Shown here: positions 1 through 64,000 of the stretch, in pieces
Layout: every line of letters starts with the position of its first letter
Numbering within the stretch: position 1 is the stretch's first letter
NCBI RefSeq assembly: GCF_011039205.1
Contig: NZ_JAAKEL010000001.1
Coordinates: 124,001 to 188,000 of the forward strand
DNA: 64,000 nt
Direction of reading: 5' to 3'
Source of the DNA: Dysgonomonas sp. ZJ279
Lineage (GTDB): Bacteria > Bacteroidota > Bacteroidia > Bacteroidales > Dysgonomonadaceae
Made by a program: the position numbers and the translations under genes
The notes under the pieces: generated by a model
Seen by the model: only the letters and a program-made list of their open reading frames with translations
The model's database searches: none
What the model was told of the DNA's origin: nothing

Positions 1-422
1 TGGTGCAGACCCTAGCTATTACCGGTGCGGTAGTAGTAAGTACCCCGCAACAAGTCGCTTTGGCCGATGCTCGTAAAGGTATAAACATGTTTACCAACGA
101 AAAAGTAAATGTGCCGATACTTGGTTTGGTAGAAAATATGGCTTGGTTTACTCCGGCCGAACTTCCTGAAAATAAATATTATATATTTGGTAAAGAAGGT
201 TGTAAGGCTCTTGCCGAAGAGATGAATGTACCTCTTTTAGGGCAGATACCTATTGTACAGAGCATCTGCGAAGGTGGTGATAGCGGAGTCCCTGTTTCGC
301 TGAACGAAAACTCTATAACAGGTATGGCATTTGCATCTCTTGCTGATAGCTTTGTGGCTTCGGTCGAAAAACGAAATGCGGAACATGCGCCTACCCAAAA
401 GGTCGAAGTTCATAAAAAATAA
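1..422 (+). CDS. mrp: Mrp/NBP35-family iron-sulfur carrier ATPase, 3' part only
   Basis: This is the C-terminal part (about 140 residues) of a Mrp/ApbC P-loop ATPase, a cytoplasmic family that helps load Fe-S clusters. The start and the Walker A motif lie left of the window, so the gene is cut by the window edge and is not shown to be broken. The visible part has the family stretch TGAVVVSTPQQVALADARKG followed by LVENMAWFTP, equivalent to the VxNMS motif, and then an IFG segment. The two cysteines (CxxC) that many Mrp proteins carry after the NMS motif are absent; the position reads TPAELPENKYY. A GC stem (445-473) with a T-rich tail follows as a likely terminator. Family assignment is firm; the exact physiological partner is unknown. 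Confidence 0.88.
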   Translation, partial: VQTLAITGAVVVSTPQQVALADARKGINMFTNEKVNVPILGLVENMAWFTPAELPENKYYIFGKEGCKALAEEMNVPLLGQIPIVQSICEGGDSGVPVSLNENSITGMAFASLADSFVASVEKRNAEHAPTQKVEVHKK

Positions 423-444
423 TATAATTAGGCTATAATATAAC

Positions 445-485
445 GGGCTGGAGGTTGTTCTAACTTTCAGCCCTTTCTTTTTCTA
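445..485 (+). terminator. Intrinsic terminator after mrp
   Basis: GGGCTG (445-450) pairs with CAGCCC (468-473) and is followed directly by a T-rich tract. It sits 23 bases after the mrp stop codon. Confidence 0.6.
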
Positions 486-535
486 TTTTCTGTCAATTAA
501 TATTGTATCTTTATTTTCTTATAAACTAGTATAAT

Positions 536-1780
536 ATGAAAAAGCCAATTTCTGTTGTTCTCCTTTTTGTTTTATTTATTTTACAAATTGATGCACAACA
601 AGGCGATGACATAATAAATATAAAGTTAAATACTCCCCAGTACTATGAAGAAACAGAAGGAGGTTTAATTTTTATTCCAAACCCTATTAAAATTTGGCCG
701 GAAAATGATCTTGTAGCACCATTCGATAGCATTTTGTATGAATTGGTGTTACAAGATGATCTACAATTCAGAAAATCCACAGATATCGGTCAAAAAATAT
801 GTGAGGATATGCCTGACGGATTAAAAATTCTTCTTAGAAAAGAATCGGATTCGATTATAATAAAGTTATCAAAGCATTATAATTATTTTTTAAAAAATGA
901 CATAAGGTTATCATATCATGCTGATTCTGCAAAGAAATGGACAAATAAAATTTTACCCGATAATTTATTTCCTCGAATAGATATAATTTATCCTTATTGC
1001 CTCGAGAATAAGATAGAATATAAAACCTGTGAATTATTTTTCCTGCCTTTTGTCGATGGAGTTACTTTCAATGATTCACGATTTTACGAATTACCTCTGA
1101 ATGTTTTTATTTCAAAAATGAGAAATGCAAAATTTCAGAATAATACTATATCCATTATTAAAAACAATCTCGCAAACTCAGATATAGTAGGGCTCGAATT
1201 GAATGTAATAGATTCTTTGGGTAATTATCATGGTGACGCATATGTAAATGGGATAAAATATAAAAGAAATTACCGGTTAAACGATTCAATCTACATAAAC
1301 AATCAATATTACAAACTTACAGAAATTAATGAGAATTGGGATAATGTTCAACTTCAATTATTGACTGATATCAATGAGAAAACTCCATTATTAGCGAATA
1401 TACTATTAGATAAACTAAATCCTTTTTTTACAGAGAAAAAGAAATTCATTGTTATCGATTTTTGGGGAACATGGTGCAGTCCATGTATAGCGACTCTCCC
1501 TAAATTGCGTGAATTATATAACTTATATAATGATAGATACGAATTTGTTAGCGTTTGTTTTGATAGAGCCGATAATTTTGATAAAGCCAAAACAATATTT
1601 GAAGAAAATGATATTCAATGGCCGCAGATATTCGATGAATCTAATAACGAATCGATTACAGTCAAACTAGGTATTACAACATTTCCAACTTATATGTTGA
1701 TAGACCATAAAGGACAAATATTATTGAAAAATGGAGGATTACCCGGGTTTGAAAATTTAGCAAACTATATGAAAAAATGA
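536..1780 (+). CDS. TlpA-like secreted thiol-disulfide oxidoreductase
   Basis: A 414-residue protein. Residues 1-20 form a signal peptide ending ...LQIDAQQ, so it is exported. The middle part (about 25-290) shows no family I recognise. A thioredoxin-like TlpA/AhpC domain occupies about 300-414, with the redox motif WCSPC (C314, C317) after the strand KFIVIDFWGT, and a cis-Pro segment TTFPTYMLID near 380. A role in reducing or isomerising cysteines outside the cytoplasm fits the TlpA family, and DsbD in this window could supply electrons. Base composition is more A/T rich than the neighbouring mrp. It stands alone, with no gene between it and the hairpins at 1980-2050. The biological partner cannot be told from the sequence. 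Confidence 0.8.
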   Translation: MKKPISVVLLFVLFILQIDAQQGDDIINIKLNTPQYYEETEGGLIFIPNPIKIWPENDLVAPFDSILYELVLQDDLQFRKSTDIGQKICEDMPDGLKILLRKESDSIIIKLSKHYNYFLKNDIRLSYHADSAKKWTNKILPDNLFPRIDIIYPYCLENKIEYKTCELFFLPFVDGVTFNDSRFYELPLNVFISKMRNAKFQNNTISIIKNNLANSDIVGLELNVIDSLGNYHGDAYVNGIKYKRNYRLNDSIYINNQYYKLTEINENWDNVQLQLLTDINEKTPLLANILLDKLNPFFTEKKKFIVIDFWGTWCSPCIATLPKLRELYNLYNDRYEFVSVCFDRADNFDKAKTIFEENDIQWPQIFDESNNESITVKLGITTFPTYMLIDHKGQILLKNGGLPGFENLANYMKK

Positions 1781-2219
1781 AACTTGAAATTTTCAAGTTT
1801 ATATGGCTGAACAATAGGTGTTTTGGCAAAAAAAAATGCGTTTTTAGCTCCAAAGTATTTCATTGATTAAAATTTGAAAGGTTACTTACTATTAACATGA
1901 CTTTTCATACCCATATATAGATAAATACCAAAATAGGTTACAATGGTGATTTTATCCTGATTATCTCAATTGTTAAGCTATGCAAATAGTTAAATTACTT
2001 TAACTATTTGCATACAAGTGGGAGAATAGATGGTCAATTCTCCTACTTGTATTATTTTTGGTATCTTAATCTATTATTTAAATGTCATACCTATGAAGAA
2101 CTACGCGTTGAGTGCCATTTCGGTAGCAATAATGCTTTTATCAAGTCCGTTCTGTTGTAGGAAGCTATTATAATAAAAACGTTAGAAAATCAATTAATAA
2201 GTCAAACAACAAAAAAGAA
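1781..2219. other. Intergenic region with two tandem hairpins
   Basis: A 439-bp gap. It holds a perfect 15-bp stem with a 4-base loop (1980-1994 with 1999-2013). A second 14-bp stem with one G-T pair follows (2014-2027 with 2037-2050), trailed by ATTATTTTTG, which looks like a terminator. No gene lies immediately upstream to need one. TATTTTTG at 2053-2060 could also be read as a -7 box for the GH92 gene. A short signal-peptide-like reading frame follows at 2093. Confidence 0.6.
2093..2173 (+). other. Short signal-peptide-like reading frame (26 aa), possible gene remnant
   Basis: A 26-codon frame reads MKNYALSAISVAIMLLSSPF followed by CCRKLL and a stop. It has the charged start, hydrophobic core and cysteine of a lipoprotein signal peptide, but nothing after it. 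It may be the leftover 5' end of a deleted exported protein, or a leader peptide for the GH92 gene 46 bases downstream. Nothing else supports translation. Confidence 0.3.
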
Positions 2220-4565
2220 ATGATGAGAAAAGCAAGTGTTTTTTTACTGCTGAGTTTTCTTTGTGTCTGGTCGGCTAATGCGCAGACAAATTTAGACCCG
2301 GTAGATTATGTAAGCCCGCTTGTGGGAACACAATCGAAGCATTCACTATCCACAGGAAATACCTATCCGGCAATAGCAATGCCTTGGGGTATGAACTTCT
2401 GGATGCCACAAACCGGTAAAATGGGTGACGGATGGGCATATACCTATGATGCAGACAAAATCCGCGGATTTAAACAAACTCACCAACCAAGTCCTTGGAT
2501 TAACGATTACGGTCAATTTTCTATTATGCCTATCACAGGTAAAGTAATATTTGATCAGGATGAGAGAGCTAGCTGGTTTTCACATAAGGCAGAAGTTGCT
2601 AAGCCATATTACTATAAAGTATATTTGGCAGATCACGATGTGGTAACAGAAATCGCTCCAACAGAACGTGCTGCAATGTTTCAATTTACATTCCCTAAGA
2701 CAGATAGTTCTTATGTTGTGATTGATGCTTTCGACAGAGGTTCGTACGTGAAAGTTATCCCTGGCGAAAATAAAATTATTGGTTACACAACACGTAACAG
2801 CGGTGGTGTTCCTGAAAATTTCAAAAATTACTTCGTAATTACATTCGATAAGCCATTTACTTATACAGCTACAGTTGCAAGTAATACAATTACTAAAGGT
2901 AAATTGGAGTCGTCTGACAATCATGCAGGTGCTATTATCGGTTTTGCTACAGAAAAAGGAGAAAAAGTACATGCAAGAGTGGCTTCTTCTTTCATTAGCT
3001 ATGAGCAAGCTGAAATTAACCTGAAAGAACTGGGTAATAATACATTTGAACAAGTTGCTCAAAAAGGAAGAGCAGAATGGAATAAGATATTAGGTCGTAT
3101 CGAGGTTCAAGATGAGAATGTTGATAACTTAAGAACATTCTATTCTTGTCTTTATCGTTCGGTACTATTCCCTCGTAGCTTCTACGAAATAGATGCTAAA
3201 GGACAAGTTATGCATTACAGTCCGTATAACGGCGAAGTACTTTCCGGCTATATGTTTACTGATACAGGTTTCTGGGATACATTCCGTTGTTTGTTCCCAT
3301 TCTTGAATCTTATGTACCCCTCTATGAACGAAAAAATGCAGGAAGGTCTTGCTAACACGTACAAAGAAAGCGGATTCTTACCTGAGTGGGCTAGTCCCGG
3401 TCATAGAAACTGTATGGTTGGTAACAACTCTGCGTCAGTTGTAGCCGATGCATACCTTAAAGGGTTAAGAGGGTACGATATCGAAACGCTATGGGAAGCT
3501 GTAGTACACGGAGCTAATAATGTTCATCCGAAAATCGGTTCAACAGGTCGTTTAGGTTATGATTATTACAACAGACTTGGCTATGTTCCTTACGATGTTA
3601 AGATAAACGAAAGTGCAGCTCGTACATTAGAGTATGCTTACGACGATTGGACTATCTATCAATTAGGTAAAGCACTAAACAAACCGGCTAAAGAAATCGA
3701 CATCTTTGCAAAAAGAGCATTTAATTATAAAAACCTATTCTGCCCTGATCATAAATTGATGAGAGGTAAAAATGAGAACGGTGAATTCCAATCTCCATTC
3801 AACCCGTTGAAATGGGGTGACGCATTTACCGAAGGAAACAGCTGGCACTATACTTGGTCTGTATTCCAAGATCCTCAAGGACTTATTGATTTGATGGGTG
3901 GTAAAGACGGTTTCAACCAAATGATGGACTCTGTATTTAATGTTCCACCATTGTTCGATGATAGCTATTACGGAGGTGTTATCCATGAAATCAGAGAAAT
4001 GCAAATCATGAATATGGGTAACTATGCACATGGTAACCAACCTATTCAGCACATGATCTACATGTATAACTATTCTTCTGAACCTTGGAAAGCTCAATAC
4101 TGGGTAAGAGAGGTAATGGATAAACTTTATACTCCACGTCCTGACGGATATTGCGGTGATGAAGATAATGGTCAAACATCAGCATGGTACGTATTCTCGG
4201 CAATGGGATTCTATCCTGTATGCCCTGGATCTGATCAATATATCATGGGTTCACCACTATTCAAAAGTGTAACATTGAATCTTGAGAATGGTAAAAAAGT
4301 AGTAATCAAAGCAGAAAACAATAGTGTATCGAATAGATATGTTGAGTCGATGGCTCTGAATGGTCAACCATATACTAAGAATTATATCACTCACGATCAA
4401 TTGATGAACGGTGCTACAATCAATTTCAAAATGTCGGCTACCCCAAATAAACAAAGAGGTATAACAGAAGCAGATCTTCCTTATTCGTTCTCTACAGATT
4501 TGAAAGCGAATAATCCGAAGCTTTGGAAAGAAATTAACACAGTATCTAAAAAGAAGAAAAAATAA
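2220..4565 (+). CDS. GH92 family alpha-mannosidase, exported
   Basis: A 781-residue exported glycoside hydrolase of family GH92. These are Ca2+-dependent alpha-mannosidases (commonly alpha-1,2) that Bacteroidota use on N-glycans and yeast mannan. Residues 1-21 are a signal peptide (MMRKASVFLLLSFLCVWSANA); there is no lipobox cysteine, so it is probably periplasmic. Family stretches visible are VSPLVGTQ near the N-terminus, GFKQTHQPSPW around 90, DTGFWDTFR around 350, GNSWHYTWSVFQD around 543, and GYCGDEDNGQTSAWYVFSAMGFYPVCPG around 640. The Asp-Glu-Asp run in that last segment matches the conserved acidic cluster of the family. The basic tail SKKKKK is unusual. Two ATG codons are adjacent; either could be used. 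It stands alone between terminators, away from the second GH92 gene at 18222. Linkage specificity cannot be read from sequence. Confidence 0.92.
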   Translation: MMRKASVFLLLSFLCVWSANAQTNLDPVDYVSPLVGTQSKHSLSTGNTYPAIAMPWGMNFWMPQTGKMGDGWAYTYDADKIRGFKQTHQPSPWINDYGQFSIMPITGKVIFDQDERASWFSHKAEVAKPYYYKVYLADHDVVTEIAPTERAAMFQFTFPKTDSSYVVIDAFDRGSYVKVIPGENKIIGYTTRNSGGVPENFKNYFVITFDKPFTYTATVASNTITKGKLESSDNHAGAIIGFATEKGEKVHARVASSFISYEQAEINLKELGNNTFEQVAQKGRAEWNKILGRIEVQDENVDNLRTFYSCLYRSVLFPRSFYEIDAKGQVMHYSPYNGEVLSGYMFTDTGFWDTFRCLFPFLNLMYPSMNEKMQEGLANTYKESGFLPEWASPGHRNCMVGNNSASVVADAYLKGLRGYDIETLWEAVVHGANNVHPKIGSTGRLGYDYYNRLGYVPYDVKINESAARTLEYAYDDWTIYQLGKALNKPAKEIDIFAKRAFNYKNLFCPDHKLMRGKNENGEFQSPFNPLKWGDAFTEGNSWHYTWSVFQDPQGLIDLMGGKDGFNQMMDSVFNVPPLFDDSYYGGVIHEIREMQIMNMGNYAHGNQPIQHMIYMYNYSSEPWKAQYWVREVMDKLYTPRPDGYCGDEDNGQTSAWYVFSAMGFYPVCPGSDQYIMGSPLFKSVTLNLENGKKVVIKAENNSVSNRYVESMALNGQPYTKNYITHDQLMNGATINFKMSATPNKQRGITEADLPYSFSTDLKANNPKLWKEINTVSKKKKK

Positions 4566-4588
4566 TTCTTTTAATATAATAAAATGTG

Positions 4589-4628
4589 AAAAGAGTTGTC
4601 TTCAATTAGAAAGACAACTCTTTTTTTT
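4589..4628 (+). terminator. Intrinsic terminator after GH92
   Basis: A 14-bp perfect stem (4589-4602 with 4611-4624) encloses an 8-base loop and ends in a run of eight T. It lies 23 bases after the stop codon. Confidence 0.85.
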
Positions 4629-4683
4629 ATAGTTTTTAGGTTCTATATTATGTGGATGAAGAACCCCATATTCCTCTTATTAT

Positions 4684-5112
4684 TTAGTTGTTCATATTCG
4701 GAGCATAATTTATTGCCCAGCTAATGCCGAATTTATCGGTGAACATACCATATAGATCAGCCCAGAACGTTTTTTCTAGTGGCATGATGATTTTGCCCCC
4801 TTCAGAAAGAGCATTGAAGATTCTCTTCGTTTCGGCTTCGTTTTCGGTGCAAAGAGTAAGGGTTACAGAGTCGCCGAATTTGGTTGTTTGACCAAATATC
4901 TCTGACGAATCTGCTCCCATTAGTCGTACTGCTTCTGTCAGAGGTAATGATATGTGCATGATTTTATCTTTCTCTGATTCTGGTATATCTTCGCCCGGAA
5001 TATCTTTATAACGTCCGATAAATTCAAAATCGCCCCCAAATACAGATTTGTAAAAATTGAATGCGGTTTCGCATGTGCCATTGAATGACAAATAAGGATT
5101 TACTGCTAACAT
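4684..5112 (-). CDS. VOC-superfamily protein, PhnB-like
   Basis: A 142-residue cytoplasmic protein of the vicinal-oxygen-chelate (glyoxalase/bleomycin-resistance) fold, PhnB/YjdN subgroup. It opens with NPYLSFNGTCETAFNFYKSVFGG, the typical beta-alpha start of the group, and ends with WADLYGMFTDKFGISWAINY, the matching C-terminal module. The family has many proteins of unknown substrate; members are often called 3-demethylubiquinone methyltransferase-like without proof. Nothing nearby points to a substrate: the next gene on the same strand is mazG, 420 bp upstream, separated by a palindromic repeat element. Family is secure, function is not. Confidence 0.85.
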   Translation of the reverse strand: MLAVNPYLSFNGTCETAFNFYKSVFGGDFEFIGRYKDIPGEDIPESEKDKIMHISLPLTEAVRLMGADSSEIFGQTTKFGDSVTLTLCTENEAETKRIFNALSEGGKIIMPLEKTFWADLYGMFTDKFGISWAINYAPNMNN

Positions 5113-5532
5113 AATCTTTGTTTTTTAATGTGGGTACTGTTGTATTTCTCTCTCTTGGTTGAAAATACTATTGTTTAATAGCACTTTACAAGTTAATTAG
5201 AACATTTGGTTTTTCGCACTTGTTCATCTTCTTTACTATTTTTAAGGTCACTGACCTTTTATAGCTTTGCTAAGCGAAATATTAATAATTAATGTGAGTT
5301 CGATATAAATATCAGATAATTATGAGCTATGAATTAGTATCTGTCATTCGTCCATTCTGTCATCCCGATACGTAGTGAGGGATCTATTATGAAATAAGCC
5401 CTTAGCTAATAGCTATTGGCTAATAACCGCAAGAGATAATGGATCCCTCACTACGTATCGGGATGACAAATTCTTCGAGAAATTTTATTAGTTGTAATTT
5501 AATGTCTCACCTACTAAGTATATATCTGTCTT
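5113..5532. other. Intergenic region carrying a palindromic repeat
   Basis: A 420-bp gap between the VOC gene and mazG. The only structure seen is the palindromic element at 5358-5468; the rest is A/T-rich sequence with no convincing reading frame. Confidence 0.6.
5358..5468. repeat. REP-like palindromic element, copy 1
   Basis: Perfect 27-bp inverted arms (5358-5384 and 5442-5468) of the TGTCATCCCGA...GAGGGATC type enclose 57 bp. The interior has its own small dyad around TTAGCTAATAGCTATT. Similar arms recur at 12932, 18044, 20521 and, degraded, at 14497. Confidence 0.85.
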
Positions 5533-6315
5533 TCACTCCGATTTCTTAGCTTCATTCCACAAGGCATCCATTTCACCTAAAGTCATATCTTTTAGGTTCT
5601 TTCCGTCCTCCCTTGCTTTCTGTTCTATATAGTTGAAACGATGGATAAACTTTTGGTTAGTTCGCTCTAAAGCATTATCTGGATTTACTTTGTATAATCT
5701 GGCGGCATTTATCAGACTGAAAAAAACGTCACCGAATTCGGCTTCCATTTTGTCGGCATCCATGTTTGTTATTTCGTCTTTCAACTCATTAAATTCTTCG
5801 CTGACTTTCTCCCATACGTCTTCTTTTTTCTCCCAATCGAATCCTGCATTGCGAGCTTTGTCTTGTATGCGATGAGCCTTAGCGATAGAAGGAAGTGATG
5901 CCGGAACACCTTCGAGCACCGTTTTATTTCCCCCTTTTTCTTTTAGTTTGAGTTGTTCCCACGATTTTTCTACTTCGCCTGCTGTCTTGGAAGCATCGTC
6001 CCCGAATACATGAGGGTGGCGGTAAATGAGCTTGTCGCATAACGTATTGCATACATCTACAATATCAAAAGCGTCTTTTTCTTCACCTATTTTGCAGTAG
6101 AAAACTGCGTGAAGAAGTACGTCGCCCAGTTCTTTCTTTATCTCGTTATCATCATTTTTTATGATAGCCTCACACAATTCATATACTTCTTCTATTGTGT
6201 TGGTCCGAAGGCTCTCGTTCGTTTGTTTAGCATCCCACGGGCATTTTATCCTTAGTTCGTCCATAATGTCGAGTAAGCGGCCGAATGCTTCCTTCTTCTC
6301 TTCTCTTGTATGCAT
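5533..6315 (-). CDS. mazG: Nucleoside triphosphate pyrophosphohydrolase MazG
   Basis: A 260-residue cytoplasmic enzyme that hydrolyses NTPs and dNTPs to the monophosphate and pyrophosphate, a house-cleaning role. It has the two-domain layout of full-length MazG. The first domain (about 10-120) starts with CPWDAKQTNESLR and carries the metal-binding EEVYE and ELGDVLLH motifs. The second (about 150-250) carries EEFNELKDE and EAEFGDVFFSLIN. Length matches E. coli MazG. The start at 6315 lies 54 bp after the dsbD stop, with the dsbD terminator hairpin in between, so mazG is likely transcribed separately. Confidence 0.95.
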   Translation of the reverse strand: MHTREEKKEAFGRLLDIMDELRIKCPWDAKQTNESLRTNTIEEVYELCEAIIKNDDNEIKKELGDVLLHAVFYCKIGEEKDAFDIVDVCNTLCDKLIYRHPHVFGDDASKTAGEVEKSWEQLKLKEKGGNKTVLEGVPASLPSIAKAHRIQDKARNAGFDWEKKEDVWEKVSEEFNELKDEITNMDADKMEAEFGDVFFSLINAARLYKVNPDNALERTNQKFIHRFNYIEQKAREDGKNLKDMTLGEMDALWNEAKKSE

Positions 6316-6335
6316 ATATTTTATATTTTATAGAA

Positions 6336-6363
6336 AAAAGCAGACCGTTTAAAATCTGCTTTT
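6336..6363 (-). terminator. Terminator after dsbD
   Basis: AAAAGCAGA (6336-6344) pairs with TCTGCTTTT (6355-6363). Read on the minus strand the stem is followed by a T-rich run, just beyond the dsbD stop. Confidence 0.7.
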
Positions 6364-6369
6364 CTTCAT

Positions 6370-8394
6370 TTATTTTGCTTCCTGTAATTTCTTGAAGTTA
6401 GTCAATCCTATGTTTAAGAAGTTGAGGTATTTATTTACATCTTCGTCGTAAGCATAAGAAGGACCTATCGGCTTTCCTTCGTGATCTAACAATACGTAAT
6501 AAGGTTGCGAGTTAGTTCCGAACTTATGACGTTGCAGATAACTCCACTTGTCTCCAATCGTTTTCAATTTAGCTGTTTTTCCATTTCCTTCGGTAACTTC
6601 TATTACTTCAGGCAGCTTTTTCTTATCGTCCACCATCAGTGTTATCAGAACATAGTCGTTGTCCAATATTTGTTTCACACGGATGTCTGTCCATACAGAT
6701 GCTTCCATCTTGCGACAGTTAACACAGCCATAGCCGGAGAAATCTATCATGACAGGTTTGTTATTTTTTCGTGCATATTCCATACCTGCTTCGTAATCGT
6801 CGTATTTGGCATGAACCTCCCCTTTATATAGATTGAAATCTTGTGTAGTAAGAGGTGGCGAGAATGCGCTGATAGCTTTAAGTGGTGCACCCCATAAGCC
6901 CGGGATTAGGTATATAGCAAATGCAAATGATATGATTGCCATAAATAAACGAGGTACGGACACATATTTCAAATCGCTATCGTGCGAGAATTTCAGTTTT
7001 CCTAATAGATATGCTCCTAGCAGAACAAAAATAGCTATCCACAATACAAGGAATACTTCTCTGTCGAGAATTCCCCATCCGTAGGCTAGGTCTGCTACCG
7101 ATAAGAATTTCAGTGCTAAAGCAAGTTCTAAGAATCCTAGTACTACCTTAACCGAGTTGAGCCATCCGCCCGATTTTGGCATACTTTCCAAAAGTGAAGG
7201 GAAAATTGCAAACAGCGTGAATGGAATGGACAGGGCTAACGCAAATCCGAACATACCTATTGCCGGTGCTGTAATACTGCCTGTACCCGCAGCTTCAACA
7301 AGTAAAGTTCCGATCAAAGGACCGGTACAAGAGAAGGATACGAGAGCCAGCGTGAATGCCATAAAGAATATGCTGATGACTCCTGTTGTAGAATCTGCTT
7401 TACTATCCATCTTGTTTGTCCATGAGGATGGTAATACCATCTCAAAAGCCCCTAGGAAAGATATTGCAAATACAACGAGAAGGGCAAAGAATATGAGGTT
7501 GAAGACAGCGCTTGTCGCCATATCATTGAGAGCACTGGCCCCGAATATGGCAGTTATGATAAGCCCTAGCGATACATATATTATAATAATACCCAAGCCG
7601 TATGTTACTGCATCTTTGATAGCTTTAGCTCTGTTCTTCTTATTTCTTTTCAAGAAGAAACTTACTGTCATCGGTATCATTGGCCATACGCAAGGCGTAA
7701 GCAAGGCTACGAAGCCATACAAAAATCCCGAAATGAATATAAACCAATATGTTTGGTTGGTAGTGCTGCCTGCAGCGCCAAAAGCTTCTACTTCTTTAAT
7801 CACAGGAGCCCATAGGTCTGTATCGCTGGAAAATGTAGAGGCTGACTGAGTAACAGAATCAGTAGGGACTTGTTCCACAGCAGCTTCATCAACAATAGCC
7901 TCAGCAGCACTTCTACTCGCGGCTACAACAGTAGCAGGTAGGTCTTTGGCCGAAAAAGAGAAGTCGGTCGGTAAAGGCGGGGTACATTCCGTATCGTTAC
8001 AAGCCTGTGCCCGTATGTCTCCTTTTAGTGAAAAAGCAGCTTTATCTGTTACTTTGAAACGTTGCACAAAAGTGGCTTGTGTCTCATAATAGCCGATCTC
8101 CATTTGGAAAATGTCATCAAAGCCTTTATGAAGTTTCGAATTTACAACTTTAAATCCGCCAACTTTTGTAGCACCTTTCGCTTCATCTATTGTAAGCGTA
8201 GTAGGGTTAGGTCCGCCATCTGGAATAGTAATATCATAAAGATGCCATCCCGGATTTATTTTGGCAACAGCTGTCAGTTCGACTTCGCTATTTCCTTTAT
8301 CTACTAATTTGAATGACCAATTAACAACGTCTTGCGCATAAATGTTGATCGCCGAAAAGACCAAAATGGTCAGTAATAAAAGAACCTTTTTCAT
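6370..8394 (-). CDS. dsbD: Thiol:disulfide interchange protein DsbD
   Basis: A 674-residue inner-membrane protein that carries electrons from cytoplasmic thioredoxin to periplasmic disulfide enzymes. Residues 1-20 are a signal peptide. The periplasmic alpha domain (about 22-150) has its cysteine pair in ACNDTEC (C132, C137). The membrane beta domain (about 215-500, some eight helices) has C235 in LLTPCVWPMIP and C356 in VSFSCTGP. The C-terminal thioredoxin gamma domain has CVNC (C557, C560) after VMIDFSGYG. All six cysteines of the relay are present, so it should be active. Length exceeds the roughly 565 residues of E. coli DsbD because of a longer linker rich in Ala and Val near 155-190. A -7 box candidate lies at 8434-8441. 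The exported TlpA-like protein at 536 is a plausible client. Confidence 0.95.
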   Translation of the reverse strand: MKKVLLLLTILVFSAINIYAQDVVNWSFKLVDKGNSEVELTAVAKINPGWHLYDITIPDGGPNPTTLTIDEAKGATKVGGFKVVNSKLHKGFDDIFQMEIGYYETQATFVQRFKVTDKAAFSLKGDIRAQACNDTECTPPLPTDFSFSAKDLPATVVAASRSAAEAIVDEAAVEQVPTDSVTQSASTFSSDTDLWAPVIKEVEAFGAAGSTTNQTYWFIFISGFLYGFVALLTPCVWPMIPMTVSFFLKRNKKNRAKAIKDAVTYGLGIIIIYVSLGLIITAIFGASALNDMATSAVFNLIFFALLVVFAISFLGAFEMVLPSSWTNKMDSKADSTTGVISIFFMAFTLALVSFSCTGPLIGTLLVEAAGTGSITAPAIGMFGFALALSIPFTLFAIFPSLLESMPKSGGWLNSVKVVLGFLELALALKFLSVADLAYGWGILDREVFLVLWIAIFVLLGAYLLGKLKFSHDSDLKYVSVPRLFMAIISFAFAIYLIPGLWGAPLKAISAFSPPLTTQDFNLYKGEVHAKYDDYEAGMEYARKNNKPVMIDFSGYGCVNCRKMEASVWTDIRVKQILDNDYVLITLMVDDKKKLPEVIEVTEGNGKTAKLKTIGDKWSYLQRHKFGTNSQPYYVLLDHEGKPIGPSYAYDEDVNKYLNFLNIGLTNFKKLQEAK

Positions 8395-8433
8395 AAATAG
8401 TATCTATATTGGAAATTATAACCAGACATTAGA

Positions 8434-8441
8434 CAAAGATA
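8434..8441 (-). promoter_or_regulatory. -7 box of the dsbD promoter
   Basis: The minus strand reads TATCTTTG, a full match to the Bacteroidota -7 consensus TAnnTTTG, about 40 bp before the dsbD start codon. No clear TTTG -33 box is seen. Confidence 0.5.
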
Positions 8442-8547
8442 TGAAAAGAGAATAGATTAGTTGAGAGACCCTTCGCCTTTTTTAATTATTTTAAGTACTT
8501 CTACAGCGATATTTTTTAGTACTTTCGTGAAAGAATTATATTTATAA

Positions 8548-10560
8548 ATGATCGATCAGGGAACCATAGACCGCATAATGGATGCTGCACAAGTAGTTGA
8601 TGTAGTATCCGATTTTGTTACACTCAAACGAAGGGGGATCAACTATGTTGGTCTTTGTCCTTTCCATACAGATAAAACGCCTTCGTTCTATGTGTCTCCT
8701 GCCAAGAACATTTGTAAATGTTTTGCTTGCGGCGAAGGTGGGACGGCTGTACACTTCATTATGAAGCACGAACAGTTGTCTTATTATGAGGCAATCAGAT
8801 ATCTCGCGAAGAAATACAATATCGAGATTCAGGAGCGGGAATTGACTGATGAGCAGAAGAAAGCATATAACGAACGCGAAAGCCTTTTCATTCTCAATGA
8901 TTATGCCCGCGATTATTTTATGAATATTCTACACGAACATATCGAAGGTAAAGCTGTAGGGCTTTCATACTTCAAAGAGCGTGGATTCAGAGAAGATATT
9001 ATTCGGAAGTTTCAACTTGGTTACAGTCTTGAACAGAGAGACGCCTTCACGCAAGAATCGTTGCGAAACGGGTACAAAAAAGAATTTCTTGTTAAAACAG
9101 GTCTGACGATAGAGGGAGACAACAATTATGTTGCCGATCGTTTTCGTGGACGTGTAATGTTTCCGGTTCATACGCTATCGGGCAAGGTAATTGCTTTTGG
9201 TGGGCGTATATTGAAAAAGGCTGAGAATACAGGTAAATATATCAATTCGCCCGAAAGTGAGATTTATCATAAAGGGAACGAATTATACGGAATTTTCTTT
9301 GCCAAGCAAGCCATAACAAAAGCCGATTGCTGTTTTCTGGTAGAGGGATATACGGACGTTATATCCATGCATCAGGCAGGTATTGAGAATGTCGTGTCCT
9401 CTTCGGGAACGGCACTGACAAACGGGCAAATACGGCTGATACATCGTTTTACGGATAATGTTGTCGTTATATACGACGGCGATGCAGCAGGTATAAAGGC
9501 TGCGTTGAGAGGTATCGACCTCCTTTTGGAGGATGGTATGAATATCAAAGTGGTTCTTTTGCCTGACGGTGAAGACCCCGATTCGTTTGCACGTAAACAG
9601 AATGCCGAATCGTTTATAGCTTATATAAAAAAGAATGAAGTCGATTTTATCCGTTTCAAAACCCAATTACTCTTGGAAGAGGCGGGAAATGATCCGATAA
9701 AGCGAGCTGCTCTAATTTCTGATATTGTGAATAGTATTTCGGTGATTCCCGATAATATTATTCGCACAGTTTATCTGAAAGATTGCAGTATACTGCTCGA
9801 TGTGGATGAGCGTATTCTTATTCAGGAAGTAAATAAAAAACGCCAGACTCAGGCAGAAAGAGCTCCTGCAAAACCTAACTATGCTGAAATTGCAGATGTA
9901 ACTAATTCTCTTTTGCCCCACTCGTCAGAAAAGAAACTGGATACAAGTAAGGTGAGAAAATCGACAGTCGATAAAGCAGAGCTGGCTATACTCTACTATA
10001 TTGTGCGCTTCGGCATGGAAAGGCTTATAGATGAGGAAGCTGCCGAGCCCGTAGAAGGCGAGGAGGTAGAAGAACCTATGACAGTTATAGAATATGTCAG
10101 TTTCGATCTGAAACGTGATGAATTGTGGTTTCATAGTCCTATCTATAAGCAAATATTAGATGAGGCAATTGCACGATCAGAAGACCCGAATTTTAATTCG
10201 AGCCGTTATTTTTTGGCACATCCCGATGAGGAGATCAGTAAAATAGCCGCAGATATTGTTAGCGACAGGTATCATCTTAGTAAGGTGCATACTAAGCAAT
10301 TCGGACCAAATGCAAAGAAGGAAGATACGCCGTTAGCCGAAGAAAAACACCTTGCGAAAAATGTACCGCGTGTTCTTACCGAACTCAAGAATATATATAT
10401 ATCCCAACAAATAAAAGAAATAAAAGAGTTAATGGCTCATAAGCAGAAAGAAGGAGATTGGGATTCAGCTATCGAATTGATTCAGAAGATAAAAAAACTG
10501 GAGGAAATTAAGAAAGTGCTGGCAAAAGCTTTGGGCGAACGTATTATTTTACGCTGGTAA
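8548..10560 (+). CDS. dnaG: DNA primase DnaG
   Basis: A 670-residue primase that lays RNA primers for DNA replication. The N-terminal zinc-binding domain has ligands C37, H40, C58 and C61 in CPFH...CKCFACGEGG. The RNA polymerase core follows (about 115-250), then a Toprim domain with LVEGYTDVISMHQAGIENVV around 257 and the acidic VVIYDGDAAG around 307. A C-terminal helicase-interacting part ends ...KALGERIILRW. Length is typical for Bacteroidales DnaG. The gene is divergent from dsbD and is followed by an ABC exporter pair. Nothing odd is seen in the coding sequence. Confidence 0.97.
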   Translation: MIDQGTIDRIMDAAQVVDVVSDFVTLKRRGINYVGLCPFHTDKTPSFYVSPAKNICKCFACGEGGTAVHFIMKHEQLSYYEAIRYLAKKYNIEIQERELTDEQKKAYNERESLFILNDYARDYFMNILHEHIEGKAVGLSYFKERGFREDIIRKFQLGYSLEQRDAFTQESLRNGYKKEFLVKTGLTIEGDNNYVADRFRGRVMFPVHTLSGKVIAFGGRILKKAENTGKYINSPESEIYHKGNELYGIFFAKQAITKADCCFLVEGYTDVISMHQAGIENVVSSSGTALTNGQIRLIHRFTDNVVVIYDGDAAGIKAALRGIDLLLEDGMNIKVVLLPDGEDPDSFARKQNAESFIAYIKKNEVDFIRFKTQLLLEEAGNDPIKRAALISDIVNSISVIPDNIIRTVYLKDCSILLDVDERILIQEVNKKRQTQAERAPAKPNYAEIADVTNSLLPHSSEKKLDTSKVRKSTVDKAELAILYYIVRFGMERLIDEEAAEPVEGEEVEEPMTVIEYVSFDLKRDELWFHSPIYKQILDEAIARSEDPNFNSSRYFLAHPDEEISKIAADIVSDRYHLSKVHTKQFGPNAKKEDTPLAEEKHLAKNVPRVLTELKNIYISQQIKEIKELMAHKQKEGDWDSAIELIQKIKKLEEIKKVLAKALGERIILRW

Positions 10561-10574
10561 ACTCCGCTTTGTGA

Positions 10575-10641
10575 TTTTTAGGTCGATGTTGCGACTAACA
10601 ATATAGTATTAAGTACAATAAAAAGGTCTGCGACCTAAAAA
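10575..10641. promoter_or_regulatory. Inverted AGGTCG/CGACCT repeats before the ABC exporter
   Basis: TTTTTAGGTCG (10575-10585) is repeated in inverted form as CGACCTAAAAA (10631-10641), 45 bp apart. Each arm also has an internal short dyad: GTCG-atgtt-GCGAC on the left and AGGTC-tgc-GACCT on the right. It could be an operator for the downstream pair or a weak dnaG terminator. Confidence 0.4.
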
Positions 10642-10652
10642 ATAAATAAAAT

Positions 10653-11564
10653 ATGTTTTATCTCGAAGCTCATGATATTGTAAAGCAATATGGTGATTAT
10701 ACAGCTCTTAACGGTGTGACTCTGGAGGTGCCTCGCGGCTGTGTATATGGTTTACTTGGTCCCAATGGGGCAGGCAAATCTTCTCTAATCCGTATTATTA
10801 ATAGAATAACAGCTCCCGATAATGGACATGTTCTTATCAATGGAAAACCATCTACCGGAGAAGATATCTTCAATATAGGTTATCTGCCCGAAGAAAGGGG
10901 TTTGTATAAGAAGATGAAAGTTGGAGAGCATATTATTTTCCTTGCCCGACTAAAAGGATTATCGAAAGATGATGCTAAAGAGAGAATGTTATACTGGCTT
11001 CAAAAGTTTGATATAGCTTCGTGGGAGAATAAGAAAGTCGAAGAGCTATCAAAAGGTATGCAGCAAAAGATACAGTTTATTGCAACTGTTATCCACGAGC
11101 CCGATCTGTTCATCCTCGACGAACCTTTCAGCGGATTCGATCCTGTAAATGCCGAATTGCTAAAGAACGAGATACTGGAATTGAAGGCAAAGGGTAAAAC
11201 AATCATCCTTTCTACACACAATATGGAATCGGTCGAAGAGCTTTGCGATGAAATAACTCTGATCAATAAATCGAAAGTTGTTCTTCAGGGTAATGTTAAA
11301 GATATTCGTGCCCGATACAGAAAACACATATTCAAACTGCAAGTGGTAGGGGATAATTTTAATGTAGAATCATCGCACTTTGCAGTGCTTTCGCAAACTA
11401 CCGAAAAAGGTATAGTAGAAGTTCGTATTCAACGAAATGATGAAGCATCTAATTCTGATCTAATTCAGGAAGTAGCCTCTAAATACGAGATTCTGTCTTT
11501 TGAAGAAGAACTACCAACCATGAATGATATATTTATACAAATCGTATCAAAACCAGCAGAATGA
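10653..11564 (+). CDS. ABC-2 type exporter, ATP-binding subunit
   Basis: A 303-residue ABC ATPase of the NatA/CcmA type that would power the membrane subunit encoded next. Walker A is GPNGAGKSS at about 36-44, the signature is LSKGMQQK at about 132, and Walker B plus D-loop is LFILDEPFSGFDP at about 153. A C-terminal extension of roughly 80 residues (about 215-300) after the H-loop segment STHNMES is typical of the Nat/DrrA subgroup. The stop overlaps the next start by 4 bases (ATGA), so the two are translationally coupled. Substrate (Na+, drug or other) cannot be told from the sequence. Confidence 0.9.
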   Translation: MFYLEAHDIVKQYGDYTALNGVTLEVPRGCVYGLLGPNGAGKSSLIRIINRITAPDNGHVLINGKPSTGEDIFNIGYLPEERGLYKKMKVGEHIIFLARLKGLSKDDAKERMLYWLQKFDIASWENKKVEELSKGMQQKIQFIATVIHEPDLFILDEPFSGFDPVNAELLKNEILELKAKGKTIILSTHNMESVEELCDEITLINKSKVVLQGNVKDIRARYRKHIFKLQVVGDNFNVESSHFAVLSQTTEKGIVEVRIQRNDEASNSDLIQEVASKYEILSFEEELPTMNDIFIQIVSKPAE

Positions 11565-12871
11565 AAGCATTAAAATTAATTATACATCGCGAATATACAT
11601 CGAGGGTAAAGACGAAGGCTTTTATCCTTACTACGATATTAACTCCTTTCTTATTTATAGCAATAACAGTACTTCCTGCATTGTTATCATCAATAAACGA
11701 TTCATCAATAAAAACTGTTTTTGTTATTGACAATACAGGGTTGTACTCTAATTTATTTGAATCGTCTGATACTTATAAGTTTGTACCTATTACAAATAGC
11801 AATAGTCAGGAGAAGATGGACGCCTTACTTCAGATAGATGGCGATTTATCTGAAAATCCTGCATGGGCAAGATTCTCTTCCGAGCAACAACAGCCACCGC
11901 GCGACCTGATCGGGTATATTAATGATGTTTTAACGGAGGCGGTAAAAGCGAAAAAAATAGAAAATTTTACAGCTGAAAGTAATCTTGAACCGCAGATTGT
12001 AGTCAATTTACAAAATATATTGAAATCGAAAGACCAGATCCAAATCAGGACAATGCGTTGGGATACAGAAGGTAAAAGTGCAGACACACTGGGCGAAGTA
12101 GCGTCCGTGGCAGGTATGGCATTTACTTTCTGTATGTTCTTTTTCATTATGATGTATGGATCGATGGTGATGCAAAGTGTTGTGGAAGAGAAAACGAATC
12201 GAATAATAGAGGTTATTATCTCATCAGTGAAACCTTTCGACTTGATGATGGGTAAAATAATAGGTGTGGCTTTGACCGGACTGACTCAATTGATGATATG
12301 GTTGGGTGTCGGTATTGTAGCAATGTTGGGCATAAGCATTTTTATGGGAATACAAACTCCCGATATGAATTCTGGCGACATGCAACAAATGATGTCTATG
12401 ATGAATAATAATCCCGAAATAGCTTCGGGGCTGGCCGGTTTGCTTAGTATCAATTGGTTTCAGGTTGTGGTTTGTTTTATTTTATACTTTATCGGCGGTT
12501 ATCTGCTGTTTGCATCTTTATTTGCCATGTTTGGTTCGGCTGCGAATGATTCGCAGGAAGCACAACAATTTATTACTCCTGTTATGGTAATTCTTATGGT
12601 AGCCTTTTATACAGGGTTTGCTGCGGCAAGTAATCCCGAAGGTTCTATTGCTTTCTGGTGTTCACTCATACCGTTTACTTCTCCTATTGTAATGATGGTG
12701 CGCACGCCATTCGAGATTCCGATATGGGAACTGGCTCTATCTATTGTATTGCTTTATGCAACTTCGATACTTATGGTGAAATTAGCGGCTAAGATTTATC
12801 GTACAGGAATACTGATGTATGGTAAGAAAGTTAGTTTTAAGGAATTATTTAAATGGTTAAGCTATAAATAA
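11561..12871 (+). CDS. ABC-2 type exporter, permease subunit (NatB-like)
   Basis: A 436-residue inner-membrane protein of the ABC-2 permease family (PF12698-like). One helix lies at about 22-42 (FILTTILTPFLFIAITVLPALL). A large extracytoplasmic loop runs to about 180, and five or six helices then fill 185-415. The segment SVVEEKTNRIIEVIISSVKPFDLMMGKIIG (about 205-235) is the hallmark coupling region of NatB-like permeases. The loop at about 265-290 is rich in Met (DMQQMMSMMNNN). It overlaps the ATPase gene by 4 bases and forms a two-gene operon with it. Downstream is a palindromic repeat, then convergent genes. Export substrate is unknown. Confidence 0.88.
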   Translation: MKALKLIIHREYTSRVKTKAFILTTILTPFLFIAITVLPALLSSINDSSIKTVFVIDNTGLYSNLFESSDTYKFVPITNSNSQEKMDALLQIDGDLSENPAWARFSSEQQQPPRDLIGYINDVLTEAVKAKKIENFTAESNLEPQIVVNLQNILKSKDQIQIRTMRWDTEGKSADTLGEVASVAGMAFTFCMFFFIMMYGSMVMQSVVEEKTNRIIEVIISSVKPFDLMMGKIIGVALTGLTQLMIWLGVGIVAMLGISIFMGIQTPDMNSGDMQQMMSMMNNNPEIASGLAGLLSINWFQVVVCFILYFIGGYLLFASLFAMFGSAANDSQEAQQFITPVMVILMVAFYTGFAAASNPEGSIAFWCSLIPFTSPIVMMVRTPFEIPIWELALSIVLLYATSILMVKLAAKIYRTGILMYGKKVSFKELFKWLSYK

Positions 12872-12931
12872 GATTATAACTTAATGTGGTTTGATATAAA
12901 CCCTATATAAGTATGAGTTAGTTTCGTCCAT

Positions 12932-13015
12932 TTTGTCATCCCGAACTGAAAGGAGAGATCTCAACCTTTCCTCGTTGTAGTATACAGATCCCTCCTTTCA
13001 GTTCGGGATGACAAA
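12932..13015. repeat. REP-like palindromic element, copy 2
   Basis: Perfect 24-bp inverted arms (12932-12955 and 12992-13015) of the TTTGTCATCCCGAACTGAAA type. The outer part matches copy 1; the inner part differs (CTGAAAGGAG instead of TACGTAGTGAGG). It lies between the convergent ABC permease and patatin genes and could serve as a two-way terminator. Confidence 0.85.
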
Positions 13016-13052
13016 TGAGAGTAGAAATTTCATTATTCTTTATCTAGCAAAC

Positions 13053-13898
13053 TCAAGTTAATTTAATATCATTAATAGCTTTTGCGCATTCATAACCTTC
13101 TTCATAGAGGGCTATTAATTTTTTAGTATTTTTCTCAATACGATCTACAATCATTGGCTTTTGTGGGCGTATAACAGAAATAACCCCTTCTTCTTCCAGC
13201 TTATCTACCAAATCTAGTTGAGAGTTGTATGACGCATTTCTGTTACTAAGAGCTTTTCTAACGGCAGGATATTTTTTGTATAGGAACGAGGGTATTTTTA
13301 TATCTTTGCTTGTTTTGCGATAGCCTTTATTGCGGGTTAATACAACAATGTTTTTTTTGTACCCTTGGTCTATAGCTCGCTCTATCGGTATAGAATTACA
13401 TATGCCGCCGTCAAGCATTGGTATCTGATCTACATATGCAATGGGGCACATTATCGGCAGGCTACCCGATGCTTTTACAATGTCAATCACCCGTTCGGTA
13501 CTTGATTTTTCCTCAAAGTAGTTCGACTCGCCTGTAAGGCAATTGGTTGTCACCATTTCAAAACGGTGGGGAGATTCAAAGTAAGCGTTGTAATCATAAG
13601 GGATAATATGATTGGGGAATTCATCAAAAAGTAGATCAAAATCCATAATGTTTCTTTTTCTGATAAAGTGCTTAATCCCTATGTATTTGTACTTTTCCAG
13701 TAAATCAATATTGCTGTATTTGGCTCTTCCCCGCTGGCGTGACATGAACGAAAGCCCGTTGCATGCTCCTGCTGAAACTCCTATCGTATAAGGGAAGTAG
13801 ATGTCGTTATCCATAAAATAGTCTAACACACCACACGTGAACACGCCTCGCATACCACCGCCTTCCAGAACTAATCCTATATCTTTTGTATCAATCAT
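13053..13898 (-). CDS. Patatin-like phospholipase family protein
   Basis: A 281-residue cytoplasmic or membrane-associated serine hydrolase of the RssA/YjjU patatin group, expected to cut acyl esters of lipids. The oxyanion motif is LEGGGMRGVF (about 11-20). The nucleophile elbow is GVSAG with S42, and the catalytic aspartate is D163 in LDGG, so the Ser-Asp dyad is complete. The C-terminal half includes a DUF6363-like helical part (about 215-280, LDLVDKLEEEGVISVIRPQKP), which is normal for YjjU relatives. No signal peptide is seen. It is followed on the same strand by nothing closer than the repeat, and preceded by the cupin gene 25 bp away, probably co-transcribed. Natural substrate is unknown. 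Confidence 0.9.
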   Translation of the reverse strand: MIDTKDIGLVLEGGGMRGVFTCGVLDYFMDNDIYFPYTIGVSAGACNGLSFMSRQRGRAKYSNIDLLEKYKYIGIKHFIRKRNIMDFDLLFDEFPNHIIPYDYNAYFESPHRFEMVTTNCLTGESNYFEEKSSTERVIDIVKASGSLPIMCPIAYVDQIPMLDGGICNSIPIERAIDQGYKKNIVVLTRNKGYRKTSKDIKIPSFLYKKYPAVRKALSNRNASYNSQLDLVDKLEEEGVISVIRPQKPMIVDRIEKNTKKLIALYEEGYECAKAINDIKLT

Positions 13899-13923
13899 AT
13901 TAAGTTATTACCCAGTTATTGGG

Positions 13924-14253
13924 TTAATCTACTATAAAAAGAGTAGCACCATCTTTCGTGTAAGAGCGATGAGGGTTTACGTCGTCAGCAACCTGATAAC
14001 TTGTGCCTGGATTAAGTGTAAATTTCCTCCCGTCAGATAATTCTGTAATTAAGGTGCCGCTTAAAACGAATAAAACATGCCCTCTGCTGCACCAATGGTC
14101 TGCTAAATAACCAGGGGTGTATTCTACCATACGAACACGTATGTTCCCCATTTCAAAAGTCCGCCAATAAGCCTCTCCTTGTATTCCCGGGTGTGTTGTT
14201 GGCGATACAGTACTCCAATCAATTGTACAAAATGGAACATCTTGAATTTTCAT
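13924..14253 (-). CDS. Small cupin-fold protein with a DHWC motif
   Basis: A 109-residue single-domain cupin. The sequence LADHWCSRGHVLFVLSG (about 68-84) is a cupin motif 1 variant with His residues suited to metal binding, and FTLNPGTSYQVADDVNPHRS is motif 2. It resembles the small proteins annotated as 'DHCW motif cupin fold'. No enzyme activity is known for that group. It ends 25 bp before the patatin gene and likely shares its transcript. A -7 candidate TAAATTTG (minus strand, 14304-14311) lies 50 bp before the start, inside the dyad TTTACAAA-n6-TTTGTAAA, so an operator could overlap the promoter. Confidence 0.8.
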   Translation of the reverse strand: MKIQDVPFCTIDWSTVSPTTHPGIQGEAYWRTFEMGNIRVRMVEYTPGYLADHWCSRGHVLFVLSGTLITELSDGRKFTLNPGTSYQVADDVNPHRSYTKDGATLFIVD

Positions 14254-14633
14254 ATCACAATCCTTCCAGTTTTTTATTTATATAAGTAACGGTTTATATT
14301 TTACAAATTTACCTTTGTAAATAATTTGCTGATTATAAGAATTTAAATGAGAATCAACAGCTTCGAAGGCGACGATTTTAGCTGACTTATTTCTGCATCT
14401 TGCATTGTATTTCCTTAAATAACTCGCTGCAAATCTATGGAATATTTCTTAAATACATAGCATATATTTTTCTTTTATATATTTTATTCTCTTGGTTATA
14501 CTTGAACGAAGCGAAGCATCTATATTTCGATATTTTTTGTATCTCAGGATGGCGAGAAAAAAGAATAAACAAAAAATATAGACGACTTCCAAATAAAGAA
14601 ATGATTGTACGAAAGAGTATTTTGTTCTAACCC
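14254..14633. other. Intergenic region with a degraded palindromic repeat
   Basis: A 380-bp gap between the cupin and GH106 genes. It holds the cupin promoter region (14304-14311) and a decayed REP-like stretch at 14497-14560. No convincing gene is seen. Confidence 0.5.
14497..14560. repeat. REP-like palindromic element, degraded copy
   Basis: CTTGAACGAAGCGAAGCATCT followed after a spacer by TCTCAGGATGGCGAG resembles the outer arms of the palindromic family in this window. The two arms no longer pair well. Confidence 0.45.
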
Positions 14634-17600
14634 TTATTTGATATTAACCAATCTAACAGGACCAACTAATCCCGATGATTGCAATGGAGAATCAGCATTC
14701 CATGTATTGACCTCCAGCCATGTAGCTCTATCTGCCTCGGGAAGGCGTAAGTCTCCAATGAGGCGATTTACCCATGTGCTCGCAACCTCTATCTCGAGTG
14801 TATTGTTGCCTTTTTTTGTGAATTTAGAAATATTCAAACGGTAAGGTGCAGTCCATACACCACCTACATATTGTCCGTTTACTTTTACTTTAGCCATCAC
14901 ACTCACTTTACCGAGATCGAGATATAATTCATCTTTAGGTTTTTCTTTCAGATTGAAACTGGTTGTGTATATCCCTGTTCCCGAATAATAGCGGATACGT
15001 TGATCGTCATGTTGAGACCAATCAACTAGTTTATTGAAAGTAATAGTTTCTGCAGGTCCGCGTCTCACTTTATCCGATTCGAATTGAACTTTCCAAGGTG
15101 AATTTATAGTTTCGATCAATTGAGGTTGTGGATAGTTAGCTTCGATAGTCGATGCTGTCGGCTCTCCTTTTTGCTGGAATACAATAAATGCACTTTCTAG
15201 CGGTTCCAATTGTATTGGCACAGTTGTTATTCCTTTCACCGAACTGAACGCAGGTAATAAACGGGTGGTGCCGTTTGTGGCATCCCATAACTCGGGTTGC
15301 ATGCCATCTACTCTGAATTTCGGATTTATCCGGATGCGTTCCTCACTTTGGTTGGTGATAAAATAAATTTCATTACCATCTACTGTACGGTGATTGTATA
15401 GTACCGGATCTCCATCGTTAAAACTGCAATCGGGTGCAACTTTTAATAAATCTAAAGCTTCGGTCATGCTCATGTTCGTCAGAATTGTTCCTTTGCCATA
15501 TCTACGTTGTTTTACGGCGATACTTCCCCACATATTGGATGCCATCTGTTTTATTTCCTGATCGGCTTTAGGGTATCTTTCCATACTTGGTGAATGGCTG
15601 GGCGGTGGGCCAAGTACGGTAGCTCCATTAGCAACTAATTGCTCTATTTTGCCCAATATTTCGGGGCGCATTGTCTCTAGCTTTGGTAATACGAGTATGC
15701 GATATGATGTTCCGTGAGGCAGAACCAAGCGTCCGTCTTTTACTTGTAGGTCGCGTAAGATAACTTCTCCATTAATATAATCGAAAGAATATCCTTTGGG
15801 TAATTCGGGGTCACGAATTCCTGTCATTTTTGGCGCATCGTCTCCGATATAATAAGCTACATCGGCTACATTTAATCCTTGTTGAAGCATAAAATTGCTG
15901 CGTTTAAGATAATTCACGAATAAATCCATGTGATTAAACCATGTATTTTTTCGGTTAAACTCATTTCCAAACCAGGCATTCATTCCCGGATCTTTATCTT
16001 CGTGCGCCTGTTGAATATAAACGTGTAAAAGTGTATTGTTTATGCCCTCAGTGAATGACCAGTCTCCGCGTTTTTTCATTGTAGCAGGATAGCGGCTAAA
16101 GACATCGTTTGCACAGGTAAAAGATTCTGCCGATACCTTGCTCTTGCCATAGATATGCGCACATGACGATGCTGCACGATTCTCTATATCACCTAAATTA
16201 CCTTCGCTCCAGAATTCGCCTCCAATCTCATCCGACTGTCCTCCATATTGTAGAAATTCGCCCGGAAATCCCCAGTGACCATAATTTTCCAGCCACGTGG
16301 TAAGCCCATGTTGGTGACTTATTTCTCGAAGACCGCCTACATAGTCGTACGAAACTTTATCTGCTATCAGACGTCGTAAATCCCATAGAAAACGATCGGA
16401 TAAATCCTGACTTCCAATGGTGTACCCTTTGAATACAGGCAGATAAGGAAGTGGATCGTAACCGTATCGTTGTTCAAATTCTTTAAGGAAATCATCAGTA
16501 AAGTTCTGTCCACCTGTTTCATAACTATCCTGAACTACTACTTTCCATGACTTACGATCAGCAGCAGGAATACGCTTTATTATTTCTCCCATAAAAGCAT
16601 CGAAGTGGCTTGCCACATGCTCCTTACTCATTTTGTCGACTTCACGCCCTTCTCCTTCGGGTGAAGCGGGGGCATTGACTACTCCTGTTGGAGCCATTCC
16701 TGTTCGCATAATAATCCAATCGCCCTTTGGTACACTCCATATAAGAGTGCCATCGGCCGACATATACGAGGATATATCCTGTATCTGCTCAGGCTTAACC
16801 AAACCCGCAGGATCATAGATCAATGGTTGTGGTTCCCACAAATACTCATCCCAATAGGGTAGTGGTGATTGAAACATCTTTGCTAATGTTTTCTCAGCAT
16901 ACCGTTCTACGATAGGGGTCGGAGAAAGAATAATGTCAGATATCTCGACACCTTTATTCATCTTGTTAAAAACAATGCGGAACTCAGAACTACTGACCTC
17001 AGGTAAAGATATTACAATGGGTGCAAAAGGCATAAATCCGACATTAAGAGCCGGGTTTGTCCTATTTATATTGAACTCTCTTATTGTATGAAATTTATCG
17101 CCATCTTTTATTTGCAATTCACAATCTGCATAAATATTTCCTTTAGGATAAATAACTAAACTTCGTGCAATAGATTTTTGCGGTAGAACTACATCTATAT
17201 ATTCTTCACTGTTAGCAAATGTAAATCGTGCCGAATTGTTTAAAACTAAGGGTGCAACTACATTATCTGAAATTTTCATTTTAGTGCTTGGTATATCCAG
17301 CAGATTCTGACGGTAACCGGGGCTAACAGGCCATGCAAGAACTTTCACATCGTCAAACTCATCAGTTGGTTGTTCCAACTTCTGTGTTAGTTTTCGCGGA
17401 CCTTTTACTTGTAGTTCGGACGATGCTAAATAACGCATCGACTGTTCTGTTTTTATCCAGGGACCACCAGATTGACTCCATCCCGGACCATTAAAAATAC
17501 CTATCTCGATACCTAATTCAGTTGCAGTTTTAAGTGCCGTGTGCATAACCTCCCACCATTCATCAGAAAAGAGTTTTATATTCCCGTAAGCATTGGCTTG

Positions 17601-17852
17601 ATCACCTATATTACCGATGAAAGCACGGTTGATACCCACTTTTTTCATCGATTGTAAGTCTTTTACAACAGCCTCTTTCGATATATTGTCGTTGATCCAG
17701 TACCAATATACACTGGTCTGTATGGTATCGGGAGGAGTTATAAATCCATTTTTTACAGAAGTAAAATCCTTTGCTGATACAGGCTCTATGTATGAAGACA
17801 GGGTCAGAAAGCTCATTACTACTATTACCGACGATCTGAGTAGTTTATTCAT
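14634..17852 (-). CDS. GH106 alpha-L-rhamnosidase, exported
   Basis: A protein of about 1072 residues in the GH106 family, whose characterised members release terminal alpha-L-rhamnose from pectic and other glycans. I chose the start at 17852 (MNKLLRSSVIVVMSFLTLSS), which gives a clean signal peptide; a longer frame begins at 17912. Family stretches are GFITPPDTIQTSVYWYWIND and KVGINRAFIGNIGDQ at the mature N-terminus, and VVQDSYETGGQNFTDDFLKEF in the middle. C-terminal jelly-roll modules include YLDLGKVSVMAKVKVNGQYV and GGVWTAPYRLNISK. Full length for the family and no frameshift seen. It is the last gene of the minus-strand rhamnose block; no copy of the shared operator is found in front of it, so it may be read from upstream or have its own promoter. 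Confidence 0.92.
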   Translation of the reverse strand: MNKLLRSSVIVVMSFLTLSSYIEPVSAKDFTSVKNGFITPPDTIQTSVYWYWINDNISKEAVVKDLQSMKKVGINRAFIGNIGDQANAYGNIKLFSDEWWEVMHTALKTATELGIEIGIFNGPGWSQSGGPWIKTEQSMRYLASSELQVKGPRKLTQKLEQPTDEFDDVKVLAWPVSPGYRQNLLDIPSTKMKISDNVVAPLVLNNSARFTFANSEEYIDVVLPQKSIARSLVIYPKGNIYADCELQIKDGDKFHTIREFNINRTNPALNVGFMPFAPIVISLPEVSSSEFRIVFNKMNKGVEISDIILSPTPIVERYAEKTLAKMFQSPLPYWDEYLWEPQPLIYDPAGLVKPEQIQDISSYMSADGTLIWSVPKGDWIIMRTGMAPTGVVNAPASPEGEGREVDKMSKEHVASHFDAFMGEIIKRIPAADRKSWKVVVQDSYETGGQNFTDDFLKEFEQRYGYDPLPYLPVFKGYTIGSQDLSDRFLWDLRRLIADKVSYDYVGGLREISHQHGLTTWLENYGHWGFPGEFLQYGGQSDEIGGEFWSEGNLGDIENRAASSCAHIYGKSKVSAESFTCANDVFSRYPATMKKRGDWSFTEGINNTLLHVYIQQAHEDKDPGMNAWFGNEFNRKNTWFNHMDLFVNYLKRSNFMLQQGLNVADVAYYIGDDAPKMTGIRDPELPKGYSFDYINGEVILRDLQVKDGRLVLPHGTSYRILVLPKLETMRPEILGKIEQLVANGATVLGPPPSHSPSMERYPKADQEIKQMASNMWGSIAVKQRRYGKGTILTNMSMTEALDLLKVAPDCSFNDGDPVLYNHRTVDGNEIYFITNQSEERIRINPKFRVDGMQPELWDATNGTTRLLPAFSSVKGITTVPIQLEPLESAFIVFQQKGEPTASTIEANYPQPQLIETINSPWKVQFESDKVRRGPAETITFNKLVDWSQHDDQRIRYYSGTGIYTTSFNLKEKPKDELYLDLGKVSVMAKVKVNGQYVGGVWTAPYRLNISKFTKKGNNTLEIEVASTWVNRLIGDLRLPEADRATWLEVNTWNADSPLQSSGLVGPVRLVNIK

Positions 17853-18043
17853 ATTATTAGTGTATTTAATGATATTTTCATAGTTAACGGGGGCAGAAAT
17901 CCCATATCGCAAATTAGCTTATCTAATTGTTGTAACTATGTATTTTCTGATAAAAAAACTTTGATAAATGATGTTAAAGTCAGATTAGCCTTTGAAATCG
18001 TCTTGACTATTCAAAAGGCTTTCTTTTTGTTTTTTAGACTCTC

Positions 18044-18111
18044 TGTCATGTTGAACGGTAGTGAAGCATCTTGGTTGCGAGATACTTCATTTCTTAGGGT
18101 GACAAAATAAT
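18044..18111. repeat. REP-like palindromic element, diverged copy 3
   Basis: The outer arms CTGTCATGTTGAAC and AGGGTGACAAA, with GAAGCATCT and GAGATACTTC inside, follow the layout of the other copies. The pairing is interrupted. Confidence 0.5.
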
Positions 18112-18151
18112 ACGAAAAACAAAAAGTCAAGACAACTTCTTTGTAAAATGA

Positions 18152-18187
18152 AAAACTGTATTACGATTAGTTTCAAAATACAGTTTT
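18152..18187 (-). terminator. Hairpin after GH92, likely terminator
   Basis: AAAACTGTATT (18152-18162) pairs perfectly with AATACAGTTTT (18177-18187), 35 bp beyond the GH92 stop on the minus strand. Confidence 0.55.
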
Positions 18188-18221
18188 ATCGAATAATTAC
18201 ATTCGGATATCATACCTTGAT

Positions 18222-20258
18222 TTAATATTCAAGTTCTAATACGCCTCCTTTTTCTGCTATGTCGTTATGATTAATTCTGAAATCAGAAATAACAGAATTG
18301 TTAAATCGTACTTGTTTGATTGGGCTGGTAGGCGATAGTTTATTGATTGATTTTATAATCAATTTCTTACCCTTGCCTACTTGAATGGTAACAGTCTCGA
18401 AGTTTGGAGAAGTTATTTCATAGAATGGTTCTCCGACAACCAGAGGGAAAAGCCCCATTGAAGCAAATACATACCAGGCACTCATCGTTCCGTCGTCTTC
18501 ATCCATTTCAAACAAATAGCCTTCGGGTTTGGCGCTGAATACTCTACCATGGCGAGGCTCGGGATATTCAGCATTACCGCCATAGATATGCTTCATGTCG
18601 GTATTTAAGATATTGTAGGCAACCTGTTGACCTTTTTCGGGCTGTCCAAGTCTGTTAAATATAAATGGGGCGTGAATGCCAGGTTCGTTACCTTGGTTAT
18701 TAAGGCTGTTTTGGAAAAAGTAGTCTAATTGTTTTGCCAGAACCTCCTTGCCACCAACACTTTCTGCCATTTCATCCAGATATTGAGGAAGAGCCCAGCG
18801 ATATTGCCAGCGTGTACCTTGATATAAACCACTGCCTTTCATTTTCATATATGTATCATCCACATTTTTGAAATCTTTTTCCCATGCTGCGAGAAAGATG
18901 TCTTTTGACTTCTTTGCATACATATCTGCATCGGCAGTTTCGCCAAGTATTGCCGCAACTTTAGACATGGCCCAAAGGTCGATAGATGTTTCAAAAGCCT
19001 GATCGGGACGTTCGGTTTTAAGCGTTTCCATTTCGGCTTTCATACCGGCATATGCTCCTTTCAGATCGATATTTGGAATTCCTTTGTTATAGGCATCCAA
19101 TAGAACAACTATACTATGTTCTGTGCGTACAGTCGGTGTAGATTCGAAATCTGTAGCCCAGTCTTTCTTTTCATACATGAATAGCTTGCAAAGAGAGTTG
19201 CTGATGTCTTTCATTGCGGGAGCATCGAGCAAAGTAATCAGAGGAAATTTGGTGCGGTACGAATCCCACATCGACCATGAACTATAGTAGATGAAATCTT
19301 CAGCCTTACGTATTTCACCGTCTGTTCCAATATATTTGTTATTCCATGATGTGGTATTTGCAGGGCTTAAAAATACTCTGTACAAAGAAGTGTAAAACAG
19401 GGTTTTGTTTTCTTCGCTTCCTCCCGTTACATCAATTTTAGATAATACATTATCCCATGCTGATGTCGCTTGTTTCTTTATTTTGTCAAAACTGTTATAT
19501 GTCTGAAATATATTTTCTTCTTTGGCTGTTTCTGTATTGATCGGAGAGATGGCAATTCTTACTTCAAGCGGTTTTTTATCAGCTTTGCCAAAAGCGAGTT
19601 CGATTCCTTTGTCTGTTTCTGCCGTAATTCCGAATGGCTTGCTGGTAGTCATACTAAAGTATAATTTGTATGCTCCGTGATCGCAGGTATTACCTGCTTG
19701 AATGTATCCTCTTATCTCATTTGCAGAGATTATTTCATAACTACTATCTAAAATTTTGGTAAAGGAAGATGCTACATTAAATGTGAGGAATGTTTCTTCA
19801 TTTTTTGGGAACGAATATCTTTGGAATGCAATATTTTTAGTTGCAGTAAATTCAGCTATTACACCATTGTTGAGAGCTACAGTATAATATCCCGGTATTG
19901 CCGATTCAGTCTTCTTCACAATCCGTAAAGTATCTGTTTGTCTTCCCGGTTTCATACTGAAATTACCTCCTGCACCACTACAACCAATTCCCGACAGGCG
20001 GTTAACGGAAAATCCGGATATCTGATCAACATTATAATCGTACCCGCTGTGGCTGCGAGGGTCGGAGTCGGGGGCAACTCGTACCATCCCGTAGGGTACA
20101 CACGCCGCAGGATCTACCTGACCATTGTCTCCGGCTGTACCGATAAATAGGTCTACATATTTACTTTTCTGAGCAAACGAAAGCGATGCACTTGAGAATA
20201 AAAAGATGAAGATAAGAGCTTTAAATGCTACAGTGCAAGATGTTTTAGGTTTTTTCAT
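18222..20258 (-). CDS. GH92 family alpha-mannosidase (second copy), exported
   Basis: A 678-residue GH92 glycosidase, about 100 residues shorter than the copy at 2220 and clearly diverged from it. Residues 1-29 are a signal peptide ending SASLSFAQK. Family stretches are KYVDLFIGTAGDNGQVDPAA and CVPYGMVRVAPDSDPRSHSG at the N-terminus, SSWSMWDSYRTKFPLI in the middle, and EMDEDDGTMSAWYVFASMGLFPLVVGEP near the C-terminus, with the acidic run kept. It lies between GH78 and GH106 on the same strand, so it probably trims a glycan that also holds rhamnose. A -7 candidate TAGATTTG (minus strand, 20416-20423) lies 160 bp upstream, with a 14-bp hairpin in the presumed leader. Linkage specificity is unknown. 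Confidence 0.9.
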   Translation of the reverse strand: MKKPKTSCTVAFKALIFIFLFSSASLSFAQKSKYVDLFIGTAGDNGQVDPAACVPYGMVRVAPDSDPRSHSGYDYNVDQISGFSVNRLSGIGCSGAGGNFSMKPGRQTDTLRIVKKTESAIPGYYTVALNNGVIAEFTATKNIAFQRYSFPKNEETFLTFNVASSFTKILDSSYEIISANEIRGYIQAGNTCDHGAYKLYFSMTTSKPFGITAETDKGIELAFGKADKKPLEVRIAISPINTETAKEENIFQTYNSFDKIKKQATSAWDNVLSKIDVTGGSEENKTLFYTSLYRVFLSPANTTSWNNKYIGTDGEIRKAEDFIYYSSWSMWDSYRTKFPLITLLDAPAMKDISNSLCKLFMYEKKDWATDFESTPTVRTEHSIVVLLDAYNKGIPNIDLKGAYAGMKAEMETLKTERPDQAFETSIDLWAMSKVAAILGETADADMYAKKSKDIFLAAWEKDFKNVDDTYMKMKGSGLYQGTRWQYRWALPQYLDEMAESVGGKEVLAKQLDYFFQNSLNNQGNEPGIHAPFIFNRLGQPEKGQQVAYNILNTDMKHIYGGNAEYPEPRHGRVFSAKPEGYLFEMDEDDGTMSAWYVFASMGLFPLVVGEPFYEITSPNFETVTIQVGKGKKLIIKSINKLSPTSPIKQVRFNNSVISDFRINHNDIAEKGGVLELEY

Positions 20259-20350
20259 GATGATTGATAAATTTGAAAAGTAAAAGTAGGAAAAAATGTT
20301 AACCCTTCGAAGCTTTCAGTCGAAATATAAAGGGGTATAGCCTTTAAATA

Positions 20351-20387
20351 ATTCAACTCTTCTGTGGTAATATCAGAAGAGTTGAAT
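20351..20387 (-). promoter_or_regulatory. Hairpin in the leader of the second GH92 gene
   Basis: A perfect 14-bp stem (20351-20364 with 20374-20387) closes a 9-base loop. It lies between a -7 candidate (TAGATTTG on the minus strand, 20416-20423) and the GH92 start, so it would sit in the mRNA leader. Confidence 0.45.
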
Positions 20388-20520
20388 AAATGTATTATCA
20401 GAGTTAACTGATAAACAAATCTAAATAATAGAACGTATTTATATTTCATTTAGAGCCTCTCCAGCCCTCTCTAGGAGAATACTATTCCTCTTCCTGGGGC
20501 TTTTTTCTCTTTGTAATCTC

Positions 20521-20588
20521 GAAACGTAGTGAGGGATCTCAACTCTGCTATAAGGAAATAGATTCCTCCTTTCAGTTCGGAATGACAG
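20521..20588. repeat. REP-like palindromic element, mosaic copy 4
   Basis: The left half (CGTAGTGAGGGATCT) matches copy 1, and the right half (CCTCCTTTCAGTTCGGAATGACA) matches copy 2. The two halves therefore do not pair over their full length. Confidence 0.65.
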
Positions 20589-20616
20589 AGAGATTAATAC
20601 ATTATTCATCCACAAA

Positions 20617-20656
20617 CCCTCTTTGATTTTTCTTCTTTAGGAGAAATCAAAGAGGG
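20617..20656 (-). terminator. Hairpin after GH78, likely terminator
   Basis: CCCTCTTTGATTT (20617-20629) pairs perfectly with AAATCAAAGAGGG (20644-20656), 55 bp beyond the GH78 stop. The T-run is weak on the minus strand. Confidence 0.55.
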
Positions 20657-20710
20657 CTTTTACTTTTACAAGGATGACTTATAAATAAGGTCAGAGTTCT
20701 TAAGTCTTTC

Positions 20711-23356
20711 TTATTTTCGGCTTAATTTTAACGAGTGTTTACCAGCTTCTAATTTTATAACCTGTTCTCCTTTTATATCTTCCGGTAAATATAAAGTCGC
20801 ACTGCTATTCGCAGGGATTTCGATATTATAAGTGATATTTTTCTTTTTACGTTCCCATTGTGAAACAATCATGCCATAAGGCGAACGGTGCTTAGTTTCA
20901 GACTGGGTTAATCCTTCTACAAAGTTCGGACGAAGGATGATATGTTTAAATCCGGGTTGCTCCGGATCGGGTTTTATACCCCCTAATCCTTTGAAAAACC
21001 AGCCTCCTATTTCGCCAAACATCATATGATTGTCTGATATGTCGCGTTCCGCTTTAAGATCCCAGTTCTCAAGAAGTGTCGTTGCTCCATTTGCAATCCA
21101 CCATCCCCACGAAGGGTATGTGTCTTGTGCAGCTACTTTATAAGCAGCCTCGGCCTGTCCGTTTTCACTCAAAGCATTTAGTATAGCTTTCGCTCCCAAT
21201 ACACCTACATCCAAGTGAAATCCGGCTTCTTCTACTTTCTTAGCAAGATTTTGCGCCACCTTAATTTTTAATTCTTCGGGAACAACACCCCATTGTAATG
21301 GAACACTTAATTCCGTTTGAGTTCCGCTTGCATAGATGCCTGTCTCTCTATTGAGGTATTTTGCATTTACAGCATTCTTGATCTTTTCTGCTAATGCCGT
21401 GTAATGTACATAGTCGTCTTGTTTGCCGAATAATTTAGCAGCTTTAGCTAATATTGTCGCATCCACATAATAATATATAGATGAGGTAAGTTCTTTTGAT
21501 GAACGCGATTTAACAGGTACCCAGTCACCTCTGCCCCATGAAGTCAAACCATTGGGACTAGTACGGTCTACATAGTTGACGTACCTTTTTATGTTTTCAT
21601 AGCAATCGGCAAGTAATTTGCTGTCACCATAGAACATATATACTTCCCATGGTATAATAGCAATTGTACTTGTCCAATCCAATCCGTTCTCGGTGCCGTA
21701 TCCCCAGCCACCTGTCGGGATGATATCCGGAAGAACACCATTTGGTTGCTGTTCGTCGCGGTGGTCAGCAAGCCATTTTTCGTAAATGGTAATACCATCG
21801 AAATTATATAATGCTGTTTCTATAGCAAAATGTCCGTCACCTGTCCATCCGTTTTTCTCACGTTGAGGGCAATCGGTAGGGAATCCCATTAAATTTGACA
21901 GATAGGCATTGTTTGTAGCCCACCATAATTTGTTTACAAGTTCGTTCGATGTTTTGATTTCTCCTACAGGAGCAACATCACTGTGCATAAAATATCCTGT
22001 AATACTATTTATATCTAATTTAACAGGTTTGCTAGAGGTAACCTCTACATAGCGGAATCCTTTGTAGTTGAATTTCGCCATGAACTCGTCCTCTCCATTT
22101 CCGCTTAATGTAAGGATATCGGTTTGGAATGGATCTTTGTCGTCTTTCGGACGATGATATACATCTATGTTAGACATATCTATATGACCATTGTCGTATA
22201 AGCGTTCGCCATGTTTAATTCTAACTACTGTTCCTTCTTCACCTGATACTTTGATTTTTGTAACACCGGCTATATTTCTTTGCAGATCGAAAATGTAAGT
22301 GCTATCGTTCAGTTGTTTGATAGTTTTAGCAGGTATCGTTTCCACATTGCGGATCGGTTGCATTTGTTGTGAAAATATATTCTGAGATGGTGCACCTCTA
22401 TAGCCCACACCTCTCCATTGCGAATCGTCAAACGAAGGAGTGTTCCATCCTTTTTGTTCTAAACGTGCGTCGTAATGTTCGGCTGTATATATACTATTGA
22501 ATACAACTGCGCCCGATGATGTCTTCCAGTCTCTTTCTGTTGGTATAACTTCAACAGAACCATCGGTGTAAGTAATATGTAAGTCCATGCAAAATGTAGG
22601 ACGGTTACGCCACGGAGCTTTGTCGAAATCCCATACTCCTATCGATTGATGATTATACCATCCGTTACCAAGCAATACACCGATTGCATTTTTGCCTTGC
22701 TGCAACTGTTTTGTCACATCGTAGGTTACATACAATGTTCTTCTGTCGAAGCGTGTGTACATTGGGTCGAGTCGGTGGTTGCCTATTTTCTCTCCATTTA
22801 TATATAACTCGTATAATCCTGCAACGGCAATATATGCACGTGCCGATTTAACTGTTTTCTTTGTATCGAATGTCTTTCTGAAATAAGGTGCCGGTTTATA
22901 ATCGATACCTCTTTGGTCGCCAATCCATGCGCCTTGCCAGTTTTTCATACCCATCATCCCTGTTTCGAATGCTGTAACATCCGATTGGGCTAATTGTCCG
23001 TCCTTATCCCATACGTTTACCTTCCAGTAGTAGCGTGTAAACGGATTTAATTCTTTGCCGGCATAAGTAACGAGTATAGCATCCGAATTTTTCTTCTTTG
23101 AATCCCAAATGTTTCCTTGTCCGTTCACAACTGCCATTGAGTCGGTTCCTACAATCAATTGATAGGCAGTTTGTGCTGCTCCTTGTCGGCTATCATTTAT
23201 CATCCACGACAATCGGGGGGTAGGGGTATCCACACCAAGTGGGCTTGTAAGGTGTTCGCAGCTCAGATTGTCAGGCTTGCAAACTGTTCCTGTCTGTGCA
23301 ATCAGAAGATTGGCAGAAATTGCTAAAATAATAGCTAGTAAATAAGTTCTCACCAT
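20711..23356 (-). CDS. GH78 alpha-L-rhamnosidase, exported
   Basis: An 881-residue GH78 inverting alpha-L-rhamnosidase. Residues 1-20 are a signal peptide (MVRTYLLAIILAISANLLIAQ). The Bac_rhamnosid layout is complete: a fibronectin-like N domain (LSWMINDSRQGAAQTAYQLIV), a jelly-roll substrate domain (ARAYIAVAGLYELYINGEKIG and LLGNGWYNHQSIGVW) and a concanavalin-like part. The (alpha/alpha)6 catalytic barrel follows from about 480, with GFPTDCPQREKNGWTGDGHF. That stretch carries the acidic residues used by the family. A C-terminal beta domain closes the protein. The gene has its own promoter: the shared 39-bp operator at 23545-23583 and a TACTTTTG -7 box at 23518-23525 lie in front of it. It is therefore likely induced together with susC and rhaB. 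Confidence 0.95.
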   Translation of the reverse strand: MVRTYLLAIILAISANLLIAQTGTVCKPDNLSCEHLTSPLGVDTPTPRLSWMINDSRQGAAQTAYQLIVGTDSMAVVNGQGNIWDSKKKNSDAILVTYAGKELNPFTRYYWKVNVWDKDGQLAQSDVTAFETGMMGMKNWQGAWIGDQRGIDYKPAPYFRKTFDTKKTVKSARAYIAVAGLYELYINGEKIGNHRLDPMYTRFDRRTLYVTYDVTKQLQQGKNAIGVLLGNGWYNHQSIGVWDFDKAPWRNRPTFCMDLHITYTDGSVEVIPTERDWKTSSGAVVFNSIYTAEHYDARLEQKGWNTPSFDDSQWRGVGYRGAPSQNIFSQQMQPIRNVETIPAKTIKQLNDSTYIFDLQRNIAGVTKIKVSGEEGTVVRIKHGERLYDNGHIDMSNIDVYHRPKDDKDPFQTDILTLSGNGEDEFMAKFNYKGFRYVEVTSSKPVKLDINSITGYFMHSDVAPVGEIKTSNELVNKLWWATNNAYLSNLMGFPTDCPQREKNGWTGDGHFAIETALYNFDGITIYEKWLADHRDEQQPNGVLPDIIPTGGWGYGTENGLDWTSTIAIIPWEVYMFYGDSKLLADCYENIKRYVNYVDRTSPNGLTSWGRGDWVPVKSRSSKELTSSIYYYVDATILAKAAKLFGKQDDYVHYTALAEKIKNAVNAKYLNRETGIYASGTQTELSVPLQWGVVPEELKIKVAQNLAKKVEEAGFHLDVGVLGAKAILNALSENGQAEAAYKVAAQDTYPSWGWWIANGATTLLENWDLKAERDISDNHMMFGEIGGWFFKGLGGIKPDPEQPGFKHIILRPNFVEGLTQSETKHRSPYGMIVSQWERKKKNITYNIEIPANSSATLYLPEDIKGEQVIKLEAGKHSLKLSRK

Positions 23357-23517
23357 ATTAATATTTAGAGGTTAAATAGATTAGTCGATAGAGATTGTCC
23401 GGACAAACTGGATTTAAAGGTAATAATTAAATTAATATCCAGAGTTTTGTTTCAATATTCAAAATTTGATATTGCATGTATTTTATTCAAATAAGGATAA
23501 AATGTCTCTACAATAAA

Positions 23518-23583
23518 CAAAAGTAATCTATCGATAATAATATAGTATTGAGTAAAATGATTTAGATACTTGAAAAATTGACA
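23518..23583 (-). promoter_or_regulatory. Rhamnose-regulon promoter of GH78
   Basis: On the minus strand the pattern TGTCA-n15-AAATCA-n7-CAATA spans 23545-23583. After 19 bases comes the -7 box TACTTTTG (23518-23525). The same pattern and box precede susC and rhaB. CAATA takes the place where a -33 box would be, which suggests an activator-dependent promoter. The leader to the GH78 start would be about 155 bases. Confidence 0.7.
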
Positions 23584-23728
23584 GTGAAAGAAGTTGAGGG
23601 CTGAATGCTGCTGTTACTTCAATCGGATAGATTTGTATAGTTTAGTTAAGAGCTATTTTTTTCAGAATAAAAAATCCGCAGAAACCACCGGTATAAACCG
23701 ATAATTTCTGCGGATATTAAAATATGCA

Positions 23729-25267
23729 TCAATAACCTGGGTTCTGTGTCAATTTACTGTTTATTTGAAGTTCGCGGTATGGCAACGGGAAAATCAAACG
23801 CTCTTTTGTCACATTATATGCTCTTGCCTCAATGTAAGGATAGAGAGCTTTCATTTTCACTCCATAGGCATTCATCACTGTGATTGCTTCGCCTGTGCGA
23901 ATAAGATCGTGCCAGCGTTTGTTTTCGAAAGCAAATTCATGACGACGTTCATCTGCTACAACTTTTGCCGTTACAGCCGTAACATCTGCCAATCCTGCTC
24001 GCTTGCGCACTTCGTTAACATAAGGAATGGCTTCACTTGCACGGTTTTGTTCAACCAAGCATTCTGCTAATGATAAGTATACATCTGCATAGCGATATAC
24101 CGGCCAGTTATCATCCGTATTATCTATTTTGGCATGCGGATTTCTATATTTGTTTACGAAATAGCAATACGATGGATAATTCGCAATTTCCGGATCTCCT
24201 ACTTTCAATACAGCATCTATTCTCATAATACCACTTTGTGTATCTGTTTTCCCAACTGCTACAGCAATAGATCTGTCAAGACGCTTGTCTCCCGCTTCGT
24301 ACGAATTTACCATTTCTTGCGTTGGTATTACATATCCTCCGTTACTGGTATTGTTACTACCGGCTACCCCTGTAATGGCTTTCCCATCGTTGGTCAGAGG
24401 CATCATTCTGTATATAAAGCTACTTTGTTGTCCGTCGTCACCTTGTTTGAACTGTACCTCAAATATCGACTCTTTGCTATTTTTGTAATTAGGGTCAAAC
24501 AAGTCGGTATAATCTATCAGGCTATAGCCCATTTTAGTAATCTCTTTCAACAAAGTTTCAGCTTTGGCATAATCGCGCGTCGGTTTTGTCATCAGTACTC
24601 TGGCTAACAACATCTTTGCCGATCCTTTACTTGCTCTTCCCGATTGTTTTCCTTTATCATTGAAAGTCGGATTACTTAACATCCTTTCTGCATCTTCGAG
24701 GTCTGCAACAATTTGAGCATATACCTCTTCTACACTCGATCGAGGTAAGAAGGCTTTGTCGTCTCCGCTCTCTACAATTTGGAGATTAAGAGAAACACCA
24801 CCGTAATATCTTACTAATTCAAAGTAAAAATAGGCTCTAAGGAATTTGGCTTGTCCTTCTATTTTATTGTTGAATTCTTCGGAGAAACTTTTCTCGTGAA
24901 GACGTTGTATTACAGTATTTGCTTTGGCTATACCCGAAAAACAATCGTTGTAAAACTGGTTTGTAAGGGGATTTATAGCATCGTCGGTAAAATCGGCGAT
25001 GTCTTCTGCCGGGCGCTGTCCGCGATCTACTTCGTTGCGCACATAATGCGCATTGTCTGATCTTTCTTCTCCCATCAGAAATCCTGATTTTCCGACTGTC
25101 GATCTTACGGCTTCGTAAACACCGGCTGTTGCCCGTTCAAATTGGTCTTCTGTCTGGAAAAAAGTTTTGTCGGACAGGTTACTCTCCGGACTCAAATCCA
25201 GAAAGCTATCTGAACATCCGAAAAGTAAGAGGACAGAAGTTATATATATACTAATTCGTTTTTTCAT
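23729..25267 (-). CDS. SusD-like nutrient-binding outer-membrane lipoprotein
   Basis: A protein of about 512 residues in the RagB/SusD family, the surface lid that captures a glycan for its SusC partner. I prefer the start at 25267 (MKKRISIYITSVLLLFGC), which gives a tight lipoprotein signal with the lipid cysteine in LLLFGCSDS; eight codons upstream is an alternative ATG. The mature N-terminus has FLDLSPESNLSDKTFFQTEDQFE, and the segment GQAKFLRAYFYFELVRYYGG (about 140-160) is the TPR-like core typical of the family. It ends ELQINSKLTQNPGY, as SusD proteins usually do. It lies 65 bp after SusC on the same strand. The neighbouring rhamnosidases suggest a rhamnose-containing ligand; that is an inference from context. 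Confidence 0.93.
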   Translation of the reverse strand: MKKRISIYITSVLLLFGCSDSFLDLSPESNLSDKTFFQTEDQFERATAGVYEAVRSTVGKSGFLMGEERSDNAHYVRNEVDRGQRPAEDIADFTDDAINPLTNQFYNDCFSGIAKANTVIQRLHEKSFSEEFNNKIEGQAKFLRAYFYFELVRYYGGVSLNLQIVESGDDKAFLPRSSVEEVYAQIVADLEDAERMLSNPTFNDKGKQSGRASKGSAKMLLARVLMTKPTRDYAKAETLLKEITKMGYSLIDYTDLFDPNYKNSKESIFEVQFKQGDDGQQSSFIYRMMPLTNDGKAITGVAGSNNTSNGGYVIPTQEMVNSYEAGDKRLDRSIAVAVGKTDTQSGIMRIDAVLKVGDPEIANYPSYCYFVNKYRNPHAKIDNTDDNWPVYRYADVYLSLAECLVEQNRASEAIPYVNEVRKRAGLADVTAVTAKVVADERRHEFAFENKRWHDLIRTGEAITVMNAYGVKMKALYPYIEARAYNVTKERLIFPLPYRELQINSKLTQNPGY

Positions 25268-25332
25268 AATGTTTCTTTTAATGAAATTCATTTATTTATA
25301 TGACATTATTGTAACTAATAATTGCTTTAACT

Positions 25333-28300
25333 TTAGAATGTTATGTTACATCCAATGCTAAATATACGTGGTACAGGGTATGTTGTTCTGTCAATACCTA
25401 GTCCTTGCCAGCTACGTGTTGCGCTTCCTGAGTCGTATATGCCGATTTCAGGGTTCAAACCTTTATATTTAGTGAAAACAGCTAGTTGCTGAGCAGTCAG
25501 GAATACCCTGGCTTTAGATATATAATCGTTAGGTTTGAACTGGAAAGTATAGCCTAATGTTACATTCTTTATTGCCAGATATGAAGCATCAGATACCCAA
25601 TGCGAGTTGGCAAAACGATATAATTCGGTTGTTCCCGATTTGGTTCTGGGCACTAAACCGTTACCCGGATTCTCGAGAGAACGCCAGCGATCAGCTACGT
25701 ATTTTCTTACGTTGAATACACCATCAAGGTTTTCTGTGTCCTCGTAGTTGGCATTCATAACATCTCCACCTACTTGTCCTGAAATAAGGATACTTAAGTC
25801 GAAGTTTTTGTAGTAAAATTCATTCGTAATACCATAAATAAAATCAGGGTTAGGATCTCCGATAATTGTGCGGTCGCCTTCGAATGTGATTTCGCCGTCA
25901 CCATCTATATCTCTCATTTTGGCTGTTCCTACATCAGAAGTCGCGTATTTTGGACTATTGTTAAAATCTTCCTGAGTCATGTACACTCCGTCGTAAATAA
26001 ATCCAACGAAAACGCCGATTGGTTGTCCTACTTGTAGGCGGTTGAAATCGCTGTCTTTTCCGTAAGCGCCAATAGGTGTATTGTTTGTTCCCAGTTTTAA
26101 TATTTTGTTTTTATTAATGGACAAGTTGAAGTTTGTAGTCCATTTAAAAACACCGTCTATATTTCTTGAGATAACAGTGAATTCATGTCCCCACGATTTG
26201 AAATCTCCCACATTTGAATCGATTTTGCTGAATCCTGTCGAAGTCGGTATATCTATCTGATAAAGCATTCCATCGGTTCTTTTGTGATAATAGTCATACA
26301 TTACATAGATGCGATCATTGAGGAATCCAAAATCTACACCGATGTCGAATTGCTTGTTTTCTTCCCATGTAAGTTTATTGTTTCCGATACGTTTCAATGC
26401 CTGTCCTGACACTAAAGCATCATCAAATACATAATTTTTATTCTCTAACTCGGCAATGTGGTTATAGTTACCGATATTGTAGTTTCCTGTTATCCCATAG
26501 CTGGCACGGAGTTTTAGATAATTCATAGTTCTGGTAAGCGGTTCCATAAACGATTCGTCAGACACGATCCATCCAGCCGAAATAGATGGGAAATTGGCAT
26601 ATTTATTCCCTGAACCGAAGCGAGAACAACCATCTCTACGTATTGTGGCTTGTAGTAAATAACGATCCATAAAACTATAATTAACACGGCCGATCATGGA
26701 GGCTAAAGCCCAGCTATTGGTGCTGTTCGTGTTTTTTGAACCTCCTTTTGTCGCAGCTCCATCTATCCAAGGAATTTCGTCATCGGGATAGTCTGATCCG
26801 TATAGCGAGCTACCTTCCCATGTCGATTTTTGAGCACTGTAACCTGCTAATAAGTTTAACTTATGCTTTTCTGAAAACGTTTTGTCGTAAGTCAACATAT
26901 TTTCAACAGTCCAGTTGTAGTTGAAGCCTGTGTGGTATTCTCCGCTGGCCTTCCATGGCGGGGTAGAGTTCCAGTTGCCGGCAGATGTCGAAGGGTTAAA
27001 TACGCGGCGATTATTGCTTGATATATCGGCTCCTGCTTGTAGCTTATATTTAATTCCATCCCAGATATCCAGTTCTGCAAAGAAGTTGTTAAGCACTGTA
27101 AATGTCTTATTTTTATCAGTTCTTTCTTGCATTTTTCGAACCCAGTTTACTTGATTAAATGCTCCGGGAGCATTGATCGATTCTCTAAGATTTCCATTTT
27201 CATCATACGGACCTACGATTGGAGGTGCTTCGATGGCAGCTCCCAAAATATTACGGTGACCATCCACTCCCTGATTGTTACCGATTACGAATGTAGGCGC
27301 TATATTCAATCCTAGTTTTAATCTTGGATTTACCTGATAATCGATGTTGGCACGTAAAGAAGCGCGTTGAAATCCGGTGTTGATCATTACGCCATCTTGG
27401 TTGAAATAACCGAGGAATACCGCAGCGTTGAATTTGTCTTTTCCTGTTGTAACGCTTAAGCTATAGTTTTGAACAGTAGCGTCACGGGTCAATTCGTCAT
27501 ACCAGTTTGTTCCTTCACCATAGATCGAAGGGTTTTGATATTCCGTAGGAACACCGCCGGTGTATCCTTCATATTTTGCTTTGTCTTCGTAAAACTCTTT
27601 TTTGTACTGAGCATATTCTTGTCCGTTCATCACATCGGGTTTCTTTAACCCTCTTAAGGTTTGAATACCATACGATGCATTGAAACTGACGTCGGTTTTG
27701 CCTGCTTTTCCTCTTTTGGTTGTGATAAGTACCACACCATTCGCTGCGCGTGATCCGTAGAGTGATGTTGCAGAAGCGTCTTTCAATATAGAGAAAGACT
27801 CAATTTCATCCGGATTTATATTATTAATTCCTGATGTGATCGGCATTCCATCTACTACGTATAATGGTTCGTTACCACTGTTAACTGATGCAGCACCACG
27901 TATACGGATAGTCATTCCTTGTCCCGGTTGACCCGATACTTGATTGATCTGAACACCGGCTACCTGTCCTTGTAATTTTTGTGCTACCTGTCCCACAGGG
28001 AAGTCGCGTAGAGTACTACCATCTACTTTCGATATGGCTCCGGTTACATCTCTTTTCTTTTGTGTTCCGTAGCTGACTACGATTACTTCATCCAAGAGAC
28101 GGGTGTCTTCTACGAGTGATACATCGACAGTCGACTGGGGTCCGAGAGGAATTTCTCTTGTCGAATATCCGATAAACGAGAATACAAGTGTTGCTCTTTC
28201 TCCACTGATTCGGATCGAGTAATTACCATCGATGTCAGTGACCGTTCCGTTTGTAGTTCCTTTCTCTACAACACTAACTCCGGTAAGAACTTCACCTGAA

Positions 28301-28482
28301 TTATCTTTCACATTTCCTGTGATGATTCGTTGTTGTTGGGTTGCTTGCGTGTGGTTGTCCTCGGCGTAGGTAGTGAGGGAAACCGCAAATAGCAAAACGA
28401 TTGTAAGTTTGATAGCCAGAAGATTGGGGAAATGCGTATCCCTGAATCCTTTTAGCAAAAGATACAAATCTTTGTTTTTCAT
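25333..28482 (-). CDS. SusC/RagA-family TonB-dependent outer-membrane transporter
   Basis: A 1049-residue outer-membrane channel that, with SusD, imports oligosaccharides using TonB energy. A long signal region (1-41) precedes a carboxypeptidase-D-like domain (about 50-135, IITGNVKDNSGEVLTGVSVV...). A TonB-box region follows (LLDEVIVVSYGTQKKRDVTGAI). The plug domain contains the family motif VLITTKRGKAGKTDV, and the 22-strand barrel ends TYPVPRIFSIGCNITF with a C-terminal aromatic residue. It heads the susC-susD unit. The operator-bearing promoter (29027-29091) is about 540 bases upstream, giving an unusually long leader. Glycan specificity is inferred from the neighbouring GH78 and GH106 enzymes. 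Confidence 0.95.
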   Translation of the reverse strand: MKNKDLYLLLKGFRDTHFPNLLAIKLTIVLLFAVSLTTYAEDNHTQATQQQRIITGNVKDNSGEVLTGVSVVEKGTTNGTVTDIDGNYSIRISGERATLVFSFIGYSTREIPLGPQSTVDVSLVEDTRLLDEVIVVSYGTQKKRDVTGAISKVDGSTLRDFPVGQVAQKLQGQVAGVQINQVSGQPGQGMTIRIRGAASVNSGNEPLYVVDGMPITSGINNINPDEIESFSILKDASATSLYGSRAANGVVLITTKRGKAGKTDVSFNASYGIQTLRGLKKPDVMNGQEYAQYKKEFYEDKAKYEGYTGGVPTEYQNPSIYGEGTNWYDELTRDATVQNYSLSVTTGKDKFNAAVFLGYFNQDGVMINTGFQRASLRANIDYQVNPRLKLGLNIAPTFVIGNNQGVDGHRNILGAAIEAPPIVGPYDENGNLRESINAPGAFNQVNWVRKMQERTDKNKTFTVLNNFFAELDIWDGIKYKLQAGADISSNNRRVFNPSTSAGNWNSTPPWKASGEYHTGFNYNWTVENMLTYDKTFSEKHKLNLLAGYSAQKSTWEGSSLYGSDYPDDEIPWIDGAATKGGSKNTNSTNSWALASMIGRVNYSFMDRYLLQATIRRDGCSRFGSGNKYANFPSISAGWIVSDESFMEPLTRTMNYLKLRASYGITGNYNIGNYNHIAELENKNYVFDDALVSGQALKRIGNNKLTWEENKQFDIGVDFGFLNDRIYVMYDYYHKRTDGMLYQIDIPTSTGFSKIDSNVGDFKSWGHEFTVISRNIDGVFKWTTNFNLSINKNKILKLGTNNTPIGAYGKDSDFNRLQVGQPIGVFVGFIYDGVYMTQEDFNNSPKYATSDVGTAKMRDIDGDGEITFEGDRTIIGDPNPDFIYGITNEFYYKNFDLSILISGQVGGDVMNANYEDTENLDGVFNVRKYVADRWRSLENPGNGLVPRTKSGTTELYRFANSHWVSDASYLAIKNVTLGYTFQFKPNDYISKARVFLTAQQLAVFTKYKGLNPEIGIYDSGSATRSWQGLGIDRTTYPVPRIFSIGCNITF

Positions 28483-29229
28483 AGCGTTTTTAATTAATGT
28501 GTTTTTATGAATGTTTCACTTCAAAGTTGCCCGGGCAAAAGGCTCGCAGGGCATTCAAATTGGGTTGGTAATGGTTTAATGTTACATAAGCAGAAGTTTT
28601 AGTCAGAAATTGAATTATTTAAATGTATCCCTAGCTAGGTAGATGTTTGTTATACTTAAAATATAGACAGAATATTTATGAAAAATCCGTCTTATGGATA
28701 GAATAAATTTTGCAATATTATGCCTATACGCCTGCTTTTGTATTACTCTCTCAAAATGCAGCTAACCTCCAAATTTTCAGAAGAAAAAAGGTGTTTAAAG
28801 TGACTGCTTTTGTCTATTATTTAGCATAAAGGTATAGGTGTGTTTTAATATGAATTTACATTGATTAGTAATAGATTTAATACTTAAATCTAATTTATTA
28901 CAATTAGATTTACAGCTAGCTTTCACCTTTTGCACAAGAATCTTGTTATGGTGGAGCTGTATAAAATGATACAATGTATTTTTCGTTGCACTTCAACGAT
29001 GAAAAGTGTAAACCTTTCATATTCGACAAAAGTAGTTGATTGAAGGTAATGCGTATTGTATAAAATGATTTATATACTTTGAAAAATGACAGTGAGTTTT
29101 ATGGCTGTTCTATCTCTTCACCTATTTATCTCAAATAGATATAGAGCTGTATTGTAGCTAAAACTGTAAGGCTTTTATTCGATGTAATAAAGGACTTTTA
29201 TAAGTTAAATCTTACAATGTTTTTTGCAA
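28483..29229. promoter_or_regulatory. Long leader and promoter region of susC
   Basis: A 747-bp gap without a convincing gene. The only full -7 match on the minus strand is TACTTTTG at 29027-29034, so the transcript would carry about 540 untranslated bases. The leader is A/T rich. I see no known riboswitch in it. The last bases (29175-29225) can form weak stems that may end the AraC gene transcript. Confidence 0.5.
29027..29091 (-). promoter_or_regulatory. Rhamnose-regulon promoter of susC
   Basis: On the minus strand TGTCA-n15-AAATCA-n7-CAATA spans 29053-29091, and the -7 box TACTTTTG is at 29027-29034 after an 18-base spacer. This is the same element and spacing as at rhaB, and one base shorter than at GH78. 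Confidence 0.7.
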
Positions 29230-30123
29230 TTATAAATTTTTTCCTTGTGTAAATTCTCTGTATTTAATCGGAGAGGCTCCGGTCATTTTTTTGAATGCTG
29301 TACAGAAATAATCGGGGTTTTCGAAACCAACTTCGAATGCTATTTCCTGACTGGTGAGCATGGTGTTGGTAAGTAGTTCTTTGCTTTTCTGTACGCGCAA
29401 TTCTTGTATGTACTGGTGTGGAGATAATCCCGTATATTGTTTGAAGATACGTCTGAACCATGAGTAACTCATGAATACCTGATTGGCAACGCTTTCGGGT
29501 GTAATGTCCGTATGAAAGTTTTCAAACATTATCATCTTTGCTTTGTTTATCTGGTTTGTTACTTTCATGTCTTCGAAAGCCGCATACTTGTCTTGAGAAT
29601 AGGCAATACCCAGTAAGTGATTGAGAATACCTGCCAACATTTGTTGGAATCCGGTTGTTTGCTCTTTTGCTACACTGATTGCACGCATATAGAGCTGGAC
29701 AATATCTTCGCGTGAGCCTACATTAAATATAGGTTTGTGCATATTGAAAAATCCGTTTTGAATCCGGCTATCTATATTTACCCCTTTAAAACCAATCCAA
29801 TATTCATTCCATCCGGTCGAAGGATCGGGGCTATAAGTATGCCATTCGCCGGGAAATAATAAAAACATATTTCCGGCTTTAATTTCTGTTTTTTTCTGAC
29901 TGGATGAGACAAAAGTGCCTCTTCCTTGCGTGATGTATATTAATTGGCATTCCTCCAATACGCGTCCCTTCTGTGTCGAGAATAGGTATCTGGTAGGATG
30001 GTTTTGGGGTGGATATGGTGTGTGTGGATCGATGTGTTGATAACCGACCGTATTGACAGTAAGTCCCCATAGCATGTCCTGCTCATTTGCTATTAAATAC
30101 TTGATGTGTACAGAGTTTTTCAT
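29230..30123 (-). CDS. rhaR: AraC-family regulator, probable rhamnose regulator RhaR
   Basis: A 297-residue cytoplasmic transcription factor. The N-terminal AraC-type cupin (about 30-165) shows LIYITQGRGTFVSSSQKK and FLLFPGEWHTYSPD, and would sense a sugar. The C-terminal double helix-turn-helix (about 195-295) has VANQVFMSYSWFRRIFKQYTG, SPHQYIQELRVQKSKELL and SQEIAFEVGFENPDYFCTAFKK. It is divergent from rhaB with a 218-bp shared control region, and upstream of susC on the same strand. In Bacteroides thetaiotaomicron an AraC-type activator (RhaR) controls rhamnose catabolism, so the same job is likely here, but that is by context and family. It is the obvious candidate to bind the operator shared by rhaB, susC and GH78. 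Confidence 0.85.
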   Translation of the reverse strand: MKNSVHIKYLIANEQDMLWGLTVNTVGYQHIDPHTPYPPQNHPTRYLFSTQKGRVLEECQLIYITQGRGTFVSSSQKKTEIKAGNMFLLFPGEWHTYSPDPSTGWNEYWIGFKGVNIDSRIQNGFFNMHKPIFNVGSREDIVQLYMRAISVAKEQTTGFQQMLAGILNHLLGIAYSQDKYAAFEDMKVTNQINKAKMIMFENFHTDITPESVANQVFMSYSWFRRIFKQYTGLSPHQYIQELRVQKSKELLTNTMLTSQEIAFEVGFENPDYFCTAFKKMTGASPIKYREFTQGKNL

Positions 30124-30244
30124 TGGTATAACAGTAAGGTAAAACAGAAATTAGAATAGGTCAAAAAACAAAATGAAGATGTAATATTAAAAATAAAAAT
30201 GTATATAACCAAGAAAATGTTTGAAATATATTAAATGCTGCAAG

Positions 30245-30309
30245 TGTCAAATTTTTAAATCCTTAAATCAAATACATCAATATTCGAAATGTCCAATGCG
30301 TTACTTTTG
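30245..30309 (+). promoter_or_regulatory. Rhamnose-regulon promoter of rhaB
   Basis: The plus strand reads TGTCA-n15-AAATCA-n7-CAATA at 30245-30283, an 18-base spacer, then the -7 box TACTTTTG at 30302-30309. The rhaB start is 32 bases further, giving a short leader of roughly 25 bases. Confidence 0.75.
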
Positions 30310-30341
30310 TACCAAATCAATGCTATATCTAATATTACACT

Positions 30342-31820
30342 ATGAAAACACATTATTTTTTCGCCTTCGACCTCGGTGCCACAAGTGGACGTTCTATTTT
30401 AGCGACAGTAGGAGGCGGAAAAATAACATTGAAGGAATTGACTCGTTTTCCCAATAAAATCATATCTGTACATGGTAAATGCTATTGGGATATATATGCC
30501 ATTTTCGAAGCATTGAAGGATGGGTTGAAGGTTGTAGCAGCGGAGAAAATCAAATTAGATGCTATTGGAATTGATACTTGGGGTGTCGATTTTGTTTATT
30601 TAGGAGAAGACGGTTCTTTGTTGAATCTGCCACGATCGTACCGTGACCCTTATACAAACGGGATTCCTGAAGAATTGTTTAAAGTATTGCCTAGAAAGGA
30701 TTTATACGAATTGACAGGTATACAGATTATGAATTTTAATAGTCTGTTTCAATTATATGCTGCCAAGCTCGAAAATTCTCCGGCTCTGGAGAAAGCCCAC
30801 GACATTTTATTTATTCCTGATGCCCTATCTTATATGTTAACAGGAGGTAAAGTATGTGAATATACGATTGCTTCGACATCGCAATTATTGAATCCAAAAA
30901 CAAGAAGAATAGAGCCCGAATTGTTGGATATTTTAGGTCTTAATTCGAATGTGTTCAGACCGATCATAATGCCTGGTGAGACAATCGGCTTTCTAACAGA
31001 AGATATTGCTAGAGAGTGTGGTGTTCATAAAGCTCCCGTAATAGCCGTTGGTGGGCACGATACCGCTTCTGCAGTAGCCGCAGTTCCGGCAGATGGTGAG
31101 AATTTTGCATATCTTAGTTCGGGTACATGGTCGCTGATGGGAATCGAGGTTAAGGAGCCTATTCTGACACAAGATTCTTATGAGATGAATTTCACAAATG
31201 AAGGTGGTGTAGATGGTTCAATCCGTTTCCTTAAAAATATTGCAGGCATGTGGCTTTTAGAGCAATGCCGCAAAGAATGGGGAGGGACTGGTGTCCATTA
31301 TTCTTATAATGAGATTGTCGAACTTTCTGATTCGGTTGCAGGATTTCAATCTTTTGTAGATCCGGATGATGCAAGCTTTGCTAACCCTGTTAGTATGGTT
31401 GTAGCTATTGCTGCATTCTGTGAAAAGACAGGACAAAACGTGCCGAAAACACATGCTGAATTTGTAAGATGTATTTTCGATAGTCTTGCGTTTAAGTATC
31501 GATATGTATTGGAGTGCCTGCAAAAAATGGCTCCATTCAATATAGAAAAGCTGCATATAATTGGTGGAGGTTCACAAAATAAATTATTGAATCAGTTGAC
31601 TGCTAATTCTATAAATATGCAAGTTGTTGCAGGTCCTGCAGAGGCAACTGCTATAGGGAATGTTATGATGCAGTCAAAAGGAATTGGTATGTTCGATTCT
31701 TTGCAAGAAATGAGATTAATGGTTCGTAACTCAATAGATTTGGATACTTTTTATCCTCAGGATGTGCATTTGTGGGATAGCGAATACAACAAATTTTTGA
31801 ATATCATACAAAAGAAATAA
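30342..31820 (+). CDS. rhaB: L-rhamnulokinase
   Basis: A 492-residue sugar kinase of the FGGY family that phosphorylates L-rhamnulose to L-rhamnulose 1-phosphate. The N-terminal ATP-binding start is FFAFDLGATSGRSILATV, with the rhamnulokinase segment AIGIDTWGVDFVYLGEDGSLL and LPRSYRDPYTNGIPEE following. The second FGGY domain has SSGTWSLMGIEVKEP and the adenine-loop stretch LHIIGGGSQNKLLNQLTANS. Length equals the family norm. It is first in the rhaB-rhaI-rhaT-rhaD operon with 24 bp to the next gene. A second ATG upstream in another frame (30221) is a shadow. The promoter carries the shared operator 33 bp upstream. Confidence 0.96.
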   Translation: MKTHYFFAFDLGATSGRSILATVGGGKITLKELTRFPNKIISVHGKCYWDIYAIFEALKDGLKVVAAEKIKLDAIGIDTWGVDFVYLGEDGSLLNLPRSYRDPYTNGIPEELFKVLPRKDLYELTGIQIMNFNSLFQLYAAKLENSPALEKAHDILFIPDALSYMLTGGKVCEYTIASTSQLLNPKTRRIEPELLDILGLNSNVFRPIIMPGETIGFLTEDIARECGVHKAPVIAVGGHDTASAVAAVPADGENFAYLSSGTWSLMGIEVKEPILTQDSYEMNFTNEGGVDGSIRFLKNIAGMWLLEQCRKEWGGTGVHYSYNEIVELSDSVAGFQSFVDPDDASFANPVSMVVAIAAFCEKTGQNVPKTHAEFVRCIFDSLAFKYRYVLECLQKMAPFNIEKLHIIGGGSQNKLLNQLTANSINMQVVAGPAEATAIGNVMMQSKGIGMFDSLQEMRLMVRNSIDLDTFYPQDVHLWDSEYNKFLNIIQKK

Positions 31821-31844
31821 AGTTAACACTTAAACGAAAAAACG

Positions 31845-33101
31845 ATGACTAAAAACTCATTAGTACAAAGATCTTATGAAATAGCGAAAGAACGCTATGC
31901 TGCCGTAGGTGTAGATATCGATGCGGCTTTAGTAAAATTACAAGATATCTCGATCTCGATTCATTGCTGGCAAGCCGATGATGTTTGCGGATTTGAAAAT
32001 CTGGGAAATGCCGGAGGCGGAGGTATTCAGGCTACGGGAAACTACCCGGGTAAAGCCCGTAATATAGAAGAATTGCAGTCGGATATTTCTAAAGTTCTGA
32101 CTCTTGTTGGTGGAAAACATCGTCTGAATCTGCACGCTATATATGGTGATTTCGGTGGTAAAACTGTAGACCGTGATCAGATAGATGCGAGCCATTTTAC
32201 AACATGGATGCAATGGGCTAAAGAAAGTGATTTGAAATTAGATTTCAATTCTACTTCTTTCGGTCATACTAAAAGTGGTGATTTAACATTGGCGAATCCT
32301 GATAAATCGATTCGCGATTTCTGGATAGAGCATACGAAACGCTGCCGTTTGATTTCGGAAGAAATGGGTAAGTTTCAGAATGATCCATGCATTATGAATC
32401 TTTGGGTGCATGATGGAATGAAGGATCTGACTGTAAATAAATATAAGTATCGCCAGCTATTAGAGCAATCTTTAGACGAAATATTCGCTATTGATTATAA
32501 AAATATGAAAGACTGTATAGAATCTAAACTGTTCGGTATTGCACTGGAAAGCTATACTGTGGGTTCGCATGATTTCTATTTAGGTTATGGTGCAAAAAAA
32601 CAAAAGATGGTAACGCTCGATATGGGACATTTCCATTTGTCGGAAAGTGTTGCCGATAAGATATCTTCATTGCTTCTGTTTACCCCTGAAATTATGTTGC
32701 ATGTGAGTCGTCCTGTTCGTTGGGATTCGGATCATGTAACTCTTTTAACAGATGAGGTGATCGATCTGGCCAAAGAAGTAGTTCGTGCAGATGCTATTAA
32801 TAAAGTTCATGTAGGACTAGACTTTTTCGATGCTTCAATCAATCGAATCGGTGCTTATGCAATCGGTATACGCTCGACACAAAAAGCATTTTTACAAGCG
32901 TTGTTAGAGCCTCTTGCTAAATTACGTGAATATGAAGCAAATGGACAATATTTTGAACGCTTGGCTTTGCTCGAAGAAGCGAAGGGTTTGCCTTGGAATG
33001 CTGTGTGGGATTATTTTTGCATGAAAAGTGATGTTGCTATTGGTGAAGATTATATAGCAGAAGTACAACAATACGAGAAAGACGTTACTTCTAAGAGATA
33101 A
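31845..33101 (+). CDS. rhaI: L-rhamnose isomerase
   Basis: A 418-residue cytoplasmic isomerase (RhaA in E. coli naming) that converts L-rhamnose to L-rhamnulose. It is a TIM barrel with two metal sites. Clear family stretches are ISIHCWQADDVCGFEN near the N-terminus, GLDFFDASINRIGAYAIG near the C-terminus, LDFNSTSFGHTKSGDLTLANPD, and LDMGHFHLSESVADKISSLL, which carry the metal-binding His, Asp and Glu residues. Length matches E. coli RhaA (419). It follows rhaB by 24 bp and precedes rhaT by 92 bp, in the usual pathway order, and would be co-transcribed. Nothing unusual is seen. Confidence 0.96.
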   Translation: MTKNSLVQRSYEIAKERYAAVGVDIDAALVKLQDISISIHCWQADDVCGFENLGNAGGGGIQATGNYPGKARNIEELQSDISKVLTLVGGKHRLNLHAIYGDFGGKTVDRDQIDASHFTTWMQWAKESDLKLDFNSTSFGHTKSGDLTLANPDKSIRDFWIEHTKRCRLISEEMGKFQNDPCIMNLWVHDGMKDLTVNKYKYRQLLEQSLDEIFAIDYKNMKDCIESKLFGIALESYTVGSHDFYLGYGAKKQKMVTLDMGHFHLSESVADKISSLLLFTPEIMLHVSRPVRWDSDHVTLLTDEVIDLAKEVVRADAINKVHVGLDFFDASINRIGAYAIGIRSTQKAFLQALLEPLAKLREYEANGQYFERLALLEEAKGLPWNAVWDYFCMKSDVAIGEDYIAEVQQYEKDVTSKR

Positions 33102-33193
33102 AAACAAAGGTTGTGATTTGTGGGTATTTGATATATCTGGTCGGTAACATTCATTTACTCACAATTCATAACATATAATTATAACTGACCAAC

Positions 33194-34228
33194 ATGAATA
33201 CAATAATAGGATTAATCATCATTGCGTTTGGCAGCTTGGGGCAATCAAGCTCGTATGTTCCGATCAATAAAGTGAAAAACTGGTCGTGGGAATGTTTTTG
33301 GCTTACCCAAGGTGTCTTTGCCTGGTTGTTATTCCCTCTTCTTGGTCTTTTATTGGCAATACCTTCGGGCTATTCGTTTTCTGAAATAATGTTTTCGGGT
33401 GGTGATGCTATCTGGAAGACTATCGGTTATGGTATTCTTTGGGGTATTGGAGGGCTGACCTTTGGTTTGAGTATGCGTTATCTGGGTGTTGCTTTAGGGC
33501 AATCTCTGTCGCTAGGTACATGCTCTGCTTTTGGAACATTGATTCCTGCTTTGCTTAAAGGTGATAATCTATTCAGAGGAGACGGTTTAATTCTGCTTAT
33601 CAGTGTTAGTATTGCTTTGGGCGGTATTGCTGTTATCGGATATGCTGGTGCTTTGAAATCGAGCAATATGTCTGAAGAAGAAAAGAAAAAGGCTGTTAAA
33701 GATTTTGCATTGAAGAAAGGTGTCCTGATTGCATTGTTGGCAGGGGTGATGAGTGCCTGTTTCAGTTTAGGGCTGGAAGCCGGAGCTCCTCTTAAGAATC
33801 ATATTCTTGAGCTCGGTGCAAATCCTTTATTGGCATTGAATCCTGTTATATTCCTTGTTACTTTAGGAGGCTTTATTACCAATGCCAGTTATTGTTTATT
33901 TCAGAATTACAAGAATAAAACTTTTAAAGAATATACGTCTATTTCGGGGGGTAACTGGATCAATAATATTTTATTTTGTGCATTGGCCGGATTGCTTTGG
34001 TATTCCCAATTTTTCGGGCTAGGTGTAGGACAAAGTTTCTTCGAACCGGGCAGTATTATGATGGCTTTCTCATGGAGCATATTGATGTCGCTCAATGTTG
34101 TGTTCAGTAATCTGTGGGGCATCGTACTCAAAGAATGGAAAGGTGTCGGGACGAAGACAATAATAGTACTCCTTTTAGGTTTGTTATTATTAATAGGTTC
34201 TATTATTTTCCCTCAATTAATTAAGTAA
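33194..34228 (+). CDS. rhaT: L-rhamnose/proton symporter RhaT
   Basis: A 344-residue inner-membrane transporter of the RhaT family in the drug/metabolite superfamily, with about ten helices. It would bring free L-rhamnose into the cytoplasm by proton symport. The N-terminus has GSLGQSSSYVPINKVKNWSWECFWLTQG, and the middle has MRYLGVALGQSLSLGTCSAFGTLIPAL. The central loop SSNMSEEEKKKAVKDFALKKG is hydrophilic and probably cytoplasmic. The tail LKEWKGVGTKTIIVLLLGLLLL is the last helix. Length matches E. coli RhaT (344). It stands third in the operon. No gene for a rhamnose mutarotase is found beside it. Confidence 0.95.
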   Translation: MNTIIGLIIIAFGSLGQSSSYVPINKVKNWSWECFWLTQGVFAWLLFPLLGLLLAIPSGYSFSEIMFSGGDAIWKTIGYGILWGIGGLTFGLSMRYLGVALGQSLSLGTCSAFGTLIPALLKGDNLFRGDGLILLISVSIALGGIAVIGYAGALKSSNMSEEEKKKAVKDFALKKGVLIALLAGVMSACFSLGLEAGAPLKNHILELGANPLLALNPVIFLVTLGGFITNASYCLFQNYKNKTFKEYTSISGGNWINNILFCALAGLLWYSQFFGLGVGQSFFEPGSIMMAFSWSILMSLNVVFSNLWGIVLKEWKGVGTKTIIVLLLGLLLLIGSIIFPQLIK

Positions 34229-34283
34229 AGCTGTATGGCGATATGATTAATATTACTTTTATAGAAATAAATTACAATTAAAA

Positions 34284-35084
34284 ATGAAACTAAGTATTAA
34301 TAATAAATTACAAGCACAACTCGACGAGGTTGCCGAGATTGCAGGTTATTTATGGGAAAAGGGATGGGCAGAGCGTAATGCCGGAAACATATCTATAAAT
34401 GTAAGTGAATTTATAGGTGATGAGAATAGAAATCTCTCTGCGCAGTCTAAATATCCATTACCTCGCAATATGAAAGAGCTTGCCGGCGATTTCTTTTTTG
34501 TAACGGGTACAGGCAAACGGATGAGAGATGTAGCTAAGTGCCCTTTGTCGAATGGCTCGATTGTTCGAGTATCGCAAGATGGAGATTCGTATGATGTAAT
34601 CTCGGAAGAGAATGTGAAACCGACTTCGGAGCTGGCTTCTCACTTTTCTATCTTAGCATCGTTCAAAAAGAAAGGCTCAAAAAACAGGCTGGTATTACAT
34701 ACTCATCCGACGGATTTGATTGCAATGTCGCACATACCCGAATTGAAAAATGAAAAAGCACTGAATGAATTGTTATGGGGTATGCACCCCGAGACATTTA
34801 TTGTTGTTCCCCGGGGTATTGGTCTGGTGCCTTATGAAGTACCCGGAACATTAGCTATTGCTGATTTAACTTTACCTGTACTTGACAGGCATGATATAGT
34901 TATTTGGGAAAAACATGGAGTATTTGCTGTAGGTGAAAATCTGACTGATACTTTCGACTTGATCGATACTCTATCTAAGTCGGCTCAGATATATGCATTC
35001 GCCAGAACTTGTGGCTATACACCAGAAGGACTTACTAAAGAACAGATACAAGGGCTTATAGAGCCTTTTGGGATAAAACTATGA
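34284..35084 (+). CDS. rhaD: L-rhamnulose-1-phosphate aldolase
   Basis: A 266-residue class II aldolase that splits L-rhamnulose 1-phosphate into dihydroxyacetone phosphate and L-lactaldehyde. The zinc ligands are visible as H139 and H141 in LHTHPTD and H211 in WEKHGVF. The catalytic glutamate E116 sits in KPTSELASH. These match, within one or two positions, E. coli RhaD E117, H141, H143 and H212. The phosphate-binding start WAERNAGNISINV is also clear. It ends the operon and is followed by a strong terminator. The lactaldehyde reductase (rhaO/fucO type) that often closes this operon in Bacteroides is not present here. Confidence 0.95.
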   Translation: MKLSINNKLQAQLDEVAEIAGYLWEKGWAERNAGNISINVSEFIGDENRNLSAQSKYPLPRNMKELAGDFFFVTGTGKRMRDVAKCPLSNGSIVRVSQDGDSYDVISEENVKPTSELASHFSILASFKKKGSKNRLVLHTHPTDLIAMSHIPELKNEKALNELLWGMHPETFIVVPRGIGLVPYEVPGTLAIADLTLPVLDRHDIVIWEKHGVFAVGENLTDTFDLIDTLSKSAQIYAFARTCGYTPEGLTKEQIQGLIEPFGIKL

Positions 35085-35146
35085 AACTCATTTTGAGATA
35101 AAAGCAGTAAATAGTTATTTTATTAGAGAACACTTTAAGAGTAAGT

Positions 35147-35180
35147 AAGAAGCTGGTTATATTCATAACCAGCTTCTTTG
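35147..35180 (+). terminator. Terminator of the rha operon
   Basis: A perfect 14-bp stem (35147-35160 with 35165-35178) with a 4-base loop ends in CTTCTTTG, 62 bp after the rhaD stop. Confidence 0.85.
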
Positions 35181-35742
35181 TTAAAACATCTTTTTTGTTT
35201 GCCGAAAGCGCTTTAAAATATGAAAAACACGCATGCATCCCTGCGCGCGTGTTCTCTCTCAACACACATTTCACAAAACTGAGTTATGCAACAATACTGC
35301 TACACACTCTTTTTCCTGTTACCTTATTATTTCTTCTATCTATTCTCAAAATAAAAAGATAATTTATCTTTTATTATATAAAGGAGAATTTTAATAATAA
35401 TATCCCTATGTATTAATGATATTCCGGGTCAATTCAATCCTCACAATTTGTACTAATTCTCAATGTATAAAAATACACCATTGTAATTTAGAAACAGTGA
35501 ATAATTTCGTGTATTATAAACTGCATTTGTGTCGTATTTAGTGGTAAATCCATGTGATGCTGTCTGTTGTTGTCTATTTGGGATTATTGTCTCTTAAAAA
35601 GTGTGTATTTTCGTGTTTTGGGATCGTGTTTATTTTTTTTCGTTTGTTCTATGGCTGTTTTAGCTGTGTCGACCTGCTTCAGCAACTTACTCTTATTCGG
35701 AGGAATAAATCTTTCAAAGATATTGAACCTTTGCTGAAAAAT

Positions 35743-35774
35743 ATGGCAGTAAGAAGAGTCTTACTGCCATAAAA
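35743..35774 (+). terminator. Isolated terminator-like hairpin
   Basis: A perfect 12-bp stem (35743-35754 with 35759-35770), loop AGAG, flanked by A-runs. No recognised gene ends here on either strand. Confidence 0.5.
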
Positions 35775-36258
35775 CTGTGTTAGATTTTGTATAGAGTTAT
35801 TTAATTGTTATAAATGTATGTTGCATTGTTGTTAAATCGCTGTATTATGTTGTGCGTAATATTAAATAACCAGATGCTAAAATCCAATTGGGGATATCAA
35901 AATGTGTTAAATGGGCAGAGTAATGCAGTTTTATTTTCTAAAGCGTAATACTCAATATATGTTAATGAGAGAAGTGTGTCTAATGCTCAAGGTTAAATTT
36001 GGTACTATTCTTCTGATTGGTTTGTTCTTAGACTTATTTTCGTCTGCTATCTTCCAGATAATTTAGAAAACGGTTTTTTCTGACCTTAGTAAGAAAGTCC
36101 TTATTTAATATTATCTATTATATTTTGATATTGCTATTGCAAAAGTATGCTGGAATTAAATTTTAAATCTATTTTGAATGCTAGGAAAAATGGCATTTTT
36201 TCTAGTTAATATTGGATACATATTATGCTTTTTTCATATAAAACTTCTTAATATTCTA

Positions 36259-36266
36259 TATCTTTG
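36259..36266 (+). promoter_or_regulatory. -7 box before the recombinase gene
   Basis: TATCTTTG matches TAnnTTTG fully. It would start transcription near 36273, after the most upstream alternative start region, leaving about 95 bases of leader to the chosen start at 36368. Confidence 0.5.
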
Positions 36267-36367
36267 CAATTCTTTTGGTAACAATTTTCCACCTGCAAAT
36301 GTTATTCTATAAAATATGCATTTGTGAAGACTGTTATTTCAGATTTATATTAATACAATTACTACCT

Positions 36368-37675
36368 ATGGCTTCTGTTAAAATCTTATATCGGCCTTCA
36401 AGCAAAGTCGGACAATCGCAAGGCAGTCTTTGCTTTCGTATTATTCACCAGCGTAAAGTGAAAGTGATAACAATAGCATCATCTATTAATCAATCGGAAT
36501 GGGATAGTAATAAACAGGTTATCGTCTATCCGGCAGCACCTTTATTTCGAGTGAAATTTCTACGGGAGTTAGAAGATAAGATCAAACAGATTGCAAATAG
36601 GTTGGAACAAGTAATAGCTGAACTTGAAAAACAAGGGCGTTATGAGATAAGCGATATTGTGTGTAAAAGTTATCTCGAAGAAGAAACAAATTCGTTATAT
36701 CACTACACTGAAAAGCAGGCCCGATTGCTTTTCGATTATGGGCAAGAGCGAACAGCTCGTGCTTATCGTACAACAGTTCGCCAGTTGATGAAATTTAACA
36801 AAGGAGAAGATTTGTTATTGGAGCATATTAATATAACTTTTGTTAAGGACTTCGAGAGACATATGAAACTGCAGAATAAATCATTGAATACTATTTCTTT
36901 CTATATTCGTAACTTACGTGCTATTTATCATAAAGCTATTCAAGATAAATTTATTATTGCTAAAGCTGAGAATCCTTTCTCTGGGACTTTTACCGGATTT
37001 CAGCGGACAAAAAAACGAGCTTTAAGTTTAGAAGAAATTGCACTACTTAACAATTTAGATTTTTCACAACTATTAAATAATAATGATCAAAAGACTTCAT
37101 CTGCACTTTCATCTGTTGATGAAAAGCTTTATACTTGCTGGCGTCTGTTTTTCTTCTGTTTCCATGCTCGCGGAATGAGTTTTGTCGATCTGGCATATCT
37201 GCGTAAGGATAATATTCGCAGAGGTGTTATTTCTTATTATCGCAAAAAAACGGGACAGCTGATGGAAGTGAAAATTACATCAACGCTGCAAGGTATAATT
37301 GATAGCTTTAGTGACGATGTGGCATATTCGCCTTACTTATTTCCAATCATTGCAGATATTGGCAGATCGTCTAGACTCCAGTACGAGAGTGCTTTACGTC
37401 TTCAAAATAACAAACTTAAGGAATTGTCTCATCTTGCTGGTCTCAACAAGTCGCTTTCTACACACATGTCTCGACACTCATGGGCTACTCTTGCTAAAAG
37501 GGAGAACTTACCATTGTGGGTTATTAGTGAAAGTTTGGGGCATTCTAACGAAAAGACTACTTATACCTATTTAGCTTCATTTGAACGTTCCATTTTAGAT
37601 CAGGCGAATGAAGCTATTAGCGCAGCTCTTAACAGAACGAGTACTTATCCCTCCAATATTCGTAAGCGAGGCTAA
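36368..37675 (+). CDS. Tyrosine recombinase (site-specific integrase/invertase)
   Basis: A 435-residue recombinase from the start at 36368 (MASVKILYRPSSKVGQSQGS), which matches the usual start of Bacteroidota integrases; an ATG at 36275 adds an unlikely hydrophobic extension. The arm-type N domain covers about 1-85, the core SAM-like domain about 115-205, and the catalytic domain about 215-420. Catalytic residues are all present: R268 in HARGMSF, the beta-strand K293/294 in YYRKKTGQ, H366 and R369 in THMSRHSW, H392 in LGHSNEK and nucleophile Y401 in TYLASF. It lies 208 bp from a 26-bp inverted repeat that flanks an AraC gene, so its likely job is to invert that segment. No other mobile genes adjoin it, which argues against a prophage. 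Confidence 0.9.
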   Translation: MASVKILYRPSSKVGQSQGSLCFRIIHQRKVKVITIASSINQSEWDSNKQVIVYPAAPLFRVKFLRELEDKIKQIANRLEQVIAELEKQGRYEISDIVCKSYLEEETNSLYHYTEKQARLLFDYGQERTARAYRTTVRQLMKFNKGEDLLLEHINITFVKDFERHMKLQNKSLNTISFYIRNLRAIYHKAIQDKFIIAKAENPFSGTFTGFQRTKKRALSLEEIALLNNLDFSQLLNNNDQKTSSALSSVDEKLYTCWRLFFFCFHARGMSFVDLAYLRKDNIRRGVISYYRKKTGQLMEVKITSTLQGIIDSFSDDVAYSPYLFPIIADIGRSSRLQYESALRLQNNKLKELSHLAGLNKSLSTHMSRHSWATLAKRENLPLWVISESLGHSNEKTTYTYLASFERSILDQANEAISAALNRTSTYPSNIRKRG

Positions 37676-38013
37676 TTTATAAGTAGACCTTAATTAATTT
37701 ATGTGCACTCTTGTGATATTCATGAGGGGATATTTTTATTTTGGGCGCTTTGTTATTCAACTTATGAATAAATATGCCATTTTAGTCTAATTAAAAAACG
37801 TTTTATTATGTTAATAAGCAGTCGAAGAGTAGACTTTCACCCTCTTTTTATTACATTTGTATATTAATCACAAGGTAAAAGACATATCTGTCACTTTCTA
37901 AGTGTCAGAATGATCAATATGTCTTATGCATTTTAATGTTGACAAAGGTATTACATTCTCAACCCAAATCCGTTCTGTATTTCTCCCTATTTGTTAATAA
38001 TTTCCGCCATTCG
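37676..38013. other. Intergenic region with left recombination site
   Basis: A 338-bp gap between the recombinase and the convergent AraC gene. It holds the left inverted repeat (37884-37909) and a 20-bp tandem duplication at the AraC 3' end (37993-38032). No gene is seen. Confidence 0.7.
37884..37909 (+). repeat. Left inverted repeat of the invertible segment
   Basis: 26 bases identical to the reverse complement of 39124-39149. Inside it, CTGTCAC-n7-GTGTCAG is an imperfect dyad, the layout of a tyrosine-recombinase core site with a 7-bp crossover spacer. Confidence 0.9.
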
Positions 38014-38032
38014 TTAATAATTTCCGCCATTC
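37993..38032. repeat. 20-bp tandem duplication at the AraC gene 3' end
   Basis: Two identical adjacent 20-bp units (37993-38012 and 38013-38032). The second holds the last codons and stop of the AraC gene. The unit is not a multiple of three. Confidence 0.9.
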
Positions 38033-38895
38033 ATTTTATTTTGACGAATATTACCTGGTGTTTGTCCGAAGCAATCTTTGCAAAAATCATTGAAATGAGA
38101 AGAAGAATTAAACCCGAAATCTGCACTTATTTCCTTAAAACTACGATCGCTCGTACTTATCTCATGATATATTTTACTGGCCTTTTGCTTTTTCATCCAT
38201 CTATAAGGTGATGTCCCAAAAGTCCTTTTGAATTTTTTCTCGAAACCTGAAACTGAGTAATTCATTGATTCTGCTAATTGTACCAATGTCGTATATTTGC
38301 TGTAGTTTTGCATGATATGTTCAGCAAAATTAGTATTCATACTTAAGGCCATATTGAAAAATATTACCAAATCCTCTTTCTCATAAAATGCTCTAAATAA
38401 GAAGAATAGCTCTTTTATTTTTATTTCAAAGAAATATTTACATTTCAGTCCTTTAGAAATGCAAGTATCTAGAAATACTAAATAATCCTTTAAAATAGCA
38501 TTGATTTCCAAGGACCCTGAGGATGCTATATTATTATCTAACTGAATTGTTGAGGTCTGTTTAACTAAATCTTCAACTCGGTATCGATCACAAAATTGCA
38601 TTTTATTTTCCAAACGAATAATAATTAAAGCAACATCTTCTTCGACATATCCTTTAAAATGATAGAATGCTGGGATATATAACATCTTCCCCTCTTCTAT
38701 TATCTCATCGCAGAAATAGCCAAAAGAGAATTTCAGCTTTCCTTTCATCAGAAACACTATTTTATTTGTTAAAGTATTAATATCCCAGGTGGAATCTTTG
38801 GTGAGATCTTTTCTTTCAATAACAGGGCTTTCTCTATTGCTATAATTCGCACAGTATAGGTGTTCGTTTGGATATAATAATCTTATATCATTCAT
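38014..38895 (-). CDS. AraC-family regulator inside the invertible segment
   Basis: A 293-residue transcription factor. The N-terminal part (about 1-180) is a weak cupin-like sensor with KLKFSFGYFCDEIIEEGKML followed by YIPAFYHFKGYV. The C-terminal AraC helix-turn-helix pair (about 190-290) has TTLVQLAESMNYSVSGFEKK, FKRTFGTSPYRWMKKQKASK and EISADFGFNSSSHFNDFCKD. The spacing and the FGTSPYRWM and FGxTP-type motifs are typical. It is the only gene between the two 26-bp inverted repeats. By family it would activate genes, and the adjacent pilus operon is the evident candidate target. Its own promoter should lie between 38896 and 39123, within the segment, so it may be expressed in both orientations. 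No clear -7 box is visible there. Confidence 0.88.
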   Translation of the reverse strand: MNDIRLLYPNEHLYCANYSNRESPVIERKDLTKDSTWDINTLTNKIVFLMKGKLKFSFGYFCDEIIEEGKMLYIPAFYHFKGYVEEDVALIIIRLENKMQFCDRYRVEDLVKQTSTIQLDNNIASSGSLEINAILKDYLVFLDTCISKGLKCKYFFEIKIKELFFLFRAFYEKEDLVIFFNMALSMNTNFAEHIMQNYSKYTTLVQLAESMNYSVSGFEKKFKRTFGTSPYRWMKKQKASKIYHEISTSDRSFKEISADFGFNSSSHFNDFCKDCFGQTPGNIRQNKMNGGNY

Positions 38896-39123
38896 ATTTA
38901 CAATGTGTTTAGCAAATGTTTAACGAGATAGATTATATCTTATCGTTTAACATTCAGTTGTATCCGTTGGTAGGTGTTCTTTTTACAGCTTATTTGGTGT
39001 AAGCTGTCTCTCATTTTTTGTTTTGATGTTTAACTTTATATTAAACTTTCCTCTTCTTTGCTTCTTCTGTCTTGCATATATGTGTTTGATTATCAGTGAG
39101 TATATGTTGTGTTTTTATTATGA

Positions 39124-39149
39124 TCTGACACTTAGAAAGTGACAGATAT
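39124..39149 (-). repeat. Right inverted repeat of the invertible segment
   Basis: 26 bases, the exact reverse complement of 37884-37909. A full -7 box match (TAGATTTG, 39151-39158) begins one base beyond it on the plus strand, pointing to the pilus genes. Confidence 0.9.
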
Positions 39150-39150
39150 A

Positions 39151-39158
39151 TAGATTTG
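39151..39158 (+). promoter_or_regulatory. -7 box candidate abutting the right inverted repeat
   Basis: TAGATTTG matches TAnnTTTG and points toward the pilus genes. Its -33 region would fall inside the repeat, where no TTTG is present; activator sites further up would lie in the invertible segment. Confidence 0.35.
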
Positions 39159-39196
39159 TTAAAATATATGTAAGTGCCACCAAACATTAACTGGAT

Positions 39197-39403
39197 ATGT
39201 ACAGAGTTGAGTCTCATAAGAATACCTTAAGGCAACGCAACGGATATATAGATGTTAGTCTGGAAATTGATATCCAATGTTTATCAATTGATAGAGATTG
39301 CGCATATGCAATTAGACCTGTTATTGTAGAAGATGGGTGTTGCTGCAAATTGCCGCAAATACTGCTCGATGGAAACTTTATCACAAAGATTATAGTCAGA
39401 TAA
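39197..39403 (+). pseudogene. Remnant of a DUF3868-like pilus-associated protein
   Basis: A 68-codon frame whose sequence resembles the N-terminal DUF3868 domain found in Mfa-associated proteins of Bacteroidales: NGYIDVSLEIDIQCLSID, then IRPVIVEDG, KLPQILLDGN and a closing KIIVR. It lacks a signal peptide, and a stop codon lies two codons upstream of the ATG. It ends at tandem stops (TAA TGA). The beginning and the remainder of a normal protein are therefore missing. It begins 47 bp beyond the right recombination site, so the 5' part may have been lost in a rearrangement there. The family match is from memory of the pattern and not from a search; it could be a random frame. Confidence 0.4.
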
Positions 39404-39501
39404 TGAGTAATATAGAAGTGTGTATTCTCCACAATGAGCGCAATGGTTACCAAGGTTTTAAGGTGATAAAATAGTAGACTTTGTTATAAATATATGATAT
39501 C

Positions 39502-39530
39502 GGTTGTTTACGAACGCCGGATAAACAACC
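39502..39530 (+). promoter_or_regulatory. Leader hairpin before the fimbrillin gene
   Basis: GGTTGTTTA (39502-39510) pairs perfectly with TAAACAACC (39522-39530) around an 11-base loop, 128 bp before the fimbrillin start. It may be an operator or an mRNA leader stem. Confidence 0.4.
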
Positions 39531-39657
39531 CCCAGAATTACTATTATAAAAATATTTTAAAATATTCAAGAAAAAACTCCTTAAGATCATACACAATAGT
39601 TCATAATACATAAAATGTATAGTCATTGCAATTATTTATTTAACATTAATTTTAAAA

Positions 39658-40908
39658 ATGAAGAAAGTATTTATTAGTTTAATTATGTCTGGTTTTTTGT
39701 TCTCTGCATGTAGCAGTGACGAGACTCTTGAGACATCAGAAGAAAAGGCTGTAGGTGCAATCGAAGCTACAATCTCTTTCGATCAAACAAACACAAAAGC
39801 CGATCCGGCACTATCAAAAGCAATTCCGCTTACTAGTTGGAAAAATATTGAGAGTGTACAGATGTTTTTATATGAGTCTGGAACAGGGAAGATCGTATAT
39901 GCTTCTGATTACCTAGATCCATATAATGCAGGAGGAACACCAATTACAAAATTTACATGGACTAACATTCCTGTAGGAACAGGAACTTACGATTTAGCTT
40001 TAGTTGCGAATGCTAAAAGTGGTGTTGCTAAAAATGTATCAACCTATATTGGAACAGCAGCTGTGCAATGGGGTCAGTATAACGTAAAGGATAAATTACT
40101 GAATACTGATGTTTTTGCAAAATTGAAACCTGGAACATTGCCTGCAGCGCATACTTCGCAAAGTGCAGCGCATGCAGCTCAAAAAGGTTATATAGTACCA
40201 TCTGAAGTATTTACTGCTTATGCTACTGGAATACAAATCGAAGAAGGTGTTACTAAAACATTGGCTACAGCTTTGAAACTGAAACGTGAAGTATCATTAT
40301 TACGCGTAAGAATAAACAGAGAGGCAATTCCTACGACTGTGAAATTCGATGATGATAAAGCATCTGTACTAATCCAAAGACAACCTCAAAAGTTAGGATT
40401 TAAACAAGGTACATTTGCGGGTGGAATCGTGGCAGGTACAGCTAATGATATTAATGAATTAATCGTAGGTGGTACTGGTGCTACTGCTTTTAATACAGGT
40501 GTTCCAGCTGCTGCTGATTATTCAAATAATACTCAAATGCTAACAGCTGGTTTTACACTTTGGAAAGATATTGTAGTGTTCCCTAATCTACCTTCGGCAG
40601 AAGTAGTAGGTGTTGATGATGCTGTTGCAGGTAACAGACGATATATAATCCGTGTGAGTGCTTTGGCTCCAAAAGATTATGTTTTAGATAATAATACAGT
40701 ACTGAATGCACCTACTACAGTATGGTGGTATGGTTATATACCTCATGCATTTACAGCGAATACTATAAGAGAAATAAATCTGACACTTACATCTAAAGGT
40801 AAGATCACGATACCGGCTGTTCCTGATCCTGAGGGAGGTTTAATTATAAATCTTACAGCTCCTGAAGATTGGAATGCAAACATTGACAGATCTGATTTAG
40901 AACTTTAA
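39658..40908 (+). CDS. Mfa1/FimA-like fimbrillin, major pilus subunit
   Basis: A 416-residue pilin of the type V (Mfa/Fim) class. The N-terminus is a lipoprotein signal with the lipid cysteine in FLFSACSSDE (C18); such pilins travel as lipoproteins and are then cut by an Arg/Lys gingipain-like protease to polymerise by strand exchange. TKADPALSKAIPLTSWKNIE, SVQMFLYESGTGKIVYAS, VPVGT-like TWTNIPVGTGTYDLALVANA and the repeated transthyretin-like strands are as expected. The acceptor-strand tail ends NLTAPEDWNANIDRSDLEL. Being first after the invertible regulator segment and followed by a strong hairpin, it is probably the most abundantly made subunit. Identity with Mfa1 rather than FimA cannot be settled. 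Confidence 0.82.
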   Translation: MKKVFISLIMSGFLFSACSSDETLETSEEKAVGAIEATISFDQTNTKADPALSKAIPLTSWKNIESVQMFLYESGTGKIVYASDYLDPYNAGGTPITKFTWTNIPVGTGTYDLALVANAKSGVAKNVSTYIGTAAVQWGQYNVKDKLLNTDVFAKLKPGTLPAAHTSQSAAHAAQKGYIVPSEVFTAYATGIQIEEGVTKTLATALKLKREVSLLRVRINREAIPTTVKFDDDKASVLIQRQPQKLGFKQGTFAGGIVAGTANDINELIVGGTGATAFNTGVPAAADYSNNTQMLTAGFTLWKDIVVFPNLPSAEVVGVDDAVAGNRRYIIRVSALAPKDYVLDNNTVLNAPTTVWWYGYIPHAFTANTIREINLTLTSKGKITIPAVPDPEGGLIINLTAPEDWNANIDRSDLEL

Positions 40909-40944
40909 ATAACAATCATTCTTATTCAATAAGTGAGTAGTTCC

Positions 40945-40983
40945 CTGTATAGTGTTGAGAGTAAGGCTCTCAATGCTATACAG
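40945..40983 (+). terminator. Strong intercistronic hairpin after fimbrillin
   Basis: A 17-bp stem (40945-40961 with 40967-40983, two G-T pairs) with a 5-base loop. No T-run follows. It can act as a partial terminator or as a 3' stabiliser of the fimbrillin message. Confidence 0.6.
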
Positions 40984-41032
40984 AAGGGGGCTCTCATATC
41001 AGAAGCCTTTATCTTTATAAAGTAAAGAACAA

Positions 41033-42046
41033 ATGACAAGTAAATATAAATATACCGGGAGCATCTATCTTATAATTTTTCTAGTATGTATGTGCATGTT
41101 TTCATCGTGCACGTATGATTACTTTGAAGATGAGACAAACTATGTTGTATATGTCCCTAAAGCGGATGCCGCGAAAATGACAGATACATACAAAGTAGAA
41201 GATGTAAGGATATACATTTTCAATACAGACCTCCAAAGAGAACGTTACTCGGTAAACCCTTTTGCTGAAAACGCAAGATCAAGAGTCGGAAACTTTCATT
41301 TCAAACTTTTGCCGGGATTACATCATGTATATTGTTTTACCAATATGCAGAATATCGGATTTTCGGATATTCAATCACACAACACAGCTAGGTTCGGTCT
41401 ACAACAATCTGAAGATGGTTATTATCAGGAACCACCAGTTATATTAGTCGACTATAATGAGCCGCATATGCGTGTACCAGGGCCACCTATTACCGATACA
41501 GCATGGTTCGAACATCAATACGTTGGACGTATTTGTTTTGCAATGAAAAATCTAGGGAAAGTAAATCCTAAACTTTCTTTCGACAATATAAAAAAAGTTG
41601 ACATTATAGCTTCGGGTGTTGGTACTATCCAATATTTATCTCAACTGTCTGATTCGGTTCAGACCCGCTCATCTCGTAATGGTATAGATGACAAAATGCG
41701 ATTGAGTGCAGAACTATATCAAAGTCCTTATAAGGATTTTGAATTTGGATTTGAAAACTACTACTTGCCGTCTCCGGATCTTTCTGCCGAAGGTAACTCT
41801 TCGGATGCTTTTAGCTTCAAAATAAGTTTCATGGACGCTGGTAACAATATAATAGAAACTCTCAATGTTGATGCGGTTGATAGTAAAACGGGTAAAGCCG
41901 TTGTCCTGCATATGGCACAAACCATTGTATTAACAATAGATGGTAATAATGTACAAATACTAGAGTTAGGTAACCCCCATGACTGGTATTCGGATATAGA
42001 AGGTACAGATAATAATACTCCAGGTAATGGAGGAATAGAAATGTAA
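41033..42046 (+). CDS. FimB/Mfa2-family pilus anchor lipoprotein
   Basis: A 337-residue lipoprotein. The signal peptide ends in the lipobox MFSSC (C26). The mature start YDYFEDETNYVVYVPKADAA, then YKVEDVRIYIFNTDLQRERY and LLPGLHHVYCFTNMQNIGFS, follow the Mfa2/FimB layout, where the protein stays lipid-bound and anchors and stops the growing pilus. The tail TGKAVVLHMAQTIVLTIDGN and LGNPHDWYSDIEG is also family-like. It sits 125 bp after the fimbrillin gene, separated by a strong hairpin, and 36 bp before the DUF3575 gene. The function is inferred from the family. Confidence 0.8.
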   Translation: MTSKYKYTGSIYLIIFLVCMCMFSSCTYDYFEDETNYVVYVPKADAAKMTDTYKVEDVRIYIFNTDLQRERYSVNPFAENARSRVGNFHFKLLPGLHHVYCFTNMQNIGFSDIQSHNTARFGLQQSEDGYYQEPPVILVDYNEPHMRVPGPPITDTAWFEHQYVGRICFAMKNLGKVNPKLSFDNIKKVDIIASGVGTIQYLSQLSDSVQTRSSRNGIDDKMRLSAELYQSPYKDFEFGFENYYLPSPDLSAEGNSSDAFSFKISFMDAGNNIIETLNVDAVDSKTGKAVVLHMAQTIVLTIDGNNVQILELGNPHDWYSDIEGTDNNTPGNGGIEM

Positions 42047-42082
42047 TACATATTATAAAATATATTAAACACAATTATTTCG

Positions 42083-42682
42083 ATGAAACATTTTCTAAGA
42101 TACATATTGGTTTGTTTAACACTCCTTTTGTTTTATTGCCCTCAGTCGCAGGCTCAAGCGATTAAAACGAACATTCCGCTTATTGCGACAGGAAATCCTA
42201 ATATCGGAGTTGAATGGTCGGTAGGAAAACAGTTAACCCTCAATGGTGACATTCTGTGGGCACCTTATCTTTTCAAAAAAGACGAAGAAGTTTTCAGAGC
42301 ACTCATTACTAGTGTAGATTTCAGATATTATATCAAACCTAAATTTTATTATACAAATGATTTATGGGATGGTCTTTATGTCGGTCCTTACGCTATGTAT
42401 GGTAATTTCAATATAGGATTTAAGAATAGCGATGAGTCTAAGATGAGTTATAGAAGAAAGGGATGGGGACTATCCAGTGGTATAACTACAGGTTATAAAT
42501 TTTATATATCGAGCCGTTTTCGATTAGATGTTAATCTGGGTTTGGGTTATGCTCATATGCAATATGATAAATATCAATTAGGTGGAGAATATGCCGAATA
42601 CCCACTCGAAAAGAAAAAGACAAAATCATATTGGGGACCTACAAAATTTGGTGTTCATATTGTCTACAATATATTCAGATAA
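42083..42682 (+). CDS. DUF3575 outer-membrane protein
   Basis: A 199-residue exported protein. Residues 1-25 are a signal peptide (MKHFLRYILVCLTLLLFYCPQSQAQA). The mature part is a small predicted beta-barrel of the DUF3575 family, with AIKTNIPLIATGNPNIGVEW, SVGKQLTLNGDILWAPYLF, YIKPKFYYTNDLWDGLYVGP and YRRKGWGLSSGITTGYKFYI. The C-terminal residue pair FR and the alternating pattern fit an outer-membrane barrel. DUF3575 genes are common next to Mfa-like pilus genes in Bacteroidales, but their role is unknown. It lies 36 bp after the anchor gene and 12 bp before the OmpA-family gene, so it belongs to the operon. Confidence 0.78.
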   Translation: MKHFLRYILVCLTLLLFYCPQSQAQAIKTNIPLIATGNPNIGVEWSVGKQLTLNGDILWAPYLFKKDEEVFRALITSVDFRYYIKPKFYYTNDLWDGLYVGPYAMYGNFNIGFKNSDESKMSYRRKGWGLSSGITTGYKFYISSRFRLDVNLGLGYAHMQYDKYQLGGEYAEYPLEKKKTKSYWGPTKFGVHIVYNIFR

Positions 42683-42694
42683 TAGTAAGAAATA

Positions 42695-44698
42695 ATGATA
42701 AACAGAAAAATAAAAATACGGCTTTTATCCTTGGTTCTTTTATCGGGTATATCTCTTTATACATATTCGAAGGAGATAAAAGGAAGTAAACAAGACAACA
42801 AAGCCCGAAAAATAGAGATGAAGGCTGACCGTAAGTTTATCGGGCAGGAGTTCGATAAAGCGATGGAGATTTATGAGTCTGCCTTTGTTAACTCAATGAG
42901 TACTGAGTACGCAGCAGCACTTCATTTGAAAACAGCACGGTTATATCTTACATTGCTGGATTATTTGTCGGCAATACCTCATTATGAGGCGGCTATGGCT
43001 TCCGGTGAAGAATTATTTACTGCGGTCGATGTATGTAACTACCTAGATGCACTGAGATATTCGGGTCAAAAAATTAAGGCAAGCGGTATAGCCAGACAAT
43101 ATGCTTATCGCGATGTGTATAAACTGGATCAACGTTATCAGAACATATTGCATGCTTTGAATTTCGAAGATGGTTTCTTGCCGGTAGGTGCTCCCGAATA
43201 TAATGTAGATAAAGTAGAAAGTGCCGGTACTTCCAATTCCGAATTTTGGATCGGTAGGATGCAAAACGACTTTTTCTATGCTACAAGTAATAGTCGGTTT
43301 CATGATCCCAATAAGAAATTTTATCACCGGACGAGATACTATTCCTTGGATGAAAATTCAAAATCTTCGTTAAGTAATGAAGATAATCAGAAGGATGCCA
43401 TATCAAATTCTATACCTGTTTATTTGAAAAACGGATCATTAGGAGATAATCAGAAGGATGCCATATCAAATTCTATACCTGTTTATTTGAAAAACGGATC
43501 ATTAGGAGATAATCAGAAGGATGACGTATTACGTTCTATTCCTGTTTATTTACAAAACGGACCATTATCTTTTTCTCATGATATGAGCAAAATAATAGTG
43601 ACCGAAGTGTCTTACGACAAGGGAGATCAGATATCAATGTCAAAGAAGGGTATCAATACATTCCAAACAAAATTATATTATTCACAATACGATGCTAAGC
43701 GTCGCGGATGGTCGGCTTTCACAGAAGCTTTTCCACAAAAACAGGGATTTTCTTATGCCCATCCTTATATATTTAACAACGATCGCTCTGTACTGTTTTC
43801 GTCCGACATACCGGAAGGATTTGGTGGATATGATATCTACGTAGCACATTGGGACGAAAAAAATAAAAGATGGGGAGAACCTATCAATCTGGGTCCTCAG
43901 GTAAATACGGAAGGTGATGAAATATCTCCGTGTTTTTACGAAGACATGCTTGTCTTCTCTTCTAATGGTCATGTTGGCTTTGGTGGATACGATCTTTACG
44001 GTATAAGTTATGAAAATAACAGCGTGGTACCCGGTAGCCGAATTCATTTCGATTACCCTCTGAATACCGTACTCAACGATTTTGGTATGTTACGCATCAA
44101 TCTGAATACAGGTTATATTGTATCGGATAGGCAACGAGTAAACAAAGATGATATCTTTTACTTTGAGCGTAACAAAACAGATAAGAAGAATAGCCTTATT
44201 TACGGTATGTCAGAGTCGAAGGCTATATCGAATGGAGCTATTAATCTGATAAATAATGAAGGGAATTATAATAATCTTCGTAAAGAATCTCTACCTCAAT
44301 TCAATTATACCCAACATATGTTGAGTATATACTTCGATTTCGATAGTTTCAATTTGGATTATGCAGCAACTACGGATTTGGCTAATTGGCTGAAAAAAGT
44401 TAATCTGAAAAACATTGAGTCCCTAGTTATAGATGGGTATGCCGACGAAATGGGTACCGAATTCTATAATTATAATTTATCGAATAGCAGGGCTGAAATC
44501 GTTGCTCAGTGGCTCGCCGAACAAGGCGTTAATGTCAAGGTAGTTGTTTCCGGGAAAGGGAAAGTTAGAGTCGGCAAAGTTGATTCGTCAGAAGTTCCTT
44601 TCCATAGCGATTACTCAAGCAACTATAATTCATGGTCCAATAGAATTTGGATGAATCGCAAAGCAAGGCGCGTAGATATAATAGGAATAATTAAATAA
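42695..44698 (+). CDS. TPR/PD40/OmpA-family outer-membrane protein in the pilus operon
   Basis: A 667-residue exported protein. A signal peptide (1-26) is followed by a TPR-like helical part (about 30-160), a region of about 60 residues with three 21-residue repeats (230-292), and a PD40-type beta-propeller (about 300-470; YAHPYIFNNDRSVLFSSDIP, GFGGYDIYVAHWDE, SSNGHVGFGGYDLYGI). A peptidoglycan-binding OmpA domain closes it (about 545-650; YFDFDSFNLDYAATTDLANW and VIDGYADEMGTEFYNYNLSN). This is the domain order of PorE of the type 9 secretion system and of OmpA partners of Mfa loci. It would tie the pilus base to peptidoglycan. The repeats look like recent in-frame duplications. It lies 12 bp after the DUF3575 gene and 17 bp before the next. 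Confidence 0.8.
   Translation: MINRKIKIRLLSLVLLSGISLYTYSKEIKGSKQDNKARKIEMKADRKFIGQEFDKAMEIYESAFVNSMSTEYAAALHLKTARLYLTLLDYLSAIPHYEAAMASGEELFTAVDVCNYLDALRYSGQKIKASGIARQYAYRDVYKLDQRYQNILHALNFEDGFLPVGAPEYNVDKVESAGTSNSEFWIGRMQNDFFYATSNSRFHDPNKKFYHRTRYYSLDENSKSSLSNEDNQKDAISNSIPVYLKNGSLGDNQKDAISNSIPVYLKNGSLGDNQKDDVLRSIPVYLQNGPLSFSHDMSKIIVTEVSYDKGDQISMSKKGINTFQTKLYYSQYDAKRRGWSAFTEAFPQKQGFSYAHPYIFNNDRSVLFSSDIPEGFGGYDIYVAHWDEKNKRWGEPINLGPQVNTEGDEISPCFYEDMLVFSSNGHVGFGGYDLYGISYENNSVVPGSRIHFDYPLNTVLNDFGMLRINLNTGYIVSDRQRVNKDDIFYFERNKTDKKNSLIYGMSESKAISNGAINLINNEGNYNNLRKESLPQFNYTQHMLSIYFDFDSFNLDYAATTDLANWLKKVNLKNIESLVIDGYADEMGTEFYNYNLSNSRAEIVAQWLAEQGVNVKVVVSGKGKVRVGKVDSSEVPFHSDYSSNYNSWSNRIWMNRKARRVDIIGIIK
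43382..43570 (+). repeat. Three tandem 63-bp in-frame repeats
   Basis: Units 43382-43444 and 43445-43507 are identical; unit 43508-43570 is diverged. Each encodes 21 residues of the type DNQKDAISNSIPVYLKNGSL, then G. Confidence 0.95.
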
Positions 44699-44715
44699 CA
44701 AATAAATATTTTACA

Positions 44716-47175
44716 ATGCAGTATAGAAAGAGAATATACGGAAGTTTACTGGTTTTGGCTCTTTTAGCCGTATTCTCGGTAGAAAAAGCGAACGCTCAGT
44801 ATATGCCTATTGTTTATGATAGGATATATGGTGATAATACTAATTTTCAGCATGTTTGCCCGGCATCGTCAGGCGAAGTTGTATTAGTTGGCTGTAATGA
44901 TGGAAAAACTACAATCTCATGGGTGAAGCGAGACGGAGAAGTACTTTTCTCTCGTAGTCTTCCCGACGGTTTTACAACAGTTAACAATGTTCATTATCTT
45001 GGAAATAATAAGATATTGGTTTTGGGGCAGTCTGCTCACTGGAAGGCAAAGAAGAAAACAGCCATAACAGGTGGACGTGCTATTATTATAGATAATGCAG
45101 GTGCTGTATCGTCAGATGTTTATATGGGCGAGGATGGCAGTGAATTACTATGCGGAAAACAGCTGAGAGATGGTAGTCTGATACTCGGTGGATATGAAAC
45201 CAAAATGGGAACAACCCATTCGGGAATGATTGGAAAATTAGATGCTTCCGGTAAAGAAGTGTATAAATATGTTTCCGGAGAAAGTGGTTCATGCATCGGA
45301 TTTGATGTTTTGGGCAGCAGCACAGAGTATATACATGTGGCTTTCACAGGAGACGAGAACAAAGTAGCATCAGTTGTAAGATTAGACAATAAAGGTAAGC
45401 CTGTTTTTGTAACCAGATTGACGGATAATAATTTCCAGATTCAAAAAATGCTGACAGCTGCGGATGATCATATATTCTTGATCGGTAACAGCAATACAAC
45501 AGGTGGTCGCATAATAAAGATACGTACAGAAGGTGATATTGTTTTCAATAAAGAAATCGCATCATCTTCGGATAAAGCTACAGTTGACTATCTATACCTT
45601 GCAAATAACGGTAACATATTAGTGGGAGGAAACGGTTCTAGTAAATCTTATTATTCTCTTTTACGTAATGATGGTACTGATCTTCAAAAGTATATACTTA
45701 AAGGTAGTATATCGGGTATGGGCTTGAATCCTGTATCAGGAGAATCGGTGATTGTTGGCTTCGATACAGATCACGGTCGTGGTTCTATTATCGGTTTAGC
45801 TAAAGATGGTCGTCAAATATATCAAAAGGCTACCGATGGTAACTTCGATAAAACGCAGTTAACTCCGAATGGTATTTTTCTGGCTAGTAGTGCTACCGGA
45901 CGTATCTGTATGCTGTCTAATTCAGGTGATCTTCTTTTCGATCGCTATGCTGTGGAAGATGGCCGAAATACATTCGATGAAGTATATTTTACATCTAACG
46001 GTGATGTCCTGTTTAAAGGAATGGGCAATCGCTTGATCAAACTGGGACACGGACTGTATGTGTCTGATGTGAGAATAAATAAACCGGTGAATGGTTATAC
46101 TACGGCGTTGTTTACAGTGACTCTTACGGGCTATTCAACAACAAGTGAAGGTGCTCCGGTACCTGTGACTGTTGAGTACTTCACTAAGGCAGGAACTGCA
46201 ACGGAAGTGAATAACTATACTCCTATAAAAGGAAGCCTGTCTTTTGTTCCTGCTAATGATGGAGCTACTCATTACATGATAAAACAAGAAATTGAAGTTC
46301 CTGTCAAAGCTAATAACCTGATGGAAGGACAAAAAATGTTTGAAGTTCAATTAGCTAATATCAAACAAAGTTATCCTGTTAAACCGGTAGGTATCGGAAC
46401 AATCGAAGACCATGAGATATTGGTTAAATTGGTTAATACCGAAGATGGTGTAGAAGGTCTCAAAGATGTAGTATATGAGTTGGGTATTTTCAAAACTAAT
46501 GGAGAACCACTTATTAATTCTACGGGATCAGATATTGTTGTCGACGGTATATATGGTAAGGGTACAGCTGATGTTTTAGATTTCGACATGGGAATTATCC
46601 CACGTGTGATGATAACAAAAGGCTCGAAAACGGGACAATTTAATGTGAAAACGCTGAATGATACTCGCTACGAATTACCTAAATCTGTAGTAGTAGACTT
46701 CAATAAAATATATGCTATAAATGATGTTAGTATCGGATTCGAAAGTTCTTTATTAAGTTCTACAGGTACTATAATTGATCAACCGGCAATGATCGCCATC
46801 AATTCGTTGGGTGACCATGGAAGAATGAATAATATCGTATCAGGATTTTTCAGAGTATCTCTGTTGAGAGCTTCCGATGGAGTATTGTTGACTAATGCAA
46901 CAGGAGGAGATGTAAACATTTCATGTTCTGTAAGCTCGGAAACTACTGCAACAGAAGGTAAAGATTTTGTATTGACAAACTTACACGATTTACGAATCTG
47001 GGGCGATGGTAATAGAAGTGCAGTGAATCTGAATGGTATCATCCTTTTCGATAAAGAAAAACTGGGAGCTAAGAAATTAGTTATTGGTATCGATTCGGTT
47101 GCTACACCGGCTAATGCACCTCAAATAAATATTGCGTCCGATGGTAAATATGGCGGCTTCATGATCAACGATTAA
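44716..47175 (+). CDS. Large exported protein with propeller-like and Calx-beta regions
   Basis: An 819-residue exported protein. The signal peptide is 1-27 (ending EKANAQY). The N-terminal half (about 30-440) has repeated strands of the form LGNNKILVLGQSAHWKAKKK and DGSLILGGYETKMGTTHSGM, resembling a beta-propeller. A Calx-beta-like domain (about 450-570; YTTALFTVTLTGYSTTSEGA, PVTVEYFTKAGTATEVNNYT) follows, then two or more Ig-like modules. Calx-beta domains bind Ca2+ and are frequent in surface adhesins. It has no obvious type 9 secretion tail. It is tightly packed behind the OmpA gene (17 bp), so a role at the pilus base or surface is likely, but its function is unknown. Confidence 0.7.
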   Translation: MQYRKRIYGSLLVLALLAVFSVEKANAQYMPIVYDRIYGDNTNFQHVCPASSGEVVLVGCNDGKTTISWVKRDGEVLFSRSLPDGFTTVNNVHYLGNNKILVLGQSAHWKAKKKTAITGGRAIIIDNAGAVSSDVYMGEDGSELLCGKQLRDGSLILGGYETKMGTTHSGMIGKLDASGKEVYKYVSGESGSCIGFDVLGSSTEYIHVAFTGDENKVASVVRLDNKGKPVFVTRLTDNNFQIQKMLTAADDHIFLIGNSNTTGGRIIKIRTEGDIVFNKEIASSSDKATVDYLYLANNGNILVGGNGSSKSYYSLLRNDGTDLQKYILKGSISGMGLNPVSGESVIVGFDTDHGRGSIIGLAKDGRQIYQKATDGNFDKTQLTPNGIFLASSATGRICMLSNSGDLLFDRYAVEDGRNTFDEVYFTSNGDVLFKGMGNRLIKLGHGLYVSDVRINKPVNGYTTALFTVTLTGYSTTSEGAPVPVTVEYFTKAGTATEVNNYTPIKGSLSFVPANDGATHYMIKQEIEVPVKANNLMEGQKMFEVQLANIKQSYPVKPVGIGTIEDHEILVKLVNTEDGVEGLKDVVYELGIFKTNGEPLINSTGSDIVVDGIYGKGTADVLDFDMGIIPRVMITKGSKTGQFNVKTLNDTRYELPKSVVVDFNKIYAINDVSIGFESSLLSSTGTIIDQPAMIAINSLGDHGRMNNIVSGFFRVSLLRASDGVLLTNATGGDVNISCSVSSETTATEGKDFVLTNLHDLRIWGDGNRSAVNLNGIILFDKEKLGAKKLVIGIDSVATPANAPQINIASDGKYGGFMIND

Positions 47176-47254
47176 GTAGCCTCTTCCATACTCACGTCGT
47201 TTGTTTTTAATGTGTTATCCATCTTGAATTAAACTTTAGAATAAGAGAAACAAT

Positions 47255-47755
47255 ATGAAAAAGAATATTTTACCCTTGGTTCTATCTTTAAGGAATAGAC
47301 AAATAAAAGAGTTTAAGATGTTTACTGGTTCCAACAGAGGGGCTATGGAACTCGAAACATCAGATTTAGACCTGAAAAGACTTTGGTTTGATTACATAAG
47401 AAACGTAGACACCTGTTACCGGGATTTGGTATTTGCTTTTATCGACGAGTCGAGACTTTGTCTTTTTCCCGATAAAAACATGTATAAGTACCGTTTCGAG
47501 AAAGGAGCCTTGCAGATCTATAATGCTCAAAAGGAAGAATGGATAACATTTGCACATGGCGACAAGACGAAGCTAGTCATAAGAAAAGGCTTGACCCATG
47601 TCGAAAAACAACATAAAACGAATAAGTGCAGAGTAAAGAGTAGTGATGAGACCTGTTTCGGAGCATTTAATTATGCGGGATTCCCTTCTCTATCTCTGTT
47701 GAAAGATAAGCAAGCTAAAATAGCTTGGTGTAATTTACACTACACTTTTCAGTAG
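47255..47755 (+). CDS. Hypothetical protein without signal peptide in the pilus operon
   Basis: A 166-residue protein I do not recognise. The start is MKKNILPLVLSLRNRQIKEF; this has no hydrophobic signal, so it is probably cytoplasmic. The sequence is basic and rich in Lys and aromatic residues (CRDLVFAFIDESRLCLFPDK-like stretch around 60-80). A Trp-Ile-Thr segment, EEWITFAHGDKTKLVIRKG, is followed by HVEKQHKTNKCR. Five or six cysteines occur, mostly in the second half. It is the only non-exported member between exported proteins, 80 bp after the previous gene and 118 bp before the next; a hairpin separates it from the next gene. It could be a regulator or chaperone. No known domain is seen. 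Confidence 0.6.
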   Translation: MKKNILPLVLSLRNRQIKEFKMFTGSNRGAMELETSDLDLKRLWFDYIRNVDTCYRDLVFAFIDESRLCLFPDKNMYKYRFEKGALQIYNAQKEEWITFAHGDKTKLVIRKGLTHVEKQHKTNKCRVKSSDETCFGAFNYAGFPSLSLLKDKQAKIAWCNLHYTFQ

Positions 47756-47811
47756 ACGATCGGAAGAATGCGAAATACAAGTCAATTCCTATACAAGAAT
47801 TAAGGTTGAGA

Positions 47812-47850
47812 AATATGGCTTGTATGTCATCATACCATACAAGCTATATT
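47812..47850 (+). terminator. Intercistronic hairpin before the minor pilin gene
   Basis: A 15-bp stem (47812-47826 with 47836-47850, one G-T pair), loop of 9 bases, no T-run. It resembles the hairpin at 40945 in strength and position between pilus genes. Confidence 0.5.
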
Positions 47851-47872
47851 CCTAACTAAAAATGTAAAAAAG

Positions 47873-49102
47873 ATGTACATAAAAATAAAACATATCCTCT
47901 CAATTTTAGCTTTACTCATTGTTTGCTTTTCTTGCGGCAATGACGAACTAGCACCGGATTCAGGAGCTGTAGAGGTGCCTGAAACGGGAACGAAAGGTCT
48001 CCGAATAAACTTATTTAATGTTTCGGATAACATACGGGATTATTCGGAGGTTTACGTATTTAACGGCGAGGACCCAAACACAAACTTTTTCCATCATAAA
48101 ATATTGAACAATAACATTGAGCGAACCAGCGAATCTTTAAAAATGATCACAGCTATTGGAAAGTGGAATTTTGTATTAGTGGCTTGCAGCGAAATGGATA
48201 TCCGTTCAAGATTAACTCCACCTACAGCTTCGTTTATTAGGTCAAATACTCCGATGTGGGTAACTCAACCTTCCGGGGGAATATTGCCTGATGTTCCGGA
48301 GATTCGTGTTGCGACTATTAATGGAATAACTATTACAGAGGATACTTATGAAACTGCGGAAGCTATCCTCGAACGAAATGTAGCGAAAGTACGCGTAGTT
48401 CTTGCAGATGGTGTTGGGTTTAAAACCGGTACCGGTACTGTTTCTCTTAAAAATGTTCCTACAAGTTTATCTTGGGATGGTTCACTGTTCCCCAATAAAA
48501 ATACACCTACAGTGGGTGTACCAATGACAAAAACGTTTGCGATATCTAATTCTTCGAATATATCGGGGCATCAGATAAGCGATACAATAGACTTTATCAT
48601 ACCTGCGCATAAGTCTACATCGGCAAGCGATTTTTCAACACATCTGATTACTGTGCAAGTAAATTTAAAAACGGCAGGTTCGACCGACTTCATAAAAGAG
48701 GTTGTTGTACCTATTCCTCCTAAAAACAATAAAATTCTGTTGGTAAGCTTAACAGCCAAAGGTGGAGTGGAGGTAAAGGTGGATGTGAAAGACTGGGCAA
48801 CAGTAGTCTCTAACGAAGATGTCGATATGTATGCCATGTCGCAGATTTCGACTACCGCAACAATGGCTACTTTCAGTATGAATATGAAACAGGAGCGTAA
48901 TTGGTGGGTTACACTTGAAGACACTAACAATTTTGAGTTTGTCGATGAAAGTAAAACTTTCGGTCAAAAAACAATTTCACCTGCTATTATACAAGTGAGA
49001 CGCAAAACTTCTGGAGTTGCTCTATCAACAAAAGTAAATCTCTTTATATCCGGTTTGGACGGACTAAAAGAGCAGTATGTCGTAAATAATCTGATACAAT
49101 AA
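47873..49102 (+). CDS. Fimbrillin-like minor pilus lipoprotein 1
   Basis: A 409-residue lipoprotein with lipid cysteine in LIVCFSCGND (C22). The first domain shows the pilin pattern TKGLRINLFNVSDNIRDYSE, VYVFNGEDPN, then GKWNFVLVACSEMD. It continues with a second transthyretin-like domain (LERNVAKVRVVLADGVG). The tail DGLKEQYVVNNLIQ closes it. It lacks the classic FimA acceptor tail. Such proteins are the accessory or tip subunits of Mfa/Fim pili (FimC/D/E- or Mfa3/4-like). It is 12 bp from the next gene and clearly co-transcribed. Exact tip order cannot be deduced from sequence. Confidence 0.7.
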   Translation: MYIKIKHILSILALLIVCFSCGNDELAPDSGAVEVPETGTKGLRINLFNVSDNIRDYSEVYVFNGEDPNTNFFHHKILNNNIERTSESLKMITAIGKWNFVLVACSEMDIRSRLTPPTASFIRSNTPMWVTQPSGGILPDVPEIRVATINGITITEDTYETAEAILERNVAKVRVVLADGVGFKTGTGTVSLKNVPTSLSWDGSLFPNKNTPTVGVPMTKTFAISNSSNISGHQISDTIDFIIPAHKSTSASDFSTHLITVQVNLKTAGSTDFIKEVVVPIPPKNNKILLVSLTAKGGVEVKVDVKDWATVVSNEDVDMYAMSQISTTATMATFSMNMKQERNWWVTLEDTNNFEFVDESKTFGQKTISPAIIQVRRKTSGVALSTKVNLFISGLDGLKEQYVVNNLIQ

Positions 49103-49113
49103 ATTTTTGCTTT

Positions 49114-51738
49114 ATGTATTATAAATATATCCGAAGAATAAGTTTCCTTATTGTTGCTCTATTTCTTCTTTCCTGTTCGGCCGATTTGGATGACGAGCTT
49201 GCAAAGTCGAAAGCTCCAATCGATGGAAAGGCAGTTATTGCTTTACAATTGCCTACTGTCCAATCTGATGGTGCAACAACAAGATCTGCAGATAATGAAA
49301 GTTTGATTAATAATCTTTCACTTTTTATATTCAATAAAACTACCGGAGCCAAAGAGTTCTATGTACGGTTGAATGTACCTACTGATCCATCTACGGAGGT
49401 GGATATGAGCCGATGGGCAAGCGATCAGGTTATAATGTTACTCAATTCGGCAATATTATCGGATTTGAGTATATCCCGAAATATACATGTGGTTGCCAAT
49501 GTCAATGAAAGTAAACTGAATGCCATTAGCAGTGAAAGCAATCTGAAGGCTGTAATAACTGACGCAATTACAGCTGAGATTGCTGAGCCTGATGCTGACA
49601 AACCTTTCGTTATGCATGGTGTGAAAGAAAGCCATGTTTTTGCAACCGATAACAGAGCGTCTGTTTCTTTAGTTCGTAATATAGCTAAAGTGCAAATGAC
49701 GATTAACACTCAAAATTTCACTTTTGGAGGAGCAGCTATTTCCTTGGCTCCACTTAATCAAAATCCTTCGGTTAAGATGGTGAACGTAGCCGATCGTACT
49801 TACCTTGTTTCAAACACAGCGAATCCTGCTACTGCGACTTATTTTTCGTATGCAAATAAGGTAGTTACACCATCTGAAAGGACTGCTACAACAACAAAAA
49901 CGATAGCTCATTCTTATATCGGCGAAAATTTACGTACGACTTACGATATTGAGAAAAATGCGACCTACCTCCTTCTGCAAATTCCTTATCAGAAAGGTGC
50001 TGGTGGCGAAATTATCACAGACAACTATTATAAAGTTCTTATCAATAAAGAAAACGGTTATAAGATTAACCGTAATACAATTTACGACTTAACACTCAAT
50101 ATATCTTCCTTAGGAGGAGAAACAGATGCATCGGCGGCATTAATAGAAGGTACTTTAAATATTCTGCCTTGGGACGAAAATACAGTTATGTCTGATATAT
50201 CTCAAACATTTCTGACTGTAAAAGAAATAGAAACGGCAATAGGAGTAAAAAAGGATTTCTATTATGCAACCAATGCGGAAACCTCCGATTGCTCCCTAGA
50301 ATCAGGAGCTCCTTGGTTAACAGCTTCTTTCGATGCAGCTAATAACATTAAGTTGGTGGCCGACGGGGCTGATTATACGGTTCCGCGAACTACTACGTTG
50401 AAGATTAAAGTTAAGAATCTCACAAAGACGATTACTGTAAATCAAGCTGCAATGCCAGTCACAAACGGTTCGATAAAACTGGATCCGAAGGTTATTTATA
50501 TATCTGAAGTATCGCCTAGTAAAAATGTTGCATTGACTGTTAATCCAACTACTTCTTTCTGGACTAAGATTGCAGGTGATCCCACTATGGCCTCTTGTGA
50601 TGCCATTAATGGCACGGGAAATAAGACTCTCAAATTCACTAGTCAATCGACATATGGTAATACTGAATATCAATTTATGAATACCAGTACATTGGAGTAT
50701 GATATTGTCAAAGTTTGTAATTTGAGTTTGACTTCTTCTGTAGAAACTATGGAGATTCCAAGTGCAGGCCTTTCTGGAGATATTAGTGGAATCGTAGCTT
50801 TGGGTGGAAATGCTGATTGGGTAGTTAAATCGAAATCGTCATGGATTACTAAAGCTCAGAAGGAAGACGGAAAGTTGGTATATGTAATATCGGCGGAAGT
50901 CAATGCTCAAGACAGGGAAGGTGAAATTATAATAAATCACGTTGACGATGTCAATCTGATAAGAATTATAAAAGTTAAGCAATCGGCAAAATTCGTCGTA
51001 TTTCCTAAATTCGATTATTTGGTAATAAGATATAGAGTTGGACTTCACCCTCAACATGCTAGTGGTAAGAGATGGGATATGGATTCAGCAACTTTCTTCG
51101 GAGGTACAGGTATCACTACACTTGATAATTATGGGGTAGGGTATGCTGCTACAGGCAATAGTGGTGTTGTACGTCAGGTATTCTATAAATCTGAGGTTGT
51201 AATGCAATTTGGTGGAGACAATACGCAGAGTGGATACGAGACAACATATATAAACTTCAAAGATTTAGTGACTTTGTCTACTTTTGATGATTTTCCGCCA
51301 TCTTTTACTGTGCAAATTTATGCAAGATGGTGGACGACGGGTATAAATAATTACCCAATTCACCTTGATATTGTGACATATTTAGATGGTGATATGGAAT
51401 CAGACGAGACTTATGATTTTAAAAATGTAGGTGGAACAATAGGTGTAGATGATACTTATTCCTTTATGCTGGAAGTAAACAACCAAACAACGCCGATTGC
51501 TCCTGATCATTATGATAGTTCTCAATTGATTGGTTATGTGACATATAATAAAGTAGAGAGTACTGCGGTATTCACAAAAGTGAGTGCAGACCTAGATCCT
51601 AACGCTCCGGTGGGAGCATCTGTAACGCCTTTATCTAGCTCTTCACGAGGAGTATCTTTAGATGTAGAGCCTTTACCTGGCGAAACAAAAGATGAGTATG
51701 CTATGAGATTATGGAAACTCCGTAATAATAAAAAATAA
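49114..51738 (+). CDS. Fimbrillin-like/BACON lipoprotein 2, likely pilus tip
   Basis: An 874-residue lipoprotein (lipid cysteine in LFLLSCSADL, C21). An N-terminal fimbrillin region (about 30-355) shows TTRSADNESLINNLSLFIFN, LVRNIAKVQMTINTQNFTF and LNILPWDENTVMSDISQTF. Two BACON-like domains follow: about 360-445 (ETSDCSLESGAPWLTASFDA, LKIKVKNLTKTITVNQAA) and about 540-628 (LGGNADWVVKSKSSWITKAQ, IRIIKVKQSA). The unidentified C-terminal part, about 630-874, is rich in Thr, Asp and aromatic residues and may be a ligand-binding head. BACON domains are common in Bacteroidota surface adhesins and glycosidases. It is coupled with both neighbours by 11 bp gaps. Adhesin at the tip is the likely role, by layout and length. 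Confidence 0.72.
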   Translation: MYYKYIRRISFLIVALFLLSCSADLDDELAKSKAPIDGKAVIALQLPTVQSDGATTRSADNESLINNLSLFIFNKTTGAKEFYVRLNVPTDPSTEVDMSRWASDQVIMLLNSAILSDLSISRNIHVVANVNESKLNAISSESNLKAVITDAITAEIAEPDADKPFVMHGVKESHVFATDNRASVSLVRNIAKVQMTINTQNFTFGGAAISLAPLNQNPSVKMVNVADRTYLVSNTANPATATYFSYANKVVTPSERTATTTKTIAHSYIGENLRTTYDIEKNATYLLLQIPYQKGAGGEIITDNYYKVLINKENGYKINRNTIYDLTLNISSLGGETDASAALIEGTLNILPWDENTVMSDISQTFLTVKEIETAIGVKKDFYYATNAETSDCSLESGAPWLTASFDAANNIKLVADGADYTVPRTTTLKIKVKNLTKTITVNQAAMPVTNGSIKLDPKVIYISEVSPSKNVALTVNPTTSFWTKIAGDPTMASCDAINGTGNKTLKFTSQSTYGNTEYQFMNTSTLEYDIVKVCNLSLTSSVETMEIPSAGLSGDISGIVALGGNADWVVKSKSSWITKAQKEDGKLVYVISAEVNAQDREGEIIINHVDDVNLIRIIKVKQSAKFVVFPKFDYLVIRYRVGLHPQHASGKRWDMDSATFFGGTGITTLDNYGVGYAATGNSGVVRQVFYKSEVVMQFGGDNTQSGYETTYINFKDLVTLSTFDDFPPSFTVQIYARWWTTGINNYPIHLDIVTYLDGDMESDETYDFKNVGGTIGVDDTYSFMLEVNNQTTPIAPDHYDSSQLIGYVTYNKVESTAVFTKVSADLDPNAPVGASVTPLSSSSRGVSLDVEPLPGETKDEYAMRLWKLRNNKK

Positions 51739-51749
51739 ATAACGTTATA

Positions 51750-53069
51750 ATGAAACACTACATTATATATATCCTATTCCTACTGGCAGCCACTTCGTGT
51801 GGGCTGTCGGAGGATCCGGAAGCAATAGAAGAGGGGAGAGAAGTAGAACTATCTTTCTCTCTTGAAATACCGGAGGCATTAAATGAAAATGTAGGCTTAA
51901 AAGCCTATGATGAGAATTCGGTACGTTGTATCGACCTGTTGGTATTCGATCAGGCTAATAAGTTTTTGCAAAGAATAAAAGTGAATAGTATCTCCGGAAC
52001 AGGAGCTACCAAGACTTTTAGTGTAAGAATAGCTGCCACAACTCAAGCCCGTACGTTTCACATTGTTGCTAACGGACGCGACGAGAATAGTGCAGATCTT
52101 GTGAATTTCAGTTCTATTACTATAAACACTTTGGAAAGCGTTGCGATCCCTTCGTTAAAAACAAATACCCTAGCCGCCAATACATCCCCCGCATTACCGG
52201 TGGTAATGTGGGGAAGGGCTGCATTGACAAGTGTAGCTTCGGGTAGCTCTTTAGGTACGATCAAAATGTTGAGAACTGTTGCTTCTATGTATACCCAATG
52301 TGCGACTGCCACGGCTAGTAATGGTATGAGTGATTTCTCATTAACAGCTTTTACAGTCCTTAAGAGTTCAAATGTGGGAAAGGTTGCACCGAATAGCTAT
52401 ACAGTTGAAGCTGCGACACCTACAACTGTCAGTTTGATTGGAGGTTCTGCCTATATCGACTACGTGTTGCCTTCGGGAACAGGTGTATGGGCGAATGCAA
52501 CCAGTAACAAAACGTCCGAATTGTATATGTATGAAAGAACGAATGAATTAACCAATAACGGCCTTTCTGTTATAATCAGAGGTAAATATAAAGGTGTAGA
52601 CGGATATTATAAAGTTTGGTTAGCCAATGCATCAGGACAGGTGCTCCATATTGTTCGCAACCATCGTTACCTTATTCAGATCACGAAGGTGTCGGGTACG
52701 GGTTATGCTACCCTGCAAGAAGCAATGAATGCTACGTATTCGGCTAATATCTTCGCTGAGATAGTTGATGAAAATAATGAGATTACCGATATGGTAGTGG
52801 ATGGGAAAAACGAACTAGGAGTTTCGTCGGGTATTACTATTAGTGGAAGTGGCTTAAAGGCTGTCGGTACGGTATTGAATACTAATACAGCGGCTACCCT
52901 TACAGCATCAAGTGATGTGGCATGGATAACAAGTATCACATTTACCGGTTCGGGAAATTTCAGAACTGTAACAGCTACTTTTGGTGCTACGGCAGCTGCG
53001 CGTACAGGTACTATTACCTTTAGAGCAGGTAGTTTAACAAGAACTATTGTTGTGACGCAGAATCCTTAA
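51750..53069 (+). CDS. Fimbrillin-like/BACON lipoprotein 3
   Basis: A 439-residue lipoprotein with lipid cysteine in LLAATSCGLS (C17). The fimbrillin part runs to about 360: VELSFSLEIPEALNENVGLK, CIDLLVFDQANKFLQRIKVN, ARTFHIVANGRDEN and GYYKVWLANASGQVLHIVRN. A C-terminal BACON-like domain (about 365-439) ends SDVAWITSITFTGSGNF, then TGTITFRAGSLTRTIVVTQN. It closes the compact run of pilin-like genes. It lies 11 bp after the previous gene and 51 bp before the propeller lipoprotein. Shared architecture with the 874-residue neighbour suggests that they arose by duplication or are alternative tip subunits. Confidence 0.7.
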   Translation: MKHYIIYILFLLAATSCGLSEDPEAIEEGREVELSFSLEIPEALNENVGLKAYDENSVRCIDLLVFDQANKFLQRIKVNSISGTGATKTFSVRIAATTQARTFHIVANGRDENSADLVNFSSITINTLESVAIPSLKTNTLAANTSPALPVVMWGRAALTSVASGSSLGTIKMLRTVASMYTQCATATASNGMSDFSLTAFTVLKSSNVGKVAPNSYTVEAATPTTVSLIGGSAYIDYVLPSGTGVWANATSNKTSELYMYERTNELTNNGLSVIIRGKYKGVDGYYKVWLANASGQVLHIVRNHRYLIQITKVSGTGYATLQEAMNATYSANIFAEIVDENNEITDMVVDGKNELGVSSGITISGSGLKAVGTVLNTNTAATLTASSDVAWITSITFTGSGNFRTVTATFGATAAARTGTITFRAGSLTRTIVVTQNP

Positions 53070-53120
53070 AGCCTTTTAGGTTATATATGTCTATAAATAA
53101 CATATCAAATATTTAAGTTT

Positions 53121-54092
53121 ATGAAAAAAACAATTTTGATTTTCTCTTTAGTTGCAATCTCATTTGCAAGTTGTTCGAGTGACGCAGAGATAAATGATAT
53201 TTCTGCAAATGGAGCAGTTGAAACAAAGAGTGCTTTAGATAAGATATTTACAGTGGAGAAAGTGGCTGATGACATCCGTTTTGGAGGTGTTAATAGCAAT
53301 TCTACATGCACAGATTTAGATGGTAATTTATATTTTGTAAAGAGATCAAGTTTGGATGTAATGAAATACGATTTGCAAACAAAAGAAGTTACAGTCGCGT
53401 TTAAACTTCCAGAAGGGATATATTCAGGTGGTAGTATATGTGTTGATTACCAGAAAAATTTGTATTATGCTGTAAATAGTAAATTATATAAAATATCAGC
53501 AGTTGATGGAAGTGTCACAGATTTGAGTAGTCGTATACCTGTATTAGTTGACCACATAGCAGGAATATGTGCAGCAGAGAATGGGAATGTATTTTTAAGT
53601 GGTTATAATAATGCAGAACGCATCTTTAAAATAACACCTCAAGGGCAAATAACAGAAGTGACATCGTATATCAGAGGAGAGTACCCTTATTTAAAAGGTT
53701 CTTCTTTGGTTAAATCTAAAGGCTCGTACGTATATGTTGTGAGTTTAATGGAAGAGAATCCTGATAATAAACGTTATTTGAAAATAAATACCACAAACGG
53801 ACAGATTGAAGATTTATCTGCTCATACCCCTGTACAAGCTATTTCGGCTACGCATAGTAAAGACAATCCATACGCTTTGAGTGGAAATTACATTGTTAGG
53901 ATTCGTCCAACCGAAACTTCCGATTTATTAATTGGAACTATACCTTCTTATATAACAGACGAAAATGGCGAGCTTGTTCCATTGGAGCACCTAGCAAATT
54001 TCTGTATAAATGCCGAAGCAACTGTATTTTATGTGATGTCTTACGATTATGACCAAAATAAAAGTGTTTGCTACAAACTGACTCTAGAGTAG
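53121..54092 (+). CDS. Lipoprotein with NHL/YVTN-like beta-propeller
   Basis: A 323-residue lipoprotein (lipid cysteine in SFASCSSDAE, C18). The mature part repeats strands of the form CTDLDGNLYFVKRSSLDVMK, ICVDYQKNLYYAVNSKLYKI, CAAENGNVFLSGYNNAERIF and CINAEATVFYVMSYDYDQNK, spaced about 45-50 residues apart, which suggests a six-bladed propeller. The Asp/Asn-rich turns resemble NHL or SMP-30-like folds. It is the last member of the pilus-gene run, 51 bp after the BACON lipoprotein. It has no BACON or fimbrillin region. I assign no enzyme activity. It could bind a glycan or protein at the cell surface. Confidence 0.65.
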   Translation: MKKTILIFSLVAISFASCSSDAEINDISANGAVETKSALDKIFTVEKVADDIRFGGVNSNSTCTDLDGNLYFVKRSSLDVMKYDLQTKEVTVAFKLPEGIYSGGSICVDYQKNLYYAVNSKLYKISAVDGSVTDLSSRIPVLVDHIAGICAAENGNVFLSGYNNAERIFKITPQGQITEVTSYIRGEYPYLKGSSLVKSKGSYVYVVSLMEENPDNKRYLKINTTNGQIEDLSAHTPVQAISATHSKDNPYALSGNYIVRIRPTETSDLLIGTIPSYITDENGELVPLEHLANFCINAEATVFYVMSYDYDQNKSVCYKLTLE

Positions 54093-54284
54093 TCATTCGA
54101 ATTAAAGAAAATAAATAATACTGCATTTTTAAGTAGGGGCAGACCAATGCATTTGCCAATAGCCACATGAGTTTAGCTCCTGCTTAGAAAAGCCACAAAT
54201 AGAATTAACGGAGAGAAAAACGGGTAATACATACACGGAAAAACCGCTTTTGAGTATTAACAAATAATAGGTGAAAGCAAGATT

Positions 54285-54635
54285 ATGGAAGATATATATC
54301 AAATATTGAGAAAAGAAAGAAATGAAGAGAGTAACATCTATTTGTATAAAATGGATGACTATTGGTGTGCCTATGAACGCTCTGCCTTCTATATGTCCTC
54401 GATTTGTAAAGTTGATACCATTTTCAAGACAGTGAACGCGATGAAGGAAAGTGTAATGCTTATTACCATTCTCAAGAAGAGAATAAATGATATGAAAAAT
54501 CCTCATCTGACGATACTGGAACAATCGGATACCAATATGGTTATTAAGTGTCACATAACTTGCAAAGGTTTTTTATTCTGGAAAGAAAGTTTTATCCCGG
54601 TGGTTGGCAGCCCGAATTCAATAGAAATAATATAA
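54285..54635 (+). CDS. Hypothetical protein, 116 aa, cytoplasmic
   Basis: A 116-residue protein with no signal peptide. Its sequence looks coding: MEDIYQILRKERNEESNIYL, then YKMDDYWCAYERSAFYMSS and KKRINDMKNPHLTILEQSDT. The CHITCKGFLFWKESF segment has two cysteines. I do not recognise the family. It is 192 bp after the pilus run and 24 bp before the outer-membrane protein gene on the same strand. Tyr and Trp are frequent in the N-terminal half. A frame of 141 codons on the other strand overlaps it but looks like a shadow. Confidence 0.5.
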   Translation: MEDIYQILRKERNEESNIYLYKMDDYWCAYERSAFYMSSICKVDTIFKTVNAMKESVMLITILKKRINDMKNPHLTILEQSDTNMVIKCHITCKGFLFWKESFIPVVGSPNSIEII

Positions 54636-54659
54636 AAATAGTTGATTTAAATATAGCTG

Positions 54660-55268
54660 ATGAAAGTAAAAGTACTATTCCTGTTGTTCATATTTGTTCC
54701 TGTTATTGCACTAAATGCACAGCGTTTAGGTGTGAAAGCAGGGGTTAATCTGAATAATTCTAAAGTCGATTTTAATGGCATGGATGCCGATTTATATACA
54801 GGTTTTAATGTAGGCTTGATATCTGATTTTAACTTGCCGTTCAGCGGATGGAAATTTAATACAGGCTTACTATATTCGTATGAAGGATTCAAATTGAAAG
54901 AAGACTATGGAAATAATATGGGAATTACTTACCATTTTATAACTAACAATATCGAAATACCGCTTAACATACGTAGAGAGTTCAACCACTTTGTAATTAA
55001 ACATTATATCCAGGCCGGTCTTAATTCTTCCTACGCTTTGTCAGGAAGAATTAAGGATGGTGAAAGTTCTCGCTCACTCAGTTTCAAAAACAATGCCGAT
55101 AGATTTGATTTTGGTGCAAGTGTTGGTATTGGTTGCTATCTTACCTCAAAACTCCAACTATTGGCTAGCTATGATCATGGTCTTACCGAAAGCGAGTTGG
55201 TTTTCGGTGACCAGATCATTTCCACCAAGAATCGTAGATGGTCGCTTGCTGTGGGATATATGTTTTAA
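54660..55268 (+). CDS. Outer-membrane beta-barrel protein (PorT-like fold)
   Basis: A 202-residue exported protein. Residues 1-20 are a signal peptide (MKVKVLFLLFIFVPVIALNA). The mature part has the small-barrel pattern of the outer-membrane beta-barrel family (PF13568-like): RLGVKAGVNLNNSKVDFNGM, LYTGFNVGLISDFNLPFSG, FNTGLLYSYEGFKLKEDYG and a final strand WSLAVGYMF ending in Phe, the usual barrel signal. Members occur in many Bacteroidota with no single function. The upstream small gene is 24 bp away and the bactofilin gene is 63 bp downstream. Confidence 0.8.
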   Translation: MKVKVLFLLFIFVPVIALNAQRLGVKAGVNLNNSKVDFNGMDADLYTGFNVGLISDFNLPFSGWKFNTGLLYSYEGFKLKEDYGNNMGITYHFITNNIEIPLNIRREFNHFVIKHYIQAGLNSSYALSGRIKDGESSRSLSFKNNADRFDFGASVGIGCYLTSKLQLLASYDHGLTESELVFGDQIISTKNRRWSLAVGYMF

Positions 55269-55331
55269 CGGTCAACAGACCAAAGGCTGACAAAGAATTT
55301 TTATAAGTACAATAAATACAATCTTAAAATA

Positions 55332-55742
55332 ATGTTCAATAAAAAAGCGAAACCAGATACAATCCTTGCAGAAAAGAAATACAGTGTTCTTTCGGAAGGG
55401 GTAACTGTTACCGGAGAAGTAAAAATAAAGGATGACCTGAGGGTAGATGGAAATGTTGAAGGTAATATTTCTTGCGAAGGAAAAGTCATTATCGGTCCTA
55501 ATGGCTGTGTCTCCGGCAATATAGAAAGTAAAAGTATTGAACTGATGGGTAAAGTCAATGGAAATATTTTAGTACATGACATTATCGTACTCAAGTCTTC
55601 GTCATATTATGATGGAGATATTACCGCCCTGAATATCGAAATCGAAGCAGGGGCTAATTTCTTTGGGAATTGTAAAATGATTAATAACAGAAAGTCTGAA
55701 AAAGATATGATGATTGTTGAAGACAATAGTCTATACAACTAA
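55332..55742 (+). CDS. Bactofilin (polymer-forming cytoskeletal protein)
   Basis: A 136-residue protein of the bactofilin (DUF583) family, which forms membrane-associated filaments used for cell shape and envelope placement. The right-handed beta-helix is visible as repeated turns: VTGEVKIKDDLRVDGNVEGN, ISCEGKVIIGPNGCVSGNIE, SKSIELMGKVNGNILVHDII and DGDITALNIEIEAGANFFGN. Short tails on both ends (MFNKKAKPD... and ...NRKSEKDMMIVEDNSLYN) are typical. It is cytoplasmic, with no signal peptide. It lies between an outer-membrane barrel and the Tyr-rich lipoprotein, whose coupling to it is only suggested by order. Confidence 0.92.
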   Translation: MFNKKAKPDTILAEKKYSVLSEGVTVTGEVKIKDDLRVDGNVEGNISCEGKVIIGPNGCVSGNIESKSIELMGKVNGNILVHDIIVLKSSSYYDGDITALNIEIEAGANFFGNCKMINNRKSEKDMMIVEDNSLYN

Positions 55743-56046
55743 TCATTAGTAGATAAAATTGTATTTAGAATGTAAACCTATATTTTAAATACAGTCTTAC
55801 GTAGTTTTGTAAAGTTTTTGGAGCCATGTGGGCTGTGAAGTTCGCATGGTTTATTTTTTAAAAATCTTACCTCAAAATAAAGTAAAATAGTATAATATGA
55901 TTCCGCGATATCCATTTGACTTTTTCATCGTAATTAAAAAAATATTTAACACAAATCTTAGAAATACAAAAGTGTCAATTCTGGAATATATATTTTCTGA
56001 TTGGCCTGCAAGAGCAGAACAATCTGGACGATTTAGTCCTACAGCT

Positions 56047-58296
56047 ATGGTATGCAAGTCGTTAGCCATAGGCATATTCGTATCACTGATAACAATTTCG
56101 TGCTCATCACCTACCCCCACAATTATGACTCAGCGTCTGTTTATGCAGACTAAACGACCTAACATTCAGCTCCCGAATAAAGCAAATTCGGATGAAAATG
56201 GAACCTCGATTGTTTCTGAAAAAGTAACATTCAGAGATTCGAGTTCTGGTGTAACTGATGGTGAAGTTGCATTTAAAGAGGGTCAGAACAAATTGGATAC
56301 AAATGCAGTTTATCGATTGTCTGAGGTTGAAATCAATGCTCAGGGCCGTTTTACCGCAGAACGTGATGGTCGAATAAATGTGGATTTTAAGATTACTGTG
56401 CCTAAAGAGATTCTGTCTAATGACTGGCGCTTGGTTTTGAACCCAAAACTTATGCATAATGATTCGGTTGTTCCATTGCAGAAAGTAGTTTTAAACGGGC
56501 AGGGATTTGTTGATAAGCAAAAGCAGGATTATGCAGATTATGATAAATATATGAAATCTATTGTGGATAAGTCACAATATGATAGCGTATATCTAGATAA
56601 GGCAAATATATCAAAGGATATACGAGCTCGCCAAACCTACTATTATGGTATCTATCAGAAGGATTTCAAAGAGCAGATGGATTACGAGAAATGGAAATAT
56701 AAGCGTGCAGTAGAAGATGCCTACGAAGATGCCAAGAAAACCAAATACAGGACAGAGCAATATCATGCATATGCCCGTAAGATAATGGAACATAAGGTGC
56801 GTAATGTTGTTGAGAAAAAAGATACGACAGGTTTGCATGCTAAATATATGAAAGAATATGAGCATAAGACAAGGAAGTATATAGGACGGTATTTGGATGA
56901 CTTTAATAATCCTGGTGGCAAAGATTCTGTACAATGGCTGAAAGAAATGGAGTTAAGAGATATTCCGAAAAAATATCGCGCAATACATGAAGAGAAGCGT
57001 GGTCTTGGCGATGTTACGAATCATATCTTTACTCTAAATGACTCTGTTGAGATCGCTAAGCACAGATACTTCTTTGATCAGATCGTTCTGAATGAGGTTT
57101 CGGCAGCTAGAAGCGATGATATGTTCAAGCATCTGGTGAAATTTCCTTACGACGAGAATAAGGCTGAAATAAGGCTTGATACTATAATTTCTTCAGATAA
57201 TAATTTTGTTTTCTATTATACGCAAGAGTATCCTGTGGCTCAAGGGCTCAAAACTGTTCGTATAGCAATGGATAGCAAAGTACAGGCTATCGACCGGAGC
57301 GAATATACATTCCAGAAAGCTGATACTTTATCTTTTTTTATAGCATCATTAGCTCAACTTGTCGACACATCTCTAATTACTAAACGTACAGAATTGTATC
57401 GGAATCTCTATGATCGTATGACAGTTTATACGAAATATAAGACAACTAAAACGCAAATGTCAATTTACGATGCCAACTATCAAGGTAATAAGGAACAGAT
57501 GGATAGGTTTGTAGAAGCATTCCGCACATATAATAATTCTCCCGAATTTGTAATTGATAGTGTCTCTATGATTTCGACCACTTCCTTAGAGGGCGATTAC
57601 GATGATAATTATGAATTGACATTAAAACGTGCTGCTTCGGTAAGAAACTATTTGTCTCAAACTTTATCTGGTGAAGTTAATGTAGAAAATCTGTTTAAAA
57701 TCAATCATAGGGGCGAAGACTGGAATGCTTTACTAGTCCATATTCGAAAAAGAAACGATATTGAAAATCTGAGTGAAATTCAAAATATGCTGACGAATGC
57801 TGTGTATCCTGATCAGTGCGAAACTGATATAGCAAAGCAATTTCCGGCAGATTATAAGATTATTCAGGATTCGGTTTATCCATTGCTGAGAAAGGTTGAT
57901 TTTATCATTGATATGCATCGTACGGGATTAGATGCGGATACTGTAAAGGTTGAATATCGGTCTGACTATGAAGAAGGACTCCGTTTGTTGCAAGATCGTA
58001 AATATTGGGAGGCGATTGATATATTGGCTAATTATCCTGATTACAATGCTGCTCTGTGTCTGACTTGCATGGGGTATAACAATAAAGCGTATGATTTATT
58101 GATACAGCAGCCTTCATCTGGTAATGCCGAATATTTGTTAGCGATCCTTTCGAGCCGTTTGCAGAAAGAAGACGAAGCAGTTAGTCATTTACTGAAAGCT
58201 TTTGAGTTAGATCCTACAAAGGTGTATCGTGCTAAGTTAGATCCGGAGGTATCAGCTTTAGTTAGTAAATATAATTTAGAGTCTCAGTTGGATTGA
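56047..58296 (+). CDS. Large Tyr-rich lipoprotein, conserved hypothetical
   Basis: About 749 residues from the start at 56047 (MVCKSLAIGIFVSLITISCS), which gives a lipoprotein signal with the lipid cysteine in ITISCSSPT; the open frame goes back to 55897 but that extension has no signal sense. It has a beta-rich part (about 60-150) and a central coiled-coil-like region full of Tyr and Lys (YADYDKYMKSIVDKSQYDSV, KYRTEQYHAYARKIMEHKVR). A second half ends with TPR-like helices (about 650-749, LLQDRKYWEAIDILANYPDY). I do not recognise the family. It follows the bactofilin by about 300 bp and is closed by a strong terminator. It may be an envelope-structural protein. Confidence 0.7.
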   Translation: MVCKSLAIGIFVSLITISCSSPTPTIMTQRLFMQTKRPNIQLPNKANSDENGTSIVSEKVTFRDSSSGVTDGEVAFKEGQNKLDTNAVYRLSEVEINAQGRFTAERDGRINVDFKITVPKEILSNDWRLVLNPKLMHNDSVVPLQKVVLNGQGFVDKQKQDYADYDKYMKSIVDKSQYDSVYLDKANISKDIRARQTYYYGIYQKDFKEQMDYEKWKYKRAVEDAYEDAKKTKYRTEQYHAYARKIMEHKVRNVVEKKDTTGLHAKYMKEYEHKTRKYIGRYLDDFNNPGGKDSVQWLKEMELRDIPKKYRAIHEEKRGLGDVTNHIFTLNDSVEIAKHRYFFDQIVLNEVSAARSDDMFKHLVKFPYDENKAEIRLDTIISSDNNFVFYYTQEYPVAQGLKTVRIAMDSKVQAIDRSEYTFQKADTLSFFIASLAQLVDTSLITKRTELYRNLYDRMTVYTKYKTTKTQMSIYDANYQGNKEQMDRFVEAFRTYNNSPEFVIDSVSMISTTSLEGDYDDNYELTLKRAASVRNYLSQTLSGEVNVENLFKINHRGEDWNALLVHIRKRNDIENLSEIQNMLTNAVYPDQCETDIAKQFPADYKIIQDSVYPLLRKVDFIIDMHRTGLDADTVKVEYRSDYEEGLRLLQDRKYWEAIDILANYPDYNAALCLTCMGYNNKAYDLLIQQPSSGNAEYLLAILSSRLQKEDEAVSHLLKAFELDPTKVYRAKLDPEVSALVSKYNLESQLD

Positions 58297-58326
58297 AGTT
58301 TCACTATATTAGTAGATATAAAAGGA

Positions 58327-58370
58327 AATAAGCAAAAGGGGTTCGAGCCCCCTTTTGCTTATTTATATTA
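58327..58370 (+). terminator. Terminator after the Tyr-rich lipoprotein
   Basis: A perfect 15-bp stem (58327-58341 with 58349-58363) with a 7-base loop, followed by TATATTA. It is the strongest G/C stem in the region. Confidence 0.85.
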
Positions 58371-58386
58371 AAGGGGGAATGATAAT

Positions 58387-58623
58387 TTAGTCTTTGCTAT
58401 TCTGGGCAGAAAACTTACCGGCATAGAAAATGATAAAACCAATGGCTGCTATTATAGCACACGCACCTATAATATAGAGAAAAATAGTGGAGACAACCTT
58501 AACTCCGATGACTAATAAGACAATGAATAAAGCTATAGAAATAGCCCCGATGGCGATCAGAAAGTATTTTAGTAATTGCATAATATATTTGTTGAAGTTA
58601 TTATTCATTATTAGTTTAAACAA
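58387..58623 (-). CDS. Small two-helix membrane protein
   Basis: A 78-residue protein with two hydrophobic helices (about 20-40 and 46-68; YFLIAIGAISIALFIVLLVI, IFLYIIGACAIIAAIGFIIF) and a short soluble tail ...FSAQNSKD. The start could also be the later ATG beginning MQLLKYFL (about 63 residues). The next plus-strand gene starts 152 bp away and is divergent. No family is recognised; its composition is plausible for an envelope protein of unknown role. Confidence 0.55.
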   Translation of the reverse strand: MFKLIMNNNFNKYIMQLLKYFLIAIGAISIALFIVLLVIGVKVVSTIFLYIIGACAIIAAIGFIIFYAGKFSAQNSKD

Positions 58624-58775
58624 GTCTAACGCGGAACTTGTTTACTAATTAAATATGAATCTTCTGCGAGTTTTCGTATATTTATGCAGAAAAGCACCAG
58701 ACTTTTATTTCTAAAAATAGAAATAACTACTCTTCTATAATTCGGTTAGGTATAAATTCTTAAATATATAAAGTT

Positions 58776-58970
58776 ATGAATGCTATAATTATTCTTTTAT
58801 TTGCCAGCATTATTCTTCTCGTTTTAAGCCTTGCTATATGGTTTATATCCGGATATATAAACATGAATAGATCTAAAGTGACGAAGAAATATGATAGTAT
58901 TGCAAGCTACATATTTTCGGCATCCATATTTGGCTTTATTTTGTATTTTATTCTTAGAACAACGCTATAG
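58776..58970 (+). CDS. Small membrane protein, 64 aa
   Basis: A 64-residue frame with two hydrophobic helices (about 3-27 and 43-61; IIILLFASIILLVLSLAIWF and IFSASIFGFILYFILRTTL) joined by a basic loop NMNRSKVTKKYDS. Small size and no recognised family keep confidence low. It is divergent from the 58387 gene and has an A/T-rich upstream region. It may encode a subunit or a membrane-stress peptide, but nothing supports a specific role. Confidence 0.4.
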   Translation: MNAIIILLFASIILLVLSLAIWFISGYINMNRSKVTKKYDSIASYIFSASIFGFILYFILRTTL

Positions 58971-59087
58971 AAATATTGTTTCCATAACGATGAACGGTTA
59001 TGGATAACTTACCTAAACGTAACAGAATGTTGATCGTTATTTGTTTAATCCGAAGATCAGAGTGCCTTTGATACAGGTCAATTTTTC

Positions 59088-59351
59088 TTATTTTCTTTTT
59101 GTAATAGTTTGTATACGGGTACTTGTCGAATCATTGCTTATTGCAGTTACATCTCCTGTACAATTTGTAAAGTACACATAATTACCTCTGTCATAAAAGC
59201 GGTAAACTTTGCATCCATCATGCTCAAATAAATAATCAACGGTGTATGTTGGGTTATTATCTGACGGGGCTACGAGAAGAGCACTACCACCGCACGATGC
59301 GAGAATGAAGGCAACTGCGACGGTCATTAATTGGAGTGTGATTCGTTTCAT
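59088..59351 (-). CDS. Small lipoprotein (DUF4884-like)
   Basis: About 87 residues from the start at 59351 (MKRITLQLMTVAVAFILASC), a textbook lipoprotein signal ending ILASCGG (C20); an ATG at 59390 adds a poor extension. The mature core YTVDYLFEHDGCKVYRFYDR and NYVYFTNCTGD resembles the small DUF4884 family found in Bacteroidales. The family has no known function. It is alone between the membrane-protein genes and the tRNA gene. Confidence 0.65.
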   Translation of the reverse strand: MKRITLQLMTVAVAFILASCGGSALLVAPSDNNPTYTVDYLFEHDGCKVYRFYDRGNYVYFTNCTGDVTAISNDSTSTRIQTITKRK

Positions 59352-59475
59352 AATAGGCGTTTTGATATTAGATATGGCAAATATAAACAAATGAGCTGTG
59401 ATTGATACACAAAAATATTAAGATGCTGTTACTTAAAATAAAAACCACCTACATATAATGTAAGCGGTCTTTAAG

Positions 59476-59548
59476 TGACCTCGGAGGGGCTCGAACCCTC
59501 GACCCACTGATTAAGAGTCAGTTGCTCTACCAACTGAGCTACGAAGTC
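59476..59548 (-). tRNA. tRNA-Lys (anticodon CUU)
   Basis: Read on the minus strand, the 7-bp acceptor stem GACTTCG/CGAGGTC pairs throughout (one G-T). The D arm is AGCTCAGTTGGTAGAGC, the anticodon loop is CTCTTAA with CTT at the decoding positions, and the T arm contains GGTTCGAGCC. The discriminator base is A. CCA is not encoded. Length is 73 bases. Confidence 0.97.
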
Positions 59549-59620
59549 ATTTAACGGGTGTAAAAGTAAAACAATTATTCTTTTCAGTGAAATTTTTGAG
59601 GAACAATATCTAAAAATCAT

Positions 59621-59628
59621 TACTTTTG
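59621..59628 (+). promoter_or_regulatory. -7 box of the queC-queF promoter
   Basis: TACTTTTG matches TAnnTTTG; a TTTG at 59595-59598 could be the -33 box with a somewhat long 22-base spacer. Transcription would begin near 59635. Confidence 0.55.
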
Positions 59629-59639
59629 TACCCGAAAAG

Positions 59640-59690
59640 GAATTCACCTCTTCCGTGTAACTTAGGACTAACCACGTAAAAAACAGAGTA
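59640..59690 (+). promoter_or_regulatory. Possible preQ1-type leader of queC
   Basis: The short leader can form an H-type pseudoknot. CGTG pairs with CACG as stem 1. ACTT in the loop pairs with GAGT in the tail as stem 2. An A-rich run (TAAAAAACA) forms the joining strand, directly before the start codon. This is the layout of class I preQ1 riboswitches, which often precede queC. A rival nested pairing (CTCT with AGAG) is also possible. Sequence match to the known consensus is loose. Confidence 0.3.
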
Positions 59691-59693
59691 AAT

Positions 59694-60350
59694 ATGGAAT
59701 ATAAAGAACCTGCATTAGTCTTGTTCTCAGGAGGTCAAGACTCAACTACATGCCTTTATTGGGCAATCAAACATTTTTCATCCGTACGCACCTTGTGCTT
59801 CACATACGGACAACGTCATTCTCAGGAAATAGAAGTCGCTAGAGCTATTGCTGAACAAGCCGGAGTCTCATTCCAGCTAATGGATGCATCTATTATCAGC
59901 CATCTTTCAGTTAATTCTCTGACAAGTGATATAGAGATGGATCAGGAAAAACCGGGCGATTCGTACCCGAATACATTTGTACCTGGTCGAAATCTTTTGT
60001 TCTTAACTTTTGCCGGAGTAATTGCACGTTCGCATGGTATCCGTCATATCATAACAGGTGTATCGGAGGCTGACTATAGTGGTTATCCTGATTGTAGAGA
60101 CACCTTTATCATGTCGGCTAATACATCTATCAATTTGGCAATGGATGAGCATTTTCATATTCATACCCCTTTGATGTGGAGAGATAAAACATCGGTATGG
60201 CAATTGGCTGACGAACTGGGTGCATTTGATGTCGTACGTTACCAGACGCTTACTTGCTATAATGGTATTGTCGCAGATGGCTGTGGTGAATGCCCATCAT
60301 GTAAATTACGTCGACAAGGTTTGGATAATTATTTGAAAATAAGAAAATAA
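59694..60350 (+). CDS. queC: 7-cyano-7-deazaguanine synthase QueC
   Basis: A 218-residue cytoplasmic enzyme that uses ATP and ammonia to turn 7-carboxy-7-deazaguanine into preQ0, in the pathway to queuosine in tRNA. The PP-loop is SGGQDS at residues 12-17. The zinc site is C188, C197, C200 and C203 in [18 protein letters not shown]. Family segments [17 protein letters not shown] and [13 protein letters not shown] are present. It overlaps nothing and is separated from queF by one base, so the two are translationally linked. queD and queE are not in the window. Confidence 0.97.
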
Positions 60351-60351
60351 A

Positions 60352-60819
60352 ATGAGTATAGAAGGACTTAGCCACTTGGGTGGTAAAACAGAATATAAAG
60401 ATGATTATGCACCAGAGGTATTGGAAGCATTCGAAAATAAGCATCAAGGAAACGATTATTGGGTAACATTTAATTGTCCGGAGTTTACAAGCCTATGTCC
60501 TATTACCGGACAGCCTGACTTTGCGACAATATATATTAACTATTTGCCTGATGTGAAAATGGTGGAAAGTAAAAGTTTAAAATTATATCTTTTCAGTTTC
60601 CGCAATCATGGAGCTTTTCACGAGGATTGCGTAAATATTATGATGAAGGACTTGATCGAGCTGATGAACCCAAAGTATATAGAAGTAGTAGGTATCTTTA
60701 CACCGCGTGGAGGAATTAGTATTTATCCATACTGCAATTATGGTCGTCCGAGTACTGAATACGAACAGTTAGCAAAAGAGCGATTGCTAAGACACAATCC
60801 CCAGCAAATCTATAAATAA
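60352..60819 (+). CDS. queF: PreQ0 reductase QueF
   Basis: A 155-residue cytoplasmic NADPH-dependent enzyme that reduces the nitrile of preQ0 to preQ1, the base inserted into queuosine tRNAs. The catalytic cysteine C49 is in [13 protein letters not shown], with D56 in the same motif. The QueF signature [21 protein letters not shown] follows. It is the short, single-domain form. It begins one base after queC. A terminator starts just beyond the stop. Confidence 0.97.
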
Positions 60820-60829
60820 CAGATATAAA

Positions 60830-60858
60830 AGACTTCAACTAATTTGAGGTCTTTTTTT
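60830..60858 (+). terminator. Convergent terminator between queF and the MATE gene
   Basis: AGACTTCAA (60830-60838) pairs with TTGAGGTCT (60844-60852), one G-T pair, followed by a T-run. The stop codon of the convergent MATE gene lies within it, so the last MATE codons share the stem. Confidence 0.8.
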
Positions 60859-62208
60859 ATTTACTCTCCTATAAACTACCGAGAACCATGTTGGCAATAT
60901 AATTCCCTTGCATACAGAGGATATCGCGATTGCCCACCATACACCTACAATTCCCATCTGTGAGGCAAGATAATAAGCCAACGGAATACGCAAAGCATTG
61001 AATGATATGCTTATAATAGCCGGTTCGATTGTCCGTCCGATACCATTAAACATACCTTGAGTTGTGAGTTCAAACATCATAAAGATCTGCACCAGTCCCA
61101 TAATCATAAGGTATTGTGCTCCGGCTTTCATCGCATTTTCTTCGGGTACAATAATCCCGAATATTTGTGCTCCGAATAATATAAATGCAATACTCACAAA
61201 TATCCCGAGTACAAGCATTACACGTATCGTATAGACATATGCCTTTTTTCCTCTGTCCAATTTATTCGCTGCATAATTTTGCGCAACAAAAGCGCTCAGT
61301 GCAGTCGAAAATCCTTGCGAAGTGTTCCACGTAACAGCTTCTATTTGTCCGCCTGTTGTCTGTGTCATCAATCCGATATGTCCGCCATGTATAGAAGCTA
61401 CACGTGCAAGATTCATATTTATGATGGCATACAGCGAATTCATTATAGAAACAGGTGCACCTAGAAAACAAATTCTTTTCAGAAATACCAATCGTGGTTT
61501 TATCAAAAATGAGAAGTTTCCTAGTATCCTGCTACCATATTTGATCTGATAGAAGAATAAGCCGAATACAAATAGTTGCGAAACAACAGTACCTATTGCA
61601 GCACCGTGCAATCCCATATTAAACGTAAACATCAGAATCGGGTCGAGAATCATATTCAATACAAGTCCTGCTGCATTGTTTCTGAATGGAATAATACTGC
61701 GTCCTGCACCGTTGTATATACCCGTAATATTGTAGGACACAAATTGAAAAGGAAGGCAGATGGCGAGTATTCTCAGGTATAATGTAGCAGCTTCAATAAT
61801 GTCACTCTCCAGTTTGAAGAAAGATAGGATTTGTGGTGCAAAAATAAATAAGAGAGCAGTCCATATACAGCCAAGAATAGTAGCTATTGTTGTTGTATGT
61901 GAAGCATAAACGGCAGCTCGTTTCAGTTTTCTAGCACCGATGGATTGCCCAACCGAAACCTCAGCTCCGATCATCGCCAGATATGCAACGGATGCACTTA
62001 GCCACAATAGCATCCCGATTGCTCCAATTGCAGCTTCGGCTTTAGTTACATTGCCCGAAGTCGCACTTGCACCTAATCGACCTACCCACGACATAGCCAT
62101 TAAGGTATATGCCATTTGCAGGAAACTTGTGCCCATTAAAGGTAAAGCAAGGCGAATGAGGCTGGAGAATATCTTACCCTCTGTTAGATTCTGTATTCCG
62201 GATTTCAT
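60835..62208 (-). CDS. MATE-family multidrug/metabolite exporter
   Basis: A 457-residue inner-membrane protein with about twelve helices and the MATE pattern of two equal halves: LIRLALPLMGTSFLQMAYTL, MSWVGRLGASATSGNVTKAE and AEVSVGQSIGARKLKRAAVY in the first, and FLGAPVSIMNSLYAIINMNL plus AFVAQNYAANKLDRGKKAYV in the second. These antiporters expel drugs or metabolites using H+ or Na+. No signal peptide is needed. It follows the YihY-family gene by 28 bp on the same strand. Substrate is unknown. Confidence 0.93.
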   Translation of the reverse strand: MKSGIQNLTEGKIFSSLIRLALPLMGTSFLQMAYTLMAMSWVGRLGASATSGNVTKAEAAIGAIGMLLWLSASVAYLAMIGAEVSVGQSIGARKLKRAAVYASHTTTIATILGCIWTALLFIFAPQILSFFKLESDIIEAATLYLRILAICLPFQFVSYNITGIYNGAGRSIIPFRNNAAGLVLNMILDPILMFTFNMGLHGAAIGTVVSQLFVFGLFFYQIKYGSRILGNFSFLIKPRLVFLKRICFLGAPVSIMNSLYAIINMNLARVASIHGGHIGLMTQTTGGQIEAVTWNTSQGFSTALSAFVAQNYAANKLDRGKKAYVYTIRVMLVLGIFVSIAFILFGAQIFGIIVPEENAMKAGAQYLMIMGLVQIFMMFELTTQGMFNGIGRTIEPAIISISFNALRIPLAYYLASQMGIVGVWWAIAISSVCKGIILPTWFSVVYRRVNKKRPQIS

Positions 62209-62236
62209 TTATAGTTTTAGTGTTCAAGTGAAAGTT

Positions 62237-63562
62237 TTATAGGTCTTTCAGCAATTTGTCTTTCTCTTTGAGGTGTATCACCTCTCTTATTTCAAGAATT
62301 ACTTCCCATTCACTTCTAAATTCGATGTCAGTATCTATCATGAAATCTTCCGAACCATGTAAATTAATTTTATCAAAGAAATAAGCAACACTGATATGAT
62401 TAATATCTATCGCCGGAATATAAGCCGGTACCATTGTGCTGCCTTCGGATGGTGTTTCGACTATCAATCTTATTTCCTGCAAATAGAAAAGTGTATCGCT
62501 TGTCAGTTTTGTTGGTATCTTATAGCGTTCAGATAATTCATCGGCAGTAAATGGAGTATATCCTTTTTCGAAACGTTTTACGATAAGAGTCATTATAAGT
62601 AATGTAATGAAATCTTTGTACCGACGGCTAATATTCGATGTTTCATGTTCGAAACTGAACTTATTTACATTCTGATATGCGAATGACAGCTGCACTCCAA
62701 ATAGAACGAAGAACCACGTTAATTGCAGCCATAATAATAGTAACGGCAAAGCGGCGAAACTACCATATATGGCATTGTATTTCGAAATCCAGATTTGTCC
62801 GCTGATATATAGTAATTGGAAGACCTGAAAGCAAATACCCGTGAAAACTCCACCTAATAAAGCACTGCTGAATTTCACTTTCGTATTCGGGATATATATG
62901 TAGAGGATAGTAAATAATAAGATCGTGATGAGAAACGGTATAGTCTTAACTAATGGATTGAGAACCAGACCTAGAAAATATTGTTGGTCGGCAGTAGAAT
63001 TAAGTATAACCGTCAAACCCGCATTACATACTAGAAATACAGGTGCAATAATAATCAATGCCAGATAATCAGTGAACATACGGAAATATGTCCTCCCCTT
63101 TTTTATCTGCCATATCATATTGAAATTCTCTTCTATATTCGATAAAAGATTAATCACTGTATATAGTAGCATGATGATACCAATTCCTAAAAAGACACCC
63201 CCTTGGGCGTATTCTATCGATTTGTCAATAAAAGCTGTCGCTTTATTAAGCACTTCCTCTTGTCCTGTGAAGTAGCTGAACAATTGCGTCTTAACTATAT
63301 TCTGAAATCCAAATCCACGGGCTATGGCAAATAGTACCGCCAATAGAGGAACGATGGATAATAAGGTGCTGTATGTGAGAGCTGATGCGCGTGTAAAGAG
63401 TTGAGCACCATCTATATTACGGATAGCAAGTATAAATGTTTTAATAATATTATACAGACCTATCTTGTGTGAAGAGTGGCTGGTTGATTTGCTTACTCTC
63501 CAGATTCCGTAAGTCAGAAAACGAATAACTCGTTGTACAAACGTTTTTATTTTCTCGATCAT
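62237..63562 (-). CDS. YihY/UPF0761-family inner-membrane protein
   Basis: A 441-residue membrane protein of the YihY family (formerly annotated as ribonuclease BN). About six helices lie between 30 and 310: ASALTYSTLLSIVPLLAVLF, GVFLGIGIIMLLYTVINLLS, PVFLVCNAGLTVIL, LITILLFTILYIYIPNTK and LLLLWLQLTWFFVLFGVQLS are clear. The C-terminal 110 residues look like a soluble winged-helix-like part (DELSERYKIPTKLTSDTLFY), a common extension in Bacteroidota. The name ribonuclease BN is a historical error for this family, so no nuclease activity is claimed. It precedes the MATE gene. Confidence 0.9.
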   Translation of the reverse strand: MIEKIKTFVQRVIRFLTYGIWRVSKSTSHSSHKIGLYNIIKTFILAIRNIDGAQLFTRASALTYSTLLSIVPLLAVLFAIARGFGFQNIVKTQLFSYFTGQEEVLNKATAFIDKSIEYAQGGVFLGIGIIMLLYTVINLLSNIEENFNMIWQIKKGRTYFRMFTDYLALIIIAPVFLVCNAGLTVILNSTADQQYFLGLVLNPLVKTIPFLITILLFTILYIYIPNTKVKFSSALLGGVFTGICFQVFQLLYISGQIWISKYNAIYGSFAALPLLLLWLQLTWFFVLFGVQLSFAYQNVNKFSFEHETSNISRRYKDFITLLIMTLIVKRFEKGYTPFTADELSERYKIPTKLTSDTLFYLQEIRLIVETPSEGSTMVPAYIPAIDINHISVAYFFDKINLHGSEDFMIDTDIEFRSEWEVILEIREVIHLKEKDKLLKDL

Positions 63563-63620
63563 ATAACTTTATATTTCGTTCAAAATATAGCAGATAAAGA
63601 ATAAGGCAGAATAATAAAAA

Positions 63621-63980
63621 TACAGTAAGTCTATAAGCCGGGTCCTGTATCTTGCAAGCAAGATGTCTGTCATTTATCTACGGATGCTGTCACCAGCAAA
63701 CTCTAGCGACCTACCCCCCGACATCGGGCGAGCAGCCCTACATGCGTCGGTATACATGGTCTTACAACTCGCAAGTGGTACGGCTCTGTACATTGCTGCA
63801 CAGACCGGTGAGCTCTTACCTCACCTTTTCACCCTTACTCCACCGAAGCGAAGCGGTTATTCTCTGTTACCTTAACTCTGCTTTCACAAACAGCTTCCCA
63901 TTAAGAAGTGCGATGCTCTGTGTTGCCCGGACTTTCCTCTTTCTACCCGAAGGTAGCCAGCGACAAACCGACCTACTGTA
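63621..63980 (-). ncRNA. rnpB: RNase P RNA (bacterial type A-like)
   Basis: The catalytic RNA of RNase P, which matures tRNA 5' ends. The ends pair over 11 bp (TACAGTAGGTC at the 5' end, GACTTACTGTA at the 3' end), forming P1. The conserved end block reads GACCCGGCTTATAGACT, and the conserved 5' region and the loop TTCGGGTAG follow normal order. A full -7 box TATCTTTG (minus strand, 63989-63996) is just upstream. Ends are set from P1 pairing and could shift by a few bases. Confidence 0.93.
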
Positions 63981-63988
63981 TGAGGGTG

Positions 63989-63996
63989 CAAAGATA
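63989..63996 (-). promoter_or_regulatory. -7 box of the rnpB promoter
   Basis: The minus strand reads TATCTTTG, a full match to TAnnTTTG, placed nine bases before the inferred RNA 5' end. The -33 box lies outside the window. Confidence 0.7.
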
Positions 63997-64000
63997 GGGG

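Follow-up and report, generated by a model that had tools for sequence, protein, structure and literature searches.

The window analysed here, a 64,000-nucleotide stretch of the genome of Dysgonomonas sp. ZJ279, contains a recombinase gene, a regulatory gene enclosed by inverted repeats and a pilus operon in close succession. The recombinase (36368–37675, forward strand) is an intact tyrosine recombinase of 435 amino acids. It matches the Pfam families Arm-DNA-bind_5, Phage_int_SAM_5 and Phage_integrase, giving it arm-binding, SAM-like and catalytic integrase domains, and its C-terminal part aligns with XerC-like 4a8e at the HxxR, H and Y motifs. Its 3' end lies 208 bp from the left of two perfect 26-bp inverted repeats (37884–37909 and 39124–39149, both listed on the forward strand as candidate recombination sites). 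The arms are 100% complementary, and the 1214 nt between them hold one intact gene, araC, for an AraC-family regulator of 293 amino acids (38014–38895, reverse strand; HTH_18, E = 4.6e-17).

The regulator has a C-terminal double helix-turn-helix (PF12833, HTH_18, and PF00165, HTH_AraC). Its predicted structure (pLDDT 78) combines an N-terminal cupin-like barrel with this C-terminal pair and resembles AraC-family and cupin folds, and binding of some ligand is possible. The closest solved folds are those of the AraC-type pilus activators CsvR, ToxT and Rns, at 12–17% identity and TM-scores near 0.45. The protein is probably a pilus activator.

On the other side, 508 bp past the right repeat, starts a FimA-like pilin gene (39658–40908, forward strand; P_gingi_FimA, E = 5.1e-06), the first full gene of the putative target operon. 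The rest of the operon (41033–51738, forward strand) encodes an unnamed lipoprotein (41033), a DUF3575 protein (42083), an OmpA-like protein (42695), a Calx-beta protein (44716), a product at 47255, a weakly matching Mfa2-like protein (47873) and a FimD-tip-like protein with BACON (49114). The FimA match is above the Pfam cut-off, and those of Mfa2 and FimD-tip fall just under theirs. The order FimA-P41033-DUF3575-OmpA-Calx is kept in relatives, and the operon is probably a FimA-like (type V) pilus operon. Before it, a 68-amino-acid reading frame (39197–39403, forward strand) resembles, by eye, the start of a DUF3868 protein and is probably a remnant of one; L046 and L122 also carry a reading frame at this position, and that of L046 matches DUF3868.

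A first-pass annotation of this DNA had reported a complete recombinase 208 bp outside the repeats, a single AraC-family gene within their 1214 bp, and a fimbrillin operon about 500 bp away. Gene content, repeat length, coordinates and distances are all as it described.

Repeats of this length are not expected by chance: when the 64-kb window was shuffled locally 40 times, no inverted repeat with arms separated by less than 3 kb exceeded 17 nt, and the longest averaged 14.4 nt. The left repeat has a near-palindromic core, TGTCACTT-TCT-AAGTGTCA. In the 4.1-Mb genome, the core TGACACTTAGAAAGTGACA has exact matches at these two sites only, and no other sites of the same kind were found. The same genome contains a single match to the recombinase family at E<=1e-60. 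Because it is the sole such member and no other such sites are present, the recombinase looks dedicated to the araC switch.

A gene enclosed by perfect inverted repeats also has the shape of a transposon, and the repeats could be the ends of a transposon-like or integrated cassette rather than of an inversion system. This idea was dropped when no target duplication was found at the outer repeat edges, and its chance of being correct is very small. The core is palindromic, as a site for a tyrosine recombinase should be, and no copies at unrelated positions were found in the genome. In many related loci, moreover, the segment keeps a constant placement relative to recombinase and operon, and it occurs in both orientations.

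The window holds two more perfect inverted repeats, of 27 bp (5358–5384 and 5442–5468) and 24 bp (12932–12955 and 12992–13015). These are intergenic, have short loops and common CATCCCGA...GGGATGACA ends, and resemble small hairpin repeats.

Recurrence and orientation in related genomes

The segment can lie in two orientations. With the recombinase on the left and reading right, araC reads left in orientation A, which is that of the window, and right in orientation B. A contig scan of genomes with the window's AraC alone gave no match; an alignment-based scan did.

Relatives from at least three families have 13 loci at which inverted repeats enclose an AraC gene, and almost all of these have a recombinase of the same family close by. 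A recombinase relative accompanies such a gene in G010, G020, G016, D. hofstadii DSM 104969 (G012) and, three times, Dysgonomonas sp. 521 (G019). The arrangement in D. hofstadii (L090) matches that of the window. Further loci are L110 (a MAG of Dysgonomonadaceae), L099 and, in D. capnocytophagoides DSM 22835, L122; L176 (another genus of the same family), L177 and L178 (other families) came from a search across 393 genomes of the order. The recombinase family adjoins all loci except L176, where it is about 3 kb away, and L099, where none is adjacent. L099 (9714–10983) belongs to MAG Kf353_bin95 (G014), and the closest relative of the window's recombinase (55%) lies on another contig of that genome, G014:C310; this enzyme may therefore act on L099 in trans.

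The first-pass annotation had placed the regulator itself on invertible DNA and proposed a comparison of orientation in related genomes. That comparison supports the idea: among 14 loci including the window, araC lies inside the repeats in orientation A at 11 and in orientation B at three (L049, L122 and L178). Dysgonomonas sp. 521 alone holds L049 in B and L050 and L051 in A. Since both orientations occur among relatives, as differences between species, the segment has been inverted during evolution.

The repeats of these loci have a common core, GTCACTT-NNN-AAGTGAC. In L110 both palindrome halves are altered in concert (GTCGCT...AGCGAC), a joint change that fits the expectation for a recombinase site. 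An ATGTTAA motif (37808–37814, forward strand, in the window) occurs 71–82 bp outside the repeat in the window locus, L048–L052, L099 and L110. This motif and the GTTAAACA-type repeats near the start codon in the araC leader (38896–39123, reverse strand) could serve the recombinase as arm sites. Near the araC start, for example in L110, L099 and the window (38896–38960), there are also tandem TTTGTTAAACA-like repeats spaced about 11–12 bp; these may be arm sites too, or else the site of a second regulator.

Promoter boxes and a probable operator

The -7 site of Bacteroidota promoters is TANNTTTGY (PMC12632263). Two such boxes lie near the left repeat of the window. One, TACATTTG (37852–37859, forward strand), is 32 bp outside the repeat, downstream of the ATGTTAA motif, and points into the segment; it marks a putative fixed promoter, P_L. 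The other, TACCTTTG (37943–37950, reverse strand), is 33 bp inside the repeat and points outward in the same direction as araC; it marks a putative invertible promoter, P_inv. The first-pass annotation had suggested an outward promoter that a flip would turn from the recombinase to the pilus genes, and the P_inv box at the araC 3' end answers to it. The annotation overlooked the P_L box, which would drive araC only once the segment is inverted, and also the probable operator near the end of araC.

Both boxes recur. P_L lies about 27–37 bp outside the recombinase-side repeat and points inward across loci: exact TAnnTTTG is present in 7 of 11 loci at 27–36 bp, and TAnnTTTA in L047 (37 bp) and L048 (33 bp). 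The box is imperfect in these two and in L122, L176 and L178, and absent in L046. For P_inv, 9 of 11 loci have an exact TAnnTTTG just within the repeat that follows the araC stop codon; L122 has one mismatch, and in L099 and L178 no box is recognisable. Shuffle-based tail probabilities, which ignore shared ancestry, are about 1.5e-10 for P_L and 4e-15 for P_inv, and the controls, the opposite strand and the araC 5' side, gave 0 of 11 loci each. The later-found loci provide a rough outside test: P_inv is exact in L176 and L177 and absent in L178, and P_L is exact in L177, TAnnTTTA at 32 bp in L178 and weak in L176. The -33 boxes of the putative promoters are mostly poor.

Over the araC stop codon of the window lies a perfect tandem 20-bp repeat, two copies of GAATGGCGGAAATTATTAAC (37992–38031, reverse strand), with a weaker third copy at about 37980–37987. 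In most loci GGCGGAAA or a close variant is found about 57–58 nt upstream of the P_inv box and a second copy 20–21 nt further on; the self-identity of the block peaks at a lag of 21 (0.52 vs about 0.25). L052 retains the repeat although it is read there in a different frame, and L047 although its araC stops short of it, so the conservation is at the level of DNA. Direct repeats of this kind are typical AraC-family operators, and the 20–21-bp repeat of GGCGGAAA upstream of P_inv is a probable operator for the AraC protein.

A search for further targets of the regulator in trans, using the combined operator and P_inv pattern, gave one match besides the araC locus in the window's genome. Within the genus there were 18 matches, 9 of them at AraC loci, and the remainder was about equal to the reversed-pattern control. 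A trans regulon was rejected on this basis.

Inversion of 37884–39149 in silico makes the arms identical again and places araC downstream of the P_L box. The P_inv box moves to 39083, 575 bp upstream of fimA, and is aimed at it. Orientation A could itself be the ON state if the araC 5' region beside the pilus operon held divergent promoters, leftward for araC and rightward for the operon. Divergent genes are a common activator-target layout, most of the sequenced genomes are in A, and the window's leader has two rightward one-mismatch -7 boxes with TTTG -33 boxes. These weak boxes are not seen in other loci, though; the leader has no -7 box on the araC strand, and none of 11 loci has an exact -7 box pointing outward on the 5' side of araC. 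For want of a conserved box there, this layout was dropped as the main model. The operator and promoter block is found on the 3' side of araC, and in fixed relatives, all of which are in B, it lies ahead of the operon; we regard an ON state in A as unlikely. A -7-like box at 39151, just beyond the right repeat, could drive the pilus operon whatever the orientation of the segment.

The first-pass annotation had also suggested that the switch could take in expression of the recombinase. The anatomy does not support such a link: the recombinase gene reads toward the switch, no conserved promoter leads to its 5' end, and in orientation A, P_inv could at most produce transcripts antisense to the gene's 3' end.

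Segments of the same repeat type that lack an AraC gene, 328–472 bp long, lie beside the same recombinase family at L055, L056, L057 and L061. In L055, L057 and L061 a P_inv-like -7 box is set about 30 bp in from one repeat, in the same place as in the AraC loci. Such loci lend something to the idea that the window holds a plain invertible-promoter switch, in which P_inv alone matters and araC is a passenger whose product acts elsewhere or not at all. Against this, the operator is in register with P_inv across AraC loci and is kept independently of reading frame, the three bare segments show no GGCGGAAA, and araC remains with the same operon where the switch is lost. A passenger role is accordingly improbable.

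Another kind of segment was seen in G019. About eight segments, on contigs C54, C132, C193, C196, C202, C206 and C236 (arms 413 bp apart) and C233 (437 bp), have one inverted-repeat core, GTCTCTTTATAAGTGAC, in common, as if one recombinase controlled many invertible promoters.

Relatives without a recombinase and the proposed switch

At L064, L066, L079 and L085, the same pilus operon occurs with neither a recombinase nor intact repeats. In each, araC is upstream of fimA and co-directional with it, the arrangement of orientation B. The operator and P_inv lie between araC and fimA in L064, L066 and L079; L085, a more distant fixed locus, lacks the operator block. Traces of repeats remain at positions matching a repeat of L048: in L066 a site with one mismatch lies 258 bp ahead of araC, and in L079 a decayed site follows araC by 68 bp. 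In the AraC tree, 10 of the 11 repeat-flanked proteins in the set then tested form one clade with three fixed ones (97/96), in which L066 is sister to L048 and L079 to L047. A separate fixed AraC clade without repeats (L063, L065, L067–L083) was left aside.

These fixed relatives look like switches locked in orientation B. Because recombinase-less relatives with the same pilus operon appear locked in this way, B is probably the working, ON state and the window, in A, the OFF state.

Decay of this kind raises the question of whether the switch of Dysgonomonas sp. ZJ279 is itself dead or locked, its sites persisting in a segment that no longer inverts. L066 and L079 demonstrate that such switches decay, and the alternative (inverted) junction is absent from the strain's assembly. 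Set against this are repeats that are perfect over 26 bp and an intact recombinase with its C-terminal catalytic motifs, and we give a dead switch only a small chance.

The explanation we favour, and consider likely, is a switch by site-specific inversion, with the operon's AraC-type activator and the promoter on which it acts both carried on the invertible segment. The adjacent tyrosine recombinase would invert the 1.2-kb segment. In orientation A, araC would face the recombinase with no recognisable promoter and P_inv would fire away from the operon (OFF). In orientation B, P_L, outside the recombinase-side repeat, would transcribe araC. The AraC protein would then bind the direct repeat over its own stop codon and activate P_inv, which, now facing the other repeat, would read across it to the pilus genes (ON).

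In Dysgonomonas sp. 521, what looks like a retroelement lies downstream of the orientation-B switch (L049 8505–13388 and L179 842–2083). The region encodes two proteins with FISUMP domains, an Avd protein and a reverse transcriptase with YVDD, and it holds a template copy rich in adenine; for the first copy, 25 of 28 template-to-variable mismatches are at A. The set resembles a complete diversity-generating retroelement, and the L049 locus would join phase variation and targeted mutation.

Relation to known switches

Like invertible promoters of Bacteroidota, the locus has inverted repeats, an adjacent tyrosine recombinase, an outward TANNTTTGY promoter box and a surface pilus operon as target. 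Such invertons are described as mostly intergenic, and some near fimbrillin genes are known from hCom2 (PMC11892184). The outer-surface-protein switches of B. fragilis, in the account of Weinacht 2004 cited in PMC12632263, are invertible promoters beside tyrosine recombinases. A bare promoter is the usual but not the defining state of the segments in such tyrosine-recombinase switches. The segment described here differs in carrying a whole gene for a probable activator, with its probable operator, and it would rely on a second, fixed promoter outside.

Larger inversions that move genes are also known (PMC12632263). As there, inversion would bring a coding gene next to a fixed promoter. The genes moved in those systems are structural or surface genes; here the gene is a regulator, and its target promoter would be brought to the operon as well. 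The fimbrial inverton of Providencia stuartii, of 844 bp, encloses a recombinase gene (PMC5903667). It and the Salmonella Hin segment resemble the araC segment in having a gene inside a fimbrial or flagellar phase switch, but in both that gene is the recombinase and not the target's activator.

The E. coli fim switch is similar in that pilus phase variation is brought about by tyrosine recombinases. To our knowledge, neither there nor in the Rns, CsvR and ToxT systems is the activator on invertible DNA. In the literature searched, no AraC-type activator on an invertible segment is reported, though a precedent may exist. The recurrent arrangement is best read as a variant of the Bacteroidota invertible-promoter switch with the activator on board.

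Most phase switches described in Bacteroidota work by turning a promoter. In the araC segment, regulator, probable operator and putative promoter would move as a unit, with a second, fixed promoter outside, so that one recombination would set both activator supply and promoter direction. Such wiring would give a tight OFF state and an ON state still tunable by whatever the AraC sensor domain detects. It is somewhat better than an even chance that this is a recurrent Bacteroidales switch, in which one inversion closes a two-part circuit, from fixed promoter to activator and from activator-dependent promoter to operon. ON would then need both the orientation and the activator's signal, on surface operons as varied as those for pili and FISUMP proteins, once together with a diversity-generating retroelement. 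The araC switch offers a testable case of combining stochastic and signal-driven control, and the locked relatives may record in what order the steps follow when fixed regulation takes the place of a switch.
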